Assembly: GCF_028867935.1 (NCBI RefSeq)
Contig: NZ_JAPQNS010000001.1
Span: forward strand, 1,116,001 to 1,180,000
Reading direction: 5' to 3'
Length of the DNA stretch: 64,000 nt
DNA from: Flavobacterium sp. SUN052
GTDB taxonomy: Bacteria > Bacteroidota > Bacteroidia > Flavobacteriales > Flavobacteriaceae
The position numbers and the translations under genes were made by a program. Positions within the stretch are counted from its first letter, which is position 1, and each line of letters opens with the position of its first letter. Below the pieces are notes generated by a model, which worked only from the letters and a program-made list of their open reading frames with translations, had not been told where the DNA came from and did not search any database. Shown in pieces: positions 1 through 64,000 of this stretch.

Positions 1-595
1 GACAGGTGAAGATTTCGAAGAATTCCTGAAAACGACGTTTTATCGCCCACTCGGTGCCACCACGCTGGGCTACCGGCCAAGAAACTTCTACCCATTGAGC
101 CGAATTGTTCCGACTGAATACGACTCGTTGTTTCGTAAAACGCTTATCTGGGGGCGCGTTCACGACGAAGGCGCAGCAATGCTAGACGGCCTCTCAGGCC
201 ACGCGGGTTTGTTTGGCTCTGCCAACGACCTGATGAAATTAATGGAAATGTACCGGCAACGAGGCACTTATGGCGGTAAGCAGTATCTAAGTCCTGAAGT
301 GTTGACTGAGTTTACGCGGTACCAGTTTCCAGAACTGGGCAACCGGCGCGGCTTAGGCTTCGAAAAGCCAGCTTACAAATACAATGGCAATGCGCCCCGT
401 TCGGCCAGCCCGTCGAGCTTTGGGCATTCGGGCTTCACCGGGACGTTCACCTGGGTTGACCCAGTCTATAACCTTAGCTATGTATTCCTGTCGAATCGGG
501 TTTACCCGACACGCAATAACAACCAGATTTCGTCTCTGAATATTCGTACCAACGTGATGGAAGCCATGTACAAGGCTATGAAGCGAGGGATCTAA
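1..595 (+). CDS. Serine hydrolase (beta-lactamase/transpeptidase-like), C-terminal part
   Basis: The reading frame is open from base 2, so the gene begins upstream of the window and about 198 C-terminal residues are seen. The segment has the late motifs of class C beta-lactamase-like serine hydrolases: a DGLSGHAGLFG stretch and then FGHSGFTGT, which matches the HxG element that lines the active site. The ending (DP, YVFLSNRVYPT, then a helix) resembles the beta-lactamase half of the Bacteroidota proteins that fuse an N-terminal GH3 beta-N-acetylglucosaminidase to a serine hydrolase, which suggests peptidoglycan turnover in the periplasm. The GH3 half is not visible, so the fusion is inference from family resemblance. 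The Ser-x-x-Lys nucleophile also lies outside the window. An internal TTG at 95 is not the true start. Confidence 0.8.
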   Translation, partial: TGEDFEEFLKTTFYRPLGATTLGYRPRNFYPLSRIVPTEYDSLFRKTLIWGRVHDEGAAMLDGLSGHAGLFGSANDLMKLMEMYRQRGTYGGKQYLSPEVLTEFTRYQFPELGNRRGLGFEKPAYKYNGNAPRSASPSSFGHSGFTGTFTWVDPVYNLSYVFLSNRVYPTRNNNQISSLNIRTNVMEAMYKAMKRGI

Positions 596-599
596 CGTG

Positions 600-659
600 T
601 ACAGTTGAGTAATAAAAAAAGACCCGGCTGGCCGGGTCTTTTTTTATTACTCAACTGTA
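600..659. terminator. Perfect 29-bp palindrome with T7, bidirectional terminator
   Basis: Arms 600-628 and 631-659 are perfectly complementary with a 2-base spacer. The GC-rich core (gacccggc/gccgggtc) is flanked by A7 and T7, so it can terminate transcription from both converging genes. The pairing extends beyond the T-run and takes in the last codons and stop of the minus-strand gene. Confidence 0.9.
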
Positions 660-1267
660 ATCCCTTTTTTCTGTAGGTATGCCCCAATATTGAATGTCTG
701 CCCGTCCATGAGGGTAATGTCCCGGTTCCAGTCGACTGTTTCGATGCGTTCTTTGTTAGCTACAATTACAGCCTGTGCTTCAGTCAATACCCAAAACACA
801 GTTTCAACACCAAAATCGAGCAGTTTGCGGGTCTTTTTATAGATGTAGCCACTTTCTGTCATTGCCTCCACATCGGCATCAATGTCCACCTCAATGGCTA
901 TTTTAGGGGGTACGTCTACGAATTTTTTTGAGATTTTGGAAGCAGGTAGCACTGACTGATCAAAGATCGCGATGTCGTTAGAAACGTTATCGCGGTGATT
1001 AAGATGCACACCGGGTTCGCTAACGAGGACAAAGTACTGGTCTTCATCTATAAACAGCAGAATGACTTTCATCAAGTGTGAAATAATAACTGACTGTAAA
1101 CTGCTTGCTCCCATTATTTCGGTGGTTGTTTTTTTTCCTGCCAGCACATCCCGGTAACCTTTGTAGTAGATAGGTTTTCCATCCATGACCTCATAAATCA
1201 GATAGTCAGGGATTTTTTGTTTCGGTTTTGGAGCTACCCGCCGGGGGCCAGTCAGTGCAACAGCCAT
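647..1267 (-). CDS. Uma2 family endonuclease-like protein (DUF820)
   Basis: A 206-residue protein of the Uma2/DUF820 family, which has a restriction-endonuclease-like PD-(D/E)xK fold. Candidate active-site positions are D98 in SNDIAIF, E126 in IAIEVD and K145/K148 in the helix before DFGVETVFWV. These correspond to the usual order PDxxV, EV, then Kxxx(Y)xxxGV. No role is established for most members. The many copies in cyanobacteria and Bacteroidota are often annotated only by fold. The gene stands alone, convergent with the preceding hydrolase, and its 3' end is part of the palindromic terminator. A -7 box lies just upstream. The ATG at 1265-1267 is well placed behind it. Confidence 0.8.
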   Translation of the reverse strand: MAVALTGPRRVAPKPKQKIPDYLIYEVMDGKPIYYKGYRDVLAGKKTTTEIMGASSLQSVIISHLMKVILLFIDEDQYFVLVSEPGVHLNHRDNVSNDIAIFDQSVLPASKISKKFVDVPPKIAIEVDIDADVEAMTESGYIYKKTRKLLDFGVETVFWVLTEAQAVIVANKERIETVDWNRDITLMDGQTFNIGAYLQKKGITVE

Positions 1268-1294
1268 AGTCTTGTTGAGTCAGTTCTGTTTTGT

Positions 1295-1302
1295 CAAAGA
1301 TA
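1295..1302 (-). promoter_or_regulatory. Candidate -7 box (TATCTTTG) for the Uma2 gene
   Basis: On the minus strand this reads TATCTTTG, an exact fit to the Bacteroidetes -7 consensus TAnnTTTG, 27 bases before the ATG. No TTG sits at the standard spacing upstream; the nearest is 13 bases away. Confidence 0.45.
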
Positions 1303-1354
1303 TAGAAACTTAGGGCAAAAACGGCCGCTGCGAAAACGTAGACCGTAAGGGAGT

Positions 1355-1657
1355 TTATAGTTTTACGCCTTTCAAAAGCCAGACTAACTGAATCGCCTGT
1401 TCCTTTAGATGTAAAAATTTCTTCCGTTCGTCATCGCCCATAAATGCCATAAAGTCAGACTCAGCGTCGAACTCTACCAGGTGAATTTCATACGGTTTAT
1501 CCAGCGAGCCTTCAATCACTGAAGTGTCATCAGGACGTATACGCAGAAGAAGCCGACCGTTATACTTGCCAATGGTTGGGATAGCAACGGCTTCAAATTC
1601 ATCGAATACCGCTTCCTGACCTTCTTTGATGTAGATGAGTTGGGTGATGTAGAGCAT
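1355..1657 (-). CDS. DUF1330-like small protein
   Basis: A 100-residue soluble protein resembling the DUF1330 / dimeric alpha-beta barrel (ferredoxin-like) group. It opens with a beta strand (MLYITQLIYI), a GQEAVFDEFEA helix, then GRLLLRI and a YEIHLVEF strand, the same strand and helix order as DUF1330 proteins. Such proteins are usually dimers; some are monooxygenase-like, but no catalytic residue can be assigned here. It is separated from the Uma2 gene by 87 bases and diverges from glnN. The start is the only ATG in the region (1655-1657). Function unknown. Confidence 0.65.
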   Translation of the reverse strand: MLYITQLIYIKEGQEAVFDEFEAVAIPTIGKYNGRLLLRIRPDDTSVIEGSLDKPYEIHLVEFDAESDFMAFMGDDERKKFLHLKEQAIQLVWLLKGVKL

Positions 1658-1819
1658 TTTCGAACGTGTTGGTTTATGAATCCTGTTAAGTAAAAGTAAT
1701 AGTAGGAAAACTTTTCTAGGTAGGATAAACTACAGGAACAATTTTCAAGACTAGAATTTTAGTTCATCATGTTCTACCCTGATTTACGCTCATTCATCAG
1801 CTTTTGTTGTTTTAATGGC

Positions 1820-1848
1820 TTGTCTATGGGGGAATATCTGTAGTTTTG
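1820..1848 (+). promoter_or_regulatory. Bacteroidetes-type promoter of glnN
   Basis: TTG at 1820-1822, 18 bases, then TAGTTTTG at 1841-1848, an exact TAnnTTTG match. The predicted transcript starts about 30 bases before the glnN ATG. The rest of 1658-1883 shows nothing recognisable. Confidence 0.6.
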
Positions 1849-1883
1849 ACCGTGTTTCTAGCCAATAAATCTTAGCGCATACT

Positions 1884-4073
1884 ATGTCCAATTTCCGCTT
1901 CAAAGCCCTTGAAATAGCCCAAAATCGGCACGCCATTCTGGTTACTCCGCCTGCTGAGCGCGTTGCTGATTTCTACGGTATCAACACGTTCAACAAAGAC
2001 ACAATGCGGGCGTTGCTCTCGCCCGAGGCATATCTCCGCATTACGGAAGCTATTGAAACAGGAGGCAAAATCGATCGTGATATTTCCGACGAGGTGGCCA
2101 ACGCCATGAAATCATGGGCTGTTTCGCGCGGAGCTACCCATTACACGCACTGGTTTCAACCTCTCACCGGCTCAACGGCCGAAAAACACGATTCCTTTTT
2201 CGACCTGACGATGGACGGAAAGGCGATCGAAAAATTCAAAGGTGGTGCCCTGGTACAACAGGAGCCTGATGCTTCATCGTTTCCAAGCGGTGGTCTTCGC
2301 AACACGTTCGAAGCACGGGGGTACACTGGTTGGGACCCATCATCACCAGCATTCTTAATGGACAATGGAGCAGGGGGCAAAACGCTCTGCATTCCATCGG
2401 TGTTTATTTCGTATACTGGCGAAGCACTCGATTATAAAACACCGCTACTAAAAGCGCTGGCCGCCTTAGACAAGTCAGCAACGGCCGTTTGCCAGTTTTT
2501 CGACCGGAATATCGACAAAGTAACGGCTACCCTTGGGCCCGAACAGGAGTATTTTCTGGTCGATAAAGCGCTATTCTATGCTCGTCCAGATTTAGTTATG
2601 GCGGGTCGAACGGTGTTTGGTCATTCGCCTGCTCGCGGTCAACAGCTTGAAGACCATTATTTTGGCTCAATTCCGCCACGGGTCAATGCTTTCATGGTCG
2701 ATTATGAATTTGAGGCCATGAAACTTGGTATCCCTGTTCGTACGCGCCATAATGAAGTTGCCCCCGGTCAGTTTGAAGTAGCGCCAACGTTTGAAGAGGT
2801 AAATCTTTCCATCGACCATAACGCATTGTTAATGGATCTGATGGAGAAAGTGGCAGAGCGGCACGACTTTAAGGTGTTATTCCACGAAAAACCATTTGCT
2901 GGTATTAATGGTAGTGGAAAGCACAACAACTGGTCGCTGGGAACTAATACGGGCGTTAACCTGCTGGCTCCCAGTAGTAAACCAAAGGAAACGCTACGGT
3001 TCATAACGTTTTTAGTGAATGTTATCAAAGCGTTCCACGATAATGCTGATTTGTTGCGAGCCAGCATTGCCTCGGCAGGGAATGAGCATCGTTTGGGAGC
3101 AAACGAAGCCCCACCAGCCATCATGTCAGTTTTCCTCGGCGAAACGCTCACGAAAGCCCTTGAAGATCTGGAAATAAAGAATGAGATCGCGCTGAACAAG
3201 GGTGACAACGTATATTATAAACTGGGCCTAAATCGGATTCCAGCGCTGATTCGCGACAATACCGACCGGAACCGGACGTCGCCTTTTGCCTTTACCGGCA
3301 ATAAATTTGAGTTTCGGGCTGTTGGCGGTGGTGCTAATTCGGCTTCAACAATGATTGTGTTGAATACCATTGTTGCGGCTCAGTTACAGGTATTTAAAGC
3401 TGATTTGGATGTTCGGTTGAATAATGGCGAGAAGAAAGAATTAGCCATTGTTGACATCCTGAAGCAGTACTACAAGTCGTGTAAGCGAATACTGTTTGAA
3501 GGGAATGGGTATTCTGACGATTGGGTTGAGGAAGCTGCTAAACGAGGCTTGTCGAATATTAAATCAACCCCCGAAGCACTGCAAGTTTATTTAAAGCCGG
3601 AGTCTATGGAGATTTTCCGGCGGATGGGTGTGATGGGCCATGCCGAGGTGGAGTCTCGCTACGAGATTGAACTGGAAAAATACATCAAGAAAGTACAGAT
3701 CGAATCGCGGGTAATGGGTGATCTAGCCATCAACCACGTGGTGTCAACAGCCATTAAATATCAGGGCAAATTAGCAGAGACTGCTAAAAACCTGATGGAT
3801 TTGGACATGGCTGCTGAAGCTGAACCCATGAAGGACATTCTTCGCGAAATTTCGACTCGGGTCGGCGTTATCAAAAAGAATGTCGAGGCTATGATCGAGG
3901 CTCGGAAGAAAGCCAATAACTTGACTGACTCTGCCGAAATGGCCCGTTTGTATGCTACCGAGGTTAAAGACTTCTTCGATGTGATTCGCTATGAAGTTGA
4001 TAAACTCGAACAGATTGTTGACGATGAAGACTGGCCACTGGTGAAATACAGGGAGATGTTATTTGTGAAATGA
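1884..4073 (+). CDS. glnN: Glutamine synthetase type III
   Basis: A 729-residue GSIII, the large dodecameric form of glutamine synthetase typical of Bacteroidota and cyanobacteria. It joins ammonia to glutamate using ATP in the cytoplasm and is the main entry of nitrogen into amino acids. The catalytic core is clear: GPEQEYFLVD at about 218-227 carries metal-binding glutamates, NGSGKHNNWS at 342-351 is the glutamate/ATP-binding loop, and the FEFRAVG stretch with its arginine follows. The length fits the family (about 700-730). The C-terminal helical region (about 560-729) is specific to type III. A matching promoter lies just upstream. The stop overlaps the start of the following peptidase by four bases (ATGA), so the two are translationally coupled. 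Confidence 0.97.
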   Translation: MSNFRFKALEIAQNRHAILVTPPAERVADFYGINTFNKDTMRALLSPEAYLRITEAIETGGKIDRDISDEVANAMKSWAVSRGATHYTHWFQPLTGSTAEKHDSFFDLTMDGKAIEKFKGGALVQQEPDASSFPSGGLRNTFEARGYTGWDPSSPAFLMDNGAGGKTLCIPSVFISYTGEALDYKTPLLKALAALDKSATAVCQFFDRNIDKVTATLGPEQEYFLVDKALFYARPDLVMAGRTVFGHSPARGQQLEDHYFGSIPPRVNAFMVDYEFEAMKLGIPVRTRHNEVAPGQFEVAPTFEEVNLSIDHNALLMDLMEKVAERHDFKVLFHEKPFAGINGSGKHNNWSLGTNTGVNLLAPSSKPKETLRFITFLVNVIKAFHDNADLLRASIASAGNEHRLGANEAPPAIMSVFLGETLTKALEDLEIKNEIALNKGDNVYYKLGLNRIPALIRDNTDRNRTSPFAFTGNKFEFRAVGGGANSASTMIVLNTIVAAQLQVFKADLDVRLNNGEKKELAIVDILKQYYKSCKRILFEGNGYSDDWVEEAAKRGLSNIKSTPEALQVYLKPESMEIFRRMGVMGHAEVESRYEIELEKYIKKVQIESRVMGDLAINHVVSTAIKYQGKLAETAKNLMDLDMAAEAEPMKDILREISTRVGVIKKNVEAMIEARKKANNLTDSAEMARLYATEVKDFFDVIRYEVDKLEQIVDDEDWPLVKYREMLFVK

Positions 4074-5218
4074 TGCTTCGCGACCTGACTCGCCTGCCCC
4101 ACCGGGGGGCTGCAACGCCCTGCGAACGCGAAGCCGCCGAATTGCTCAGTCAACACCTTGCTGATATGGGGGCTGACGTGCGTCTGGAGCCTTTTCGGAC
4201 GCCCAAAACTTACGTGACCGTTGTGTATTGGCTGATTGGTGGGGTTGTGCTGGGGTTGCTGCTCATACGGCCGGGAGCCTGGTGGACCCCAGCACTGGTG
4301 TGGGTCTATGTGGTGATGGCCTGGTTGTATTTCAACTGGCGGTATTCGCCGGTGGTACAGTTCCCGGTGTTGCACACCTCGCACAATGTTGTTGGGCGGT
4401 GGCCTGCGACGGCAGGGGAGGGTCGGGTGAAAAAGCTCATTTTGATGGCTCATTATGATACAGCGCCTGTTTCGGCACTGTACGGATCGAGTCAACGAGC
4501 ATTTCGGGCGTCGCTAATCGTATCACTCCTGTTGATGCTTGTAGCCGCCATTTTGGGTACGCTGGAAGCATTTGGGCTAGGTTGGGAATGGTTGCGGTAC
4601 GTGCGTTATGGACTGATTGGGTACTTTATACTACAGGCAATCACGGGCACCCTTGGCTATTATCTGCACGGATATACCAATGGTGCCAGTGATAATGCAA
4701 CGGGTGTGGTGGCCGCACTCGAAACGGCTAATCGACTTCAGAAAAACAAACCCGACGATGTTGACCTGGAAATAGTGCTGACCAGCGCTGAGGAAGTTGG
4801 CATGATCGGGGCTTATCAGTATGTAGAACGTCATCGCAAGGAATGGCCACTTAACCGGACGGCAGTTATTAATTTCGATACGCTGGGAGCTGGCAAACTA
4901 ACGCTGATCGAACAAACCGGAACCATCGAAGTTATTCGGTACAATAATCCAGTGATCAATACCGCTCGGCAACTTGTTCAGGAGGAATCTTTCAGGAATC
5001 GGGCTAAATTGGGGAGATGGCATACTGCCGACTTTGATAGTGTATGGTTTGTGCGAAAAAATATTCCGGTGCTGACCTTGTGCGCGTTAGATGAAAAAGG
5101 TGAAATGCCCCGTATTCATCGGCCCAACGATACGCTTGACCCCGTCGATTTGGTTCCAATGCAAGCCGCAATTGACTTGGCAGAAGAAGTTTTCCGGCGA
5201 TTGTCCGTAGCTTTGTAA
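4070..5218 (+). CDS. M28 family metallopeptidase with membrane segments
   Basis: A 382-residue zinc aminopeptidase-type protein. M28 metal ligands are recognisable: H128 and D130 in MAHYDTAP, D208 in GASDNATG, the E241/E242 pair in TSAEEVG (catalytic and ligand), an Asp in NFDTLG, and a late His in MPRIHRPND. Two hydrophobic blocks interrupt the fold: about 50-90 before the first ligand and about 148-200 between the first and second. The enzyme is therefore probably embedded in the inner membrane, as in other Bacteroidota M28 proteins with TM insertions. The substrate is unknown. Translation starts at an ATG overlapping the glnN stop; a second ATG follows at once (4073). The coupling to glutamine synthetase is conspicuous but its meaning is not known. 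Confidence 0.85.
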   Translation: MMLRDLTRLPHRGAATPCEREAAELLSQHLADMGADVRLEPFRTPKTYVTVVYWLIGGVVLGLLLIRPGAWWTPALVWVYVVMAWLYFNWRYSPVVQFPVLHTSHNVVGRWPATAGEGRVKKLILMAHYDTAPVSALYGSSQRAFRASLIVSLLLMLVAAILGTLEAFGLGWEWLRYVRYGLIGYFILQAITGTLGYYLHGYTNGASDNATGVVAALETANRLQKNKPDDVDLEIVLTSAEEVGMIGAYQYVERHRKEWPLNRTAVINFDTLGAGKLTLIEQTGTIEVIRYNNPVINTARQLVQEESFRNRAKLGRWHTADFDSVWFVRKNIPVLTLCALDEKGEMPRIHRPNDTLDPVDLVPMQAAIDLAEEVFRRLSVAL

Positions 5219-5222
5219 ACAT

Positions 5223-5783
5223 ATGGCAACGAATCAAAATCCGGGCTTTGACCCGCAGGAAATCGAAGAGTTACGCGCTGAGTGCCGCGAAGAAGGAACC
5301 TCTTTTGTATTGGTTGAAGACCCTGACCTCGATATGCTCGAAGCGGGTGAGTGCGAACACATCCAGTTTGTCGGCAAATACAAGGGAGAAGAAGTAATTT
5401 ATGACGCACTGATTTATACGCTTCGGTTGCACCACAGTAGTATGGTTTATGAGATGGCCGTGGAGCAGATCAAAAAATCATTTCCGTCCTACGTACCACC
5501 CGAAGAGCGCAAACCAAATTATAAAATCAGTGCTGAAGACGAGGAAGAAGCTGAAACAGCGCTGACTGAATTGATTGAAGAAATCGAAGAAAACGAAACG
5601 ATCAAGGTTCAGGAGCACGTTGAAGTAGACACAGATTCCGACTACGGTATTGCGCTTGATGTATGTCTGAACGTGGAGGAAATTAACGACGAAGTGATCG
5701 AGAGATTTATCGAAACATTCAATAGCGGAAGCCTTACGTTAGATACCACGCTGTATTCGTTCTCAGAAGACGGACAGGAGTAA
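5223..5783 (+). CDS. Acidic conserved protein of unknown function
   Basis: A 186-residue soluble protein that I cannot assign to a named family. It is strongly acidic, with runs such as AEDEEEAETALTELIEEIEE. It begins with a short helix (DPQEIEELRAECREEG), followed by a mixed alpha/beta segment. There is no signal peptide, membrane helix or cysteine cluster. It starts four bases after the M28 stop (ATG at 5223), so it is the third gene of the glnN operon. Such a placement suggests co-expression with nitrogen assimilation, but nothing in the sequence shows a function. Confidence 0.7.
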   Translation: MATNQNPGFDPQEIEELRAECREEGTSFVLVEDPDLDMLEAGECEHIQFVGKYKGEEVIYDALIYTLRLHHSSMVYEMAVEQIKKSFPSYVPPEERKPNYKISAEDEEEAETALTELIEEIEENETIKVQEHVEVDTDSDYGIALDVCLNVEEINDEVIERFIETFNSGSLTLDTTLYSFSEDGQE

Positions 5784-5790
5784 AAAAGCT

Positions 5791-5874
5791 ATTGGTGGTC
5801 ATTAATTGTCATTAGAAGTCATTCAGTTGTTTATACAGCGCGTTTGCTTTTACTGACAATTAATGACCACCAAT
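5791..5874. repeat. Long intergenic hairpin, 21-bp perfect arms
   Basis: Arms 5791-5811 and 5854-5874 are perfect inverse complements around a 42-base loop. The word GTCATT (or its complement) recurs through the element and beyond it, almost to the ATG at 5893. There is no T-run, so it is not a classical terminator. Confidence 0.85.
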
Positions 5875-5892
5875 GACAATCAATGACTACCC

Positions 5893-6753
5893 ATGACCAC
5901 CTTTTCGGGAACTGAATCATACATTGCTACCCGCGAGCTTAGTACGGCTGTCAATGCGGCTGTACAGTTGCAAAAACCCTTGTTGATAAAAGGTGAACCG
6001 GGTACGGGAAAAACGCTGCTGGCTTTCGAAGTTGCCCGTTCGTTAGGGAAGCCACTTTACACCTGGCACGTAAAATCAACCACCTCGGCGCATCAGGGCC
6101 TTTACGAATACGATGCGGTGTCACGTCTGCGCGATTCGCAACTGGCCGATCGGGGAGTAGGGTCAGCCCGAATTGATGATTTGGCCAACTACATCAAAAA
6201 AGGAAAGTTGTGGGAAGCTTTCGAGTCGGAGGAACAGGCCGTTCTGCTGATTGATGAAATCGACAAGGCCGACATCGAGTTTCCCAACGACTTGTTACAG
6301 GAGTTAGATCGGATGGAGTTTTACTGTTACGAACTCCAACGGACTATCTCGGCCAAAAAACGCCCTGTTGTCATCATCACCTCGAACAATGAAAAGGAAC
6401 TGCCCGACGCGTTTTTGCGCCGTTGTTTCTTCCATTATATTCGTTTTCCTGATCGCGAAACCATGCAGCAGATCGTGGAGGTACATTATCCAAATCTGCC
6501 ACAAGAACTGATGGTTAAAGCGTTATCAGTATTTTACAGCATCCGCGACGTTAAGGCATTAAAAAAGAAGCCTTCTACCAGCGAGCTAATTGACTGGGTA
6601 CGCTTGCTGTTAGTGGCTGGGATAACACAGGATGACCTGAACGATCTGGAAGCCCTCAATGAATTGCCGCCCTACCTTGGTGCCCTCCTCAAAAACGAAC
6701 AGGATTCGGAGCTGATGGCAGCGCTTCGGAAAAAGGGTAGTCGTCCTTACTGA
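5893..6753 (+). CDS. MoxR-type AAA+ ATPase
   Basis: A 286-residue AAA+ ATPase of the MoxR/RavA-like group. Walker A is GEPGTGKT at 34-41 and Walker B is VLLIDEID. The sensor-1 asparagine is in ITSNNEKELPDAFLRRC, which also holds the arginine finger. MoxR ATPases act with a von Willebrand factor A protein encoded next to them to assemble or activate target complexes such as metal enzymes. Here the partner follows 74 bases downstream. The gene starts right after a long hairpin, with the ATG at 5893 positioned within the last TGAC-rich copies of the repeat, which makes the hairpin part of its 5' leader. Confidence 0.93.
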   Translation: MTTFSGTESYIATRELSTAVNAAVQLQKPLLIKGEPGTGKTLLAFEVARSLGKPLYTWHVKSTTSAHQGLYEYDAVSRLRDSQLADRGVGSARIDDLANYIKKGKLWEAFESEEQAVLLIDEIDKADIEFPNDLLQELDRMEFYCYELQRTISAKKRPVVIITSNNEKELPDAFLRRCFFHYIRFPDRETMQQIVEVHYPNLPQELMVKALSVFYSIRDVKALKKKPSTSELIDWVRLLLVAGITQDDLNDLEALNELPPYLGALLKNEQDSELMAALRKKGSRPY

Positions 6754-6762
6754 TCACTGATA

Positions 6763-6813
6763 GTAAGCAGTGACCGCTGCTGATGCATGCCGCTGCCAAC
6801 TGCCACTGCTTAC
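6763..6813. repeat. Hairpin of degenerate GCAGTG/CTGCC words between the MoxR and VWA genes
   Basis: Arms 6763-6772 (gtaagcagtg) and 6804-6813 (cactgcttac) pair perfectly. The intervening bases repeat CTGC and CTGCCAACTGC. The same word set occurs in the hairpin at 22600-22667. Confidence 0.7.
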
Positions 6814-6827
6814 AGCCAACTGCTTTT

Positions 6828-8027
6828 ATGTTTCTCGACTTCTTTGTTCTCCTTCGTCGCCATCATCTTCCTGTCACGTTGCCGGAGTATCTGACGTTGC
6901 TCTATGCATTAAGGAGCAATGTAGCCGAGCCAACGATCGACGATTTTTATTATCTAAGCAAAACCGCCCTGGTCAAACACGAACAACACCTCGATTTATT
7001 CGACCGGGTGTTCAGTGATTTTGTGGCAGGACGTGAGTCGGTAACGGCAGAGGTATTGCCCGTTATTCCCCCCGAATGGCTCAACAATGCACTTGTCAAT
7101 GAGCTAACCGATGAAGAAAAAGCCGCTATCGAAGCATCAGGTGGCTTCGAATCCCTTTGGGAACGATTTCGCCAGTTGATGGATGAGCAGAATGAACGCC
7201 ATGAAGGCGGGAATAAATGGATTGGAACCGGAGGTACATCACCGTTTGGAGCCACTGGTTACTCCCCCGAAGGATTTAAAACTGACCAAGGCAAACCCGG
7301 TCAAGGCAATCGTAAAGCAGCAAAAGTGTGGGAGAATCGGGAGTACAAAAACTACGCCGACGATATTGAACTGAATACGCGTAATATGAAAATGGCCCTG
7401 CGTCGGTTGCGTATCCTGACACGAGAAGGAGCCGAAAACGAGCTGGACATAGATGGAACAATAGACCGAACCAGTCGAAACGCGGGTATGCTCGATATTC
7501 AGATGCAGTCGTCGAAACAGAATCGGGTGAAGGTACTGATGTTATTCGACGTGGGCGGCTCAATGGACGACCACATTGACTTGTGCAATCAATTGTTTTC
7601 AGCAGCCCGGTATCAGTTTAAACACCTTGAGTTTCTGTATTTCCATAATTGTGTTTATGAAACACTTTGGAAAGACAACGCACGCAGAAAAGATCGGTTA
7701 TCAACCTGGGAGGTGTTACACAAATACAATAAAGAATACAAAGTGATTTTTGTGGGCGACGCCAGCATGTCGCCCTACGAGATCACCATGCCAAAAGGCA
7801 GTGTAGAGCATTACAACGAAGAATCGGGAATGATATGGCTGGAGCGGTTTAAAGCGCAGTACCCGCATTTGGTCTGGCTAAATCCAATGATTCCGGCCTA
7901 TTGGCAGTATACCCAAAGCCTGGATATAATTCGAAAATGGTCAGCGAACCGGATGTTTCCGCTCACCCTAAATGGCCTGACTGGGGCCATGAAGAGTTTG
8001 AAGAATCCAAAAGTGACTTTTGAGTAA
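6828..8027 (+). CDS. VWA domain protein (CoxE-like), MoxR partner
   Basis: A 399-residue protein when started at the ATG at 6828. The frame is open to an ATG at 6783, but those 15 extra codons would be read from the hairpin repeat and lack family character. The N-terminal half is a helical domain (FLDFFVLLRRHHLPVT). The C-terminal half is a vWA-like domain with a variant MIDAS motif DVGGSMDDH, in which glycine replaces the first serine of DxSxS; this variant is usual in CoxE-like proteins. It also has FHNCVYETLW and GDASMSPYE, typical of the family. It pairs with the MoxR ATPase as a putative chaperone or activation module for an unknown client. Confidence 0.88.
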   Translation: MFLDFFVLLRRHHLPVTLPEYLTLLYALRSNVAEPTIDDFYYLSKTALVKHEQHLDLFDRVFSDFVAGRESVTAEVLPVIPPEWLNNALVNELTDEEKAAIEASGGFESLWERFRQLMDEQNERHEGGNKWIGTGGTSPFGATGYSPEGFKTDQGKPGQGNRKAAKVWENREYKNYADDIELNTRNMKMALRRLRILTREGAENELDIDGTIDRTSRNAGMLDIQMQSSKQNRVKVLMLFDVGGSMDDHIDLCNQLFSAARYQFKHLEFLYFHNCVYETLWKDNARRKDRLSTWEVLHKYNKEYKVIFVGDASMSPYEITMPKGSVEHYNEESGMIWLERFKAQYPHLVWLNPMIPAYWQYTQSLDIIRKWSANRMFPLTLNGLTGAMKSLKNPKVTFE

Positions 8028-8373
8028 TGAGTGCCTGTTATTGGCCTACGCGGATTGGCATGAGCACAAGCGTATTTTGAGTAATGACGGGGCGAAACGT
8101 TCGTTCCGAGGTGTTGCTCCAGTTAACGATCTGAATCAAGCGGGCGAAGTTACTGATGAGTTTGCGAATCATTACAGGGATAATTTTAAGGTAATAAATT
8201 GAAAACGAATTGTTTCCATCTAAAGGTATGCACAAAATCATAATGAATTTACTCTGTGTAAACAAATTATGTCTGCAAAATCCAGTTATTGGGAAGCAGA
8301 TACCGGTTAAACCCGCTTGTTAATCCTTATGTTACAAAAACGCGCTATTTATTTCTAAAATATCGCCGTAAGT
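8028..8373. other. 346-base gap without a convincing gene
   Basis: A 13-base direct repeat (ttttgagtaatga) occurs at 8018-8030 and 8075-8087, spanning the stop of the preceding gene. A 60-codon frame at 8020-8202 uses TTG and has no protein-like pattern. The rest is AT-rich leader to rsmE with no clear promoter or hairpin. Confidence 0.5.
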
Positions 8374-9069
8374 ATGCACTTATTTTATCAGCCTGATTCC
8401 ACTGCCCATTTCCTTACCGAAGACGATTCTCGTCATGCTGCTAAGACGCTCCGGCTTGGTGTTGGCGATGCCATTGCTGTGACCGATGGACGAGGAATCC
8501 GCTCCGAAGTTCAAATCACCAGAGCCGATGCACGGCAATGTACGTTTAAGGTTATCAATCAATTTCAAACACCACCGCGTCCGTTTGCGGTACGCATTTG
8601 CGTGGCCCCCACCAAAAATCTTGATCGAATTGAGTGGTTTATCGAGAAAGCCGTTGAACTTGGTATTGAACGAATCAGTTTCTTTGTTGGTCAACATTCC
8701 GAACGTCGGGTGTTAAAACTGGAACGTTTGGAGAAAATTGCGGTGGCGGCCATGAAACAATCTTTGCAAAACTGGCTCCCGATTCTAGATGAAGCAGTGC
8801 CGCTAAGCCGTTTATTACCGACAATTGACGAGGAGCAGCGGTTCATTGCCCATTTGCCCAGCGATCAGCCCCCCGTGCATTTATTTAAAAAAGCCACAAT
8901 AAACAGTACCTATGCCGTTTTACTTGGACCGGAGGGCGACTTTTCTCCTGCCGAGCTGGAACAGGCACGACAAGCAGGTTTCCAGATGGTAACTCTTGGG
9001 CCAAACCGGCTTCGTACTGAAACAGCGGCCCTCGCGGCCTGTCAAATCCTGAATCTATTAAATACATGA
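8374..9069 (+). CDS. rsmE: 16S rRNA (uracil1498-N3)-methyltransferase RsmE
   Basis: A 231-residue SPOUT-class methyltransferase that methylates N3 of U1498 in 16S rRNA using S-adenosylmethionine. It has an N-terminal PUA-like domain (about 1-70) and a C-terminal trefoil-knot domain. The diagnostic knot motif LLGPEGDFS and the following TLGPNRLRTETAA loop are both intact, and RVCVAPTKNLDR-type strands precede them. The length is normal (about 230-245). The stop overlaps the start of the DUF4159 gene by four bases (ATGA), so the two are translated together. That RsmE/DUF4159 order suggests a common operon rather than a shared pathway. Confidence 0.95.
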   Translation: MHLFYQPDSTAHFLTEDDSRHAAKTLRLGVGDAIAVTDGRGIRSEVQITRADARQCTFKVINQFQTPPRPFAVRICVAPTKNLDRIEWFIEKAVELGIERISFFVGQHSERRVLKLERLEKIAVAAMKQSLQNWLPILDEAVPLSRLLPTIDEEQRFIAHLPSDQPPVHLFKKATINSTYAVLLGPEGDFSPAELEQARQAGFQMVTLGPNRLRTETAALAACQILNLLNT

Positions 9070-9725
9070 AAAAACTTCTGATCACGGCACTCATTTTGCA
9101 CGGCGCGTTTTCCATCTCTTATGGACAGGCTGCATATAAAATTGCCAAACTCAAATACAATGGCGGGGGTGACTGGTACGCCAACAAAACCTCTTTGCCA
9201 AACCTGATTAAGTTTGCCAACCAGAATCTCCGCATGAACATCTTCCCCGAAGAAGATATTGTAGAGCCGGGTAGCCCCGATATTTTTAGCTACCCGTTCA
9301 TACACCTGACAGGGCACGGCAACGTATTATTTTCCAGTGCTGAAGCGCAGAACCTGCGCCGGTACTTAATGTCGGGTGGATTTCTGCATCTAGACGATAA
9401 TTACGGCATGGACAAATTCATCCGGCGCGAAATGAAGAAAGTTTTCCCTGAATTGTCATTTGTAGAGCTACCCTTTAATCACCCTGTTTACAACCAGCGT
9501 TTCAAGTTTGCAACGGGTTTGCCCAAGGTTCATGAGCACGACAATAAAGCCCCGCAAGGATTTGGTTTGATTTACCAGGGACGATTAGTGTGTTTTTATA
9601 GTTATGAGTGTGACCTAGGTAATGGATGGGAAGATCAGAGCGTGTATAACGACCCTGAACCTGTCCGCCAGCAAGCCTTACGAATGGGGGCTAATCTGCT
9701 CCAATACGCAACAACGTCCAATTAA
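9066..9725 (+). CDS. DUF4159 secreted protein
   Basis: A 219-residue protein with a signal peptide (MKKLLITALILHGAFSISYGQA) and a DUF4159 domain over nearly all the mature part. Family marks include GGDWYANKTSLPNL, YPFIHLTGHG, YLMSGGFLHLDDNYG and the late HEHD. DUF4159 has a class I glutamine amidotransferase/flavodoxin-like fold and occurs near MoxR/VWA and Bat-type genes in Bacteroidota; a MoxR/VWA pair lies about 1 kb upstream here. The role is unknown, and the protein is probably periplasmic. The start overlaps the rsmE stop by four bases. Confidence 0.88.
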   Translation: MKKLLITALILHGAFSISYGQAAYKIAKLKYNGGGDWYANKTSLPNLIKFANQNLRMNIFPEEDIVEPGSPDIFSYPFIHLTGHGNVLFSSAEAQNLRRYLMSGGFLHLDDNYGMDKFIRREMKKVFPELSFVELPFNHPVYNQRFKFATGLPKVHEHDNKAPQGFGLIYQGRLVCFYSYECDLGNGWEDQSVYNDPEPVRQQALRMGANLLQYATTSN

Positions 9726-9771
9726 ATTGCGGTTTAAACGCGATAGGGCGGGTATATTCCGGGTAAAATCG

Positions 9772-9779
9772 TATTTTTG
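9772..9779 (+). promoter_or_regulatory. Candidate -7 box (TATTTTTG) for the desaturase
   Basis: Exact TAnnTTTG match 42 bases before the GTG start. No TTG lies at the usual spacing upstream, so only the -7 element is supported. Confidence 0.4.
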
Positions 9780-9820
9780 CTTTAGAGTAAGTAGTAAATT
9801 TAATTTCTAACAACGCCACT

Positions 9821-10615
9821 GTGGTTGCTATCGTCGCTTTTGTGGGACATTGGTACTTGTCCCTGTTTTGCCAGACATTCTTTCTGCACCGCTACTCAGC
9901 CCATAAAATGTTCACGATGAGCAAATTCTGGGAGCGGTTCTTCTATTTTCTCACCTATGTTTCTCAAGGATCGTCATATCTGAGCCCCCGGGCTTATGCG
10001 GTGTTGCACCGGATGCACCACGCTTTCAGCGATACGCCTAAAGATCCTCACTCGCCACACCACACCAAGAATTTGCTAACAATGATGTGGAAGACGAAAG
10101 ATTTATACAATGCCGTACTGCATCGTACGCAGAAGGTGGAGCGTCAGTTTGACCGGAATTATCCAGAATGGGATTCACTTGAGAAAGTGGGCGACTCATG
10201 GGTGTCGCGCTTGAGCTGGGGAATCGCCTATTCAATGTTTTATATCCTTGCCTTCCTGTATCTAGACATGCACTGGGCATTCTTTTTCCTGCTTCCTATT
10301 CACTTCCTGATGGGACCGATTCACGGTGCTATTGTGAACTGGAGTGGTCACAAATACGGATACCAGAATTTTGATAATCACGATAAGTCGCGTAACTCAC
10401 TGATGCTGGATTTCCTGATGATGGGTGAGTTATTCCAGAATAACCACCACAAGCGGCCTAACTCGGCCAATTTCGGCGCAAAATGGTTTGAGATGGACCC
10501 AACATATCCAGTTATTAGGGGGCTTGAAAAGCTTCGAATCATCAAGATGCGCCCGACCAAGGGTGCTTCGGCTGAGTTCGAAACTGGCCACGATCGGCAG
10601 GTTGACGTTCAGTAG
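9821..10615 (+). CDS. Acyl-CoA / fatty acid desaturase
   Basis: A 264-residue integral membrane di-iron desaturase that puts a double bond in fatty acyl chains. The three histidine boxes are present: LHRYSAH (HX4H), LHRMHHA (HXXHH), and NNHHKRP in place of the third box. Hydrophobic segments flank them (about 1-20, 35-60 and 140-180). The start is GTG at 9821; an in-frame stop at 9788-9790 and the absence of ATG upstream leave no better choice, and the first residues align with the usual HWYLSLFxQTFFLHR opening. It stands alone between its own -7 box and a strong terminator. The likely role is membrane fluidity control; the position of desaturation cannot be told. Confidence 0.9.
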   Translation: MVAIVAFVGHWYLSLFCQTFFLHRYSAHKMFTMSKFWERFFYFLTYVSQGSSYLSPRAYAVLHRMHHAFSDTPKDPHSPHHTKNLLTMMWKTKDLYNAVLHRTQKVERQFDRNYPEWDSLEKVGDSWVSRLSWGIAYSMFYILAFLYLDMHWAFFFLLPIHFLMGPIHGAIVNWSGHKYGYQNFDNHDKSRNSLMLDFLMMGELFQNNHHKRPNSANFGAKWFEMDPTYPVIRGLEKLRIIKMRPTKGASAEFETGHDRQVDVQ

Positions 10616-10647
10616 TCATTTGCCAGTAAATCTGAAAAGCCTCTTTG

Positions 10648-10682
10648 AAAAGCCCCGCTACTCACGCAGCGGGGCTTTTTTT
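10648..10682 (+). terminator. Rho-independent terminator after the desaturase
   Basis: A 12-bp stem (10648-10659 with 10668-10679, core agccccgct/agcggggct), 8-base loop and a T7 run at 10676-10682. Confidence 0.9.
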
Positions 10683-10725
10683 GCTTAATTTTAGCCCCAC
10701 TGAATCATCAACGAAAATAGTAAAT

Positions 10726-12249
10726 ATGGATTCCATTCTTCCCCTTCCCGCTCAGGCCATTAAGCCGGGAACGAGCACAGGTCAACAGTTCTGGCATTCT
10801 ATTGAAAAGACACTCGATTCGTATTCGCCCGTTGACGGAAAACTTATTGCCCGTGTATATACTTCAACACGTCATGATTATGATCGGGTTGTAGAAACTG
10901 CCCGGCAGGCTTTTGGTGAATGGAGGCAGATGCCTGCGCCAAAACGGGGTGAGATTATTCGGCAAATGGGCGATCAGTTCCGGCTATACAAAGCGGATTT
11001 GGGAAAACTGGTTAGCTACGAAATGGGAAAATCGTTGCAGGAAGGACTAGGTGAAGTGCAGGAGATTATCGACATCTGCGATTTTGCCGTGGGCCTTTCT
11101 CGCCAGCTTTATGGCTTGTCAATGCATTCCGAGCGACCCAATCACCGAATGTATGAACAGTGGCACCCGTTGGGCGTAGTGGGTATTATATCGGCCTTCA
11201 ACTTTCCGGTGGCCGTGTGGTCGTGGAACGCGATGCTAGCCTGGGTTTGTGGGGATGTGTGCATCTGGAAACCATCCGAAAAAACACCCCTGACGGCTCT
11301 GGCCTGCCAGCAGATTATCCAGGATGTGCTACGTAATAATGATGTTCCCGAAGGCGTATCGTGCCTGGTAACGGGTGGTCGCGAAGTGGGCGAATGGCTG
11401 GCTCGCGATCCTCGCGTGGCCCTAGTATCGGCCACGGGAAGCACCCGAATGGGTCGGGCGGTGGGTACGGCTGTTGCTGAGCGCATGGGCCGGAGCCTGC
11501 TCGAATTAGGGGGTAACAACGCCATCATTGTATCGCAACATGCCGATTTGGCCATTGCCATACCCGCTATTGTGTTTGGTGCCGTTGGAACAGCAGGTCA
11601 GCGTTGCACCAGCACGCGTCGATTAATTGTTCACGAAACAATTTATGAGGAAGTAAAAAGCCGACTGGCAAAGGCCTATAGTCAGCTTCGGATTGGTAAC
11701 CCGCTGGAAGAAATCAATCATGTGGGGCCGGTCATTGACCAGCAGGCCGTAAGGACCTATCAGTCGGCCGTGGATGCTATTATACAGCATGGTGGTCGGT
11801 TTTTGGTAGAGCCCGGTGTTTTGGAAGGCGACGGGTTTGAATCAGGTTGTTATGTGCAGCCATGCGTTGCCGAAGCTGAAAATGATTGGGCCATTGTGCA
11901 ACACGAAACCTTCGCGCCAATACTATATATAATGAGTTACCAGACGCTCGACGAAGCCATTGCCATGCAAAATGGAGTGCCTCAAGGGCTTTCGTCGGCT
12001 ATCTTTACGCTGAATCTTCGCGAAGCCGAGCAGTTTTTAGCTGCTGCCGGGTCCGACTGTGGCATTGCCAATGTAAATATCGGCACTTCGGGTGCTGAGA
12101 TTGGGGGTGCTTTTGGGGGTGAAAAGGAAACGGGTGGAGGACGTGAATCGGGTTCAGATGCCTGGAAAGCGTATATGCGTCGGCAAACCAACACAATCAA
12201 TTATGGCACAACAGTGCCGTTAGCACAGGGAATAAAGTTTGATTTTTAA
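10726..12249 (+). CDS. Aldehyde dehydrogenase, ALDH7-like; predicted 2-oxoglutarate semialdehyde dehydrogenase
   Basis: A 508-residue NAD(P)-dependent aldehyde dehydrogenase. The catalytic residues are E260 in LLELGGNN and C294 in GTAGQRCTSTRR. LELGGNNAIIV and the C-terminal INYGTTVPLAQGIKF are signatures of the ALDH7 family (alpha-aminoadipate semialdehyde / piperideine-6-carboxylate dehydrogenase). Its neighbours form a hydroxyproline degradation set, in which the last step is oxidation of 2-oxoglutarate semialdehyde to 2-oxoglutarate, so I predict that reaction; lysine semialdehyde oxidation is the alternative. The ATG at 10726 is chosen. The frame stays open into the upstream terminator, but those 27 codons would be made from the terminator stem. 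Confidence 0.88.
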   Translation: MDSILPLPAQAIKPGTSTGQQFWHSIEKTLDSYSPVDGKLIARVYTSTRHDYDRVVETARQAFGEWRQMPAPKRGEIIRQMGDQFRLYKADLGKLVSYEMGKSLQEGLGEVQEIIDICDFAVGLSRQLYGLSMHSERPNHRMYEQWHPLGVVGIISAFNFPVAVWSWNAMLAWVCGDVCIWKPSEKTPLTALACQQIIQDVLRNNDVPEGVSCLVTGGREVGEWLARDPRVALVSATGSTRMGRAVGTAVAERMGRSLLELGGNNAIIVSQHADLAIAIPAIVFGAVGTAGQRCTSTRRLIVHETIYEEVKSRLAKAYSQLRIGNPLEEINHVGPVIDQQAVRTYQSAVDAIIQHGGRFLVEPGVLEGDGFESGCYVQPCVAEAENDWAIVQHETFAPILYIMSYQTLDEAIAMQNGVPQGLSSAIFTLNLREAEQFLAAAGSDCGIANVNIGTSGAEIGGAFGGEKETGGGRESGSDAWKAYMRRQTNTINYGTTVPLAQGIKFDF

Positions 12250-12278
12250 GATAATAAGAAACACAAAATTCAATTTTT

Positions 12279-13190
12279 ATGGCTGTTACCCCCACTTGGC
12301 AAGGCGTTTACCCTGCTTTATTAACCCCTTTCACTGCCGACGATACGGTAGATCTTGACCTCTTTGAAACCAACTTGCTGGCACAACTGGAAGCTGGAGT
12401 ACATGGTTTTATACTGGGCGGGTCACTGGGCGAAGCCAGTACACTGACTCTATCTGAAAAGCAGCAGTTGCTGGAAAGAGCGCTGGCGGTGAGTAATGGC
12501 CGGGTACCGGTGGTGATGAACATTGCCGAATCGGTAACGAGCCAGGCTATCCGGGCCGCGAAAGAAGCTGAAGAAGGGGGAGCCGATGGCTTGATGCTTT
12601 TGCCACCCATGCGTTACTCGGCTGACGAACGGGAAAATGTCGCTTTCTTTCAGGCTGTAGCCGAATCGACCAGTTTGCCCATTATGCTTTACAATAACCC
12701 GGTCGATTATAAGATTATGATCTCGGTGAGCATGTTCCAGCAACTGGCTAAACTGCCCAACATTCAGGCAGTTAAAGAATCGACCCGCGATCTGACCAAT
12801 ATTGTCAGAATGAGAAATGCGTTCGGCGATCGGTTCAAAATTATGGGCGGGGTGGATACGCTGGCATTGGAGGCACTGCTATTGGGTGCCGATGGCTGGG
12901 TTGGCGGTTTGGTGGATGCTTTTCCGCAGGAAACAATTACTTTGTATCAGCTTGCTCAGAACGGTCAACTCGAAGAAGCCCGCCAACTGTATGGTTGGTT
13001 TATGCCCTTACTCGAACTGGATATTCACCCAAAATTGGTGCAGTACATCAAGCTGGCAGCCACCGCCACCGGCATCGGTTCTGAGTTTGTCCGGGCACCG
13101 CGTTTGCCACTAGTGGGTGAAGAGCGCGCCCGGGTTCAACAAATTATTCAACAGGCGCTGGCAATCCGGCCCGAACTGTCTGTCTTGTAA
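12279..13190 (+). CDS. DHDPS/NAL-family lyase, predicted pyrroline-4-hydroxy-2-carboxylate deaminase
   Basis: A 303-residue class I aldolase-fold protein of the dihydrodipicolinate synthase / N-acetylneuraminate lyase family. The Schiff-base lysine is K166 (IQAVKEST), the catalytic tyrosine is Y138 (IMLYNNP), and the substrate-loop motif reads GGSLGEAST rather than the GTTGE of true DapA. Together with the epimerase and FAD oxidase next to it, this fits the deaminase that converts pyrroline-4-hydroxy-2-carboxylate into 2-oxoglutarate semialdehyde and ammonia. It starts 29 bases after the dehydrogenase and ends 3 bases before the epimerase. Family membership is firm; the substrate is inferred from context. 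Confidence 0.88.
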   Translation: MAVTPTWQGVYPALLTPFTADDTVDLDLFETNLLAQLEAGVHGFILGGSLGEASTLTLSEKQQLLERALAVSNGRVPVVMNIAESVTSQAIRAAKEAEEGGADGLMLLPPMRYSADERENVAFFQAVAESTSLPIMLYNNPVDYKIMISVSMFQQLAKLPNIQAVKESTRDLTNIVRMRNAFGDRFKIMGGVDTLALEALLLGADGWVGGLVDAFPQETITLYQLAQNGQLEEARQLYGWFMPLLELDIHPKLVQYIKLAATATGIGSEFVRAPRLPLVGEERARVQQIIQQALAIRPELSVL

Positions 13191-13193
13191 ACA

Positions 13194-14198
13194 ATGCCTG
13201 ATTACCACTTTTTCTGTATTGACGCCCATACCTGTGGCAACCCGGTTCGGGTTGTCACGGGGGGGAGTATTCCGCATCTTGTCGGCGAGACGATGAGCGA
13301 GAAGCGCCAGCACTTTCTGCGCGACTACGATTGGATACGCAAAGCGTTGATGTTTGAGCCACGCGGTCATGATATGATGTCGGGCAGCATTCTGTATCCG
13401 CCAACCGACCCCGCTAATGATGCAGGTGTGCTGTTCATCGAAACCTCAGGCTGCTTGCCGATGTGCGGTCACGGCACTATTGGTACCGTCACAGTAGCTA
13501 TTGAACAGGGGCTAATTACGCCCAAAACACCGGGCGTATTAAACCTGGAAGTACCCGCCGGACTGGTACGGGCGGAGTATGTGCAGGAAGGGAAAAAGGT
13601 CAAATCGGTTAAGATAACCAATATCAAATCGTATCTGGCCGCTGAGGGCTTGACTGTTACCTGCCCCGATTTGGGCGAATTGACCGTTGATGTGGCCTAC
13701 GGAGGTAACTTTTACGCTATTGTTGATCCGCAACCCAATTTCCCCGGTCTGGAACATTATAAAGCTGAACAACTGATTGCCTGGGCGCGGGTCATGCGCG
13801 AACGACTGAACGAAAACTATACATTTGTTCACCCCGAAAACCCGACCATCAACGGCCTAAGCCATATTCTCTGGACAGGTACACCGCTGAAGCCAACATC
13901 AACGGCACGCAACGCCGTTTTCTACGGCGATAAGGCCATTGACCGGTCACCTTGCGGAACCGGTACCTCGGCACGGCTGGCCCAATGGCATGCACAGGGT
14001 AGGCTAAAACCGGGTGAAACCTTCGTGCATGAAAGCATCATTGGTTCTATTTTCAATGGGCGTGTCGAGGCTGAAACCGAATTGGGTGGGAAACCCGCCA
14101 TTGTGCCGAGCATCGAAGGTTGGGCTATTATTCATGGGTATAACCACTTGATTTTGGACGAAAACGACCCCTATGCGTACGGGTTTCAAGTATTATGA
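13194..14198 (+). CDS. 4-hydroxyproline 2-epimerase (proline racemase family)
   Basis: A 334-residue member of the proline racemase family. Both catalytic cysteines of the two-base mechanism are present: C91 in PMCGHGTIG and C254 in DRSPCGTGT. Having both excludes the trans-3-hydroxyproline dehydratases, which replace the first cysteine by Ser or Thr. In the setting of a D-amino acid oxidase and a DHDPS-type deaminase it most likely interconverts trans-4-hydroxy-L-proline and cis-4-hydroxy-D-proline, the first step of catabolism; proline racemisation is the alternative. It starts 3 bases after the lyase stop and overlaps the oxidase start by 4 bases (ATGA). Confidence 0.92.
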   Translation: MPDYHFFCIDAHTCGNPVRVVTGGSIPHLVGETMSEKRQHFLRDYDWIRKALMFEPRGHDMMSGSILYPPTDPANDAGVLFIETSGCLPMCGHGTIGTVTVAIEQGLITPKTPGVLNLEVPAGLVRAEYVQEGKKVKSVKITNIKSYLAAEGLTVTCPDLGELTVDVAYGGNFYAIVDPQPNFPGLEHYKAEQLIAWARVMRERLNENYTFVHPENPTINGLSHILWTGTPLKPTSTARNAVFYGDKAIDRSPCGTGTSARLAQWHAQGRLKPGETFVHESIIGSIFNGRVEAETELGGKPAIVPSIEGWAIIHGYNHLILDENDPYAYGFQVL

Positions 14199-15469
14199 GC
14201 CAGCAGGCCTCGACTAAGATTGGAATTATTGGCGGTGGCATAATTGGGCTTTGCTCTGCCTACTACCTGCACAAAGCGGGACATCAGGTAACGGTTTTCG
14301 ATCAGGGACCCATCGCCGACGGTTGCTCGTTTGGGAATGCCGGTATGATTGTGCCGAGCCATATTATCCCGTTAGCCCAACCAGGCATGATAGCCAAAGG
14401 AATGCGCTGGATGCTCAAATCAACCAGTCCATTTTATGTAAAACCTCGCCTAAATGCAGACCTCATGCGCTGGGGCTGGCTTTTCTACCAGCACTCAACC
14501 CCAGAACATGTGGAACGCTCGATCCCCTTATTGCGGGATTTGAGTTTGCTCAGTAAACAGCTTTACCAGGACATAGCGGCATCGGCCTCTGCCGATGATC
14601 TTATAGATTTTGGCTGGAAAGAACGGGGCTTACTTATGCTCTACAAAACACCCGGAGCCGAACACGACATGGCCGAAGAGGCAGACGTTGCCAATCGGGC
14701 GGGTATTGAAGCATCTATTCTGACTCAGCAACAAGTGCAGGATCTGGAGCCAGATGTTCGGGTGTCGGTACGAGGAGGAATTCATTTTCCGGGCGATGCC
14801 CACCTGAACCCCGGTCAGTTTGTTCGATCATTGGTAGGCTGGCTACGGAAGCAGGGTGTAACAATCCTGGAAAACCAGGCCGTAACTGATTTAGTCAAAA
14901 CAGGAAATCGAGTTTCGGCGGTGCGGACGGGACAAGTCGATCACTCCGTTGATGCTGTTGTGATTGCAGGTGGGGCGTGGTCGGCGGAACTGGCTCAAAA
15001 ACTGAATCTGCGGCTGCCTTTACAGGGCGGAAAAGGGTACAGTTTTATGCTGAAAAACGTAGCTAACTCCATCAGGGTACCGGCCATTATGCTGGAAGCC
15101 CGTGCCACAGCAACGCCCGTCGGTTCCGATATTCGTTTTGCCGGAACCCTTGAAGTCGCTGGAACCGACATGACGATCAACATGAACCGCGTAAAGGGAA
15201 TCGTGCAGTCAATCAACCAATACTACCCCGATATTCCGGTAGCCATGCCCGCCGTTGATACCGTTTGGCGGGGATTACGGCCTTGCTCGCCCGATGGGTT
15301 GCCCTACATTGGATACGCTCCCCATGAGGAAAACGTTGTGCTGGCGACTGGGCATGGTATGATGGGTATTAGCCTGGGACCAGCCACGGGGAAGCTAGTA
15401 GCAGAACTATTAACTGATAACGTAATGAGCATGGATTTGGCCGGATTTAAGGTAGATCGGTTTGCGTGA
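14195..15469 (+). CDS. FAD-dependent D-amino acid (D-hydroxyproline) dehydrogenase
   Basis: A 424-residue DAO-family flavoprotein with the dinucleotide-binding start IGIIGGGIIGLCSAYYL and the C-terminal RPCSPDGLPYIG and ATGHGMMGISLGPATG motifs of DadA-like enzymes. The predicted reaction is oxidation of cis-4-hydroxy-D-proline to pyrroline-4-hydroxy-2-carboxylate, passing electrons to the respiratory chain. It is coupled to the epimerase by a 4-base overlap. A sarcosine or D-alanine substrate is possible from the sequence alone; the operon makes hydroxyproline the better guess. No signal peptide or membrane helix is seen. Confidence 0.9.
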   Translation: MSQQASTKIGIIGGGIIGLCSAYYLHKAGHQVTVFDQGPIADGCSFGNAGMIVPSHIIPLAQPGMIAKGMRWMLKSTSPFYVKPRLNADLMRWGWLFYQHSTPEHVERSIPLLRDLSLLSKQLYQDIAASASADDLIDFGWKERGLLMLYKTPGAEHDMAEEADVANRAGIEASILTQQQVQDLEPDVRVSVRGGIHFPGDAHLNPGQFVRSLVGWLRKQGVTILENQAVTDLVKTGNRVSAVRTGQVDHSVDAVVIAGGAWSAELAQKLNLRLPLQGGKGYSFMLKNVANSIRVPAIMLEARATATPVGSDIRFAGTLEVAGTDMTINMNRVKGIVQSINQYYPDIPVAMPAVDTVWRGLRPCSPDGLPYIGYAPHEENVVLATGHGMMGISLGPATGKLVAELLTDNVMSMDLAGFKVDRFA

Positions 15470-15509
15470 ACAGGTTTAGAAAAATAATTTTGAGATTCGC
15501 TTTGAAATA

Positions 15510-15531
15510 CAAAGTACTTTAAGGTACTTTG
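15510..15531. repeat. Short inverted repeat before the small membrane protein
   Basis: Arms 15510-15517 (caaagtac) and 15524-15531 (gtactttg) flank 6 bases, 27 bases before the ATG at 15558. It could be an operator or the end of the hydroxyproline transcript; there is no T-run. Confidence 0.45.
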
Positions 15532-15557
15532 CTCAAACAATTCTAAACAGACAAATT

Positions 15558-15848
15558 ATGCTTCTCCTGAACAAACGATTTACCGGCATTCTGCTCACAG
15601 TTGCTTTTCTGCTTCTCCTGCCATTGGTAGCGATGCAATTCACGAATGAAGTGAAATGGACGCTATCTGATTTCGTTGTCGCTGGAGTTTTGCTGTTCGG
15701 CACAGGTTTTATGGTTGAACTTGTGTTGAGAAACGTTCATAGAATTGGGCTCCGAATTGCCCTGTGCGTTACGCTTCTGACAGCACTCGCCCTTATTTGG
15801 ACAGAACTTGCCGTTGGTATTTTCGGAACGCCATTTGCCGGTAACTGA
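15558..15848 (+). CDS. Small three-helix membrane protein
   Basis: A 96-residue protein with three predicted transmembrane segments: about 10-27 (ILLTVAFLLLLPLVAM), 35-55 (SDFVVAGVLLFGTGFMVEL) and 65-88 (LRIALCVTLLTALALIW). Acidic residues (E, D) sit in the short loops. Proteins of this size and shape are common and uncharacterised in Bacteroidota. It is separated by about 90 bases from both neighbours, so it is probably transcribed alone. I do not recognise a named family. Confidence 0.75.
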   Translation: MLLLNKRFTGILLTVAFLLLLPLVAMQFTNEVKWTLSDFVVAGVLLFGTGFMVELVLRNVHRIGLRIALCVTLLTALALIWTELAVGIFGTPFAGN

Positions 15849-15946
15849 TTAATTGACTTCATAAAGCCACATCGGGATAAGCAATGCTGATTTGAGTAGA
15901 AACTGCTTAGAAGGGGATTATTCAGGCACACGATTATCCTGTTGAC

Positions 15947-17281
15947 ATGACCTCTTCCCGTCGCCAGTTTTTACAGCAATCAACCCAGGTAGCTGCCGGA
16001 GCTTTGCTCCCCAGTCAATTAGTGGCTGCTTTACCGCAACAGCCCACCGTTTCGGCCGCCGATACCATTTCGGTAGCGCTGATTGGGTGTAACAGTATGG
16101 GTTGGGCCGATCTGACCTCAATGCTCAAACAGCCCGGTGTTCGCTGCGTTGGCCTGTGCGACGTCGACCAGAACGTGCTAAACAGACGAGCTGGCGATCT
16201 GGACAAAATGGTATCATCATCTGCAAATCCTAAACCAGTCCTATACAGTGACTTTCGGAAGGTGCTGGATAACAAGGATATAGATGCGTTTATTGTTGGC
16301 ACACCCGACCATTGGCATTGTATGCCTACCGTGATGGCCTGTCAGGCCGGGAAAGATGTTTATGTAGAAAAACCACTGGCTAACTCCATTGAAGAGTGCA
16401 ACCTGATGGTGGCTGCTGCCCAAAAGCACAAGCGAATTGTTCAGGTAGGGCAGTGGCAGCGAAGTAGTGACCATTGGAAAGCCGCCATCGACTATGTTCA
16501 GTCTGGAAAACTAGGGAAAATTCGGACGGTAAAGACATGGGCGTTTATGCCATATGGAAAGACGTTTCCAGTTGTGCCCGACACGCCCGCACCCGCCGGG
16601 GTCGACTATGGAATGTGGCTTGGACCTGCCCCTGAGCGCCCTTTCAACAAAAATCGTTTTCACGGCACTTTCCGGTATTTCTGGGATTATGCTGGTGGGC
16701 TTATGACCGACTGGGGCGCTCACATGATCGACATGGCCTTGTGGGGAATGAATGTAACCACCCCCAAATCAGTGGTTGCGATGGGTGGACGATACGGTTT
16801 CCCCGATCAGGCGGGCGAAACCCCCGACACCATGCAGGTGCTGTTTGATTACGGCGACTTCACGCTTCAGTGGGAACAGGCTATAGGTATTGGCCGGGGA
16901 CCCTACGACAAAGAGCATGGCGTAGCTTTCATTGGAAACCTCGGCACCGTGGTGGCAGATCGCGAAGGCTGGGAGATTCTTCCTGAAAAAGAAAACGGTA
17001 ACTACCTGACTCCGGCTATGCCGTTACAACGGCGAGCGGGCAACGACTTAGACAGGCATACACTTAATTTTGTGGAGTGTATCCGCAGCCGAAAGCAACC
17101 CAATGCATCAGCAGAAATAGGGCGGAACGTGGCCATTAATGCGCAGCTTGGTAACATGGCACATCGGCTGAACCGAAAACTGGTTTGGAATGAATCGACC
17201 CAAACCGTTACGGATGATCCAAAGGCCAATGACCTGGTGAAAGCGCATTATCGCAGCCCCTGGAAATTGCCGGTAGTGTAG
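15947..17281 (+). CDS. Tat-exported Gfo/Idh/MocA family oxidoreductase
   Basis: A 444-residue NAD(P)-dependent sugar-type oxidoreductase. It opens with a twin-arginine signal (SSRRQFLQQSTQVAAGALL), then a Rossmann domain (VALIGCNSMGWAD; the GxGxxG motif is altered). The conserved EKPLAN lysine motif follows at about 142-147, with VGQWQRS and the WDYAGGLMTDWGAHMID segment carrying the catalytic His/Asp region. Exported members of this family in Bacteroidota act on glycosides or oxidised sugars in the periplasm, probably with a tightly bound cofactor; some are glycosidases of the GH109 type. The substrate is unknown. Its stop lies only 4 bases from the stop of the convergent lipoprotein gene. 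Confidence 0.9.
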   Translation: MTSSRRQFLQQSTQVAAGALLPSQLVAALPQQPTVSAADTISVALIGCNSMGWADLTSMLKQPGVRCVGLCDVDQNVLNRRAGDLDKMVSSSANPKPVLYSDFRKVLDNKDIDAFIVGTPDHWHCMPTVMACQAGKDVYVEKPLANSIEECNLMVAAAQKHKRIVQVGQWQRSSDHWKAAIDYVQSGKLGKIRTVKTWAFMPYGKTFPVVPDTPAPAGVDYGMWLGPAPERPFNKNRFHGTFRYFWDYAGGLMTDWGAHMIDMALWGMNVTTPKSVVAMGGRYGFPDQAGETPDTMQVLFDYGDFTLQWEQAIGIGRGPYDKEHGVAFIGNLGTVVADREGWEILPEKENGNYLTPAMPLQRRAGNDLDRHTLNFVECIRSRKQPNASAEIGRNVAINAQLGNMAHRLNRKLVWNESTQTVTDDPKANDLVKAHYRSPWKLPVV

Positions 17282-17285
17282 CGGA

Positions 17286-18290
17286 TCAAAAGAGCTCCCT
17301 TACGCTTGTTAACCAAAGTGCCCGTCCGGTGCAATTCCAGTGCGAGTCGCCAAGAGCATAGACCTGCTTGGGTTGTTTGGTATATACCGAATAGACATCC
17401 GCAAACGGCACCCGAAGTCGGGGGTGTTGCTGAATTCGCTCGATCAGGTGGTTATACTGGCCCTGACCAGGATCTAAAATGCTGGCTTTGTTGGGGATCA
17501 CAGACAAATAAACTGCATCGAAACCCTGTTTCTTAAATTGTTCGGCAGTTGCATTGACACTGTCAACCAGCGCATTCACTTCTTTATTCGATAAGGGCGC
17601 AAATGACGAGTTCAGATGCTTCGTCGTATCGGTATCCAGATCAACAAACAAGTGCTGACGATCACGGGAGATTCCAACGGTAGGCGGCACCCGGTCGAAC
17701 CAGCTAAAATTGATGCTCGCTTTCAACTCTTTGAACCACAAAAACAGATCCTGACTGAATAACACTGTTTCGAGTCGTTCCTCGATACCTTTCGACTGGA
17801 TCTGGTCAAACAATTGTCGTTTCCAGGGAACTGCCGCTTCGATCGCCCGTTTAGTTGTATCAGCAACAACCGTTAGCTCGGCGACATGCCGCGAAAAATG
17901 CTCCCTAAAATGACGCTCTACTGATTCCAGGAGCAGGATGTTCCGTTTAGTCGTGTCTAACTGAACCTCTTTTCGATTATCCCAATGAACATACTGGTAG
18001 TTGCTAACCGGAAAATCGCGTTGGTCGATTCGCTGAGGCTCAGTGAAACTATCGCCAATCAGGTACAGGTGTGTGTTGGACGTGTCGCTGGCTTGGGTAG
18101 GAGTGGGCGCTTCCGTATCTCGACATGGTGTTTGCGGATCTTTGAATTGGGGTAGGTTCGATAGGCGATACAGATCGCCGTAACGATAATCATCGGCAAT
18201 GATGTTGGTCTGATAAAACCATTTCATCACCGTTCTGGAACAGCCTCCTGCCCAAAGGGCAATAGCAAGAAAAAGAAAAATATAACGCAT
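17286..18290 (-). CDS. SGNH-fold lipoprotein, AlgX/AlgJ-like
   Basis: A 334-residue protein with a short lipoprotein signal ending in cysteine 17 (ALWAGGC). An SGNH block-I motif GDSF is at 79-82, and the paired block-V motif GDSHWN (D315, H317) is near the C-terminus, the layout of AlgX/AlgJ/DltD-like O-acetyltransferases of exported polysaccharides. It is the last gene of the glycan locus, which also has an OafA-type acyltransferase, so a role in O-acetylating the glycan at the cell surface is reasonable. It ends 4 bases from the convergent oxidoreductase. Overall similarity outside the motifs is low, so the family call is moderate. Confidence 0.65.
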   Translation of the reverse strand: MRYIFLFLAIALWAGGCSRTVMKWFYQTNIIADDYRYGDLYRLSNLPQFKDPQTPCRDTEAPTPTQASDTSNTHLYLIGDSFTEPQRIDQRDFPVSNYQYVHWDNRKEVQLDTTKRNILLLESVERHFREHFSRHVAELTVVADTTKRAIEAAVPWKRQLFDQIQSKGIEERLETVLFSQDLFLWFKELKASINFSWFDRVPPTVGISRDRQHLFVDLDTDTTKHLNSSFAPLSNKEVNALVDSVNATAEQFKKQGFDAVYLSVIPNKASILDPGQGQYNHLIERIQQHPRLRVPFADVYSVYTKQPKQVYALGDSHWNCTGRALWLTSVRELF

Positions 18291-18298
18291 TGAAGTAG

Positions 18299-18400
18299 TT
18301 GGGTAACTGGTTAACTAAGGTAGTTTGGTAGTTGAGGGAAGTAGGCACTGATTTACCCAATTACCAATTTATCTAATCACTCATTTACCAATTATCTAAG
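18299..18400. repeat. Degenerate inverted and direct repeats between SGNH and the 890-aa gene
   Basis: An 8-bp inverted pair (18299-18306 ttgggtaa with 18353-18360 ttacccaa) lies among GGTAGTT-like words on one side. On the other side is a direct repeat of about 24-base period (ttaccaatttatctaa, then ttaccaattatctaa) that runs through the stop codon of the neighbouring gene at 18392-18394. Confidence 0.65.
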
Positions 18401-21064
18401 TCGTATTGAAAATAACTGAACCGCCTTTTCAATACCGGTCAGCACGTAAAGTTCGTTTGTTAGTTCGTCAAATTGAAGGGCTACCGGAAAATCTCCCGGA
18501 ATTGGCCGGTCGCCGACCCGCTGGCCATCCAATGAATAAAGTGTTGTGAATTTGCCTGATTTCACACTGATTAGTTCAATGCCGCCCCCTAACCGATGAT
18601 ACCGAATGGTTGACTGGTCGGGTTGAAGGCCCCGCACGGCAAAGCGATCATTACCCTGTTGATCAAGAATAGCAGCTTCCGTATCGGAGGTTCGCATCAA
18701 CAGCCAGGTTTGCTGACTCACATCGGGAAACAGACGGAATGAACCTGCCCTTGCCGGGCGATAAAGTTGATTACGATTGGTGATCAAGCCATTGGCATCT
18801 AGGCGTAGAATCTCGCCCCCTTCGGTCATGGCCTGAATATAATTGACGTTGGCGGGTTGCAGTGCCGGACTAACAAACGGTAACCCCAGTTTAGCAGGAT
18901 AGTGATCAACAGGAGTGCCATTGTCCTGCCAACGGTTAAGAGTACCGTCGCCCTGCATCGCCAACACTTCCATGCCCGTCGGCGTGTCGATCACCTGGAA
19001 GGGTAGCAACAGAGGCCCCGGCGTTTTTGCCGTCATCAACTTTATGAAAGCCCGTCGTTGCCGGTCGAGGGCGTAAATATGTCCGTCTTTGTGAGCGGCC
19101 AAAGCTACCACCGACCGCTGTCGGGAACCGCGAGGCTGTGCTAAAAATGTAGGGTCAAGACCTGCTGGTAACTTGATTCGCTCCAGCTTAACGGATTGAT
19201 TTCCGGGTTGGGCCACGTAGAGCTGCCGGTCGGTCATAAACAGGTACTGAAGTTTACCATTGTCTAAAAAATCAGTGGCAATCACGTTACTCCGAATAGG
19301 TCCATCAGTTGTATCCTGAACAATCTTGCCCCCTTCCGGCGTGACCAGCACAAACTGCCCGGCTTGGTTCTGGGCATAAAACTGAGCCGAGCCATCCGAC
19401 AAATTTCCGACAACAACCGGTGCCGCAATCAAGGAGGCATTGAATTCGACCTTTCTGCGCAACAAGACTTTATTGACAACAGCCCCACTAGCCCGGCGAG
19501 TTGTGCGCCCCAGCACAAGCGTCGAAAGAATCTTTTCGTTGCCATAACTGGCCTGATACACCATATTTTCGAGGTTATCGAACCCTGTTGATGGTCGGCC
19601 AAACAGCGTTCGCCAAGCCGCAGGCCAGTGTTCAGATACGTTTTGGCTACTCCGGTTCAAACGCACAAAGGCCGTAAAATTGGCCGGACGGAGGGTTTTA
19701 TCCAGCAAATTGGCTTGCCGCTCATCCGCAGACCACACAAATTTTTGAGTTACTTGTTGCAGGTATTCCTGCATAACGTCTTCATCATTGGCAACAATCA
19801 GTGCTGACCCGTGCTGTGTAACCCAGCTTTGACGAAAGCCGGCAAAAAGGTTCGTGAACAGCGTAGCGGGAAGTTCGGCTACGTTCAACAGAATAGTCTT
19901 ATGCCCCAAAAATGTTTTGAGTGGGGCAGGAGCCACTGCGCCAATGCGGTAGGCTGCCTGTTGATAGGTCCGCGACAAAGCCGCTCCGTCTCCACCCTGC
20001 ACAATAAGCACCTGCCTGGGCCTTCCGCTTGGCGATTCCAATCTACAGAGCAATACATCAGTACCAATTGCGCTGTAAAAGGCTCCTGTTTCTGTACTGA
20101 TTCGCTTGAGCCTGTTTTGCAAATTAACATCGGAGTTTGACGATAGTAACCGACTGATTGAGCGCCCGAAAGCTGCACCATCACTCACGCTTATGTGGTA
20201 GATAGCCGAGGTGTTTTGAGGAATAAGATTGCCCGTCGAAATACGATTGGGAGTCTGATTTTGAAATAAAGCGGCTACGTCGGTGCGTTGTCCAATCTGA
20301 TCGGACGCATACCCAACCAGGTGTGTACGTGATGCCGTTGGCCGAAAATGAAGGGTTAAATTTTCGGGCAGAAAAAGGCGAACCAACGAACTATTCTCAT
20401 TGCTGAATAAGCGCTGTAAAACCTCTGGACGCACTGACAGACTAGCCAGCTGACCAGCATCCGTACTCAACGCATTGTTTTTGTTGAGGAGGTTTGGCTG
20501 GTGCAACCGTCGGGCTACGTTCTCTACTAGAACTCCCGATGAGCTATAGACTAATGCATGATCAGTTTGCAGGAAATGCCCGAATGACTCATTGCGTAGG
20601 GTAATTAATTCGCCAATTCGTTCCCCATCAAAAGGACGGGTAAGGACCCGGAAACGGGTTGCATCGGGTTTAAACAACCGGTCGACAAACTGGCGGTCTG
20701 CATCGGTGTCAATGGGAATATAGAAGAGAAATTCGAGTGCGTTTTTACTGGCCGGATGGAGGGAACTCCTCACGGCTTTGCCCCGCATAAATTGCCTTAC
20801 AGCTGCTGAGTCGCCCGTTGCAAACATGGGACGGGCCAGATTAGCCACCGCCTGTTCAAATAGCGGAACCTGGTTTAGCGTCAATGCCCGACGCTGCATC
20901 TGGGCGGTCGTGGAGTCAAGCAAGTGGGTACTCTCTAATACTAGTAACGCATCTGATGGAACCAGAGCCGATAGCGGACGGTTGGGGCGAAAAACTTGAT
21001 AGGCTAGCCCGCCCAACGCCAATACGAGTACAGCAACCAGTAAAACCCAGAGACGTTTTGTCAT
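18392..21064 (-). CDS. Large membrane-anchored protein of unknown function (DUF3352-like)
   Basis: An 890-residue protein with one N-terminal membrane anchor (about 5-24, LWVLLVAVLVLALGGLAY) and a long extracytoplasmic part. The N-terminal two-thirds resembles the loose DUF3352 type: PSDALLVLEST at about 36-46, repeated alpha/beta units, and several ALFQN/LLSSN-type helices. The last 300 residues are a run of short beta-rich repeats (YAQNQAGQFVLVTPEGG, YLFMTDRQLYVAQPG, IYALDRQRRAF) that look like a degenerate beta-propeller. No enzymatic motif is evident. It sits between the UDP-galactopyranose mutase and the SGNH lipoprotein in the glycan locus, so export or anchoring of the glycan is conceivable but not shown. 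Confidence 0.7.
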   Translation of the reverse strand: MTKRLWVLLVAVLVLALGGLAYQVFRPNRPLSALVPSDALLVLESTHLLDSTTAQMQRRALTLNQVPLFEQAVANLARPMFATGDSAAVRQFMRGKAVRSSLHPASKNALEFLFYIPIDTDADRQFVDRLFKPDATRFRVLTRPFDGERIGELITLRNESFGHFLQTDHALVYSSSGVLVENVARRLHQPNLLNKNNALSTDAGQLASLSVRPEVLQRLFSNENSSLVRLFLPENLTLHFRPTASRTHLVGYASDQIGQRTDVAALFQNQTPNRISTGNLIPQNTSAIYHISVSDGAAFGRSISRLLSSNSDVNLQNRLKRISTETGAFYSAIGTDVLLCRLESPSGRPRQVLIVQGGDGAALSRTYQQAAYRIGAVAPAPLKTFLGHKTILLNVAELPATLFTNLFAGFRQSWVTQHGSALIVANDEDVMQEYLQQVTQKFVWSADERQANLLDKTLRPANFTAFVRLNRSSQNVSEHWPAAWRTLFGRPSTGFDNLENMVYQASYGNEKILSTLVLGRTTRRASGAVVNKVLLRRKVEFNASLIAAPVVVGNLSDGSAQFYAQNQAGQFVLVTPEGGKIVQDTTDGPIRSNVIATDFLDNGKLQYLFMTDRQLYVAQPGNQSVKLERIKLPAGLDPTFLAQPRGSRQRSVVALAAHKDGHIYALDRQRRAFIKLMTAKTPGPLLLPFQVIDTPTGMEVLAMQGDGTLNRWQDNGTPVDHYPAKLGLPFVSPALQPANVNYIQAMTEGGEILRLDANGLITNRNQLYRPARAGSFRLFPDVSQQTWLLMRTSDTEAAILDQQGNDRFAVRGLQPDQSTIRYHRLGGGIELISVKSGKFTTLYSLDGQRVGDRPIPGDFPVALQFDELTNELYVLTGIEKAVQLFSIRLR

Positions 21065-21082
21065 AGCAATAAAATAGATTCA

Positions 21083-21159
21083 GGTTTCAAGCTACGCAGT
21101 TTTGGATTTCAAAATGAGAGTATTATCTCTTGAAAGCTAAAACTGCATAGTCTGAAACC
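21083..21159. repeat. Long imperfect hairpin between the 890-aa gene and the mutase
   Basis: Arms 21083-21110 and 21132-21159 match at 23 of 28 positions around a 21-base loop. The outer word ggtttca / tgaaacc is repeated on both sides. No T-run follows. Confidence 0.85.
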
Positions 21160-21194
21160 TGAAACCGCGCCGGCGAACCGGACGTGGTCGATAA

Positions 21195-22586
21195 TTATTT
21201 ACCCCACATCGCGTTAGCCGTGTCGGGGAAGAACAAGGTCAACTCAGGAACGTTGGCAACCATTCGGTTAGCCCATTCAACGCCCTGCATGAGTGAGTGA
21301 TCCTGATTACTAACTTCGTATTTCCAGGCACCAAACCGACCCCGCGACGAGATACAGAACGGTTCCAGTTTTGGGAGAACAGCTTTCAGAATACCGTCGC
21401 GCTCAACTGATGGCGTTGGATAACCGTAATCGAAAGCGACGTGGAACGTGGATACCACATCATCCGCCGACTCGATTAATTGATCTTCTATCAAGGCTTT
21501 GATGGTGTCTGCAATCAAGGTTTCGCGGTCCACTGGTTTAGCCGAAGACTCACTCGTTTCGGTCATCAACGACCAATATTGCGTGCTGTCGGGAACGTTG
21601 TTTGGACTGTAGTTCGAGAACACCGTCACCCGGTAATACGGGCTGTTGGTTTCAGGGAAATACATCCAGCACATCGTTTCGAGGCTTTTCTTGGGTTGCC
21701 CTTTCAGGCCAATACCTACCACGTTTGTCGATGAGTGTTTCAGCCCCTGCGCCGTGGCTACCGTTTCAGCATCGAGGCCTACTACTTTTTTGGTGAAGAT
21801 ATCCAGCGGCATTGTATTGAGCAGATACTCATACTCAATGGTCTCGCCATTGGCAAGAATGATCTTCTGTTCAGTTCCGATTACTTTGTCGACGGTTGCG
21901 TTGAGTTTGATGTTATCGCGGCCCACCATATCGCCCACCGATTCCCAGATACCGCCCGTTCCGCCATGTTTGGGAAACTGGAACGTGCTGTTGGGACCCC
22001 AGGAAAAATCGTCGTTATTGAAAATGATATTTTTTGTAACCCGAGCCAGATCCGTTACGGCTACCCGCTCACCAACCCAAACTGCGTTCATCTCTTCGGT
22101 TGGGTACGCCCACACCTTGAAATTGTAGGGGAACATGAACGTTTCGGCGAGGCCCGGCCCAAAGGTTTGCAGAATCCACTCGCGGAAGTTTTTGGGCTTC
22201 TGAGTAGTTGGGTTTTTATACACATGGATAATACCTTCAAGGCATTTCCACATGGTTTCAGGAGTAAGGTATTTAATGTTGTTCTGGAACGGATAGGGCA
22301 CGAACCGATTCTCGATCCAGACCCATGATTCCCGCTGATGCTTTAGCCAACCGTCTTCGCCGAGGGCTTTAAGCATGAGGTCATCAAAATACTTGTAGTG
22401 AGAAAACTGCACGTGACCACCTACATCCCAAACGAATCCTTTGTCGTCTTTAAAACTTTTGGACAGGCCACCAATGCGATCTTCTTTTTCTAAAACAATG
22501 AAATCAGTTACGCCGAGTTCTTTAAGTCGGTAAGCAGCTCCCAAACCTGTTGGTCCAGAACCGATAATGACATATTTATACTGCAT
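21195..22586 (-). CDS. glf: UDP-galactopyranose mutase, eukaryotic type
   Basis: A 463-residue FAD protein that converts UDP-galactopyranose to UDP-galactofuranose. The N-terminal VIIGSGPTGLGAAYRL is the FAD-binding motif. Many later segments match what I remember of fungal (Aspergillus) mutases far better than short bacterial Glf: GGHVQFSHYKYFDD, VPYPFQNN, PYNFKVWAYPTEEM, WVGERVA, GGTGGIW, YFPETNSPYYR, FSNYSPNN, RGRFGAWKYEV and NQDHSLMQGVE. The length also fits the longer eukaryotic form (about 480-510) more than bacterial Glf (about 370-400). It would supply galactofuranose donors for the surrounding glycan locus. Generic annotation would probably call it a protoporphyrinogen-oxidase-like or FAD/NAD-binding protein. 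Confidence 0.85.
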   Translation of the reverse strand: MQYKYVIIGSGPTGLGAAYRLKELGVTDFIVLEKEDRIGGLSKSFKDDKGFVWDVGGHVQFSHYKYFDDLMLKALGEDGWLKHQRESWVWIENRFVPYPFQNNIKYLTPETMWKCLEGIIHVYKNPTTQKPKNFREWILQTFGPGLAETFMFPYNFKVWAYPTEEMNAVWVGERVAVTDLARVTKNIIFNNDDFSWGPNSTFQFPKHGGTGGIWESVGDMVGRDNIKLNATVDKVIGTEQKIILANGETIEYEYLLNTMPLDIFTKKVVGLDAETVATAQGLKHSSTNVVGIGLKGQPKKSLETMCWMYFPETNSPYYRVTVFSNYSPNNVPDSTQYWSLMTETSESSAKPVDRETLIADTIKALIEDQLIESADDVVSTFHVAFDYGYPTPSVERDGILKAVLPKLEPFCISSRGRFGAWKYEVSNQDHSLMQGVEWANRMVANVPELTLFFPDTANAMWGK

Positions 22587-22599
22587 GGGGAGATTTGGT

Positions 22600-22667
22600 A
22601 GCAGTTAGCTGTGGCAGTTGGCAGTAATACCAGTGGCTACAACTGCCAACTGCTACTGCTTGCTGCT
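22600..22667. repeat. Hairpin of GCAGTTGG words between the mutase and GT2 genes
   Basis: Arms 22600-22625 and 22642-22667 match at 22 of 26 positions, with the inner 12 perfectly paired. Each arm is a run of GCAGT-like words. The right arm ends next to the GT2 stop codon (22669). Confidence 0.85.
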
Positions 22668-22668
22668 A

Positions 22669-23430
22669 CTAAACACTAACTGGTTCTGGTTTTTTCAGTG
22701 CTTTCACTTTACGACCTAACTCAAGCCGGAACTGCGCTAACTCCATGAAGCTCTGAATACAGACTTTCAGGAGTTTCCAGTTCATGATGGAAACGGTTCC
22801 TGTTTCGCGCTCTTTATGAACAATGGGGATGTCGAAGGAATCATTGCCCGCTTTTTTGGCCATAACAGCCAGGAAAATATTGGGCGCGAAAGGGACAGGA
22901 GTGGGCAACTGAGCCAGCAATTTCCGCAAGAAACTCCCACGGATAAGCCGGAACGGAATGTTGCTGTCCATAATATACGTTCCGTAGATCAGCGCAATAC
23001 TCCCCCGGAGAATCCGCGTAATCCAGAGACGCATGGTGGCATCGTGCCGAACTTCACGATAGCCTAGAATAAACTGCGATTGATCACGTTTGGCCCAGAG
23101 CTTGGTAAAATCGTCGGTGATAAACTGGTCGTCGCTGTCGGTTTGGAATACATATTCCGAATCGAGGGCAACAGCCTGCCGATAGCCATTGACAACGGCG
23201 TTACCATGACCACCATTAGGTTGGTGAACGACCATTAGTTTGGGGTAGCGTTCTTTGATGCTGTCTAGAATGGCACCAGTTTTATCGCGGGAGCCGTCGT
23301 TGATAACGATCAGGCGGGTATTATCGGTTGGAAACTGGCGATCCAGCATATCGGTCCATTGCCGTACAACGAGTTCGATGCACTCTTCTTCGTTGTAGGC
23401 CGGCATCACAATTGACAGCAAAAGACTCAT
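22669..23430 (-). CDS. Glycosyltransferase family 2
   Basis: A 253-residue GT-A-fold transferase like dolichol-/polyprenyl-phosphate sugar synthases. The start VMPAYNEEECIE and VINDGSRDKTG are nucleotide-binding motifs, and QTDSDDQF carries the metal-binding acidic motif. A GGHGNAVVNGYRQA helix follows the first motifs. There are no C-terminal membrane helices, unlike the GtrB-like fusion protein in the same locus. The C-terminal tail is basic (LGRKVKALKKPEP) and may sit on the membrane. The product is likely a sugar linked to polyprenyl phosphate or a growing glycan; which sugar is unknown. It lies between two hairpin-filled gaps. Confidence 0.88.
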   Translation of the reverse strand: MSLLLSIVMPAYNEEECIELVVRQWTDMLDRQFPTDNTRLIVINDGSRDKTGAILDSIKERYPKLMVVHQPNGGHGNAVVNGYRQAVALDSEYVFQTDSDDQFITDDFTKLWAKRDQSQFILGYREVRHDATMRLWITRILRGSIALIYGTYIMDSNIPFRLIRGSFLRKLLAQLPTPVPFAPNIFLAVMAKKAGNDSFDIPIVHKERETGTVSIMNWKLLKVCIQSFMELAQFRLELGRKVKALKKPEPVSV

Positions 23431-23434
23431 GTAT

Positions 23435-23533
23435 GATTTGGGATTTTGGGATTGTGGATTTCGGAACGGTCCGCCGAAGCGGTCAAAATTACGGACTCAA
23501 AAATCTATAATCCGCAATCCCAAATCCGAAATC
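23435..23533. repeat. Hairpin of GGGATTT words between GT2 and the acyltransferase
   Basis: The left arm (about 23435-23462) is a run of GGGATTT-like words. The right arm (about 23507-23533) is the complement (AATCCCAAATCC). They pair nearly throughout, with a one-base bulge and a few mismatches. A small ccgc-cgaa-gcgg stem-loop (23471-23482) sits in the loop. The right-arm 19-mer at 23515-23533 recurs with one mismatch, inverted, inside the coding sequence at 27359-27377. The remaining bases to the acyltransferase stop (23534-23636) show nothing further. Confidence 0.85.
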
Positions 23534-23636
23534 ACTTTAATGACACGCAAAGATAGGTAATTGTTACGGGTGAGATTAACCTTTAAATAGGACTTTATCA
23601 AGCGGGAGTGCCGTTCGTTGTTGTTTTGGTTGTATT

Positions 23637-24740
23637 TCAGTAAGAAAATTTGTCTTTCAAAGAGTTAATTGGCTTTTCGACAAGGTGCCACGACAAAGCC
23701 GCCAGAGCAACAGTTAAGGTAAAGAAATAGACGAGCTGAAAAACGGACGTTGTTTGTAGAAAAGGCAAAACGGATGTGGCTTTTCGCCAGACCCGCATTG
23801 TTATATACGTTGGCTGGGTATGATAGTAGTTGAAAACGATGTTATGAAACAGATAGAGCCCGTAACTAATCTGTCCTAAATACTTGGCTACTTCGTTCTC
23901 TAACAGCCACTTAATAGGTTGCCCAAAGCCCAAAACCGCCCGCCCAATAATAGCCGCACAAAAGACCGACGTGACCAACCGATCGGTTACATCAGTGAAA
24001 ACGTTACGGGCGGGTTCCACAGTGATCAGAAAATACAGATGGACTACATACAGCACCAGACTGCCCAGCAGAAGTGTATTGCTGCTAAAGATTTTGTCAA
24101 ACAGAGCACGTCGGTAAATAATAAGCCACGATAGCAAACCGCCTATTCCAAAAGCATCCAGACAGGTCGGCATTAATACAAACTGTGCCATCCAGGGCGC
24201 ATCTGTCACAAAGAGAGCTACTCGGAGTAAAAAGGAAATGGCAACCAGGCTCCAAAGCATTCGCAAAAAATAGCGTTCAGGAGTGAACAACAACAGGAAA
24301 GGAAAAAAGAGATAATACTGCTCTTCCACGGCTAACGACCACAGGTGATCAATGGCGCCCAGCCAGTTTTGATGAATGACAATCCAAATATTGGTGGTGT
24401 AAGTAATGAGCCACCAGAACGATAGCCTGACCCCCTGAAAGCGCACTAATGCTAATATCAAAATGGTCAGGTAATAAACAGGCCAGATGCGGAGGTTACG
24501 GCGGATAAAAAACACTTTCAGCGAATGCCCATGCCCACGACCTAGTTCGGTGTCGCGTTGTTTGCTGTTAATAAGGATTCGGGTAATAAGAAAGCCACTC
24601 AGAACAAAAAACAGATTCACGCCGAAATATCCGAGCGGAAGCACGTTCGCCTGACCCAGCCAGTGGTCGATCATGACGAGCGTTACGGCAATGAACCGGA
24701 GTCCATCCAGCTGCACAAGATATTGTCGATGGTTGCTCAC
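23637..24740 (-). CDS. Acyltransferase family 3 (OafA-like)
   Basis: A 367-residue polytopic membrane acyltransferase (AT3 family) of about ten helices. The family start LDGLRFIAVTLVMIDHW is intact, including the conserved histidine. FFVLSGFLITRIL and the SLAVEEQYYLFFP motif follow, both diagnostic. AT3 proteins move acetyl or other acyl groups from the cytoplasm to sugars of lipopolysaccharide, capsule or other glycans. There is no C-terminal SGNH domain, but a separate SGNH lipoprotein is encoded later in the same locus and could act as partner. The start is GTG (24738-24740), overlapping the preceding gene's TGA by four bases. Confidence 0.92.
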   Translation of the reverse strand: MSNHRQYLVQLDGLRFIAVTLVMIDHWLGQANVLPLGYFGVNLFFVLSGFLITRILINSKQRDTELGRGHGHSLKVFFIRRNLRIWPVYYLTILILALVRFQGVRLSFWWLITYTTNIWIVIHQNWLGAIDHLWSLAVEEQYYLFFPFLLLFTPERYFLRMLWSLVAISFLLRVALFVTDAPWMAQFVLMPTCLDAFGIGGLLSWLIIYRRALFDKIFSSNTLLLGSLVLYVVHLYFLITVEPARNVFTDVTDRLVTSVFCAAIIGRAVLGFGQPIKWLLENEVAKYLGQISYGLYLFHNIVFNYYHTQPTYITMRVWRKATSVLPFLQTTSVFQLVYFFTLTVALAALSWHLVEKPINSLKDKFSY

Positions 24741-26530
24741 AGAGACGTAAATGTTACGGTTTGATTAGTCATATTTAGCTGGATTTGGTCATTCCGATTC
24801 GTTAGCAAACCAAAGCGATATTGGCCCGGTTTGAGGTGTTCCTGCAATACCTGCGCCCGAATACCAGCAGGCAGAAAATAACCATCGAAACCACTTAAAG
24901 CAGTTGGCGACGGACGTAATGGACGGGCAGGGAACAGATACGTATTCTGGCCACTCGTCATGTAAATATAAGTGCCATCGGTAGGTCGATTTAGGCTTGG
25001 ATTAACACTGTTAGATTTGTTTATCCAATACATAAAGCGTTGGGTGTCAAACTGGTCTAATGTAGCCGAAGTGGGCGCTGTTAGCCATGACTTGGCGCTT
25101 AATTGCCCTGTTCGACCATCATAAAAAGTTGACTCAGTCGGTGCGAAAACGGAGGAGTCTGCCCGTTGCTGGTCGGCAGGGTTATTGGCAAGGTAGTTAA
25201 AATACTCCGCTGTGGTGCGACGGTGCTGATTGATAATTCCTTCGAGACAAAGGTAATCGGAGAACAGATTTTGCCCAATGGAGAGTGCCAGAACACCCGC
25301 CCAACTCCACCTAAAAGCAGGTCGTGGGGCCTGGCCAAACCGAGCTAAAACATACAGGTAAACCACAGACAACATCAGTGCCGAATAGACTTTGTAACGC
25401 CCTTGTAACAGATACCCCGGCCCCGCAAAACCCACTCGTGAATACACGGTGATAGCGGCAGTCGCTAAAAGGAAAAGGAGTGCGGAGTGGAAAAAAGTCG
25501 GCGTTTGGAAAAGGGCAACATTGGAAGCGGTTGCGGCTTTTTGACCTTTTCCCCATTTCTGATTGATGCCTCGTTTGCCTTCTTCAAGTAAACAATACAC
25601 CGCAACTCCTGCTAGTATGGCTCCAAGAATGATGGTTAACCAGAGCGGATTTTCATAGCCATAGGCACCCGCGCCAGAGTAGGGAAATGGATCGGCGAAA
25701 GCCCCAAAAAAGACAAAGTACGCCTTTACCCAGTCAATAAACGGATATCGAAAAGGAGAGGGAAAAAACGTAATGCGGTTGTAGTGGTAGAAATAACCGC
25801 CAATGCTTACCAAAGAAACCAGCCCCCAAAGTGCTACAAAACCCCATTGGTAAAGCAGCGGTGCTGCACTCTTTAAAGGATTTTTCCCAGTGACCGTTTG
25901 CCAAACTAATACGGTTCCCCCAGCGATCAGTATTAATGCGCCATTGCCACTCGTGTATGTGGCTAAAACACCAAGGGCAAGGGCTAGCCAACGCCCGGTA
26001 GCCGTCTGCCTGGCAAGGGCATAAAAACTACCTAATGCAAAAACCAGCACCCAGAAATTCTGGATTGAAGCCATAGCCCAAAGCAGATTTTCATGGGATT
26101 GCAGCGTAAATAACCAGAATGGCACTGGCAGCAAATACACCCAGGGCAGTTTTGTTGTCTGGCGAAAAACCGTTGCCAGTATCCCAAACAGAACCACTAA
26201 TCCACTTACTCCAAAAAGTGTCAGACCGTAATAGTTCAGTGAGCCGGTCAGTTTATACCAGCTCGCAAACAGTAAACGGGTCCATACAATCCGGTGTTCC
26301 CAGTGCTGATCGAAAAGGTGCAGGAGCTTTTGGCGCCCCGATGGTTGGGCTTTCATCAGAAGCAGTTGCGCCTGGACCAGGTAATCGTCCCAATAGGGCA
26401 GATTGAGTGCATAGGTTAACACCGTAGCCAGAACCAATCCGATTGGTACCAGCATAAGTAACCATGCCGCAAGCGACTGAGTAGTAAATGAAAAACTATT
26501 AGATGAGAGGAGTGTGCTATGGTCCGACAT
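24737..26530 (-). CDS. Polytopic membrane protein, GT-C-like paralogue A
   Basis: A 597-residue membrane protein with about 11-12 helices over residues 15-430 and a soluble C-terminal domain. After the first helix comes YWDDYLV, an acidic pair in the first extracytoplasmic loop where GT-C glycosyltransferases carry their catalytic aspartate, then DQHWEHRIVWTR. It is a tandem paralogue of the next upstream gene: shared segments are WDD, EHRIV, an SIQNF/ALQNF helix, TSGNG, TAAI-YSRVGF/TAAI-WSRVGF and RYK-YS. No named family is recognised, and a GT-C activity using polyprenyl-phosphate sugars is inference. It starts 2 bases after the stop of paralogue B. The variable loop after about residue 300 contains an 8-bp inverted pair in the DNA (25507-25514 / 25545-25552). 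Confidence 0.7.
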   Translation of the reverse strand: MSDHSTLLSSNSFSFTTQSLAAWLLMLVPIGLVLATVLTYALNLPYWDDYLVQAQLLLMKAQPSGRQKLLHLFDQHWEHRIVWTRLLFASWYKLTGSLNYYGLTLFGVSGLVVLFGILATVFRQTTKLPWVYLLPVPFWLFTLQSHENLLWAMASIQNFWVLVFALGSFYALARQTATGRWLALALGVLATYTSGNGALILIAGGTVLVWQTVTGKNPLKSAAPLLYQWGFVALWGLVSLVSIGGYFYHYNRITFFPSPFRYPFIDWVKAYFVFFGAFADPFPYSGAGAYGYENPLWLTIILGAILAGVAVYCLLEEGKRGINQKWGKGQKAATASNVALFQTPTFFHSALLFLLATAAITVYSRVGFAGPGYLLQGRYKVYSALMLSVVYLYVLARFGQAPRPAFRWSWAGVLALSIGQNLFSDYLCLEGIINQHRRTTAEYFNYLANNPADQQRADSSVFAPTESTFYDGRTGQLSAKSWLTAPTSATLDQFDTQRFMYWINKSNSVNPSLNRPTDGTYIYMTSGQNTYLFPARPLRPSPTALSGFDGYFLPAGIRAQVLQEHLKPGQYRFGLLTNRNDQIQLNMTNQTVTFTSL

Positions 26531-26532
26531 GG

Positions 26533-28293
26533 TTACCAGTTCTTTTTAAGGTTGGTGGGGCCGGACGTGTCAGTAGGGTGTGGATTGATCGTCAGCGTGC
26601 GATTAGTGGGTCGAACAACACATTCACTTTTCCAGAAGTCATATGACAACACCGCTAGTTTGTAGGTACCGGGTGCTGGTTCGCTAGCGGGCAAACTTGC
26701 AACCATATCGCGGACGGGATAAAGCCCCCTCCTCAGTACAGTCAGTGCATTATTGGCGGGGCTGGGTGTGGCTCCATACAGGTATGTCCGTTTGCCAGAT
26801 TGTAACAAAAGAGTTAAGCCTGCATCGGGAATAACCAACGAAGGTTGGGGGACAGGCAAGTCGAGCGTATCCAAAGTGCTCTTGATGATAAACTGGCCAC
26901 CCGTTTCGTAGACTGTATCAATGGGGAACGGTTCAGCCGCGCTACTGGTCTGGTAAATTGTTGGCAAACAACGATCGTAATAGGCTGAAGCGTTGTCAAT
27001 CCATCGGGCTGTGGTTGGGTCAATCCCCGACACTGGGCTGTTACTCAGATACGTCCAGTTATATTGGTTGGTCAGTAGCCAGCGACGCCACCAAAGTACT
27101 TCATCGGCGTATGTCAGGTATGATAATCCAGCGATGGCAACGCTGCCTGTTAACCCCAAAATACCGATAAACCGTCGTAATGATCCACTCAATTGAGTAA
27201 CCGCGAAAACGTAGGCTACGGACAGTAGTGTGAGTGAGTAAATCTTATAGCGACTGGTAATCAGTACATCGAGCCCAAAACCCACCCGCGACCAGGCCAC
27301 AATGGCAGCAGTGCCGAGCAAAAAGGCGACGGAGCCCAAGAAGAAATTTGGGATTTGGGATTTTGGATTTGGGATTGATGAAGGGGCTTGGGATTTTAAT
27401 TGTTGAATTAATAGCCAAACTGCATAGCCGATAACTCCCAATGTAAGCAGTGCCCCTAAAATCAAACATACCGTAAATGCGCTTCCAATTGGAAAAACCT
27501 CCCCTGCTGCCCCGTTGAATGCCAGCCAGCCTTTCAGTAAATCGCCTACACTGCCGCGAGCAGGTGGGTTTCCGGCCGGTTTTTCATAACCCAAAAAGTA
27601 TAGACCAATAATAATCACTGTACTTACACCCCAGATTTTTAATGGCTGAAAACGACGCTGTAAGACAAGCAAAACTGCTCCAATGGGCCAGATTAAAAGC
27701 CCATTTCCACTGGTGAGGGTCGCCAGAATTCCCAGTATGATGGCTGCTGGTAGACTTTTATTAAATGATAAGGCGTAAATAGCCCCCAGCACGAACAGTA
27801 CCACCGAAAAGTTTTGCAGGGCGGCCATACCCCAAAATGCATTTTCCCAGGAAGAGAGATTGAAAAGCAGGAAGGCAGCGGGAGGGAGGTAGGCTAGTCG
27901 CGAAAGAGATGACATTTTCTTTTTGTTCTCCAGAGAAAAGGATGTCATTTCTTGCCCCCGCGCCAGAACCGCTCCGAAAATGCCCAACAGTCCCAACAAA
28001 CTCAAATTTCCCAACACCATTAAATGCAGGTAGTTAAGCTTGCCAAACATCGTGTAATCGAGCCACGTAACAAAGCGGTCGAGTACGATACGATGTTCGT
28101 TGTGCTGCCGGAAAAGCTGGTAGATCTTGCCCGTAAACGTTGTTTCCTGTTCGCTATAAAATAGGTAGGCTTTCAGCGCGTGATCGTCCCACTTAGGCAC
28201 GTTCACCGCCAAATGCCTCCAGCATAGCCAGAATGCTACGATTGGAAGTAGTGTTAGAACAAGAGCAGGAAAAACGGAAAGACGTTTGAGCAA
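26533..28293 (-). CDS. Polytopic membrane protein, GT-C-like paralogue B
   Basis: A 586-residue paralogue of the following gene with the same plan: helix, KWDDHAL, QHNEHRIVLDR, a series of helices, then a soluble C-terminal domain with FDxxxxP-like beta segments. Two loops carry DNA-repeat-derived insertions. QEMTSFSLENKKKMSS (about 15 residues, absent from paralogue A) is encoded by an imperfect hairpin at 27902-27955. SIPNPKSQIPNF is encoded by four AATCCCAAA-like words at 27343-27378. The first codon is TTG (28291-28293), as no in-frame ATG lies nearby, and it is only 15 bases from a 93-base hairpin. Function as a membrane glycosyltransferase is inferred. Confidence 0.7.
   Translation of the reverse strand: MLKRLSVFPALVLTLLPIVAFWLCWRHLAVNVPKWDDHALKAYLFYSEQETTFTGKIYQLFRQHNEHRIVLDRFVTWLDYTMFGKLNYLHLMVLGNLSLLGLLGIFGAVLARGQEMTSFSLENKKKMSSLSRLAYLPPAAFLLFNLSSWENAFWGMAALQNFSVVLFVLGAIYALSFNKSLPAAIILGILATLTSGNGLLIWPIGAVLLVLQRRFQPLKIWGVSTVIIIGLYFLGYEKPAGNPPARGSVGDLLKGWLAFNGAAGEVFPIGSAFTVCLILGALLTLGVIGYAVWLLIQQLKSQAPSSIPNPKSQIPNFFLGSVAFLLGTAAIVAWSRVGFGLDVLITSRYKIYSLTLLSVAYVFAVTQLSGSLRRFIGILGLTGSVAIAGLSYLTYADEVLWWRRWLLTNQYNWTYLSNSPVSGIDPTTARWIDNASAYYDRCLPTIYQTSSAAEPFPIDTVYETGGQFIIKSTLDTLDLPVPQPSLVIPDAGLTLLLQSGKRTYLYGATPSPANNALTVLRRGLYPVRDMVASLPASEPAPGTYKLAVLSYDFWKSECVVRPTNRTLTINPHPTDTSGPTNLKKNW
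27343..27378. repeat. In-frame GGGATTT repeat block inside paralogue B
   Basis: Four imperfect copies of GGGATTT (plus strand) in a row. The 19-mer at 27359-27377 equals the inverse of 23515-23533 at 18 of 19 positions. Translated on the minus strand it gives the proline-rich loop SIPNPKSQIPNF between two membrane helices. Confidence 0.85.
27902..27955. repeat. In-frame imperfect hairpin inside paralogue B
   Basis: Left arm 27902-27920 and right arm 27932-27955 share ATGACAT/ATGTCAT and tttct/agaaa flanks. The element encodes an extra loop of about 15 residues that paralogue A lacks at the matching position. Confidence 0.7.
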
Positions 28294-28308
28294 GGTAACT
28301 GAATGGTT

Positions 28309-28401
28309 GTACGATGGGTTTGCAACCCGTCGGGCCGATAGGCCAACTTTTATTAGACTACAATTGGCCTAATGGCCCGACGGGTTGCAAACCCATCGTA
28401 C
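28309..28401. repeat. Very long hairpin, 28-bp perfect arms plus 8-bp inner stem
   Basis: Outer arms 28309-28336 and 28374-28401 are perfectly complementary. After two mismatches, taggccaa (28339-28346) pairs with ttggccta (28364-28371). It fills the gap between the transketolase C stop (28404) and the TTG start of paralogue B (28293). There is no T-run beside the stem. Confidence 0.95.
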
Positions 28402-28403
28402 GT

Positions 28404-29312
28404 TCAAATCAATTCCCGCAGACACCGGGCAATATTCTCTGGATCAAGGCCCGACTGCTGCTGGTGGTATTTCTGATCGCCGTATAATCCATTTGGATAC
28501 CCTTGCGCTGCGAGACTCACAAACCGGCTTGGGACAGCACCTTTTGCCAACAGTTGTACCGATAATTGCTGAGCCAGACCACCGATGGACACGTGTTCTT
28601 CGGCAATGAGCAAGGGTTTCCCTGCCCACCGTTGAGCAAGCTCGGCAGGGAGTTCCAGCGGTAGATTTGTGGCCGTAAACATATCAAACTGACCAGCTAA
28701 ATCTGACTGTTGAAGGGCTGTCAGGACGTTGGCGGTTACTGGACCAAGGGCAACCACGGTTCCTTTGGCCTTGTTCTCTGCCAGAACAATCTGCTTGAAC
28801 GTACCCAATTGTTCGGCTCCATCGGGGGTTTTGGGCCCTGCCCCCAGACGTAGATACGCCGGTCGACTTTCGGCCACAATCTGATCCAGCATCGGATCAA
28901 TCTCGTCGGCAAAGGCTGGTATATAGGTATTTACGTTTTGTAAGCCGCTCAAACAGGCCAGGTCTTCAATAGCGTGGTGCGTGCTACCCATGATGCCATA
29001 GCCGTAACCACCGCCGTTTCCGACAATGAACACAGGCATGTTGTGCAGGCAGACATCGTTCCGGAACTGTTCCAAACAGCGGTAAACGGCAAAGGGAGCA
29101 ATGCTGTAACAAAAGACTTTAAATCCCTTATAAGCCATACCAGCGGCCATACCGATCATATTTTGTTCGGCTACCCCCGCATTGATAAATCGCGGACCCA
29201 TAAGGTCGCGGAGGTTTTCAAGCGCATTGTAGCCAAGGTCGCCGGTAATAAAAATGATTTTGTCGTCGGCTTTAACGAGCCGTTCGATACCGGCTGAAAA
29301 TTCTTTACGCAT
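28404..29312 (-). CDS. Transketolase, C-terminal subunit
   Basis: A 302-residue protein equal to the pyrimidine-binding and C-terminal domains of transketolase. The catalytic glutamate is in NAGVAEQNMIGMAAG, followed by the FCYSIAPFAVYRCLEQ and GSTHHAIEDLACL segments that line the thiamine diphosphate. The N-terminal half is encoded 2 kb upstream as a separate gene. Split transketolases of this type occur in archaea and in bacterial sugar loci. The pair would move a two-carbon ketol unit, which in a glycan locus suggests building an unusual ketose, pentose or branched sugar rather than central metabolism. It begins 10 bases after the fusion gene and ends 3 bases from a giant hairpin. Confidence 0.93.
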   Translation of the reverse strand: MRKEFSAGIERLVKADDKIIFITGDLGYNALENLRDLMGPRFINAGVAEQNMIGMAAGMAYKGFKVFCYSIAPFAVYRCLEQFRNDVCLHNMPVFIVGNGGGYGYGIMGSTHHAIEDLACLSGLQNVNTYIPAFADEIDPMLDQIVAESRPAYLRLGAGPKTPDGAEQLGTFKQIVLAENKAKGTVVALGPVTANVLTALQQSDLAGQFDMFTATNLPLELPAELAQRWAGKPLLIAEEHVSIGGLAQQLSVQLLAKGAVPSRFVSLAAQGYPNGLYGDQKYHQQQSGLDPENIARCLRELI

Positions 29313-29322
29313 AGTTTGTCTT

Positions 29323-31305
29323 TTACTTACTCTTTCGCTGTTCTACCAACGCTCCAATCTCAGCCGCCGTTTTATAGACCTGACTGCCTTTACGAACGAG
29401 TGTCCGTATAAACTTAGGCCTCTTTTTCGACTCCTCGAAAATCTTACTGATGTATTCTCCTAAAAATGAGATACCCAGCAAATTGATTCCTCCGAAGAAC
29501 ATCACCAGGATGATAACCGTTGAAAGACCTGCCGGCGTGTCGGGGAAGAAGAAAAACTTGGCTAAAATCTGCCAGATAATCCCCAGAATTGACAAGCCAG
29601 TCAGGGCAAAACCAGCGTACACCATCAGTTCGAGTGGGACAAAGCTGAACGAGAAAATAGCTTTCCGCGCCCAGGCAATGTTTTTGCGCCAGTTATTGGT
29701 TGAGACGCCGAACATCCGTTCAGGGCGCACATAATCAACGCCGGTTTGCCGGAAACCTACCCAAGCCCGCAGACCCCGCAAAAATTGATCGGTTTCAGGA
29801 AGAGCTACCAACTCACGTACTACCTTCCGGTCGATAAGTGAAAAATCACCCGCATCTGTGGGAATACTGATGTACGACAGGTTTTTGAAAATCCGGTAAA
29901 ATCCTTTATAAAACACTTCAAGCCACGGCTTCATTTCGCGCTGCACCCGAACGCCATAAGTCACGTCGTAGCCTTGTTGCCACTTTTCGTAGAACTTCGG
30001 AATCATTTCGGGGGGGTCCTGCAAATCGCCGTCCATTAGCACTACAGCATCACCCGTTGCGATTTCCATACCGCTCAAAAAGGCCGATTGCGAGCCAAAA
30101 TTGCGCGAATGTTTAATGGCCATTACATTGGGGTCCTGAGCACAAATGCGCTCCAGAACCTCGTCGGTATTGTCGGGAGAATTGTCATTGACGAAAATGA
30201 TTTCGTACCGAACCTTCATCTCATTGAAGGTTTTTACCAGCCGTTCATACATATATGGAATGGCTTCGGCATCCTTGTAACAGGCAATAATCGGCGAAAT
30301 AACCGGGTTGAGCGTAGGGGTTTGAAAGGCGGGAATTACTCTTTCTTCGTACTGGTGGCTCACCTGCCAATCGGCCGTTTTTTGCAAGCCAGTAGTCAGA
30401 TCAGTAGTCGCTTTCCAGCCCAAGTCGGCCTGAATGGCCGTAGGGTCGCCATACCAGTCGGCGAGGTCCCAACCCCGGTTTGCCATACTACCCCAAACAG
30501 GTTCGGCTGCAATGCCAAATGTTTGTTGAGTAACTGCTGCCAGATCACGCATGGTTGTTTTCTGACCCGTTGCTACGTTATAAGAGCGCCCGGAAAATCC
30601 GCTGCCTTTTACGCGCAAAGCTGCCTGAACGAAGGCCGACACACAATCATCGATATAGACAAAATCACGGCTGATGTCGGGAGAAACAAGCGGAGGGTAT
30701 TTGCTCCGACGGGCTTCTTCAACGAGCCTGGGAATGAGCCGGTCGGGTTCTTCCCAGCCGCCGTAAATCGAATATAGCCTTAGATTCAGCGTGTTGAGGT
30801 TATGAACGCGCGCATAAAACTCCAACACATAAGCCGCCGAGACTTTCGATACGGCATAGTGACTGTTGGGTTCAACCCGGTCGGTTTCTTTTGGGGCTGT
30901 GCAATTGAAGCCATACTCTGAACTGCTCCCGGCATGGATATAAACCATATCGGGTGTACAATTGTCCAGAATATTGACGGTACCGTTTACGTTTGTTTCG
31001 TAGGTAAGACCGAGGTTTTTCTGCTTACTATATGCGCCGTAAGCCGCCAGATTGAAGATTGTTTTAGGCTGATAATTCGCAAAAACGGACTTAATAGAAC
31101 TGTTAGAGACAATGTCGCAATGCACAACATTTTCTGCCGGAACATCGAGTAATTTAAGTCGCCAGGCTTTGGTAGCGTCGTGAGTTAGGGCATAAACGTC
31201 TTTCCGAATGGCAAAGAGTTGCTCAAATAAATTCGCGCCGATAAAGCCGCTAGCTCCAAATACAAAAATGGGGCCGTTAAGTTGACGAATCTGGTCTTCA
31301 ATCAT
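29323..31305 (-). CDS. Fusion: NAD-dependent sugar epimerase/dehydratase + polyprenyl-phosphate glycosyltransferase (GT2)
   Basis: A 660-residue two-domain protein from the ATG at 31303-31305 (a TTG three codons earlier would reach into a hairpin). Residues 1-330 are an extended short-chain dehydrogenase: GASGFIG at about 17-23, SSSEYG, and the YAVSK catalytic Tyr/Lys at about 150-154. Residues 335-660 are a DPM1/GtrB-like GT2 with FVNDNSPD at about 371-378, DGDLQDPP at about 425-432, and two C-terminal membrane helices (about 570-595 and 605-635). One polypeptide thus makes a modified nucleotide sugar and may load it on undecaprenyl phosphate at the membrane. The gene lies between the two transketolase subunits, which suggests that their product is its substrate. 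No frameshift is needed. Confidence 0.9.
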   Translation of the reverse strand: MIEDQIRQLNGPIFVFGASGFIGANLFEQLFAIRKDVYALTHDATKAWRLKLLDVPAENVVHCDIVSNSSIKSVFANYQPKTIFNLAAYGAYSKQKNLGLTYETNVNGTVNILDNCTPDMVYIHAGSSSEYGFNCTAPKETDRVEPNSHYAVSKVSAAYVLEFYARVHNLNTLNLRLYSIYGGWEEPDRLIPRLVEEARRSKYPPLVSPDISRDFVYIDDCVSAFVQAALRVKGSGFSGRSYNVATGQKTTMRDLAAVTQQTFGIAAEPVWGSMANRGWDLADWYGDPTAIQADLGWKATTDLTTGLQKTADWQVSHQYEERVIPAFQTPTLNPVISPIIACYKDAEAIPYMYERLVKTFNEMKVRYEIIFVNDNSPDNTDEVLERICAQDPNVMAIKHSRNFGSQSAFLSGMEIATGDAVVLMDGDLQDPPEMIPKFYEKWQQGYDVTYGVRVQREMKPWLEVFYKGFYRIFKNLSYISIPTDAGDFSLIDRKVVRELVALPETDQFLRGLRAWVGFRQTGVDYVRPERMFGVSTNNWRKNIAWARKAIFSFSFVPLELMVYAGFALTGLSILGIIWQILAKFFFFPDTPAGLSTVIILVMFFGGINLLGISFLGEYISKIFEESKKRPKFIRTLVRKGSQVYKTAAEIGALVEQRKSK

Positions 31306-31312
31306 GGGTTTC

Positions 31313-31341
31313 AATGAATAATGAACGCTACATTATTCATT
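31313..31341. repeat. 11-bp hairpin between the transketolase N and fusion genes
   Basis: Arms 31313-31323 (aatgaataatg) and 31331-31341 (cattattcatt) pair perfectly around 7 bases. With the fusion ATG at 31305 and the upstream stop at 31347-31349, it fills the gap. Confidence 0.8.
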
Positions 31342-31346
31342 TTTCA

Positions 31347-32162
31347 TTAAATAGTATACATTGATTTCACATCCCCTATGGCCTCCTCGTACTGTGCGGG
31401 AGTCATAGGCAGGTAGTGCCATTCGAGTTTGTTTTCCATGTACGAAACGCCTTTTCCCTTAATTGTATGGGCAATGATGGCTTTCGGTTTTCCATTGGGT
31501 ACAGCGGTCAACCGGTCGATGGCATCACCTATTTGCTCAACGTCATGCCCATCAACTTCAATTGTTTCGAAACCAATGGTTTGCCAAAGGTTGGCAGAGG
31601 CTGTATCGCCCATTACGTCGGCCGTGTTACCAAAGCCTTGCAAACCGTTTTTGTCGACGAGCATAATCAGGTTGTCCAACCCGTGTTGTAGGGCAAAATG
31701 AGCGGCCTCCCAGGTTGTGCCTTCGTTGGTTTCGCCATCGGACATCAACACGAATACTCTACTATCGTCGCCGATCAGTTTTCCTGCCTGGGCAATGCCT
31801 GTTCCAATAGGCAGACCGTGACCTAATGAGCCGGTAGCAAACGGAATGCCCTGGTGCTTGTTTGGCGCGGGGTGAGCGGGGAGTGTAGTGCCGTTCTTAT
31901 AAAACGTATCCAGCTCGACATCAGAAATATCGCCGAGATGATTCAGACAAGCGTACAGAGCGGCTGCCGCGTGGCCTTTCGAGAGCAAAAACGTATCCTG
32001 CTCACGCTTGCGCTTTACGAGCGTGGCAATCATCAAGTCGATGCAGCTCAGCGAACAACCAATGTGACCGGCATTCGCGGCATGGTACAGGCTCAGAACC
32101 TTGAGTCGGAGTTCGCCGGAAAGCGTGTTTGTATGGATAGTCTCTATGGTTTCTGGTTTCAT
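31347..32162 (-). CDS. Transketolase, N-terminal subunit
   Basis: A 271-residue protein equal to the thiamine-diphosphate-binding domain of transketolase. It shows LSKGHAAAALYACL, the GSLGHGLPIGTGIA loop, and the cofactor/metal motif GETNEGTTWEAAHFA with DKNGLQ, the usual GDG-to-N pattern written here as SDGE. The partner C-terminal subunit is encoded after the fusion gene. Order in the transcript is therefore N subunit, epimerase/GT2, C subunit. The intact motifs argue for an active enzyme. It follows the GT39-like gene... in position upstream-first order it is the second gene of the locus, 42 bases after that gene's coordinates begin. Confidence 0.93.
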   Translation of the reverse strand: MKPETIETIHTNTLSGELRLKVLSLYHAANAGHIGCSLSCIDLMIATLVKRKREQDTFLLSKGHAAAALYACLNHLGDISDVELDTFYKNGTTLPAHPAPNKHQGIPFATGSLGHGLPIGTGIAQAGKLIGDDSRVFVLMSDGETNEGTTWEAAHFALQHGLDNLIMLVDKNGLQGFGNTADVMGDTASANLWQTIGFETIEVDGHDVEQIGDAIDRLTAVPNGKPKAIIAHTIKGKGVSYMENKLEWHYLPMTPAQYEEAIGDVKSMYTI

Positions 32163-32170
32163 GTGAAGTG

Positions 32171-32202
32171 GGTTAGAACACCGGCAAATCTGTGTTCCAA
32201 TC
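32171..32202. repeat. 11-bp imperfect hairpin between GT39-like and transketolase N genes
   Basis: Arms 32171-32181 and 32192-32202 match at 9 of 11 positions (gaacac/gtgttc core) around a 10-base loop. It occupies most of the 42-base gap. Confidence 0.65.
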
Positions 32203-32204
32203 TG

Positions 32205-34037
32205 TTAGTACCGAACATCTTTCAGGTCAAAAATAGTGATTTTTCGGCGAGCCGGACCTTTCACCAACACGATCTTGTCAGCCTCGTCGGGATCAACGCG
32301 CTGAATATACGTGGCATCCTCTGGGAGATAGACGTTTACAAGCTGGGCGTCGAGCAATGCGACGGGCGAATAAGTTTCATCAATTTCTTTCGAGTAAATT
32401 ACCCGTTTCATGTTGGGGTAGAGGATCGTGTCGCCCGGTGCATATTGCTTTTTGAGTTCCTGGGCCGCATACCAGTACGGATTTTCGATGCGGGGTTTTT
32501 CAAAGTACGTGTATTTCCCTTCGGTGCCGCCGTAGATCTGCATCAGTACCTGACTCACAAAATATAGTTGCACGAGTCCCACAGCCGCAACGGGTACGGC
32601 AAACCACCAGCGCAAGGATGCCAGTTGGCGGAGTGACATGGCGATCAGCAAACACACATACGGGAAGGAGAAACCTGAGTAACGTTGCGTGATCCCAAAC
32701 GTGTGGTTGTTGCGCCACGACATAAACAAGAGGAAGAACGTCGGGATAAAGGCTAGCAGCAGAAGTAACACAACATACCGTTTTTCGCGCGTGTTGGTGT
32801 GCTGCACAATGTACTGACCCATCAGCCAGACGAATACCGGTGCTACCGAAAGCACCAGGAACTTGAGTGGCACTACCGAATAAATCGGAATTCCGGCCAG
32901 CAACACCAGCGGCACGGCTATTTTTACCCAAATCGGCGGATTGTCGTTCCGATTATATCTGTAAATCAGAAATACTACCAGGCAACCAAGCAATAGAGCA
33001 AGACCGGCATTTTTTAGTCCCGTGAGTGCCGATCCAAGACCGTTCGTAAAGAGAAACAGGTCTGCAAAAATAGGAATGGCGCGTTTGGTGATATTGGGAA
33101 TAGTGCCGGGCAGAATCAGACCAAAGGGTGTGCCGGTTGGGTTTGTCAAGGCAATGTTTCGATAGAATTCAGCCTGGTATGCCATTGTTTTGAAGGTATA
33201 GGCCCCGCCACCATAAATAAACCAGAGTGACACTAAACCTAAACCAACTGCCCCAGTGAGGGCCAGTGAAATCCACGCCCGTAAATTGCGCAGATACAGA
33301 GCAGCATACAGTCCGTGGCACAGAAATACCGTTACAGCCAGATAATGCGACAACACCGACAAGGCAAAAACAGCACCATATGCCAGATAAAGAGAGAAAG
33401 AACGACGGCCCGACGTGTCGGAGAGCGAATGAGAAAGGGATGAAGGCTTCATTATGCCGCTCTTTCGCTCTTTCGCTCTTTCACTTTCTACCCGCTCCAT
33501 GATAAGCAGAAACAGGTGCGTGCCGAGCAGAGTCAGGAAAAACGTCATCGAATAGTTGCGGGCCATCTGGCTGTAGGCCACAAAAAATGGCTCAATAGCG
33601 GCAATACCCGAAGCAATCAGCGCTAACGTGTTGGATCGAAAATGCCGCCTGACAAACAGGAACAATAAGGCAACCGTCAGCGTGCTAAACAGCACCGATG
33701 GCATGCGCATGGATAGGTCGCTCAACCCAAATACTTCCATCCAAACCCACAAAATGGCGTAGTAGGAGGGGCTATTGCCAATATCGCCCCGGATATTGGC
33801 TTCGATAAAATCCGCCACCGTTTTGGGCTTCCAGAACTCGGCGGGCGTGAAATATTTCTTGGTAAAAACGTCTTTCTGGTTAGCACCTTCCAGGCAAACG
33901 CCCTGGCTGATCAGCAACGTTGACTTCTCATCGAAGTAAATGCTGTACCGCCCGGCATTGTGCAGTCGTAGGACAAAAGTAAGGAGCAGAATACCTGCCA
34001 GCCAGAAAAGCGCGTTGCGATTGGATAAATCGGACAT
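32205..34037 (-). CDS. GT39-like (ArnT/PMT-type) membrane glycosyltransferase
   Basis: A 610-residue polytopic membrane protein from the ATG at 34035-34037. The frame is open to a TTG-type start at 34154, but that would overlap the RES toxin gene, and the added residues are polar and unlike the family. After the first helix comes YSIYFDEKSTLL, the acidic motif of the first periplasmic loop in the GT39/GT83 group, then SYYAILWVWMEVFGLSDLSMRMPSVL, typical of PMT/ArnT. Members transfer sugars from polyprenyl phosphate to lipids, glycans or proteins outside the inner membrane. A charged loop (ERVESERAKERKSG) is encoded by a repeat hairpin at 33421-33488. It is the first gene of the glycan locus. 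Confidence 0.85.
   Translation of the reverse strand: MSDLSNRNALFWLAGILLLTFVLRLHNAGRYSIYFDEKSTLLISQGVCLEGANQKDVFTKKYFTPAEFWKPKTVADFIEANIRGDIGNSPSYYAILWVWMEVFGLSDLSMRMPSVLFSTLTVALLFLFVRRHFRSNTLALIASGIAAIEPFFVAYSQMARNYSMTFFLTLLGTHLFLLIMERVESERAKERKSGIMKPSSLSHSLSDTSGRRSFSLYLAYGAVFALSVLSHYLAVTVFLCHGLYAALYLRNLRAWISLALTGAVGLGLVSLWFIYGGGAYTFKTMAYQAEFYRNIALTNPTGTPFGLILPGTIPNITKRAIPIFADLFLFTNGLGSALTGLKNAGLALLLGCLVVFLIYRYNRNDNPPIWVKIAVPLVLLAGIPIYSVVPLKFLVLSVAPVFVWLMGQYIVQHTNTREKRYVVLLLLLAFIPTFFLLFMSWRNNHTFGITQRYSGFSFPYVCLLIAMSLRQLASLRWWFAVPVAAVGLVQLYFVSQVLMQIYGGTEGKYTYFEKPRIENPYWYAAQELKKQYAPGDTILYPNMKRVIYSKEIDETYSPVALLDAQLVNVYLPEDATYIQRVDPDEADKIVLVKGPARRKITIFDLKDVRY
33421..33488. repeat. In-frame hairpin of CGCTCTTT words inside the GT39-like gene
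   Basis: The right side (33457-33488) holds three copies of gctctttc. The left side (33421-33438) is its imperfect complement (gagagcgaatgagaaagg). On the minus strand it encodes a charged Arg/Glu/Ser-rich loop between two membrane helices. Confidence 0.75.
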
Positions 34038-34043
34038 GGTGGG

Positions 34044-34051
34044 CAAAAGTA
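34044..34051 (-). promoter_or_regulatory. Candidate -7 box (TACTTTTG) of the glycan locus
   Basis: The minus strand reads TACTTTTG, an exact TAnnTTTG match ending 6 bases before the ATG at 34037, so the transcript could be nearly leaderless. The -33 position has CTG, not TTG. Confidence 0.35.
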
Positions 34052-34119
34052 CGCCCATTTTTATAATCGCAGGTACTTGGGCTGTAATTTTCGACGGAGC
34101 GGTAAGTGGAGATGTTGGA

Positions 34120-34620
34120 CTACAAGGAGGTTGCCGTTGGTAGACGAGGATCAATTGTCAACGATGAAATTTGTTCTACGCGGCAATGGACACGATCTGG
34201 ATGCATGGGATTCAGTACTACATTCCGGGATGGTGAGCGTGGCATAATAGCTGAAGGCAGACCAATGCACAAAATGGAATGTTGAGCAAATTGCTCAGCC
34301 ATAAATTGAGCTAGTGAGGGCTTAGCCTGAATTGCATCCCAACCATGCGGCAACTGAGACTGCTCTAGAAAAAGAATTGAATTTTCAGGCACGCTAATTT
34401 CGCAGACTATTAGTGGTGGAACATCGTAAAGCGGAGTGCCTTCTAAATGAACCATGTATTCCAGTAGGCATAGTTCGGGTGTAGTGGCCAGATAGACCAT
34501 CGGCGTTCCCTTGGCATTCCAGCGGCCTCCCCGGAGCCGGGCACCAGTGCCATCCAAAATAGTATCGCGGTGACTGTCTGTTTGTACGCGGTATAAACGG
34601 GTTGGCTGTAGAATCGGCAT
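34120..34620 (-). CDS. RES-domain toxin (NAD+ phosphorylase type)
   Basis: A 166-residue RES-domain protein. The family pattern is clear: LYRV near the start, GGRWNAKGTPMVYLA with the conserved arginine, the glutamate in LCLLEYMVHL, and the serine in SPSRNVVLNP, together forming the R-E-S triad. Known RES toxins break down cellular NAD+ and stop growth when not held by a DUF2384 antitoxin. The antitoxin gene lies directly upstream and its stop touches this start (34620), so the two are co-translated. The length is normal. Intact motifs suggest the toxin is active. Confidence 0.93.
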   Translation of the reverse strand: MPILQPTRLYRVQTDSHRDTILDGTGARLRGGRWNAKGTPMVYLATTPELCLLEYMVHLEGTPLYDVPPLIVCEISVPENSILFLEQSQLPHGWDAIQAKPSLAQFMAEQFAQHSILCIGLPSAIMPRSPSRNVVLNPMHPDRVHCRVEQISSLTIDPRLPTATSL

Positions 34621-35129
34621 CAGCTAAATACGCCGTATTCAATGCGGCCCAGGATGTCCTCTACTAACTGGATACCCGTTGTTGTATCCATGATGGCGAT
34701 GGGGGCGCGATCATTAAGTAAACGGAGGGGTCTTTGCAGCCAGCGCGTGAACTTGCCGTGCGACGGACCGCCGTGCGACGGACCGTCACTATCTTGAAAA
34801 ACTGTAATGCCATAGTTTGCCAGTTTCGCCAGCAACAACAAGCGTTCTGTGGTGACAGAATCTAAACGATCTACTTTGGCCTGCCGGTGAAAGGTTGCAA
34901 CAGATTGATTTAACAAACGAGCCATTTCTTTATCAGAAACCCCCAGCAGATTAGCTATTCGACCAGCTTCTTCACCACCTATTCCCGTTCGTGAAAGGTC
35001 AATCACGGCTAATGCATCTAACGAACTGGGCAGTACTGATATTGACCGGCCTGCTTTGTCAGGAACAAGCAACATAAAAGCCGCGTGGTTCGGCTGAGCT
35101 TTGTGTTTCACGCCAGCAACTGTTGCCAT
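34620..35129 (-). CDS. Xre/MbcA/ParS-type antitoxin (DUF2384)
   Basis: A 169-residue antitoxin. The N-terminal part (about 55-90) is an Xre-like helix-turn-helix, GRIANLLGVSDKEMARLLNQS, which binds the operator and represses the pair. The C-terminal DUF2384 domain (about 120-169) with FTRWLQRPLRLLND and GIQLVEDILGRIEYG binds the RES toxin. A perfect tandem duplication of 15 bases (34755-34784) gives GPSHGGPSHG just before that domain. The gene order antitoxin then toxin is the standard one for this class, and a full promoter precedes it. Confidence 0.92.
   Translation of the reverse strand: MATVAGVKHKAQPNHAAFMLLVPDKAGRSISVLPSSLDALAVIDLSRTGIGGEEAGRIANLLGVSDKEMARLLNQSVATFHRQAKVDRLDSVTTERLLLLAKLANYGITVFQDSDGPSHGGPSHGKFTRWLQRPLRLLNDRAPIAIMDTTTGIQLVEDILGRIEYGVFS
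34755..34784. repeat. Perfect 15-bp tandem duplication in the antitoxin gene
   Basis: Two identical copies of gccgtgcgacggacc, 34755-34769 and 34770-34784, in frame (GPSHG twice) in the linker before the toxin-binding domain. Confidence 0.9.
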
Positions 35130-35180
35130 ACTATGATCAAATTAATTGTGAAAACGGAACCCTGAACTTTCTGGACTAAG

Positions 35181-35210
35181 CAAATATACGCTTAAATGAT
35201 AGTGACACAA
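35181..35210 (-). promoter_or_regulatory. Promoter of the RES/Xre toxin-antitoxin operon
   Basis: On the minus strand: TTG (35208-35210), 19 bases, then TATATTTG (35181-35188), an exact fit to the Bacteroidetes consensus. The antitoxin ATG is about 52 bases downstream. Confidence 0.65.
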
Positions 35211-35267
35211 CACTCTTTTGATACTAGTGGTTCGAATTGTAACGATCCTATCAGAAAATAGCCCCAA

Positions 35268-37304
35268 TCACATTTTCAAAATGGTGAACTCTACCCGGCG
35301 GTTCTGTTTTCGTTTGTCTTCGGTTTCGTTGCTGGCAATGGGTTTGCTGGGCCCCCAGGCTTTGGTTTGTACGCGGGTATAGGCAATACCTTTCTCTTCC
35401 AGATAGCATTTCACAACTTCAACACGATCTTCGGAGAGTTTCATATTGGGTTCCCACTCTCCCTGGTTATCAGTGTGGCCCTCCACCAATAATTCCATTG
35501 CCGGGTATTTGGTGAGCATGGCCACTACCTTGTCGAGTTCCGTGTCGGCACCAGTCAATAGTTCAAATTTGCCTTGCTCAAACAGAACCTCACGCATTAC
35601 GATTTTCTGGCCCGGCTGAATCGGAATCAGATACAGATTGCGCTTGATGTCGCGGAAACGTTTGTCTTTGCTCAGATCGAGCACTTCGGTCGCGGGGAAA
35701 TAACCTTCTTTTGTGGCCGTCAGATTGTATGTTTTCTGCGTCGGCAAAATCATCTTGTACTCTCCCGTTTCGGGGTCGTAGTCAACCCGTGATATTTCTT
35801 TGTCTTTTTCGCGGAACAAACCCGATACCACTTCAGAAGGAACTGGTTTGCGACTTTGGGCATCCAGCACTTGTCCCGAAATAATAGCTACAGGATCAGG
35901 TTTAATGGATGGAAATAGTTTGAGCCGGAAAATGTCATCTTCGCCCAACGAGTTTGCCCGTGAACTCAGGTAGGCGTAATCACCCGAAGCCGGAATGGTG
36001 AAATATCCATCCCACTCGGCAGTGTTAATAGCCGGGCCGAGGTTTTCGGGTTCACTCCAAACAGTCCAGCTATCGTCTTGCCGACGGGTTACGAAAATAT
36101 CACCGTTGCCAAATCCAGGATGGCCCCCTGACGTGTAATAAACGGTACGTCCGTCGGCAGCAATAAAGGGGGAACTCTCAAAATCAGCCGAGTTGATCAC
36201 CGCGCCCATATGTTTGGGTTCTGTCCATGTGAAATCGTCGCGCCGAAAGGAAACGTACAGGTCGCGGTCGCCAAGGGCATCCTTTTTCTGCATGGCCAGC
36301 ACAATCACTTTTCCATCGGGGGCAACCGTAAATTCCAACTGATTTTCTTTGTGGAGGTTACGATTATCCGACATTTTGCACTCAATAGGCATTGCCCAAC
36401 CCGCTTTAGTTTTTTGCGCTTTGGAAATGCCATATCCTAAACCGCCATCGGGACGGTACACGTTGATCAGATAGATGATCCGGCCATCGGGCGACATGCC
36501 GCTGATCGCATTATCTCCCGCGTTATTAATGGGCGACCCCATGTTGATAGCTTCGCTCCAGGAAGGTGGTTCGCCCGGAGCGCCCGCTTGCAACGACGAA
36601 TACCAGACATCCTGTTTATCGGGGCTGCCCGCGTTCTCTTTGTGGAAATTTCGAGTGAAATAGAGCGTCCGCCCATCGGGTGAAATTACCGGAGCTACCT
36701 CCTGACCCGAGGTATTGATCGTTTTACCGAGGTTTTCCTTTTCAATTTCTTTGGGAGTACCTTTTGACACGAGCACCTCAACTGGTACGGGTTTAGGTGA
36801 ATCGCTGATGCCAACGGCATCGATCTGGTTGGGGCCTTTAATGGCGGCCGTTCCCAGCGTAATTTTTACGGCGTTTCCTACCAAGCCAGTGTCTTTCACC
36901 ATGATGCGCAACACCCCTTCGGCACGGGCCTCCGGGCTAGCCGTATACACAATATGCTCACCGCCCTTTTCGTCGTACACAATCACCCGCACCACTGCGC
37001 CGGGGTTAACACTTTCGCCCACCACCACCTGCCGAATATGCATGGCCTTTTCAAAGCCAACATGCAGCCATTCTTCAGAGCCATCAGGATAGAGTGGAGA
37101 CCAGGCACACGGACTCACTCCCAAAGCCGGAAGCTTGTTAGGTCTGCCCAGTGCCTGTACCGCCCGAAACTGCTGACCATAGGCGTCGCCTTTGCCTTCT
37201 GACGATACACCAATTACCCGGCTGGCCCATTGCACCGTTTGAGCCAGACCGCGTAGCGAACAGGCGGTGGTTAACAGAATGACGAAAAGTATTGATGTAC
37301 GCAT
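35268..37304 (-). CDS. OmpA family protein with PD40/WD40-like beta-propeller
   Basis: A 678-residue outer-membrane-associated protein. A signal peptide (about 1-22) is followed by a beta-sandwich region, then WD40-like PD40 repeats (about 200-450: PVISPDGRTLYFTRNF, GMSPDGRIIYLIN, SPFIAADGRTVYYTSGG). Next is a carboxypeptidase-regulatory-like Ig domain (GQVLDAQSRKPVPSEVV, about 475-550). A C-terminal OmpA peptidoglycan-binding domain (about 565-678) holds VEGHTDNQG and KLSEDRVEVVKCYLEEKG. This architecture is widespread in Bacteroidota and often found near gliding or type IX secretion components (PorE-like). It is probably monocistronic here, with the related 378-residue secreted protein just upstream. 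Confidence 0.9.
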   Translation of the reverse strand: MRTSILFVILLTTACSLRGLAQTVQWASRVIGVSSEGKGDAYGQQFRAVQALGRPNKLPALGVSPCAWSPLYPDGSEEWLHVGFEKAMHIRQVVVGESVNPGAVVRVIVYDEKGGEHIVYTASPEARAEGVLRIMVKDTGLVGNAVKITLGTAAIKGPNQIDAVGISDSPKPVPVEVLVSKGTPKEIEKENLGKTINTSGQEVAPVISPDGRTLYFTRNFHKENAGSPDKQDVWYSSLQAGAPGEPPSWSEAINMGSPINNAGDNAISGMSPDGRIIYLINVYRPDGGLGYGISKAQKTKAGWAMPIECKMSDNRNLHKENQLEFTVAPDGKVIVLAMQKKDALGDRDLYVSFRRDDFTWTEPKHMGAVINSADFESSPFIAADGRTVYYTSGGHPGFGNGDIFVTRRQDDSWTVWSEPENLGPAINTAEWDGYFTIPASGDYAYLSSRANSLGEDDIFRLKLFPSIKPDPVAIISGQVLDAQSRKPVPSEVVSGLFREKDKEISRVDYDPETGEYKMILPTQKTYNLTATKEGYFPATEVLDLSKDKRFRDIKRNLYLIPIQPGQKIVMREVLFEQGKFELLTGADTELDKVVAMLTKYPAMELLVEGHTDNQGEWEPNMKLSEDRVEVVKCYLEEKGIAYTRVQTKAWGPSKPIASNETEDKRKQNRRVEFTILKM

Positions 37305-37335
37305 ACCTTTTTACAAGCAAAAATTGTGCTTGACC

Positions 37336-38472
37336 TTACAACGCCATATGGCGTGTTTCTAATTTATGTTTTGCCAAATCCTTTTTGAGCTGGTCGGCTT
37401 GCTCCACAAACCGCTCTCCGTCTTTGGTGTCATACCCATTTTTTATCAACCCATTAGCCTCCTGAACGGCTAGATCGGGCCGGTCGAGCAAATAATACAG
37501 ATTGGCTAAATTGTAAAAAGCCGAATACCGCATTTTCTGTTCGCGTTTGTCGCTGCCCGGAAATTTAGTTTTCAAGTCCTGAAAATAGGCCATTACGGGT
37601 TGCAGGTTTTGTTCCAGCCGATCCAGCGATTCAGTGGCCGACATCTGCTTGCCCAGTTCTTTAATGGCTTTAATGGCTTCCTGCTGAACGGGGTATTCCG
37701 GGTGACTCTTAGAATCGAGGATCCACAAAAAATCCCGGCCTGCATACGGCACATAACCATACCAGCGATTCAGACTCTGGTTGGCCGTGTTGATTCCATT
37801 CTGAACGTAGCCCGCCAACAGTTCGATCATAATCGACTCCTTGTTTTCGTTAGCATAGCGATTCAGGTCAGCCAGATTTCTAAACTCTTTGGTGCGTTGC
37901 GTCATCGTGGAAGGAAACGTACCGGAGTCAATCTGCTTACCCGTGTATCCCGACTGGAGATTCGCATTTTGCAGGAATCGGTTGGAAGCTACCTCTGTTT
38001 GCTTTTTGTCTTCCTGGCGTTGTTCTGACTTCGTATTATCGCGGGGACCTGTAATCTGATACCCACCCGACGCGCTGTAGGTCAGTTCATTGGAATAATA
38101 CGTGATCGTTTCAATCACTTTTCCATCCCGATCTTTACGCTCTTCAGTACGGGTTTTAGTTTCGCTTTTTTCGAAGCGAACTGCATTGAAATTAATGGTT
38201 ATACCAACGGTGGGACGATTTTCAACTTTGCGAAATCCTGATAGCTGGATCTGATTATAAACGTCGATTGGGGGCATGAGCCGGACTACCGACGGGGCTA
38301 CATTCACCCGAACGCCGTATGTCCGGTCGGTCGGTTCAACAAATTCGCGAGGCAAAGTCAGATAGCTAACTTCAAAGTAAAACCGGTCCAGATCAACTTT
38401 CTGGGCAAAACTAGTAACGGAAAACAGCAGTAAAAGCGCCGGAAACAGACGGGTAAATGAATACAAACGCAT
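37336..38472 (-). CDS. Secreted protein of unknown function with TPR-like C-terminus
   Basis: A 378-residue exported protein (signal peptide about 1-23, LLFSVTSFAQK). The N-terminal half is beta-rich (YFEVSYLTLP, PTVGITINFNAVRFE) and includes a charged linker. The C-terminal third is helical, with FYNLANLYYLLDRPDLAVQEA resembling one tetratricopeptide unit. I do not recognise a named family. The gene lies 31 bases upstream of the OmpA/PD40 gene in the same direction and shares its promoter region, so both probably serve the same envelope structure. Confidence 0.7.
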   Translation of the reverse strand: MRLYSFTRLFPALLLLFSVTSFAQKVDLDRFYFEVSYLTLPREFVEPTDRTYGVRVNVAPSVVRLMPPIDVYNQIQLSGFRKVENRPTVGITINFNAVRFEKSETKTRTEERKDRDGKVIETITYYSNELTYSASGGYQITGPRDNTKSEQRQEDKKQTEVASNRFLQNANLQSGYTGKQIDSGTFPSTMTQRTKEFRNLADLNRYANENKESIMIELLAGYVQNGINTANQSLNRWYGYVPYAGRDFLWILDSKSHPEYPVQQEAIKAIKELGKQMSATESLDRLEQNLQPVMAYFQDLKTKFPGSDKREQKMRYSAFYNLANLYYLLDRPDLAVQEANGLIKNGYDTKDGERFVEQADQLKKDLAKHKLETRHMAL

Positions 38473-38509
38473 GTTTGAGGAATTGAGGAAGAGTTGTTAT
38501 GTTTATTGC

Positions 38510-38517
38510 CAAAGATA
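38510..38517 (-). promoter_or_regulatory. Candidate -7 box (TATCTTTG) for the 378-aa protein / OmpA pair
   Basis: The minus strand reads TATCTTTG, an exact TAnnTTTG match 37 bases before the ATG. No TTG at the standard distance was found. Confidence 0.45.
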
Positions 38518-38582
38518 ACAAAACCCACCCAAGTAGGAAACACGTTTGTTTTAGACGGAAGCGTCGATGTATGAAATAAACA

Positions 38583-39014
38583 TTAGCGTGTACCCGTAAT
38601 GCCTTCACCCGTTGGTTGTTGCCGCACCATTTTAAAATCCCGGTGTAAAAGCCGAATACCTTTGTAGGCAACAGCGGTAGCCGAGTTTGGATTTTGAAGG
38701 GTCAAAGTCAAATTGAACCGTGCATTATTGTCAGGATGAATCAATTCGCCATCGGTCCACTCCTGGCCCGTAAATTTGAGGTTACTGATAATAATTCGTC
38801 CTTTGGTCTGCGCATATTTCTGTTGCCAGGAACCACCTACCTCTGTAATACGGGCAAAATAACGGTCGCCGGTTTTAAAAAACTCGATGGTCGATTGCCG
38901 CGATGGAACATACCAAAGTCCTAGTAAAGCGTCGGCAGAACGAGGTGGTGGGGTAGATGCCGTCAAACTAACAGATAGCAGGCAAGTCAGCAAGAAAGAA
39001 AATATAATCTTCAT
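38583..39014 (-). CDS. DUF2147 secreted protein
   Basis: A 143-residue exported protein (signal peptide about 1-20, FLLTCLLSVSLTAST) with a DUF2147 domain: LLGLWYVPSRQSTIEFFKTGDRYFARI near the start, then LKFTGQEWTDGELIHPDNN and a TLQNPNSATAVAYKGIRLLHR ending. DUF2147 is a small lipocalin-like beta barrel found widely in Bacteroidota and Proteobacteria; its ligand is not established. It stands alone between the 378-residue gene and comEC. Confidence 0.88.
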   Translation of the reverse strand: MKIIFSFLLTCLLSVSLTASTPPPRSADALLGLWYVPSRQSTIEFFKTGDRYFARITEVGGSWQQKYAQTKGRIIISNLKFTGQEWTDGELIHPDNNARFNLTLTLQNPNSATAVAYKGIRLLHRDFKMVRQQPTGEGITGTR

Positions 39015-39018
39015 AACG

Positions 39019-39110
39019 TTGAGTAATTAGTAATCAGAATGGCAGCTAACAATGCATTGCCCGATCTAATGCTGGAGTATTGTTTTGAGATTAACTTCCA
39101 AATTACTCAA
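39019..39110. repeat. 10-bp inverted repeat (ttgagtaatt) between DUF2147 and comEC
   Basis: Arms 39019-39028 and 39101-39110 pair perfectly but are 72 bases apart. The intervening sequence shows no gene. Confidence 0.4.
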
Positions 39111-39151
39111 AAGGCTGAAAAAATGAGCATTGGGTTTCAAAACCCCGGAAC

Positions 39152-41269
39152 TCACAACTCGTCGACAAAGGCGCCCTGTTGCCGGACCGAGAAACACCGG
39201 ATGCCCAGTTGCCTGGCTTCGAGCAGCAACCGATCGGTGAGTGGTGTTTTGTTGGAATCGTCGAAGATGATTTGGCGGGCTACCACGCGCCGGTCAAGGT
39301 CCGACCAATGCTGCATGGCATTGCGACGAATGATGGCGTAGTCGATTATAGCGGGAAGTTGCCAGTGTGTTTTGCCCCGCAGTTTGTTGATGAGTAGCAC
39401 TGTTTTGCCCTGCCAAACCCATAACGCGTACTCGTCAGTTTTCCGATAACATCGAATGGCTTTTACGGTATCCTGTTTAGCATCGGCAACCAGCAACTCC
39501 GAAATACCCCATAGACCAAACGTATTTTTGAGGTAAAAATCGAAAGAACGTGGATCGTTCAAAACGTCGAGGTCGGTGAGCAACACCGATTGGCTTCCTG
39601 AAGTGAGGCTAACGGCTGTTTTGTGGGGGAGAAAATGCACGGCTAACCGCTGTTGGTTACGTCGGGAGATTTCGTCGGAGAGGAGCATGCCCATCAGTAC
39701 CAGCGCTAAACCAGTGGCTAACCAACCAAAAGACGACTTTCGAGCCCGCCAGGCATACATAGCTGCGAGAATCACGCCGTACAAAATGACAAGTTCAAGC
39801 ATATTGAGCCAGAGTCGCTCCCACAAACCACCGGGTAGCTGACTGGTTTTGCTGACGCTCTGATTGAGTAGCCACGTCATTTTTTGGAGTAGAAACCCGG
39901 TAATATCACGAAGCCAAGGAATCCAGCACACGGCCAAACTGAACATAGCTAAGGGTAATAAACCCGCTACCATGTCCATGACAACCGGGTTTGCCAGCAA
40001 AAAATAGGTTGGAAACTGGTGAAAATAATACACTCCCAGTGGAAACGTGGCTAGCTGAGCGACCAATGCCACCGCTGTAAGCTCCCAAACGTGATCCAGC
40101 CATTTGTTCTTTATCTCGATTAACTCATACACCGACTCATGCCAAAGGCCAATACCCGCTACTGCAACATAGGAGAGCTGGAAGCCCGCAGAGAAAAGGG
40201 CGTAGGGATCAAAGAGAAGGATAAAAAAGGCAGAGGTGCCAAGCGTGTTTAAAATATTGGTTTCGCGGTTGGTGGCGCTGCCAACAATTAATACTGAAAA
40301 CATCCCTGCCGACCGTAATACAGCGGGCGACAGCCCCGTAACCAGCGCATAAAACCACAAAACGGCCAACTGAGCCAGGCCAATAATCAGTTTTTCCTTT
40401 CGGGTTTTCTTTCCCCTCCTGAACAGACCGAGCATCAACACCATCACATTGAACAAAATGCCGACATGCAAGCCGGAAACCGATAAAACGTGAACCGCTC
40501 CGGCTGCCGAATAAGCCTTGTATAATTCGGGATCAACATCGTCGCGAACACCTAACAACATGGCATTCACAATGCCTGATTCTGCTTTCGAGCCAATCTG
40601 GTGCGTGAAAACACTGTCGGCAAAGGCATTCATTGTGGTAGCATAACGGGTAAGTAGACTCTTAGGGGCGTAGCCGATTATCTGTCGCTGATAGGGCCGG
40701 AGGTATTGCTGGTGATAAATGCCCTTGTTGCTGAGGTACTGTTTGTAATCGAACTCAGCGGGGTTAAGGGGAGGGTCAATGGGGCGTGGCTCACCCGATA
40801 CAAGCCATACTTCACCATAGCGGGGGCGTTGCTGATTCGTTTTATCTAGATAGACAATCACGCGACCACTTAGGGGGTGCCAGCCCGCGCTATCTGTTTT
40901 GGCTTTCTGAATGTCAAGTTCAACCCGATATGTTTTAGCCCGCTCTTCGGGCAAAATATCGACTACCCCAATATAGGCCCGGAGCGAATCGGTCCGGTGA
41001 ACGATGTTGGTAGGATTGGTACGGGGCGTGTGGTGGTGTGTAATAAGCCATCCCAGTAGCCCTGCCAGAGTGACCAGTCCCAGTGATAGGCCAAGGCTCC
41101 GAAAACCAGGTGTTTGGTGGTGTGCCTGTTGCCACCAGCCGCCCACAAAAAGAAAGATGCCCACCACTCCGGTTGCTATAGCGAAGTAATGGGCATCAGG
41201 GAAATAAGAATAGCTGATAATGCCAGCGACCAATGCCAGCGCAAAGCGGGCGAATGGCGCGCTTTTCAT
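39152..41269 (-). CDS. comEC: ComEC/Rec2 family competence protein lacking metallo-beta-lactamase motifs
   Basis: A 705-residue inner membrane protein for DNA uptake. N-terminal helices are followed by a soluble DUF4131/OB-like domain (about 100-210, YRVELDIQKAK, GRVIVYLDK, PRYGEVWLVSG). The membrane Competence domain (about 230-510) has AAGAVHVLSVSGLHVGILFN, the hallmark of the family. In Gram-positive ComEC a metallo-beta-lactamase domain with HxHxDH follows; here the C-terminal 170 residues keep the strand pattern (SVLLTDLDVL, ELLVADAKQD) but no HxHxDH is present. The gene overlaps the GNAT gene upstream by four bases. Confidence 0.9.
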   Translation of the reverse strand: MKSAPFARFALALVAGIISYSYFPDAHYFAIATGVVGIFLFVGGWWQQAHHQTPGFRSLGLSLGLVTLAGLLGWLITHHHTPRTNPTNIVHRTDSLRAYIGVVDILPEERAKTYRVELDIQKAKTDSAGWHPLSGRVIVYLDKTNQQRPRYGEVWLVSGEPRPIDPPLNPAEFDYKQYLSNKGIYHQQYLRPYQRQIIGYAPKSLLTRYATTMNAFADSVFTHQIGSKAESGIVNAMLLGVRDDVDPELYKAYSAAGAVHVLSVSGLHVGILFNVMVLMLGLFRRGKKTRKEKLIIGLAQLAVLWFYALVTGLSPAVLRSAGMFSVLIVGSATNRETNILNTLGTSAFFILLFDPYALFSAGFQLSYVAVAGIGLWHESVYELIEIKNKWLDHVWELTAVALVAQLATFPLGVYYFHQFPTYFLLANPVVMDMVAGLLPLAMFSLAVCWIPWLRDITGFLLQKMTWLLNQSVSKTSQLPGGLWERLWLNMLELVILYGVILAAMYAWRARKSSFGWLATGLALVLMGMLLSDEISRRNQQRLAVHFLPHKTAVSLTSGSQSVLLTDLDVLNDPRSFDFYLKNTFGLWGISELLVADAKQDTVKAIRCYRKTDEYALWVWQGKTVLLINKLRGKTHWQLPAIIDYAIIRRNAMQHWSDLDRRVVARQIIFDDSNKTPLTDRLLLEARQLGIRCFSVRQQGAFVDEL

Positions 41270-41733
41270 GCGTGCGAATAGGCCGAACCGGGCAGTACCA
41301 TTTTATAATGTTGAATATTACACTCATCAAACATTGGCCCGACAGCTTTAAATCCAAATGATTCGTAAAGTGGCATGGCTGTAACCTGAGCGTGTAGATA
41401 AATAGATTCGATGGGTTCGGGCTGCAAGCTGAATACATCGTCTAAAATCGCTTTCACGAGTGCTTTGCCTACCCCTTTACCCCGAAACGGTTTCCTAACG
41501 GCGAATCGTTCGAGTTTTATGCCTTTGCTGGTGCGTCGCCAACGGGCGGTGCCACAAGGGATTAACTGGCCTTTTTTGTTAAGGGCAGTGGCAAGAAAAT
41601 GCCGACTCGACTCTTCAAATTCGTCATATTCCTCTTCGGACGGGACGTTTTGCTCCTCCACAAATACTTCGCGACGGATGGCGAAAGCCTCATCGAGATC
41701 AACAGGGGAGGATATGGCTTGAACGTGAATCAT
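41266..41733 (-). CDS. GNAT family N-acetyltransferase
   Basis: A 155-residue acetyltransferase from the ATG at 41731-41733 (a TTG four codons upstream would overlap the neighbouring stop). It resembles the ElaA/YitI-like group: AIRREVFVEEQNVPSEEEYD near the start, then the acetyl-CoA-binding RFAVRKPFRGKGVGKALV with the R/Q-x-x-G-x-G/A pattern, and YESFGFKAVG at the end. The substrate is unknown. It lies between the M43 protease and comEC with a 4-base overlap to the latter. Confidence 0.9.
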   Translation of the reverse strand: MIHVQAISSPVDLDEAFAIRREVFVEEQNVPSEEEYDEFEESSRHFLATALNKKGQLIPCGTARWRRTSKGIKLERFAVRKPFRGKGVGKALVKAILDDVFSLQPEPIESIYLHAQVTAMPLYESFGFKAVGPMFDECNIQHYKMVLPGSAYSHA

Positions 41734-41734
41734 A

Positions 41735-43084
41735 TTAATTAACAACCAAACGTGCAGCCGCTTTTTCGCTACCGGCTGTAGCCCGCAAAATGTACATACC
41801 TTTTGGTAGACCAGAAACGGATACTGAAACGCGGGTACTCACCGTGTTGAGTAGGTTCTGCGTACGGACCAATTTACCACTAACATCGAATAATTCAACG
41901 GTTAGCGCCTGAGAACCTTTAAAACGTACTTCGGCAGTCGCTTCCGTTTGGGCAGGGTTGGGTAAAACCGCAACAACTAACTGGTCACTTTCACCGAGCG
42001 GGTTGTTGGCAGAAGCAATCAACTGCTGCCGTCGGGGGCTAGCCGCCAGCACCGCCCGCATGCGGGATCGCTGCCCAATCGTGAACATATTCATGCAAAC
42101 GTCGGGGGAGTAGTCCATATAATTCTCGACCAAATTTTGCGTACGCTTACCCGGTATGCATTCCGAAAAAATGGGTCCGCAGTTTACGCCCGTATTTCCG
42201 TTCAGGGTTGGCGGAGTGTCGTAGATGTAGTCATCGCCACAGTCGGAGAAACCCCAGGTATGAAAGAGGCCTAGCCAATGGCCAATTTCATGCGTTGTCG
42301 TGCGGCCTTGACAATATAACTTGTACGATGGCGTACAGGCATTTGCACCGAAAATAGTGTACGAGATTACAACTCCATCAATCGTTTCATCGGCATTGTC
42401 GGGTAAACCTTTAAGCGTATCAGCGGCAACTGGTAACTGCCCGTAGCCAATGGTAAGCCCTTCCAGGTTAGCCACCCAGATATTGAGGTATCGGTTTGAT
42501 GGCCAGTAAGAAATGTTAGATAGTAGTTTTAAATCATCATACACATACGGGTCAAATTTGGCTTTCTTGTCGTAATACGTTCGGGTAATGCCTGTGGTCG
42601 GTTTGCCCTGCGGGTCGGTAGTAGCCAGGTAAAACTCAATGCCTGTATCTGAACCAATAGGGTTTGTGTTGAAGCCGTTGGTGCCCGATTGCCGCCGGTA
42701 GTCTTCGTTCAATACCCGAATCTGCGATTTAATCTGTTCATCGGAGATGTTAGGATTATTAGTGCCGCCCACAAAAAGGGAGGAGTTGTTATGCACCACA
42801 TGCACCACTACCGGAATCCGATACACTGCATCATCGGCAGCTTGCCGCGCCCCCATACCCAGCTGAACCTGCCGGATTTTTTGTTCAAGAGCCTCTGCCT
42901 GCAATTTACGGACGGGGTTGCGTTGCCTGAGCAGTTGCTCAACACCCGAACTGGCACATCGCTCGGTATGTACATGAGGGGCGTTGGGGCTAACTTGTTG
43001 CGCCCTGGCGGAAACAACAAAGCCGACCAGCAAAAGCAGGCCGGCTGTTGTCCGAATTCTAGTTCTATTGACCGGCTTCTTCAT
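41735..43084 (-). CDS. M43 (pappalysin-type) zinc metalloprotease with type IX secretion tail
   Basis: A 449-residue secreted protease from the ATG at 43082-43084. A signal peptide ends near residue 28 (SARAQ). The catalytic domain has HEIGHWLGLFH at 265-275 (HExxHxxGxxH) and the Met-turn region ENYMDYSPD at about 321-329. The last 80 residues are a type IX sorting domain (VLPNPAQTEATAEVRF, VELFDVSGKLVR, LPKGMYILRATAG), so the protein is exported through the Por/gliding system and attached or released at the cell surface. The start lies inside the 3' end of phoH (20-base overlap). Confidence 0.94.
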   Translation of the reverse strand: MKKPVNRTRIRTTAGLLLLVGFVVSARAQQVSPNAPHVHTERCASSGVEQLLRQRNPVRKLQAEALEQKIRQVQLGMGARQAADDAVYRIPVVVHVVHNNSSLFVGGTNNPNISDEQIKSQIRVLNEDYRRQSGTNGFNTNPIGSDTGIEFYLATTDPQGKPTTGITRTYYDKKAKFDPYVYDDLKLLSNISYWPSNRYLNIWVANLEGLTIGYGQLPVAADTLKGLPDNADETIDGVVISYTIFGANACTPSYKLYCQGRTTTHEIGHWLGLFHTWGFSDCGDDYIYDTPPTLNGNTGVNCGPIFSECIPGKRTQNLVENYMDYSPDVCMNMFTIGQRSRMRAVLAASPRRQQLIASANNPLGESDQLVVAVLPNPAQTEATAEVRFKGSQALTVELFDVSGKLVRTQNLLNTVSTRVSVSVSGLPKGMYILRATAGSEKAAARLVVN

Positions 43085-44024
43085 ACGCGGCAATAATCTC
43101 TTTCACTAATCGGTGTCGTACCACGTCACGGCCGTCAAGCTCCACAAACGCAATACCCTTTATTTTATGCAGTAACTGAGCCGACTCAATCAAACCTGAT
43201 TTCTGCTTTTGGGGCAGGTCAATTTGCGAACGGTCGCCGGTGATAATCGCTTTGGAAGTCGGTCCCATACGCGTCAGAAACATCTTCATCTGCATCGGCG
43301 TGGTGTTCTGAGCCTCATCAAGCAGAATAAACGCATTGTTCAGCGTACGTCCCCGCATGTAGGCGAGGGGAGCAATCTCAATAATGCGATTCTCGGTGTA
43401 AAACTTAAGTTTCTCGGCCGGAATCATATCGTCCAGCGCGTCATAGATCGGCCGGAGATAGGGGTCAATTTTTTCTTTGAGATCACCCGGCAAAAAGCCA
43501 AGATTTTCGCCTGCTTCAACGGCCGGGCGGGTAATAATAATCTTTTTGACCTCTTTGTTTTTTAGCGCCCGCACTGCAATGGCTACCGCAGTATATGTTT
43601 TGCCCGTTCCGGCGGGGCCAATAGCAAACACTAGATCGTGCGTTTCGGCAGCTTCAACCAGCTTTTTTTGATTAGCTGTTTTCGCCCTAACAACCACGCC
43701 TTTGGTACCATACACCAAAACATCCTCGTCGTTTCCTACATCGATAGGGAGAGGGCCTTCGCCGTTTGTGCTGGAGCCAGTCAGGTATGTTTCCACATTC
43801 TCGTGGGTTAGTTTACCATATTTCTGGAAGTGTTCCAAAAGTGAGTTTAGAACATCGGAAATGCGGCTAATTTCTGGTGTGGTGCCTTTTATGCGAATTT
43901 CGTTGCCGCGCGAAATGATGCGGCTCATTGGGAAAGCAGCAGCAACTTGCTTAATGTTTGTGTTTTCAACGCCCAAAAAATCAATGAGCGAAACGTTGTC
44001 TAAGGTGATTACTTTTTCGACCAA
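43065..44024 (-). CDS. phoH: PhoH family ATPase
   Basis: A 319-residue cytoplasmic P-loop NTPase. An N-terminal KH-like segment (about 25-65, AAAFPMSRIISRGNEIRIKG) is followed by Walker A GPAGTGKT at 136-143 and Walker B FILLDEAQN with TGDRSQIDLP. PhoH proteins are related to superfamily 1 helicases and are linked to RNA metabolism; YbeZ, the nearest E. coli relative, acts with the ribosome maturation factor YbeY. The first codon is TTG (44022-44024); no ATG occurs before the in-frame stop upstream. Confidence 0.95.
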   Translation of the reverse strand: MVEKVITLDNVSLIDFLGVENTNIKQVAAAFPMSRIISRGNEIRIKGTTPEISRISDVLNSLLEHFQKYGKLTHENVETYLTGSSTNGEGPLPIDVGNDEDVLVYGTKGVVVRAKTANQKKLVEAAETHDLVFAIGPAGTGKTYTAVAIAVRALKNKEVKKIIITRPAVEAGENLGFLPGDLKEKIDPYLRPIYDALDDMIPAEKLKFYTENRIIEIAPLAYMRGRTLNNAFILLDEAQNTTPMQMKMFLTRMGPTSKAIITGDRSQIDLPQKQKSGLIESAQLLHKIKGIAFVELDGRDVVRHRLVKEIIAAYEEAGQ

Positions 44025-44070
44025 ACGGATTCTGTAGTTTAATGTGAGAATAAAAGGGTTGTTTAGCCAC

Positions 44071-44100
44071 TAAATATAACGATAGGCTACGATTGGACAA
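44071..44100 (-). promoter_or_regulatory. Candidate promoter of phoH
   Basis: On the minus strand: TTG (44098-44100), 19 bases, TATATTTA (44071-44078), one base off the TAnnTTTG consensus. It lies about 47 bases upstream of the phoH start. Confidence 0.45.
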
Positions 44101-44349
44101 CGTATTTTCTCAAAAAAACAATCAAAAAATTCCTAAGCGGATGGAGACCAGCCCGTTGGATTTCACCTTGATAAAAGGTAATGCATACCAGCACCCTCGA
44201 TGAGACCGTGCCTATGCACCAGCAGGTGGGCATACGCACGGACTCGGGATAGCTGATATAAACACCGTAGTAGGGAGAAGGGATAAAATGTATTCTTCAG
44301 GCAATTGTTGCCCGATCTGGTAAAGTTCGTTGATAGGCCACGCGATTAA
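44101..44349. other. Gap between phoH and the sigma factor; structured segment, no gene
   Basis: The gap between the genes is 44025-44349 (325 bases). Besides the phoH promoter it holds a hairpin at 44206-44241: ccgtgcctatgcacc pairs imperfectly with ggtgggcatacgcacgg around a short loop. GCAT/ACCAGCA words are repeated at 44183-44195 and 44213-44225. I see no open frame with protein character. Confidence 0.45.
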
Positions 44350-44904
44350 TTAATACCCATGCTGCTCAAAATACATCCGACGAATTTTATCGCGGGTGCG
44401 CTTTAAACGCATTTTGATGGCACTGTCTTTTAGATTGTATTGCCGGGCAATTTCTTTAATATCCAGATCGTCTTCGTACTTCAACCGGATCAGCATGGCT
44501 TCTTCAAGGGTCATGTTCTCCATAACGACGGATAAATGGCGTAGCCGTTGTTCGAGTTGTTCAGTATCGTTTACGTCGGGCATGTTGTGGGCCGATTCGT
44601 CAAGTTCGATAATATTAGTCCGACTCGTACTCCTGAGCTGATCCATACAGTAATTGTAGGAGATGGCATAGAGCCAGGTTGAGAAGGCTGAACGTTCCTG
44701 AAAACGGTTCATGTTGGAGTGGATGCGCAGGAAAATATCGTGGGTAAAATCTTCGGCCTGACTGGCATCTTTGGTGAGCGAGTAGCAGCGTCGATACACT
44801 TTGCTTACATACCGATTGTAAAGCTGCTCAAAATAGGCGTTCTGGCGAGTGTGCAGGTACAGGCGTACCAGCTCCTCGTCTTTGACGGGATGTTTCATGT
44901 TCAC
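44350..44904 (-). CDS. ECF-type RNA polymerase sigma factor
   Basis: A 184-residue sigma-70 family factor of the extracytoplasmic-function group. Region 2 spans about 20-95, with AEDFTHDIFLRIHSNMNRF and FSTWLYAISYNYCMDQLR for -10 recognition. Region 4 spans about 130-180, with LIRLKYEDDLDIKEIA and the NLKDSAIKMRLKRTRDKI helix-turn-helix. No anti-sigma factor is encoded next to it. A dyad lies in its upstream region. Its gap neighbours give no clue to the signal. The ATG at 44902-44904 is one of two in-frame choices (MNM). Confidence 0.93.
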   Translation of the reverse strand: MNMKHPVKDEELVRLYLHTRQNAYFEQLYNRYVSKVYRRCYSLTKDASQAEDFTHDIFLRIHSNMNRFQERSAFSTWLYAISYNYCMDQLRSTSRTNIIELDESAHNMPDVNDTEQLEQRLRHLSVVMENMTLEEAMLIRLKYEDDLDIKEIARQYNLKDSAIKMRLKRTRDKIRRMYFEQHGY

Positions 44905-44945
44905 TTATTTTTATGGGGTAGGTTTGCACTCTTTACTCTCAACCA

Positions 44946-44978
44946 CTTACGACTTAAACATATGTTTAGTTTCGTAAG
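44946..44978. promoter_or_regulatory. Operator-like dyad upstream of the sigma factor
   Basis: cttacga (44946-44952) and tcgtaag (44972-44978) flank the perfect palindrome taaacatatgttta (44955-44968), 42-74 bases before the sigma ATG. This could be a repressor or autoregulatory site, or an mRNA leader hairpin. Confidence 0.45.
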
Positions 44979-45415
44979 CAACTGCAATTATACTAAAAAA
45001 GCAATTTAATAAGCCAGACGATGTAACTCACTGGCTTATTAATGGGCAATGTAAAGAGAATAGAAATGCCACGCAACGACATACTCCAGCCAACAAGATA
45101 AGTTTCTTATTGGTGGTCATAATATTTAGTAAACGGCAAAAATTTGCGTGTTTAAGTATGCTGTAAGTCTGTTTATAAAATATGTAAATGCTTTGTATTG
45201 AGAAATTTATGGCCTTAAAAACACTATAAAACGAGTTATAAATCTACTGGTTGTCAAGACTACTAACTAAATGGGAAGGGACGTGATTCTAAATTGCTGG
45301 TCACATGAATGTAAAAGGATGTACTAATGATACCGGCTAGAAATACAATGTCGGGTAACCTAACCAGTGAGAGCATTGATTAGATTACCCGACATTGCAT
45401 TGTTTGTACCCGAAA
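44979..45415. other. Long AT-rich gap between sigma factor and M61 gene with two hairpins
   Basis: The whole gap is 44905-45415 (511 bases). Besides the dyad it contains a 12-bp perfect hairpin at 45006-45017/45031-45042 (ttaataagccag) and a 13-bp one at 45346-45358/45385-45397 extended by wobble pairs, 19 bases past the M61 stop. Neither has a T-run. No protein-like frame is seen. Confidence 0.55.
45346..45397. repeat. Hairpin just after the M61 peptidase gene
   Basis: 13-bp perfect arms (caatgtcgggtaa / ttacccgacattg), continued by about seven partly wobble pairs, loop about 12 bases. It may act as a 3' stabiliser or weak terminator for the M61 transcript. Confidence 0.7.
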
Positions 45416-47266
45416 CTACTTAATCAACAACCACTTGTTGTAAAGGGACTTTTGTTTCTCAGTTTGATTAGGGATGGCTTCTAACCGATAGGCAACGAGT
45501 GGAAGTCGGGCAAGGGTAACGGGCAACTCGCGAACGATACCGCTGCGGTTGATAAGCATTTTAAATGTGTTGCCTGCTTTGTAGGAGGTCATTAGTCTGT
45601 TTACATCTTCAGTGACTCGAACACTGTCAATAGCCAGAATCTCGTCGCCCACGTTTAGGCCTGCCTGTTCAGCAGATGATCCGCGACGAACCGACGTTAT
45701 GGTTTGTCGGCCATTGGTTGGATTAAGGCCGGTTGCAACGCCGAGGTAGGGATTCGGGGAGTTTTCGTTCGTATTGACCAGTCGCAGCCCAAATGGCTCA
45801 AAGAAGGAAGCATAATCGATGGTCTCTGTTCCGTACACATATTTTGTAAAGAAGTCATCCAGCTTTTTGCCCCCAACCTGTTCCAGCGCCTGCTTCAGTT
45901 CTTCGTCGCGAAAACCGCGCTTCAGTTCCTTGTAGTATTTGTTGTAAAGCAGCTTCATGGCATCGCTAAGGTTCTTTTCGCCGTTGGTGCTGGCCAAAAT
46001 CGACAAGTTCAGCAGGGAAGCCAATACGCTCCCTTTACTGTAATACGAAACCGTACTGTTGCTCGAATTTTCGTTTGGCCGGTAATACTTAATCCAGGCA
46101 TCGAAGCTGGATTCGGCTACGGACTGGACTCGGTTACCGGGTTGATTTTCGATACCGTTGATACCACTGGCAACCACTGTCAGGTATTGTTCTGGCGTAT
46201 GAAAACCGGCCATTCGAAGAATATACTCTTCATAAAACGACGTGAAACCTTCAGCTTCCCACAAGGCTTTGGTGTAGTTCTCATTTTCATAATCGAACGG
46301 ACCTAAGGCGATTGGACGGAGACGCTTTACATTCCAGAGGTGAAAATATTCGTGCGCAACCAAGGTCAGAAATCCTTTGTAGTTGGCTTCAGTGGCGTAT
46401 GTTACCCGGTTGGTTTGTAGCGTGGTAGAGTTCTGGTGTTCCAGACCACCCCCACCAGGGCCAGCGTGGTGTACAATAAATGTGTAATTGGTGCAGGGAT
46501 GCTCGCCAAAGATTAAAGCTGCCGTTTCGCAGACGCGCTTATAATCGGCTGCCAGTCGCTGCTCGTTGTACTCGACCTCGCCATATTGAGCCACGGTATG
46601 AGGGACACCCGAGGCCGTGAATGTGAACGTTCGGTGATTGCCAATCTCAATAGGCGAATCGACAAGCAAATCGTAATCTGGAACATCATAAGCGAAGCCA
46701 GTGGAGCCAGAAGCGGGTTTTAGAGCAACAGACACTTTGTTCCAGCCTTTAGCGGGTTGCACCACCAGGCGGGCAGGCTGGGTTTTCAATGCATCGTTGA
46801 ACAGGAACATGCTGGCCCCGTTCACGTAGCCATGAGAGTCGTCAAGAAAGCTCGTCCGCACGGTAAGTTCGTAAGCGTAAACGCGATAACGAACAGTGAT
46901 ATCGTCGTTTGTCGTACTAATACGCCAGGTATTTTTGCGAATTTTCTCAACCGGCACAGGCTGCCCACCTACAATTGCCCGGAAGGCTTCCACGTTTTTG
47001 GCATACTCCCGAATCAAATACGAGCCGGGGGTCCAAACGGGCATTTTAAGATCGATATAGCCGTTTTTTTTCAGGTTTGTCAAGCCAGCAACGTTTCTAA
47101 GCGTCATTTCCACTTCGAAATAATGAGTCGCGGGTTGAGGCATCGAAAGGGTATAGGTGATCTGGGGGGCTGGAGCTGTATCGTCGTTGGCGGTAACAGG
47201 TATGGAGCCATACCATAGAAGTGCACATAGGTTGAGTAAAAAGCAATACCGCAAATTGTTTTTCAT
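45416..47266 (-). CDS. M61 family metallopeptidase with PDZ domain
   Basis: A 616-residue exported glycyl-aminopeptidase-type protease from the ATG at 47264-47266, where a signal peptide begins (NNLRYCFLLNLCALLWYG). The frame is open 25 codons further, but those residues are basic and would bury the signal. The zinc motif HEYFH (in LVAHEYFHLWNVKRLRP) lies near residue 290, and the third ligand Glu is in WEAEGFTSFYEEYIL. A PDZ domain near residues 490-580 (GLNVGDEILAIDSVRV) probably binds substrate termini. The enzyme is periplasmic and its substrate unknown. Confidence 0.93.
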   Translation of the reverse strand: MKNNLRYCFLLNLCALLWYGSIPVTANDDTAPAPQITYTLSMPQPATHYFEVEMTLRNVAGLTNLKKNGYIDLKMPVWTPGSYLIREYAKNVEAFRAIVGGQPVPVEKIRKNTWRISTTNDDITVRYRVYAYELTVRTSFLDDSHGYVNGASMFLFNDALKTQPARLVVQPAKGWNKVSVALKPASGSTGFAYDVPDYDLLVDSPIEIGNHRTFTFTASGVPHTVAQYGEVEYNEQRLAADYKRVCETAALIFGEHPCTNYTFIVHHAGPGGGGLEHQNSTTLQTNRVTYATEANYKGFLTLVAHEYFHLWNVKRLRPIALGPFDYENENYTKALWEAEGFTSFYEEYILRMAGFHTPEQYLTVVASGINGIENQPGNRVQSVAESSFDAWIKYYRPNENSSNSTVSYYSKGSVLASLLNLSILASTNGEKNLSDAMKLLYNKYYKELKRGFRDEELKQALEQVGGKKLDDFFTKYVYGTETIDYASFFEPFGLRLVNTNENSPNPYLGVATGLNPTNGRQTITSVRRGSSAEQAGLNVGDEILAIDSVRVTEDVNRLMTSYKAGNTFKMLINRSGIVRELPVTLARLPLVAYRLEAIPNQTEKQKSLYNKWLLIK

Positions 47267-47310
47267 ACGGAAAAGATAATACCTTCGTTTTTTAGCAAAA
47301 AAATGGTCAG

Positions 47311-47341
47311 CGAAACTACGACGCATTCGCCCATTACGCAA
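47311..47341 (-). promoter_or_regulatory. Candidate promoter of the M61 peptidase
   Basis: On the minus strand: TTG (47339-47341), 20 bases, TAGTTTCG (47311-47318), one base off the consensus. It lies 45 bases upstream of the ATG, in the divergent region shared with the TPR gene. Confidence 0.4.
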
Positions 47342-47355
47342 CCATTCCCTATTAT

Positions 47356-50300
47356 ATGTCCCAATCCCAGGCCCGTGCGGGCGTTCTCAAACTCACGGTT
47401 ATCGCGGGAATCGGTTTGGCCCTCCCGGCCGCCGGTCAGCGCACGTTGAGTTATACCGAATCGGATTATAATTATCGTAACGGCATCGAATTGTTTGAGA
47501 AAAGCAATTATGGTGCTGCCCGCTACGAATTTCGTCAATACCTCGACCGTCGAAAAACAAGCTCCAATAATACGGAAGCCATTTCTGCGGATCAAAACGT
47601 AGTGGATGCCGAATACCATATCGCCCTGGCGAGTCTGTACTTAGACGAACCGGGTTCGGAGGTATTGGTTGATCGCTTTGTTAAGAACCATAGTCAACAC
47701 CCCAAAGCAGGTCAGCTTTACGGTGATTTGGGGGCCTATTATTACGAACGCGAGGATTACGCCAAAGCCATTGACTTTTTGGAAAAGGCGATCGCGCAGA
47801 ACTCAACGGGCGGACAGTTACAGAAAAATAAATACCGGCTGGCACTGTCGTATTTCAATACACAGGATGTGAACCGGGCATTGCCGCTACTCAACGAAAT
47901 CAAGCTTGACCCCGACGCTGAAGATGCTCCGGCAGCGTCTTACTATGCCGGGGTGATTAATTACCGCAACAATAATTTCCGCGAGGCTACCGCTGATTTC
48001 AAACGTATTGCCCAGAATCCAACGTATCAGAACGAAGTTCCCAACTGGATTGCCCAATCGCTGTACCGCGAGCGCCGGTTCGATGAGTTGCTGACGTACA
48101 CCGAGCCGTTGCTTCGCCGTGGCGGTAATAGCCTGAGCGACGTTGGTCTGGTTACGGCTGAGGTGTATTACCAGCAGGGTAAATTCGACAAAGCGATACC
48201 GTATTATAAGCAGTATATCACTGCGAAGGGAGCCAAAGTGCCCGGTGCGGTAAAGCTTCGGTATGGCCAATCGCTGTTTAGGACGGGTAAATTTGATGAG
48301 GCCATAGTACAGTTGAAGCCAATTGCCTCGGGAAAAGATACTGTGGCTCAGTATGCGGCCTTCACCATGGGAATTAGCTATTTGCAAACCCAGAACCCCA
48401 CGTATGCCCTTACAGCTTTTGACCAAGCAGGTCGCTTGTCGTTCAATAAACCCATTCAGGAGGAAGCCCAGTTTAACCATGCCAAAGTACAGGTTGATCT
48501 GAACAGCGGAGCCGATGCGGTAAAAGAGTTGACCGCTTTTCTACAGCGGTACCCCGACAGTCCGTTTGAAAATGAGGCAAATGAACTTCTGAGTGAGGCT
48601 TATTTTGCGTCGAATAACTACCCGGCGGCCATTGCATACATCGAAAAACTCAAACGTCGGACGCCCAAAATTAACGCAACGTACCAACGCCTGACCTATA
48701 ATCAGGCCGTGAGCGACTATAATGCTGAACGTTACGGACAGGCCCAACAAAATTTCGATAAATCATTGAGTGTGCAGGCCGATGCCGAATTGCGGCAACA
48801 GGCTCAGTTCTGGAAAGCTGAAACGTATTCGGCTCAGAAACAATACGATACGGCCATTCCCTTGTATGCTTCGATTGCTAAGACGCCCGGCGAGATGGGT
48901 GCTAAAAGCTTGTATGCACTAGGCTATGCCTATTACAACAAAAAGGATTACCCCCGCGCCCTGACTTACTTCCGCGATTTCATCGCTAAAGGAAGCCAGG
49001 CCGATGATCCAAGCGTGGTGGAAGATGCTCGCGTTCGGCTGGCCGATACCTATTTCGCGACCAAGCAGTATAATGAGGCCATGCGGACCTACGACGAAGT
49101 GATTGCTCGAAGCCGGGGCGACCGCGATTACGCAACGTATCAGAAAGGATTGATTCTGACGTACGTTGGTCGTGATGTCGAAGCAAAATCTGAGTTTGAT
49201 AAACTACAGAAGCAATATCCAGGTTCGCGCTTCGTCGATGATGCGTTGTTCCAGACGGCCAACGTTGATTTTGAGAAAGGGGCTTATCAAGTGGCAATCC
49301 GTGGGTTTTCCAAGCTCATTACAGACCGCCCCAAAAGTTACCTTATTCCGTCGGCCCTGCTGAAACGCGCTACGGCCTATAGCAACCTGCAAACATACGA
49401 TCAGGCCATTGCAGACTACCGGCGAATTTTAGGTGAATATGGAAGCTCGGACCAGGCGCAGGGTGCCCTCCTCGGTTTGCAAAATGCCCTGAACGATGCT
49501 GGCCGACCCGAAGAATTCTCGGGCGTTTTAGGGCAGTACAAGAAATCGAATCCGGGTAGTTCTGACGTCGAAAAGGTTGAGTTCGATAACGCCAAGAACA
49601 TCTATTTCAACGAGAAATACGCCCAGGCTGTTCAGGCGTTGCTGGCTTTCATGCAGGAGTACCCAGCTAGTCCGAACCTGAGCGAAGCCCGGTATTACCT
49701 TGGCGAGTCGTACCGGCAAACCAAAGATGTAGCCAACGCACTTCGCTACTACAATATGGTGCTGACCGAAGGCAAGTCGGAATTTGTCACACGAGCTGCC
49801 ACACGGGCCGCCGAGCTGGAAACGAGTCAAAAGAATTACGCGCGTGCCGTTCGGAATTACCAGTTTGTGCTGGCTCAGGCCAATGGTAAAAATGAGCAGG
49901 TTGCCGCCCAATTGGGGCTAATGAACACCTACTTTGTGGTTCCAAAACTGGACTCTGCCGCTTATTATGCGCGCGAAGTAATTGAAACAGGCAACGTGGT
50001 TCCAGGTGCTCAAAACCGGGCTCAATTAATGCTTGGTAAAGTGGCTCTGGCAAAGAGCGATTATAAAACGGCTACCGCCGAGTTTGAAAAAACTGTTGCG
50101 CTGGCCAAAGACGTGTACGGTGCCGAAGCCAACTACCTGATGGGCGAAGTACTCTATCGGCAAAAAAAGTATAAGGAGTCGATTGCAACGCTGTTGAAGT
50201 TCAATGAAATGTTTGGTGAATTTGATTACTGGAAAGGCAAGGCGTTTATCCTGGTGTCCGATAACAACGTGGAGCTCAACGAAATTGTCCAGGCTCGTGG

Positions 50301-50391
50301 CGTACTTAACTCGATTATCCAAAATGCGGAGGATGAGCGGATTGTGGCTGAAGCCAAGCAAAAATTAGCCGCACTAGAAAATAAGAACTAA
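47356..50391 (+). CDS. Large tetratricopeptide repeat protein, exported
   Basis: A 1011-residue protein with a signal peptide (about 1-27, IAGIGLALPAAGQ), made almost wholly of TPR-type helical hairpins; units such as GAYYYEREDYAKAIDFLEKA and ALGYAYYNKKDYPRALTYF recur about every 34-38 residues. Such superhelical scaffolds in the periplasm of Bacteroidota help assemble envelope complexes and resemble long YbgF/BamD-like proteins. It is followed by an outer membrane beta-barrel gene and an HU/SPOR gene in the same direction, a trio likely to act together at the envelope or division site. A long hairpin separates it from the barrel gene. Confidence 0.9.
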   Translation: MSQSQARAGVLKLTVIAGIGLALPAAGQRTLSYTESDYNYRNGIELFEKSNYGAARYEFRQYLDRRKTSSNNTEAISADQNVVDAEYHIALASLYLDEPGSEVLVDRFVKNHSQHPKAGQLYGDLGAYYYEREDYAKAIDFLEKAIAQNSTGGQLQKNKYRLALSYFNTQDVNRALPLLNEIKLDPDAEDAPAASYYAGVINYRNNNFREATADFKRIAQNPTYQNEVPNWIAQSLYRERRFDELLTYTEPLLRRGGNSLSDVGLVTAEVYYQQGKFDKAIPYYKQYITAKGAKVPGAVKLRYGQSLFRTGKFDEAIVQLKPIASGKDTVAQYAAFTMGISYLQTQNPTYALTAFDQAGRLSFNKPIQEEAQFNHAKVQVDLNSGADAVKELTAFLQRYPDSPFENEANELLSEAYFASNNYPAAIAYIEKLKRRTPKINATYQRLTYNQAVSDYNAERYGQAQQNFDKSLSVQADAELRQQAQFWKAETYSAQKQYDTAIPLYASIAKTPGEMGAKSLYALGYAYYNKKDYPRALTYFRDFIAKGSQADDPSVVEDARVRLADTYFATKQYNEAMRTYDEVIARSRGDRDYATYQKGLILTYVGRDVEAKSEFDKLQKQYPGSRFVDDALFQTANVDFEKGAYQVAIRGFSKLITDRPKSYLIPSALLKRATAYSNLQTYDQAIADYRRILGEYGSSDQAQGALLGLQNALNDAGRPEEFSGVLGQYKKSNPGSSDVEKVEFDNAKNIYFNEKYAQAVQALLAFMQEYPASPNLSEARYYLGESYRQTKDVANALRYYNMVLTEGKSEFVTRAATRAAELETSQKNYARAVRNYQFVLAQANGKNEQVAAQLGLMNTYFVVPKLDSAAYYAREVIETGNVVPGAQNRAQLMLGKVALAKSDYKTATAEFEKTVALAKDVYGAEANYLMGEVLYRQKKYKESIATLLKFNEMFGEFDYWKGKAFILVSDNNVELNEIVQARGVLNSIIQNAEDERIVAEAKQKLAALENKN

Positions 50392-50409
50392 AAAGATTAT
50401 GGTTTGTAG

Positions 50410-50480
50410 CCTCGGTTTGTGTCCTCACAGACCGCTTAGTTAACGGATGTACTAGCGGTCTGTGAGGACACAAACCGAGG
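50410..50480. repeat. Very long hairpin, 27-bp perfect arms
   Basis: Arms 50410-50436 and 50454-50480 are perfectly complementary around 17 bases. It lies 19 bases after the TPR stop and 24 before the barrel ATG, with no T-run. A GTG at 50462 inside the right arm opens a false longer start for the next gene. Confidence 0.95.
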
Positions 50481-50503
50481 ACAAAACACAAACTATTCCC
50501 ATT

Positions 50504-52180
50504 ATGACATCACAAGCCCCCTACATACTTACCTTTTCGCTTTTTGCCATTTCATTCTCTGCAATGGCGCAGAATCCCCGCCCAACTCCTCCCAAAAAGG
50601 AAGGTGAGGTGGAGAATCAGGAGATTACCGTGGAGAAAAGCCGCCGGATTGAATTGCCACCCGCCAATCGGATCTTTAACAAGATTCCGTCAATCAAGCA
50701 GTCAGATGAACAGCGTAAGGTCAACTACGAATTTCAGGATCGTCAACTTACGGTAGGGGACCCCAAAACGACCCCTGGCGTATTGCCCGCATCGAGTACG
50801 CAGGCTGAGCAGCCCCCTATCTACAACAATTATGTGAAACTGGGAGCGGGTAATTATGGCTCGTTTCTGGGTGAGGCTTTTGTGGGTACAACGGGCCCTC
50901 AGAATATTGTACTGGAAGGTTCGCTAAAGCATCTGTCGTCGAATATTGGGCCGGTAGATGGCAAAAACTCCGGCCAGAGCGATACCAAAATGAATGTAAC
51001 GGCCAAGTACCTGACCGACGCCATCAAGTTTCAGGCTGATGCGGGCTATCAGCGCGAAGGATTCTTTTTTTATGGCTACAAGCCACGAACCGAAGTGCCT
51101 GACCGTGAAACAATTCGCCAACGACTTAACACGTATAATTTCCGCGTTGGCTTAGAGAATGCCAATACGGACAACTCCATTGATTACTCGCTTCGCACCG
51201 GTATCACCGTTCTTAAGGACCGTTATCAAGCTTCTGAAACGGACTGGGGAACCAACTTCAAAGGTTCGGTGAGTATTACTGACAAAGTGCTGGCCTTGGT
51301 TTCGGCTGATGCATACGTAACGCAACGGTCAGACCAATTTGTGGATAACCGGAACCTCTTCCGGGTGAAACCAACGTTCAAATATTCATCGCCACAATTA
51401 ACCGTTTCGGCTGGTGTGAATGCGGTGAACGAAACTGACAAACGATTAGGGGTAAACAGTACCCGCGCCTTTCCAGTAGTTGACGTTGATTTTGTTCCTA
51501 TTGGAAATGTACACTTCTTCGCTGGTATAGACGGCGATATTCAGCGGAATACACTACGAACGTTACTAAACGAAAACCGTTGGTTATCACCACAGATACC
51601 TTTAGCTAACACTGTTAAGCTAGGTGATTACTACGGAGGTGTCAAAGGGGCCGCAGGTGGTGGCTTTACGTTTGAAGGAAAGGCCTCGTTTGCCCGGTAT
51701 CGGAATTATTACACCTTCAATAACACCTTTCCCGATACCACTAAATTCTTCGCCCTGTATGATGCTGGCACGGCACGCGTATTGAACCTGACAGGCGAGA
51801 TTGGTTATAGCCAGAAAGACCGGTTTCGCTCAAACCTCCGCGTAGATTTTTACCGTTATGATCTCGACCAACTAGAAGCTGCGTGGCACCGCCCACGCCT
51901 GGCAGGCCGCTGGACAAACTCATTCATGCTGAACAAAAAATTGTTCATCACCGGCGATTTGTACTTTTACGAGGGTCTTCAGGGCAAGAATTTCGTTACC
52001 AACCAGATTCAGAAGCTCCCAACAATCTGGGATGCCAACATTAAAATTGACTATTTCCTAGGTACCCAGTTTGGCGCTTTTGTCTCGTTAAATAATATCG
52101 TTGGTCAGAATTATCAGCGGTATTTGTATTATCCGTCGCAGGGCCTTAACTTTCTCGGAGGAATTACGTATTCCTTCTGA
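50504..52180 (+). CDS. Outer membrane beta-barrel protein
   Basis: A 558-residue exported protein from the ATG at 50504, where a signal peptide begins (YILTFSLFAISFSAMAQN). A proline/charged linker (about 25-110) is followed by a long series of alternating amphipathic strands ending in an aromatic residue (GGITYSF), typical of outer-membrane barrels of the TonB-receptor/porin type. No plug domain is evident. The protein is probably the membrane partner of the preceding TPR protein and the following SPOR protein. Function unknown. Confidence 0.8.
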   Translation: MTSQAPYILTFSLFAISFSAMAQNPRPTPPKKEGEVENQEITVEKSRRIELPPANRIFNKIPSIKQSDEQRKVNYEFQDRQLTVGDPKTTPGVLPASSTQAEQPPIYNNYVKLGAGNYGSFLGEAFVGTTGPQNIVLEGSLKHLSSNIGPVDGKNSGQSDTKMNVTAKYLTDAIKFQADAGYQREGFFFYGYKPRTEVPDRETIRQRLNTYNFRVGLENANTDNSIDYSLRTGITVLKDRYQASETDWGTNFKGSVSITDKVLALVSADAYVTQRSDQFVDNRNLFRVKPTFKYSSPQLTVSAGVNAVNETDKRLGVNSTRAFPVVDVDFVPIGNVHFFAGIDGDIQRNTLRTLLNENRWLSPQIPLANTVKLGDYYGGVKGAAGGGFTFEGKASFARYRNYYTFNNTFPDTTKFFALYDAGTARVLNLTGEIGYSQKDRFRSNLRVDFYRYDLDQLEAAWHRPRLAGRWTNSFMLNKKLFITGDLYFYEGLQGKNFVTNQIQKLPTIWDANIKIDYFLGTQFGAFVSLNNIVGQNYQRYLYYPSQGLNFLGGITYSF

Positions 52181-52203
52181 GTTACTCTAACTAAACTTAA
52201 CCT

Positions 52204-53412
52204 ATGGCATCCGTCGGCGCTTATCTCAAGAAGCTGCTTTTCCAGTACGACTGTGTAGTCGTGCCAGAATTGGGCGGTTTTCTTACACACTATCAGCCCG
52301 CTGCTTTCGTAGCCGATTCGGGACAGTTTTTGCCCCCCCGTAAGCGGTTGGCCTTTAACGAAGCACTGCGGCTCGACGATGGTATCCTGATTAATTACAT
52401 TATGCTGCACGAGTCGCTTTCGCGGGAAGATTCCGGGCGAATGATTAGCGACTTTGTGAATGAACTCAAACAGCACGTGCTGCTGGCAGGAAGTTTCTCG
52501 GTTGATGGTATTGGCTTGTTTACACCAAATGTGGAAGGCAAGCTTCAGTTTGACCCAGAGCTACGGCATAATTTCTTTGGTGAGTCATTTGGGATGACCG
52601 CCATTCAAGCAGAAAAAGTTAGTTCTGTTCCAGTTGAATCAGTCGAAGCCGAAGAAGTGCCGACCTATTCAATCGGACCCGTTCGGCGCGAAGAAGTGCT
52701 CGAAGAGGGACCATTCATTGGGGTTAGCCGTCCGCGTCCGTTGTTGCGTTGGGCTGCTGCTGCTGTTCTGGTGGGTTCGCTGGGGGCCTTAAGTTACCTG
52801 ACGGTAATTGAACCCGGTCAGCCAATGGAAAGCAGCCTCGATCCAACTAGCTGGTTCCGGGTTCCTGCCTGGCTACAAAGCAGTCAAAAAGCTGAACCGA
52901 CTAAAGAAATAGCCATGGCTCGTCCTGTTTCGGAGCCTATTTCAACTATACCAACGATCACTGAAGCTCCTTTAGCTGCACCCGCAACGCCGGTAGAAAC
53001 GCCAGCGGCTAAGACAGAGCCAGCCGTTCCGGAAACGGCGAAAGTGGTTGATACCAAAGCGGAAGCAGAGGAGGCTAAAACGGCGAAAGTCGTTGCTGAG
53101 AAATCAGTTGTAGCAGCACCCGTTGCTGAAGCGAAAGTTGAAAAAGCTGCGCCAAAAGTTGCTGTTAAGCGGTACAAAGGAACGCTGTTTACGGTTGTGG
53201 CGGGTAGTTTCGCGAGTAAGCCAAACGCGGTTCGTTTTCGTCGTACGTTACGCAAGGCCGGTTATACCGATGCGTTTATTATTCAGCCAACTCGCGAAGG
53301 ACAACTTTACAAAGTAGCTGCCATTGGCTCGCCAATTCGGGAAGAAGCCATTGCCAGTACGGATAGCCTTCAGAAACTGACTGGTATCACTCCGTTCATC
53401 ATTAAAAACTAA
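52204..53412 (+). CDS. HU-CCDC81 / SPOR domain protein
   Basis: A 402-residue protein typical of Bacteroidota. The N-terminal 130 residues are two CCDC81-like HU folds (YLKKLLFQYDCVVVPELGGFLTHY; FNEALRLDDGILINYIML). One membrane helix follows near 180-200 (LLRWAAAAVLVGSLGALSYL), then an Ala/Pro/Glu/Lys-rich periplasmic linker, and a C-terminal SPOR domain (about 325-402, LFTVVAGSFASKPNAVRF) that binds denuded peptidoglycan at septa. It therefore bridges the cytoplasm and cell wall and probably acts in division. It starts 23 bases after the barrel gene. Confidence 0.93.
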   Translation: MASVGAYLKKLLFQYDCVVVPELGGFLTHYQPAAFVADSGQFLPPRKRLAFNEALRLDDGILINYIMLHESLSREDSGRMISDFVNELKQHVLLAGSFSVDGIGLFTPNVEGKLQFDPELRHNFFGESFGMTAIQAEKVSSVPVESVEAEEVPTYSIGPVRREEVLEEGPFIGVSRPRPLLRWAAAAVLVGSLGALSYLTVIEPGQPMESSLDPTSWFRVPAWLQSSQKAEPTKEIAMARPVSEPISTIPTITEAPLAAPATPVETPAAKTEPAVPETAKVVDTKAEAEEAKTAKVVAEKSVVAAPVAEAKVEKAAPKVAVKRYKGTLFTVVAGSFASKPNAVRFRRTLRKAGYTDAFIIQPTREGQLYKVAAIGSPIREEAIASTDSLQKLTGITPFIIKN

Positions 53413-53436
53413 ACAAAGCGCTCTACGCTCGTTTAT

Positions 53437-53473
53437 AAACGGCTCTCTTACTTGGTGGGGGAGCCGTTTTTTT
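53437..53473 (+). terminator. Rho-independent terminator after the SPOR gene
   Basis: 9-bp stem 53437-53445 (aaacggctc) with 53461-53469 (gagccgttt), 15-base loop, T7 run at 53467-53473. Confidence 0.85.
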
Positions 53474-53483
53474 GTAATGTGTT

Positions 53484-53912
53484 TTACTCGTCGAGCTCAT
53501 CAATCCGGGTCTGATGTCGGCCGCCCTCAAAGGGGGTGTCGAGCCAAATTTTTACGATTTGTAGGGCCATATCTTTAGTCATCATCCGCTGACCCAGCGA
53601 GATTATGTTGGCGTTGTTGTGTGTCCGTCCCAAACGGGCTGACTCTTCGTTCCAGCACAACGCGCAGCGAACTCCTTTGATTCGGTTGGCTATCATGGCC
53701 TCACCGTTGCCCGACCCCCCCAAAACAACACCACGGTCTACCTCACCAGCGGCAACGGCTTCGGCAACAGGTCGGATAAAGCGGGGATAATCGACGGACT
53801 TTTCAGAGTCTGTTCCCTTGTTAATAACGGTATGGCCGAGGTCGGTCAGGAATTGTTTAATGGCTTCCTTATACTGGAAACCGGCATGGTCGGAGCCGAT
53901 GGCGATAGTCAT
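53484..53912 (-). CDS. rpiB: Ribose 5-phosphate isomerase B
   Basis: A 142-residue RpiB of the LacAB family, interconverting ribose 5-phosphate and ribulose 5-phosphate. IAIGSDHAGFQYKEAIKQ at the start, VDYPRFIRPVAEAVA, the GGSGNGEAMIANRIKGVRCALCW stretch (with the catalytic Cys in CALCW) and RTHNNANIISLGQRM are all intact. The length is normal. It diverges from zwf/pgl, so the three pentose-phosphate genes share one control region, which contains a 23-bp perfect hairpin. Confidence 0.96.
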   Translation of the reverse strand: MTIAIGSDHAGFQYKEAIKQFLTDLGHTVINKGTDSEKSVDYPRFIRPVAEAVAAGEVDRGVVLGGSGNGEAMIANRIKGVRCALCWNEESARLGRTHNNANIISLGQRMMTKDMALQIVKIWLDTPFEGGRHQTRIDELDE

Positions 53913-53920
53913 TTTTTTAA

Positions 53921-54000
53921 GTTATTGGGTAATAAAGGTAATTGAGGATCAAGGTTAGTAACAAATGTGAATGACCCAATTACCTTTATTACCCAATAAC
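53921..54000. repeat. Long hairpin in the rpiB / zwf divergent region, 23-bp perfect arms
   Basis: Arms 53921-53943 and 53978-54000 are perfectly complementary; the loop is 34 bases. The arms carry GGTAAT-like words (gggtaataaaggtaatt). It begins 8 bases upstream of the rpiB start codon, so unlike the others it lies in a 5' region of two divergent genes. Confidence 0.92.
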
Positions 54001-54077
54001 CTTCTTTCCTCAAAGTTGTTCCTCTATGCATACGGGCCTAACTTGCGGCTTTCGTATTAAAAAGCGCTTTTTCTGGT

Positions 54078-55565
54078 ATGCTTCCTTCTGCAAAAGACCG
54101 TACTCAACCCACTGTGATGTTCATTTTTGGGGGTAGTGGTGATCTCAATTATCGAAAATTAACGCCTGCACTGTATAATCTCTTTATCGACGGTTTTCTG
54201 CCCGAGCGCTTTGTAGTAGCTGGAATTGGCCGTAGTGAGTATACCGATGAAAGCTTCCGGGAACGCTTGTTTGAGGGAATTGGCGAGTTCTCGCGCCGGA
54301 AAGACGGACCCTGGCCAGAATTTGCGCCAAAAATCAGTTACCTGAAAATGGACGCTGGCGATGCAGGGGGTTATTCGAAAATTGATGAACTGGTTCAGGC
54401 AAAGCAAACTGAGTGGGGGCAGGCTCCCAATGTGCTTTTCTATTTTGCCGTTGCTCCACAATTAGTGCCTGGCATCGCCAAAAACCTGAAAAAACTACCC
54501 TTCACGGGGGAGTGCGCCCGCGTACGGATTGTGGTTGAGAAACCGTTTGGCCATGATCTGGCCAGCGCTCATGAGTTGAATGAACTGCTGGGGGGCTTGT
54601 TTGCCGAAGAGCAGATATACCGGATAGATCATTATCTGGGTAAAGAAACGGTGCAAAATATTCTTGCCCTCCGATTTGCCAACTCACTATTTGAGCCCCT
54701 TTTCAATCGGACGTTTGTTGAGGAAATTCAGATTACGGCTGCTGAAACGGTTGGCCTTGAAGGACGTGGTGGGTATTATGAAAGTTCGGGAGCCCTGCGT
54801 GATATGATCCAGAATCACTTGCTACAACTATTATGCATGGTAGCGATGGAAGCCCCAACCTCATTTGATGCCAATGAAGTACGCAACAAAAAAGTAGATG
54901 TATTGAACGCCATTCGCCCAATTCGACCGGATGAGGTGGATAAGATGGCTGTTCGGGGGCAGTATGCTGTCGGCGAAGTAAAAGGGAAATCCATTCCATC
55001 GTATCGGGAGGAGGAAGGCGTATCTCCTGAATCGCAAACAGAAACATTTGCGGCTGTGAAGTTCTTTGTCGATAACTGGCGCTGGTATGATGTCCCATTC
55101 TACCTGCGAACGGGTAAAGCCCTGGCCGACAAAATGACCGCGATAACGGTGCAGTTTAAAGCGGCTCCCAAATTGGCTTTCCCCGCCGAGGTGACACAGT
55201 CGTGGGAATCGAACCGGCTAACGATCAACATTCAGCCGGGAATGGATATTCGTTTAAGTTTTCAGGCCAAAAGGCCGGGGCAGGTTCTGGATCTTGATCC
55301 GGTTGAAATGGTGTTTAGTTTCAAAAGCGCCTACGACGGTCAGGAACCCGAAGCCTACGAGACGTTGCTGCTGGACGTAATGCTCGGTGATGCTACCCTG
55401 TTTATGCGGGCTGATCAGGTTGAAGCGGCCTGGCGGGCTGTAACGCCTATTATTGAACAGTGGGAGCAAACTAAACTTGATGAATTACCGTCGTATTCGC
55501 CTGGTTCGTGGGGACCAGAGGCTGCTCATGAGTTGGTGGCAAAAGATGGATTTTCGTGGAGCTAA
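54078..55565 (+). CDS. zwf: Glucose-6-phosphate 1-dehydrogenase
   Basis: A 495-residue enzyme of the oxidative pentose phosphate pathway, oxidising glucose 6-phosphate to 6-phosphogluconolactone with NADP+. The nucleotide-binding motif is IFGGSGDLNYRKL (GGSGDL at 18-23, where GASGDL is more usual). The signature RIDHYLGKE is at 182-190, with the catalytic histidine in the following domain, and FYLRTGKAL is present. The length is normal (about 490-510). It is followed after one base by pgl, and gnd is not in the window. Confidence 0.97.
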   Translation: MLPSAKDRTQPTVMFIFGGSGDLNYRKLTPALYNLFIDGFLPERFVVAGIGRSEYTDESFRERLFEGIGEFSRRKDGPWPEFAPKISYLKMDAGDAGGYSKIDELVQAKQTEWGQAPNVLFYFAVAPQLVPGIAKNLKKLPFTGECARVRIVVEKPFGHDLASAHELNELLGGLFAEEQIYRIDHYLGKETVQNILALRFANSLFEPLFNRTFVEEIQITAAETVGLEGRGGYYESSGALRDMIQNHLLQLLCMVAMEAPTSFDANEVRNKKVDVLNAIRPIRPDEVDKMAVRGQYAVGEVKGKSIPSYREEEGVSPESQTETFAAVKFFVDNWRWYDVPFYLRTGKALADKMTAITVQFKAAPKLAFPAEVTQSWESNRLTINIQPGMDIRLSFQAKRPGQVLDLDPVEMVFSFKSAYDGQEPEAYETLLLDVMLGDATLFMRADQVEAAWRAVTPIIEQWEQTKLDELPSYSPGSWGPEAAHELVAKDGFSWS

Positions 55566-55566
55566 C

Positions 55567-56286
55567 ATGAGCGCAAACCTGAAAATAGCCGCCGATGCCA
55601 CCCAGTTAGCGCGCGACGTTGCCGACTGGCTGGTCAGCTACGAACAAGAAGTGCTGAAACAGCAGGATCGGTTTTGTATTGCTCTGTCGGGAGGTAGCAC
55701 GCCAAAAGCGTTACACCAGTTGTTGACTCAACCTCCTTACCGCGATGTACTATCGTGGGAGAAATGGCATGTATTCTGGGGTGATGAACGCTACGTTCCT
55801 CTGGCTGATGAGAGAAACAATGCCCGCATGGCTTTCGATACCTTGCTCGATCATGTGCCAATTCCACCCGACCAGATTCATGTGATGCAAACGGATTCGC
55901 TGCCCAGGAAGTCGATGGAAGCCTATGCACAAACACTGCATCAATACTTCGACGGACAATCTCATACCTTCGACCTGGTGTTGCTAGGTATGGGCGACGA
56001 TGGGCATACGCTGTCCCTGTTTCCCGGTACGGCGGTTGTGCAGGAGAAAATCCCCTGGACCAGTAGTTTTTTCCTTGAACAACAGGATATGTATCGGCTC
56101 ACGCTCACGGCACCGGTGGTGAACCAGGCAGCAGCAGTCGCCTTTTTGATAGCTGGAGAAAAAAAAGTAGCAGCCTTGCGGGAAGTTTTGCAAGGGGCAT
56201 ATAATCCCGATGTTTTCCCCTCTCAACTGATAAAGCCAACTGGCGAGCTATACTGGTTTGTCGATGAGGCTGCACTGGGGCGTTGA
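55567..56286 (+). CDS. pgl: 6-phosphogluconolactonase
   Basis: A 239-residue lactonase of the NagB-like fold, hydrolysing the product of Zwf. SGGSTPKALH at 41-50, WGDERYVP and GMGDDGHTLSLFPGT are diagnostic. The ATG at 55567 sits one base after the zwf stop; the open frame further upstream is simply inside zwf. A strong terminator follows, so zwf and pgl form a two-gene operon. Confidence 0.96.
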   Translation: MSANLKIAADATQLARDVADWLVSYEQEVLKQQDRFCIALSGGSTPKALHQLLTQPPYRDVLSWEKWHVFWGDERYVPLADERNNARMAFDTLLDHVPIPPDQIHVMQTDSLPRKSMEAYAQTLHQYFDGQSHTFDLVLLGMGDDGHTLSLFPGTAVVQEKIPWTSSFFLEQQDMYRLTLTAPVVNQAAAVAFLIAGEKKVAALREVLQGAYNPDVFPSQLIKPTGELYWFVDEAALGR

Positions 56287-56352
56287 TAATACCGGCAATT
56301 GAAGTATCCTGGCTAAATACTTTTCTGTAGTAATAACTAGTTAATAGACTTT

Positions 56353-56389
56353 GAGTGGGTTACCTAAACAGGTGACTCACTTTTTTTTT
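56353..56389 (+). terminator. Rho-independent terminator after pgl
   Basis: 12-bp stem with two G-U pairs (56354-56365 with 56370-56381), AAAC loop, T9 run at 56381-56389. Confidence 0.85.
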
Positions 56390-56421
56390 GGGGTTTTGGT
56401 AAGAACTACCCGCTTAGATAA

Positions 56422-56451
56422 TTGTAAAATGATAAGCAACCAATACGTTTG
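56422..56451 (+). promoter_or_regulatory. Promoter of the large metalloprotease gene
   Basis: TTG at 56422-56424, 19 bases, then TACGTTTG at 56444-56451, an exact consensus match, 65 bases before the ATG. Confidence 0.6.
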
Positions 56452-56516
56452 TGCCTCCTAAACAATTCTGTACGTATAGTGCTTTTCTGCTATCTAACTC
56501 TTAACCCCTGCGTCGT

Positions 56517-59500
56517 ATGCAATTGAAATTTTACGCTGTAAAAACACTTACCGCTTGTCTGCTGGCTATGATCCCGTTCGTGGTTCATGCCCAGTCAATC
56601 TATTTTGAACCGGCTTCGTCGGGGCAAATGCGAACCGCAGCACCTGTTGCCGGCACTATTCAGAAGTACTCGCTTTACCGGCTCAACATAACCCAATTGC
56701 GGAGCTACCTCGCAAAAGCTCCCCTTGAATTTCAGCCCAACAGTACTCCGCTCCGCCTGGAGATTCCACTGCCAAACGGTACGGTAGAGGCTTTTTCCAT
56801 GCGCGAATCTCCTATTCTGGCACCAGCCGTGGCTGCGGCTCATCCTGATATTAAAACGTATTCAGGCACTGGCCAAAACCACCGTACCTACACAATCCGA
56901 CTCAGTTTTACGGGGAATGGTTTCGATGCAATTATTCTGGGTGTCGACAGTGATGCCGTGTATTACACCAAGGTATTAGAAGATCCTACTGATCGCCTTT
57001 ATCTGACGTATTTCGCTCGCGACGCGAAAAAAGCGGATGCCGTGAAAGCGTTTGGTTCAATCGGGAAATGCGGAAGCAATACACCAGCCGTTGAGGAGTT
57101 GCCAACCAGTCCCGATAAACAGGCGCGACTGGGAACGGCGCTCAACAATACAGGAACGGTATTACGTACGTTCCGGCTTGCCGTGGCCGCTACCGGTGAA
57201 TTTACACAACGGAAAGGCGGAGGAACGGTAGCCGGGGCCTTCAATGCGCTAGTTGCGTTTGTAAACCGCATGAATGCTGTGTATCGCGTTGAATTAAGCG
57301 TGGCGTTTACGCTGGTGAGTGGGGTAAATGTGGTGTATGCCGATGCTAATACCGATCCGTATACCAATACCGATCAGGTTAAAATGCTGACCGAGAATCA
57401 TAACAATCTTACCACAGTGATTGGGGCTGCTAACTATGATGTCGGCCATGTGTTTAGTTATGAAGGCGGATCAGGTGGCGGTATTGCAGTAGCATCCTCC
57501 GTTTGTGTAGACGAGAATAAAGGGAAAGGCGTTTCAGGAATGGGTGATCCCGCTCAGTTTGCCCCCATTTTCGACGATCAACTGGTGAGCCACGAAGTAG
57601 GCCATCAGTTTGGGATGAGCCATACCTTTAACAGTAGCCTACCCGTTTGCACCACTCGTGAAGCCACTACCTCCGTAGAGCCCGGTGCTGGTACCACTAT
57701 TATGAGCTATGGCTATACCTGTAGCAACACCACCGGAAACGATAACTACGAAACGCCAGCGTATCAACCATTTCTGAACTTTCACACAGTAAGCTATCAG
57801 CAGGCCGCTACGTATATCAGTACACTTACCTGTTTTACGGCTACAGCACTCAATAACGCCGTTCCGGTGATTGGAACGTTTCCGGCCAATACGACTATCC
57901 CGAAGTCAACTCCCTTTGAACTGACCGGAACCGCTATCGATGCCAATGCCGGAGATGTATTGAACTATTCGTGGGAGGGCACCAACACTGGTACGGTTGT
58001 ACCCGATGCGGCTACCCTGGCGAACACCGCCTTGCCGCCTTTCTTTCGCAGTTACGCTCCCGTTGCTACAGGCACCCGAACGTTTCCCCGCCTGTCTGCC
58101 ATTCTGGATGGTACCAACTATGCCAAAGGAGATAAACTTCCGTCGGTAGGTATTGCTACAACACTCCGCATGACCGTTCGTGACAATGCCGGTGGATTGA
58201 CTTATCAGGCGGTTACCGTGACAGTTGATGGTAACTCGGGACCATTTCTGGAAACAACAAACCTGGCGGGTTCGTACCCAGGGAATTCGACTCAAACGAT
58301 TACTTGGAGTGTAAATAATACTAACCAGGCTCCCGTTAACTGTGCCAACGTAAACATCTTGCTTTCGACGGATGGTGGCTTGACATTCCCGACTACGCTC
58401 GTTGCCAACACGCCAAATGATGGCACTGAAGCAGTCACATTTCCAGCGTTAACAACCAATGCAGCGCGGATCAAAATAGTGAGTAGTAACAATGTGTTCT
58501 TCGATATTTCGAATAGCAACTTCACAATTGTCGATCCAAACAACCAGCCACCGGTGGCAGCTGTAATCGCCAATCAGACTGGGGTTGCTGATACGCCGTT
58601 CAGTTTTGTCGTACCAGCGTTTTCAGACCCCGAGAACCAGCCATTGAGTTATACGGCAAGTGGTTTGCCGACATCGCTTTCGTTTAATTCGGCAACACGA
58701 ACAATTAGCGGTACGCCAACGGCGTTGGGAGCGTCGACTATTACAATTACTGCGGCTGATCCGGCTAGTGCCACCGCCAGCGCATCGTTTACGCTGACAA
58801 TTAACCCAGCACCCGCAATTCCGCTTATCGTTAACCTGACGGCCAGTAACACCTCATTTCTGACAACAGGAAGTACTACACTGACCGCCATTGTTTCGGG
58901 TGGAAGGCCACCCTATGCCTTTAATTACAACCTGAATTCGTCCCTTGCCGCCATATCATCTAACGGTAACCAGGTAACGCTTTCCGATGTAACGGCGGGG
59001 GTTCAGACATTTACGGTAGTGGTAACCGATGCCACCTTACCAACCAGTCAAACCACAACGGCAACAATTACGGTCACTGTGACCACGCCAGGAAGCAGCC
59101 CCGTTGTGAAAGTTAATAGTAACGACCCCTCAGCTGCCGAGGGACGCCCCACTACGAGCCAACAGTCGATAACTTTGCGGGCTAAAAACAGTCAATTAGC
59201 AAATGCAGACGAAGAAGCCGTTGAGGACTTTGGCTATATTCAATTTGAGCGAAGCAACACCGTCGGGCCACTGGTAATCAATTACCAGATTGGTGGATCG
59301 GCCACCAATGGCGTAGATTTTGACGCCTTACCAACGTCGATAACATTTGCTGATGGTCAGTCGGTGTACACTGAGATAATAGACCCGATTGAAGATGATA
59401 TTGTGGAGGGCGATGAAACAATTGTTATTACGCTGATCGACACAGACAGTTATGACCCCGATCCGAATCAAATTACAACAACTGTCACCCTGAAAGACAA

Positions 59501-60641
59501 TGACACGCCAGCCACGCCCAATCCGGCAAGCCTGACCATTACCAGCTTTACTTGCAACAGCAATAACAATGGAGCCTTGAACCGGATCGACTTTGTGGTA
59601 GGGTATTCGAATGGCGGTTTCAGCCTGGCGGTACCTCCGCTGTTTATAAATGGGGTAACGGGTAATGGCTCCTTAGGCGTGTCCTACAGCCTACCTTTTG
59701 ATCAGAACGTAAACACGTTGACCGTTCAGGATCAGGCTACCCGGTCAACGTATTTTGTATGGAATTTTCGTCAGGCCTGCGCCACAACATCGCAACCACC
59801 TGGTCCAACAAGCCTGACAATCACCAGTTTCACTTGTAACAGCCCTAATTCGATCCTGAGCAGCGTTGATTTTGTCGTTGGCTATACGAACGGTGGGTTT
59901 ACGCCCGCTGTTGCCCCTCTGTTTATCAATGGCGTAACGGGTAACGGTTCGTTAGGAGTCCGCTACAGCTTGCCCTTTGATCAGAACGTAAACACCTTAA
60001 CGGTTCAGGATCAGGCCACCCGCGCGACGTATTTTGTGTGGAATTTTCGTCAGGCCTGCGCTGCAACACCGCAACCACCAGTTCCACCCGGTCCCGCTAG
60101 TTTAACGATAACATCTTTTACCTGCAATGGCTCGACCAATGCCACCCTGAGCCGGGTCGACTTTGTGGTAGGGTATTCGAATGGCAGTTTCGCACCTGCC
60201 GTAGCGCCACTGTTTATTAACGGTGTAACCGGCAACGGCTCATTGGGCGTGACCTATAGCCTGCCTTTTGATCAGAACGTCAACACACTGACCGTTCAGG
60301 ACCAGGCTACCCGGTCAACGTATTTTGTGTGGAATTTCCGCCAGGCCTGTACGAATGCTGCCGCTCGAATGAGCGCCGAAACACCCGCACCCTGGCAGGT
60401 TATGGTGGAGGGTAATCCAACCAACGGCGAGTTTTCAATAGTGATCGATGGGGCACAGCGAGAAACACTGGACCTGGAAATGTTCGACATAAGGGGGCGG
60501 GCCGTAATCAGTCGCCGAATTCAGCCGACTGCTGCTCAGCATCGCGAAAAGTTTACTATTGAGCACGAACCAGCGGGTTTATTGTTGCTGCGCGTTACAG
60601 GTAATTCCCATCGCCAAACGGTGAAAGTGATAAAACAGTAA
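56517..60641 (+). CDS. Large reprolysin-like metalloprotease with tandem C-terminal repeats and type IX tail
   Basis: A 1374-residue secreted protein. After a signal peptide (about 1-26) and propeptide comes a zincin domain with HEVGHQFGMSH at 359-369 and the Met-turn MSYGYTC. Then follow beta-sandwich modules: Ig/cadherin-like (about 450-690), a putative-Ig He_PIG type (about 690-765, LSYTASGLPTSLSF), and a Calx-beta-like module (about 860-995, EGDETIVITLID). Three near-identical repeats of about 94 residues begin at 59529, 59811 and 60099. The last 80 residues are a type IX sorting tail (FDIRGRAVISRRI, PAGLLLLRV). It is likely a surface-attached or released protease. It has its own promoter and terminator. 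Confidence 0.9.
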   Translation: MQLKFYAVKTLTACLLAMIPFVVHAQSIYFEPASSGQMRTAAPVAGTIQKYSLYRLNITQLRSYLAKAPLEFQPNSTPLRLEIPLPNGTVEAFSMRESPILAPAVAAAHPDIKTYSGTGQNHRTYTIRLSFTGNGFDAIILGVDSDAVYYTKVLEDPTDRLYLTYFARDAKKADAVKAFGSIGKCGSNTPAVEELPTSPDKQARLGTALNNTGTVLRTFRLAVAATGEFTQRKGGGTVAGAFNALVAFVNRMNAVYRVELSVAFTLVSGVNVVYADANTDPYTNTDQVKMLTENHNNLTTVIGAANYDVGHVFSYEGGSGGGIAVASSVCVDENKGKGVSGMGDPAQFAPIFDDQLVSHEVGHQFGMSHTFNSSLPVCTTREATTSVEPGAGTTIMSYGYTCSNTTGNDNYETPAYQPFLNFHTVSYQQAATYISTLTCFTATALNNAVPVIGTFPANTTIPKSTPFELTGTAIDANAGDVLNYSWEGTNTGTVVPDAATLANTALPPFFRSYAPVATGTRTFPRLSAILDGTNYAKGDKLPSVGIATTLRMTVRDNAGGLTYQAVTVTVDGNSGPFLETTNLAGSYPGNSTQTITWSVNNTNQAPVNCANVNILLSTDGGLTFPTTLVANTPNDGTEAVTFPALTTNAARIKIVSSNNVFFDISNSNFTIVDPNNQPPVAAVIANQTGVADTPFSFVVPAFSDPENQPLSYTASGLPTSLSFNSATRTISGTPTALGASTITITAADPASATASASFTLTINPAPAIPLIVNLTASNTSFLTTGSTTLTAIVSGGRPPYAFNYNLNSSLAAISSNGNQVTLSDVTAGVQTFTVVVTDATLPTSQTTTATITVTVTTPGSSPVVKVNSNDPSAAEGRPTTSQQSITLRAKNSQLANADEEAVEDFGYIQFERSNTVGPLVINYQIGGSATNGVDFDALPTSITFADGQSVYTEIIDPIEDDIVEGDETIVITLIDTDSYDPDPNQITTTVTLKDNDTPATPNPASLTITSFTCNSNNNGALNRIDFVVGYSNGGFSLAVPPLFINGVTGNGSLGVSYSLPFDQNVNTLTVQDQATRSTYFVWNFRQACATTSQPPGPTSLTITSFTCNSPNSILSSVDFVVGYTNGGFTPAVAPLFINGVTGNGSLGVRYSLPFDQNVNTLTVQDQATRATYFVWNFRQACAATPQPPVPPGPASLTITSFTCNGSTNATLSRVDFVVGYSNGSFAPAVAPLFINGVTGNGSLGVTYSLPFDQNVNTLTVQDQATRSTYFVWNFRQACTNAAARMSAETPAPWQVMVEGNPTNGEFSIVIDGAQRETLDLEMFDIRGRAVISRRIQPTAAQHREKFTIEHEPAGLLLLRVTGNSHRQTVKVIKQ
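59529..60356 (+). repeat. Three tandem coding repeats (about 282, 288 and 258 bases)
   Basis: Units start at 59529, 59811 and 60099, each opening with SLTITSFTCN and ending WNFRQAC. The core LFINGVTGNGSLGV and SLPFDQNVNTLTVQDQAT is almost unchanged in all three, and the DNA is also highly similar, which indicates recent duplication or ongoing homogenisation. Linkers are Pro-rich. Confidence 0.9.
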
Positions 60642-60663
60642 TTCCCGAAGTTAATGAATAGCC

Positions 60664-60701
60664 AAACGCCCCTGCCGGGAGAATCAGCAGGGGCGTTTTT
60701 T
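60664..60701 (+). terminator. Rho-independent terminator after the large protease
   Basis: 12-bp stem 60664-60675 with 60687-60698 (cgcccctgc/gcaggggcg core), 11-base loop, T6 run at 60696-60701. Confidence 0.9.
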
Positions 60702-60777
60702 GTACGAACCATTGCCTTTTCTGAGGGGTTATTTTGATTCGGAGTGAGTTATTCCTTGTTTCTTTTCTACTACCAAC

Positions 60778-63012
60778 GTGCATCAATCTGTTCTGCTTCT
60801 GACCCCGCCGTTTACCCAGCTCAATACGCCTTATCCGGCAACGGCGTATTTGAAGGGTTTTTTAAATGCCCAGGCTGAGGCAGCGTTGGCAGTTGAGGCT
60901 CATCAGGCTGATCTAGGTATTGAAGTGATCCTAGAACTGTTTTCTGCAAAAAATCTCGCTTCGATGTTTGCCGAGCTCGAAGCTGCCGAAGTGGCCCTCA
61001 CCGACAATAGTTACCGAATTTGCCGTTTACAGCGCGATTACGTAAGCACAATTGACCCGGTAATCCGGTTTCTGCAAAACAAAAACCCAACGCTGGCGCA
61101 CAGCATTTGCGACCGTTCTTACCTTCCCGAAGCCTCCCGCTTTGCGCAACTGGACGAACTCGACTGGGCCTTTGGCACGATGGGCCTGCACGACAAAGCC
61201 CGTCACCTGGCTACGCTTTACCTCGAAGATCTGTGCGATTTAATTCAGGAAGCGGTTGATCCGCATTTTGGATTTAGCCGGTATGCCGAGCGGCTGGGTC
61301 GATCGGCGACTCATTTCGACGAGCTACACGAGGCTCTACAGGCTCCACCAACCCGCATCACCACCATTTTGCTGGACTTGTTGGAGAGGCATATTCAGCG
61401 AACAAAGCCTGATGTGATTTGTCTGACAGTGCCATTTCCGGGTAACCTATATGGTGCTTTAACCTGTGGGGGTTATGTGAAAAGGCATCATCCGCATATA
61501 AAAGTCGTGATGGGAGGGGGATATGCAAACACCGAACTACGGTCGTTACGGGAACCACGAGTGTTTGACTACGTGGATTTTATCAGCCTCGACGACGGCG
61601 AAACGCCCTTACTGACTCTGCTCGATCACCTGGCGGGTAACCGCCCCTTGGCGCAGGTAAAACGAGTTTTTGTGCGACTTGATGGCGTGGTAACGTATTA
61701 CAATGGTGCTTCCGAGAAGGATGTGCCTCAGCGGGAAACCGGCACCCCTGATTACCGCGAGCTACCCCTGATGGATTACCTGTCGGTTATTGAAGTGGTG
61801 AATCCGATGCACCGCCTTTGGAGCGACGGCCGCTGGAACAAGCTGACTTTGGCTCATGGCTGTTATTGGGGCAAATGCTCGTTTTGCGACATTACACTCG
61901 ATTACATCAAACGATACGAACCCGTGACGGCTGCATTACTGTGCGACCGCATTGAGACAATTATTGAGCAAACTGGGCAAACGGGTTTTCACTTTGTTGA
62001 CGAAGCTGCACCGCCTGCGCTCATGCGCGATCTTGCGCTGGAGATCATTCGGCGCAACCTGACCGTTACCTGGTGGACAAATATCCGGTTCGAAGTCAGT
62101 TTTACCCCTGATTTATGTCGATTGCTGAAAGCTTCAGGATGTATTGCCGTTTCGGGCGGGTTAGAGGTGGCTTCAGATCGGTTGTTGGAGCGAATGAAGA
62201 AAGGGGTTACGGTGGCCCAGGTAGCTCGTGTTGCCGATGCATTTACCCAGGCTGGTATAATGGTGCATGCGTATCTGATGTACGGTTTTCCGACTCAGAC
62301 CATGCAGGAAACCATCGACTCGCTCGAAATGGTCCGGCAGTTATTTCAAACGGGTGTAGTGCAGTCGGGGTTTTGGCACCGTTTCGCCATGACCGCACAT
62401 AGCCCGGTGGGCGTGAACCCGGCTGCGTTTGATGTACAACGTATTGGCCCTGACCAGCCCGGAAACCTATTTGCGGATAACGATCTTGATCATGCTGACC
62501 CCCTGGGAGCTAACCATGATTTGTTTGCTGAGGGATTGCGTAAGTCGTTGTTCAATTATATGCACGGTGTGTGTTTAGATTTCCCCCACCAGAAATGGTT
62601 CGACTTTAAAGTGCCACCGACAACTATACCACCCCGCTACATTGAAAAAGCTATTCGCCAGCGTACCGACGACCATCAACGGCCCAACGCACTTGTTTTC
62701 TGGCTTGGCGAACTGCCTACAATAGACGTTTTTGAGGTAGAACCGAGTGGACGAACTGCCCGGAAGAAGGCAGTTGAAATGGCCGAACTTGAATTCTACA
62801 GCAAACAAAACCAATGGGTACTTGAGGTTGAACTTAGACTAGGAGAGTGGCTGATGACCGTACTGCCATCGATGCAAATTGATGCCCCAACGCCAATGGC
62901 TATGCAACAACTTAAAATGGCCTATGAACAAACCGACTTAGGCAATTTTGAGCAGTTTAAAGCGTCTTCGGCCTGGCAACAACTTCGGGAGAATGGGTTG
63001 CTAGTGGTATAA
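60778..63012 (+). CDS. Radical SAM protein with B12-binding-like N-terminal domain
   Basis: A 744-residue protein starting with GTG at 60778 (HQSVLLLTPPFTQLNTPYP is a usual opening). Residues about 200-290 look like the Rossmann-type B12-binding domain found before many radical SAM cores (PDVICLTVPFPGNLYG, VVMGGGYANTEL), but the cobalamin-ligating DxHxxG is absent. The radical SAM core begins near 350; its cluster motif is C362-x4-C367-x2-C370 (CYWGKCSFC), one residue longer than the canonical CX3CX2C. Later motifs (SGGLEVASDRLLERMKKG, YLMYGFPTQT) are typical of the family. The C-terminal 200 residues are not recognised. The substrate is unknown; it is transcribed alone. Confidence 0.85.
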   Translation: MHQSVLLLTPPFTQLNTPYPATAYLKGFLNAQAEAALAVEAHQADLGIEVILELFSAKNLASMFAELEAAEVALTDNSYRICRLQRDYVSTIDPVIRFLQNKNPTLAHSICDRSYLPEASRFAQLDELDWAFGTMGLHDKARHLATLYLEDLCDLIQEAVDPHFGFSRYAERLGRSATHFDELHEALQAPPTRITTILLDLLERHIQRTKPDVICLTVPFPGNLYGALTCGGYVKRHHPHIKVVMGGGYANTELRSLREPRVFDYVDFISLDDGETPLLTLLDHLAGNRPLAQVKRVFVRLDGVVTYYNGASEKDVPQRETGTPDYRELPLMDYLSVIEVVNPMHRLWSDGRWNKLTLAHGCYWGKCSFCDITLDYIKRYEPVTAALLCDRIETIIEQTGQTGFHFVDEAAPPALMRDLALEIIRRNLTVTWWTNIRFEVSFTPDLCRLLKASGCIAVSGGLEVASDRLLERMKKGVTVAQVARVADAFTQAGIMVHAYLMYGFPTQTMQETIDSLEMVRQLFQTGVVQSGFWHRFAMTAHSPVGVNPAAFDVQRIGPDQPGNLFADNDLDHADPLGANHDLFAEGLRKSLFNYMHGVCLDFPHQKWFDFKVPPTTIPPRYIEKAIRQRTDDHQRPNALVFWLGELPTIDVFEVEPSGRTARKKAVEMAELEFYSKQNQWVLEVELRLGEWLMTVLPSMQIDAPTPMAMQQLKMAYEQTDLGNFEQFKASSAWQQLRENGLLVV

Positions 63013-63042
63013 AAAAAGCTGTCACCTATAACGATGACAGCT
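63011..63042 (-). terminator. Rho-independent terminator for the OmpA-type gene (minus strand)
   Basis: On the minus strand agctgtca (63035-63042) pairs with tgacagct (63017-63024) and is followed by T7 (63011-63017). It overlaps the stop codon of the convergent radical SAM gene. Confidence 0.8.
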
Positions 63043-63070
63043 CCTAAATTTATGCCTAAAAACGTAACGA

Positions 63071-64000
63071 TCACTTGTATACCACCTTCATGTCAATTTT
63101 GCGCATGGTTGGCTGGCGAACGGCGGTAGAATCACCCGGTTTTATTTTTACGCCCGTTCCCAGGCCAATCGCATCGACCCGAATAAAGTTGATTCCCTGA
63201 GCTACAAGCATTGACTTGATCGCATTGACTCGTTTAAAGGAAAGACTCTTATTGGTAATGGCTCCTTTAGCATCATTTGCATACCCTACCAGCCGGATTT
63301 GTGCGGCTGGATTTGCCTTCAAGAAGTTAGCAATGTCCATAATCACAGGAGCAGAACCGGGTGTCATGCTGGCAGAGCCGGGTTGAAACGAGACTGCTGA
63401 CAGGGGGAAAGTCCGTCCTTTAGGAGCCGTAACGTCGGCCATGTAATTTTTGAGGTCGGTTGCCAATGTTCCTCCACCGGCCGGCACAACTGCCGGAACT
63501 GTTGCCGGGGGCACTTTTGTACCCGCAACGGCTGTTGTTGAACGCGGAACGGCACGCTGAGTCGTATCAATGGGAACATCCATCGAACGAGCTACTGTGT
63601 CCGATTCACTAACATCGGTAGTCGATGCGGGTGTCAGATTAGAGTCCTGATCGTTGAGAGCCTGATTTTTGCTGTTGTAATAAATCATGTAGCCAATAAC
63701 ACCAACTACAGCCGCAATCAATACGTAAATCCCGATTTTAGAGAGCGAACTGTTGCCATCACCGTCATTATTAGCCACTTCGTAAGAGGGCGAAATCGGG
63801 ACGGCGGGCGAGCCTGCCGACCGACCAACGGGCTGGGCAGGGGCTATCCGGCGAGCGGGGACAGCAACACCAGCCACAATTTGCTGAAGCCCAACTTTCT
63901 CGATCAATTGGGGCAGGAGGCTATCGGGTACTTTTTGGACGAACTCATCCCGTTGTTCGAAAAGAGCCGCAGCCAGTGCATCAGCATCCATTTTACCGTC
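63071..64000 (-). CDS. DUF937 / OmpA domain protein, N-terminus outside the window
   Basis: The reading frame stays open through base 64000, so the true start may lie outside; an ATG at 63989-63991 exists, but the residues around it (DGK, MDADALAAALFEQRDEF) already look like the inside of a DUF937 (YidB-like) helical domain. About 310 residues are seen: the end of DUF937 to about residue 45, a linker, one membrane helix (IGIYVLIAAVVGVIGYMIYY), a Thr/Pro/Ala-rich periplasmic linker, and a C-terminal OmpA-like domain (PGSASMTPGSAPVIMDIANFLKANP; RLVGYANDAKG) that would bind peptidoglycan. It is probably an inner membrane protein touching the cell wall; similar Bacteroidota proteins are uncharacterised. 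Confidence 0.82.
   Translation of the reverse strand, partial: DGKMDADALAAALFEQRDEFVQKVPDSLLPQLIEKVGLQQIVAGVAVPARRIAPAQPVGRSAGSPAVPISPSYEVANNDGDGNSSLSKIGIYVLIAAVVGVIGYMIYYNSKNQALNDQDSNLTPASTTDVSESDTVARSMDVPIDTTQRAVPRSTTAVAGTKVPPATVPAVVPAGGGTLATDLKNYMADVTAPKGRTFPLSAVSFQPGSASMTPGSAPVIMDIANFLKANPAAQIRLVGYANDAKGAITNKSLSFKRVNAIKSMLVAQGINFIRVDAIGLGTGVKIKPGDSTAVRQPTMRKIDMKVVYK

Follow-up and report, generated by a model that had tools for sequence, protein, structure and literature searches.

An in-frame heptamer array in a membrane-protein gene and the intergenic heptamer hairpins of its genome

How does a membrane-protein gene come to carry, in frame, a run of bases that also occurs as the arm of an intergenic hairpin? 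The question is raised by a 36-base block in a 64,000-nucleotide stretch of DNA assigned to Flavobacterium sp. SUN052 (the window). As claimed in an earlier note on this DNA, the reverse complement of 27359-27377, within the block, is identical at 18 of 19 bases to 23515-23533 in a hairpin 3.8 kb away. The note had ascribed the shared sequence to copying or to a common generating process, and our analysis favors the second of these over the first.

The in-frame block and the neighboring hairpin

The block starts at a codon boundary and is read in frame. Its residues are flanked by hydrophobic stretches (261-299 and 314-335; Table 1), and hydropathy agrees with the proposal of a proline-rich loop that connects two membrane helices. 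Tandem Repeats Finder reports a period-7 array of 4.4 copies with 91% matches at 27346-27376, and periodicity at lag 7 reaches 19/21, a value equaled by 0 of 1000 shuffles. By eye, it has four G-tracts, GGG, GGG, GG and GGG, a number that in heptanucleotide repeats of the Xanthomonas/Nostoc type would allow a G-quadruplex, and a hairpin scan of the sites found the block without a second arm.

Table 1. Features of the window around the in-frame block
Feature	Position	Strand	Basis
Heptamer array in frame with the word AATCC-N-A/C (coding strand), encoding residues 306-317, SIPNPKSQIPNF	27343..27378	-	sequence comparison, Tandem Repeats Finder, hydropathy
Host gene (paralogue B), 586-aa membrane protein, no Pfam match	26533..28293	-	relatives, Pfam search
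Paralogue A, 597 aa, without a AATCCNMAATCC array	24737..26530	-	35% identity with B across residues 10-569 of the latter
Acyltransferase family 3 protein, upstream of the hairpin	23637..24740	-	family search
Family 2 glycosyltransferase on the downstream side of the hairpin, start codon abutting it	22669..23430	-	family search
Intergenic hairpin, GGATT-type arm ~23437-23462, AATCC-type arm ~23503-23536	23430..23540	.	folding, arm comparison

Relatives of the host protein are found in Spirosomataceae, e.g. Rudanella, Spirosoma, Fibrisoma and Runella. Among the 120 homologues listed and aligned, of 326 found and up to 81% identical, none carries the block peptide at its loop, and the length of this loop is hypervariable. 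The loop of P0007 (76% identical) is by eye shorter by 7 residues, i.e. 21 bases or three units, but in other close homologues the differences in length are not 21 bases, a point against the reading preferred below. In the orthologue from the sister genome G394, AATCC-like bases were seen by eye in another loop. The block is thus apparently a recent insert, private to its lineage, in a hypervariable polar loop, and we infer that it has no effect on the host protein.

Two side observations concern the surroundings of this gene. Within the stated kinship group of 100 genomes the host protein occurs in one, namely its own; the stated genus and order are otherwise without it, the relatives by sequence being Rudanella and Spirosoma, and the kinship label may be wrong. 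Just upstream of the gene (window 28308-28400) lies a long inverted repeat beginning GTACGATGGGTTTGCAACCCGTCGGGCC, which has two close relatives in a 400-kb sample (L180 ~6911-6998 and L186 ~12221-12310) and represents a separate palindrome family.

The neighboring hairpin sequence, 23430-23540, folds at -38 kcal/mol (z = -4.65), and 0 of 200 shuffles folded as well. As a source for direct copying into the gene, its arm at 23515-23533 is the top 19-base match (18/19) in the 626 kb compared, but by a single base over many family members at 17/19, so that its pairing with the block is not special. Over 32 bases it loses the first place to L002, a hairpin ~80 kb away that matches at 28/32, followed by at least nine further distinct placements at 27/32. 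We therefore regard direct copying as very improbable, and a seven-base-repeat process common to gaps and gene as the likelier origin.

A heptamer family in intergenic gaps and protein linkers

In the window's own genome (G000, 8.1 Mb), AATCCNMAATCC yields 83 matches as compared to 2 for a control in which the pattern is read backwards, and the three-unit pattern AATCCNNAATCCNNAATCC yields 17 as compared to 0. The 83 matches form 43 sites, which under a naive gene model were sorted by hand into 35 intergenic sites, 5 in-gene arrays (the window block, L022, L096, L021 and L090) and 3 probable chance matches. The intergenic sites lie between co-directional genes in 28 cases, convergent genes in 6 and divergent genes in 1 (hand tally); divergent gaps are avoided, since they make up 45 of the 178 gaps of a 464-kb sample (P = 0.0005). 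By eye, several arrays occupy a gap entirely, between the stop codon on one side and the start codon on the other. Tandem seven-base units with fixed and variable positions, present in many copies per genome, predominantly intergenic under this naive gene model and rarely divergent, are what characterizes heptanucleotide repeats.

We also considered that the block could be a chance product or ordinary low-complexity coding sequence. Three other in-gene matches of two units each (L045, L094 and L099) do look random, and their number is about that predicted by the two control hits. The periodicity of the block, the excess of the three-unit pattern and the lack of conservation of the peptide at its loop nevertheless make this explanation extremely improbable. 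The outcome that the earlier note had named as speaking against its claim, a block conserved in distant orthologues together with a chance-level match, is not what we found. Its idea of a common generating process is instead supported by the genome-wide family, by the absence of the peptide at this loop from all 120 listed homologues and by similar in-frame arrays elsewhere, some with other words.

In other genomes, the counts of AATCCNMAATCC and its control were 58 vs 3 in G394, 27 vs 4 in G403 (Runella), 12 vs 2 in G399, 9 vs 7 in G397, 8 vs 3 in G398, 7 vs 1 in both G395 and G396, 7 vs 34 in G404, 5 vs 2 in G402, 4 vs 2 in G400, 3 vs 3 in G393 (Rudanella paleaurantiibacter) and 0 vs 1 in G401. 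In 793 kb of G393, a scan independent of any word detected 51 lag-7 and 44 lag-14 runs, no other lag between 5 and 16 exceeding 18; 80-kb samples of G404 and of G088 yielded 11 lag-7 runs each, and G394, with 22, is a selected sample. At the cut-off used, the same scan gave no lag-7 excess in 464 kb of G000, where lags 7, 8 and 16 had 5, 6 and 7 runs, respectively, perhaps because two letters of each unit vary. The other eight unselected samples gave 0 to 3 lag-7 runs, and 50 kb of E. coli gave 0.

In-frame arrays are carried by unrelated genes, as are REP, MITE and Rickettsia palindromic elements; those other than the window block lie in linkers of housekeeping proteins. The array lies in a linker of a CcmF-like protein (L022, PF01578) and of an M14 peptidase (L096, PF00246), and in the N-terminal tail of a protein that we take to be a penicillin-binding protein (L090). 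Others lie in a 2-oxoacid dehydrogenase E2 gene (L114, PF00198) and inside a 1377-aa frame (L117). A whole AATCC hairpin is read in frame at two sites: in L021, behind what is presumably a Tat signal, and in L125, a mutase in which MM_CoA_mutase and MeaB domains are fused and which we take to be IcmF. All six in-gene arrays consisting of a single arm read AATCC on the coding strand, which encodes polar residues.

Across five protein families, a period-7 array is clear in 3 of the 21 orthologous linkers compared (L022 and L096 in G394, L125 in Fibrisoma), and a fourth linker, that of L125 in G000, is borderline (p = 0.042). The remaining 17 are without an array, including all five in G393 and all five for the window protein. 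The arrayed linkers differ in word. The CcmF-like linker is of the ATCCAAA type in G000 and of the NTCCNAN type in G394, the M14-peptidase linker of the AATCCNA type in G000 and of the YAACAGT type in G394, and the IcmF linker holds an AATCC hairpin in G394 and a CCCCAAG-type array in Fibrisoma; in each case 0 of 1000 shuffles were as periodic. The word is thus unrelated in two of the three. The sister genome G394 shares a linker array in two of the three G000 cases tested, one with a related and one with an unrelated word, and the related words of the CcmF linker could reflect common descent. As a side observation, the CcmF-like match in R. paleaurantiibacter (G393:C12:468853-470574) holds one TAA stop.

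Among intergenic G000 sites, two have both flanks in the part of R. paleaurantiibacter compared, and different arrays occupy both gaps: an ATTCATC-type array in the window gap and a GTTT-type array in that of L006, where the G000 array comprises two full units only and no hairpin. Such periodicity occurs in 50 of 417 background gaps. In a reverse test on 21 orthologous gaps, the single gap with periodicity in G393 lacked it in G000, where one of the other 20 had it; this test did not support a sharing of positions. Recurrence of arrays at the same place in the gaps of relatives is therefore tentative. AATCC hairpins with altered letters persist in two gaps of G394, the window gap and one that we presume to be next to nusG.

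The L093 and L126 junctions were rejected as orthologous gaps because their flanking genes are in opposite order, and ATTCATN was rejected as a G393-wide family, having one match in that genome. Elsewhere ATTCATN matches number 73 in G396 (Arsenicibacter), 27 in G399, 2 in G397 and 0 in five others; nearly all of those in G396 belong to one long ATTCATT array of ~70 units (G396:C335:8455-8950).

Hairpin arms, polarity and a possible mechanism

Gapless hairpins, the inverted (convergent) pairs of heptanucleotide repeats, overlap the array at 26 of the 43 G000 sites, with a median arm of 31 bases and a mean pair identity of 0.91. Pairing is closer between the two arms of one hairpin than between arms of different hairpins: the mean score is 23.4 within and 13.7 between hairpins, the own arm is best in 21/26, and 0 of 10,000 permutations scored as high, albeit with arms picked by their own pairing, which favors this result. 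Eleven of 23 sites in G394 have a hairpin, with the own arm best in 8/11, and several of these are other palindromes beside the array. An inner core, GCTGACGC / GCGTCAGC, is present in 16 of the 26 G000 hairpins and was also seen in G393, which suggests descent or mobility for some of them.

Other palindromes were encountered as well. Those at L191 19294-19413 and L192 9747-9866 have stems of TTCGACTCCGCTCAGCCTGAC flanked by TTGCTGACGC / GCGTCAGCAA, a core that also lies inside many heptamer hairpins, and in G394 several heptamer arrays adjoin another palindrome, TTTGTCATCCCGA...GAGGGATCTAC (L126 9640-9762 and 10779-10871).

Among hairpins collected without reference to a word, all 23 with period 7 (five genomes, 17 from G393) show an excess of G over C in the 5' arm, and the remaining ones divide 120 to 67 in this respect. 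As a hairpin reads alike on both strands, this order, G-rich arm first, is a real asymmetry. In G000, one of 46 word-free hairpins passed the test for period 7, as compared to 4 for period 8. We know of no mechanism that predicts a fixed polarity over different words, and slippage alone does not predict it; such constancy places a sharp constraint on whatever produces these hairpins.

Our preferred reading, to which we assign a probability of about 0.6, is that the block was built by the same process as the intergenic heptamer hairpins of the genome. Replication slippage in seven-base steps would generate a tandem array, and the growing G-rich strand would fold back and copy itself by template switching, thereby adding a complementary arm and turning the array into a hairpin. 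Weak selection would let arrays survive between co-directional or convergent genes, and they could also persist in protein linkers where the insert is in frame and reads as polar residues.

The main rival to slippage and fold-back copying is a mobile palindromic element, either REP- or MITE-like or akin to Rickettsia palindromic elements, copied by a transposase into gaps and genes, the block being a fragment of one copy. The many dispersed hairpins, the inner core that most of them share, the two whole hairpins in frame and the fixed polarity, which REPs likewise have, all fit such an element. Against it, a constant sequence with defined ends is lacking, as the arms vary between hairpins and match within them, orthologous places hold different words and the block is single-armed; on balance we consider it unlikely.

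Alternatively, selection could maintain the hairpins as intergenic elements of regulation or mRNA structure (terminators, stabilizers or protein-binding arrays) that occasionally spill over into genes. Avoidance of divergent gaps, the matching of the arms and the retention of a hairpin despite changed letters in the two G394 gaps would be expected of them. However, words differ by genome, most orthologous gaps do not share the array, several arrays extend by eye as far as a start codon, where a terminator would be poorly placed, and Rfam gave 0 matches at the gathering score in window 22000-29000 and in L012, L026, L104 and L105. We hold this explanation to be decidedly unlikely.

If slippage and fold-back copying are indeed at work, tandem seven-base arrays would steadily supply new polar linker sequence to ordinary enzymes, and places with different words in related genomes would be natural replicates for studying the origin of such arrays, their spread and their folding into hairpins.

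Comparison with known repeat systems

Several known systems share part of these features. TAACTGA direct repeats, which for the most part immediately precede start codons and occur in Beggiatoaceae, Cyanobacteria and five Bacteroidetes, are likewise heptamer arrays in gaps, with other heptamers in the same gaps; they are direct repeats of one word, however, and matched arms are not a theme of the parts of that paper compared (PMC4679880). Rickettsia palindromic elements, families of ~150 bp with conserved peptides, are also palindromic repeats found in frame in unrelated genes but are not described as period-7 arrays in the relevant part of a review (PMC10969869). Inverted repeats homogenized by template switching resemble the present hairpins in that matched arms are created and kept, in coding sequence too, whereas the portions of the five papers compared describe no tandem seven-base array (PMC8794818, PMC8604942, PMC7202029, PMC4060949, PMC6649704). 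The open-licence literature searched held nothing on the peptide IPNPKSQ or on Spirosoma intergenic tandem-repeat hairpins.

The family most closely resembles the heptamer repeats of Xanthomonas (GGGAATC) and Nostoc (GGGGA(C/T)T), the closest known kind, whose seven-base units are likewise G-rich with fixed and variable positions. According to the portions of PMC4692102 compared, those of Xanthomonas are 89-93% intergenic, mostly co-directional, 7-8% divergent and 7-11% intragenic, and include 70 and 75 inverted 'convergent' pairs; the intergenic bias, the scarcity of divergent sites and the inverted pairs are all shared with the present family. We infer that these 'convergent' pairs have the G-rich arm first too. 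A more speculative extension, which we consider improbable, is that a dedicated, word-independent process in Bacteroidota writes period-7 hairpins, G-rich arm first, into gaps and in-frame linkers, revisiting places while the word changes by genome, and that the Xanthomonas pairs would arise by the same process. The present family differs in its unit, GGATTNN, in the use of other words by related genomes, sometimes at the same place, and in its in-gene arrays, which lie in frame in linkers; neither the change of word nor in-frame linker arrays figure in the compared portions of PMC4692102. Within the open-licence literature searched, two features appear to be new: different words in relatives at one and the same place, and arrays that lie in frame within linkers.
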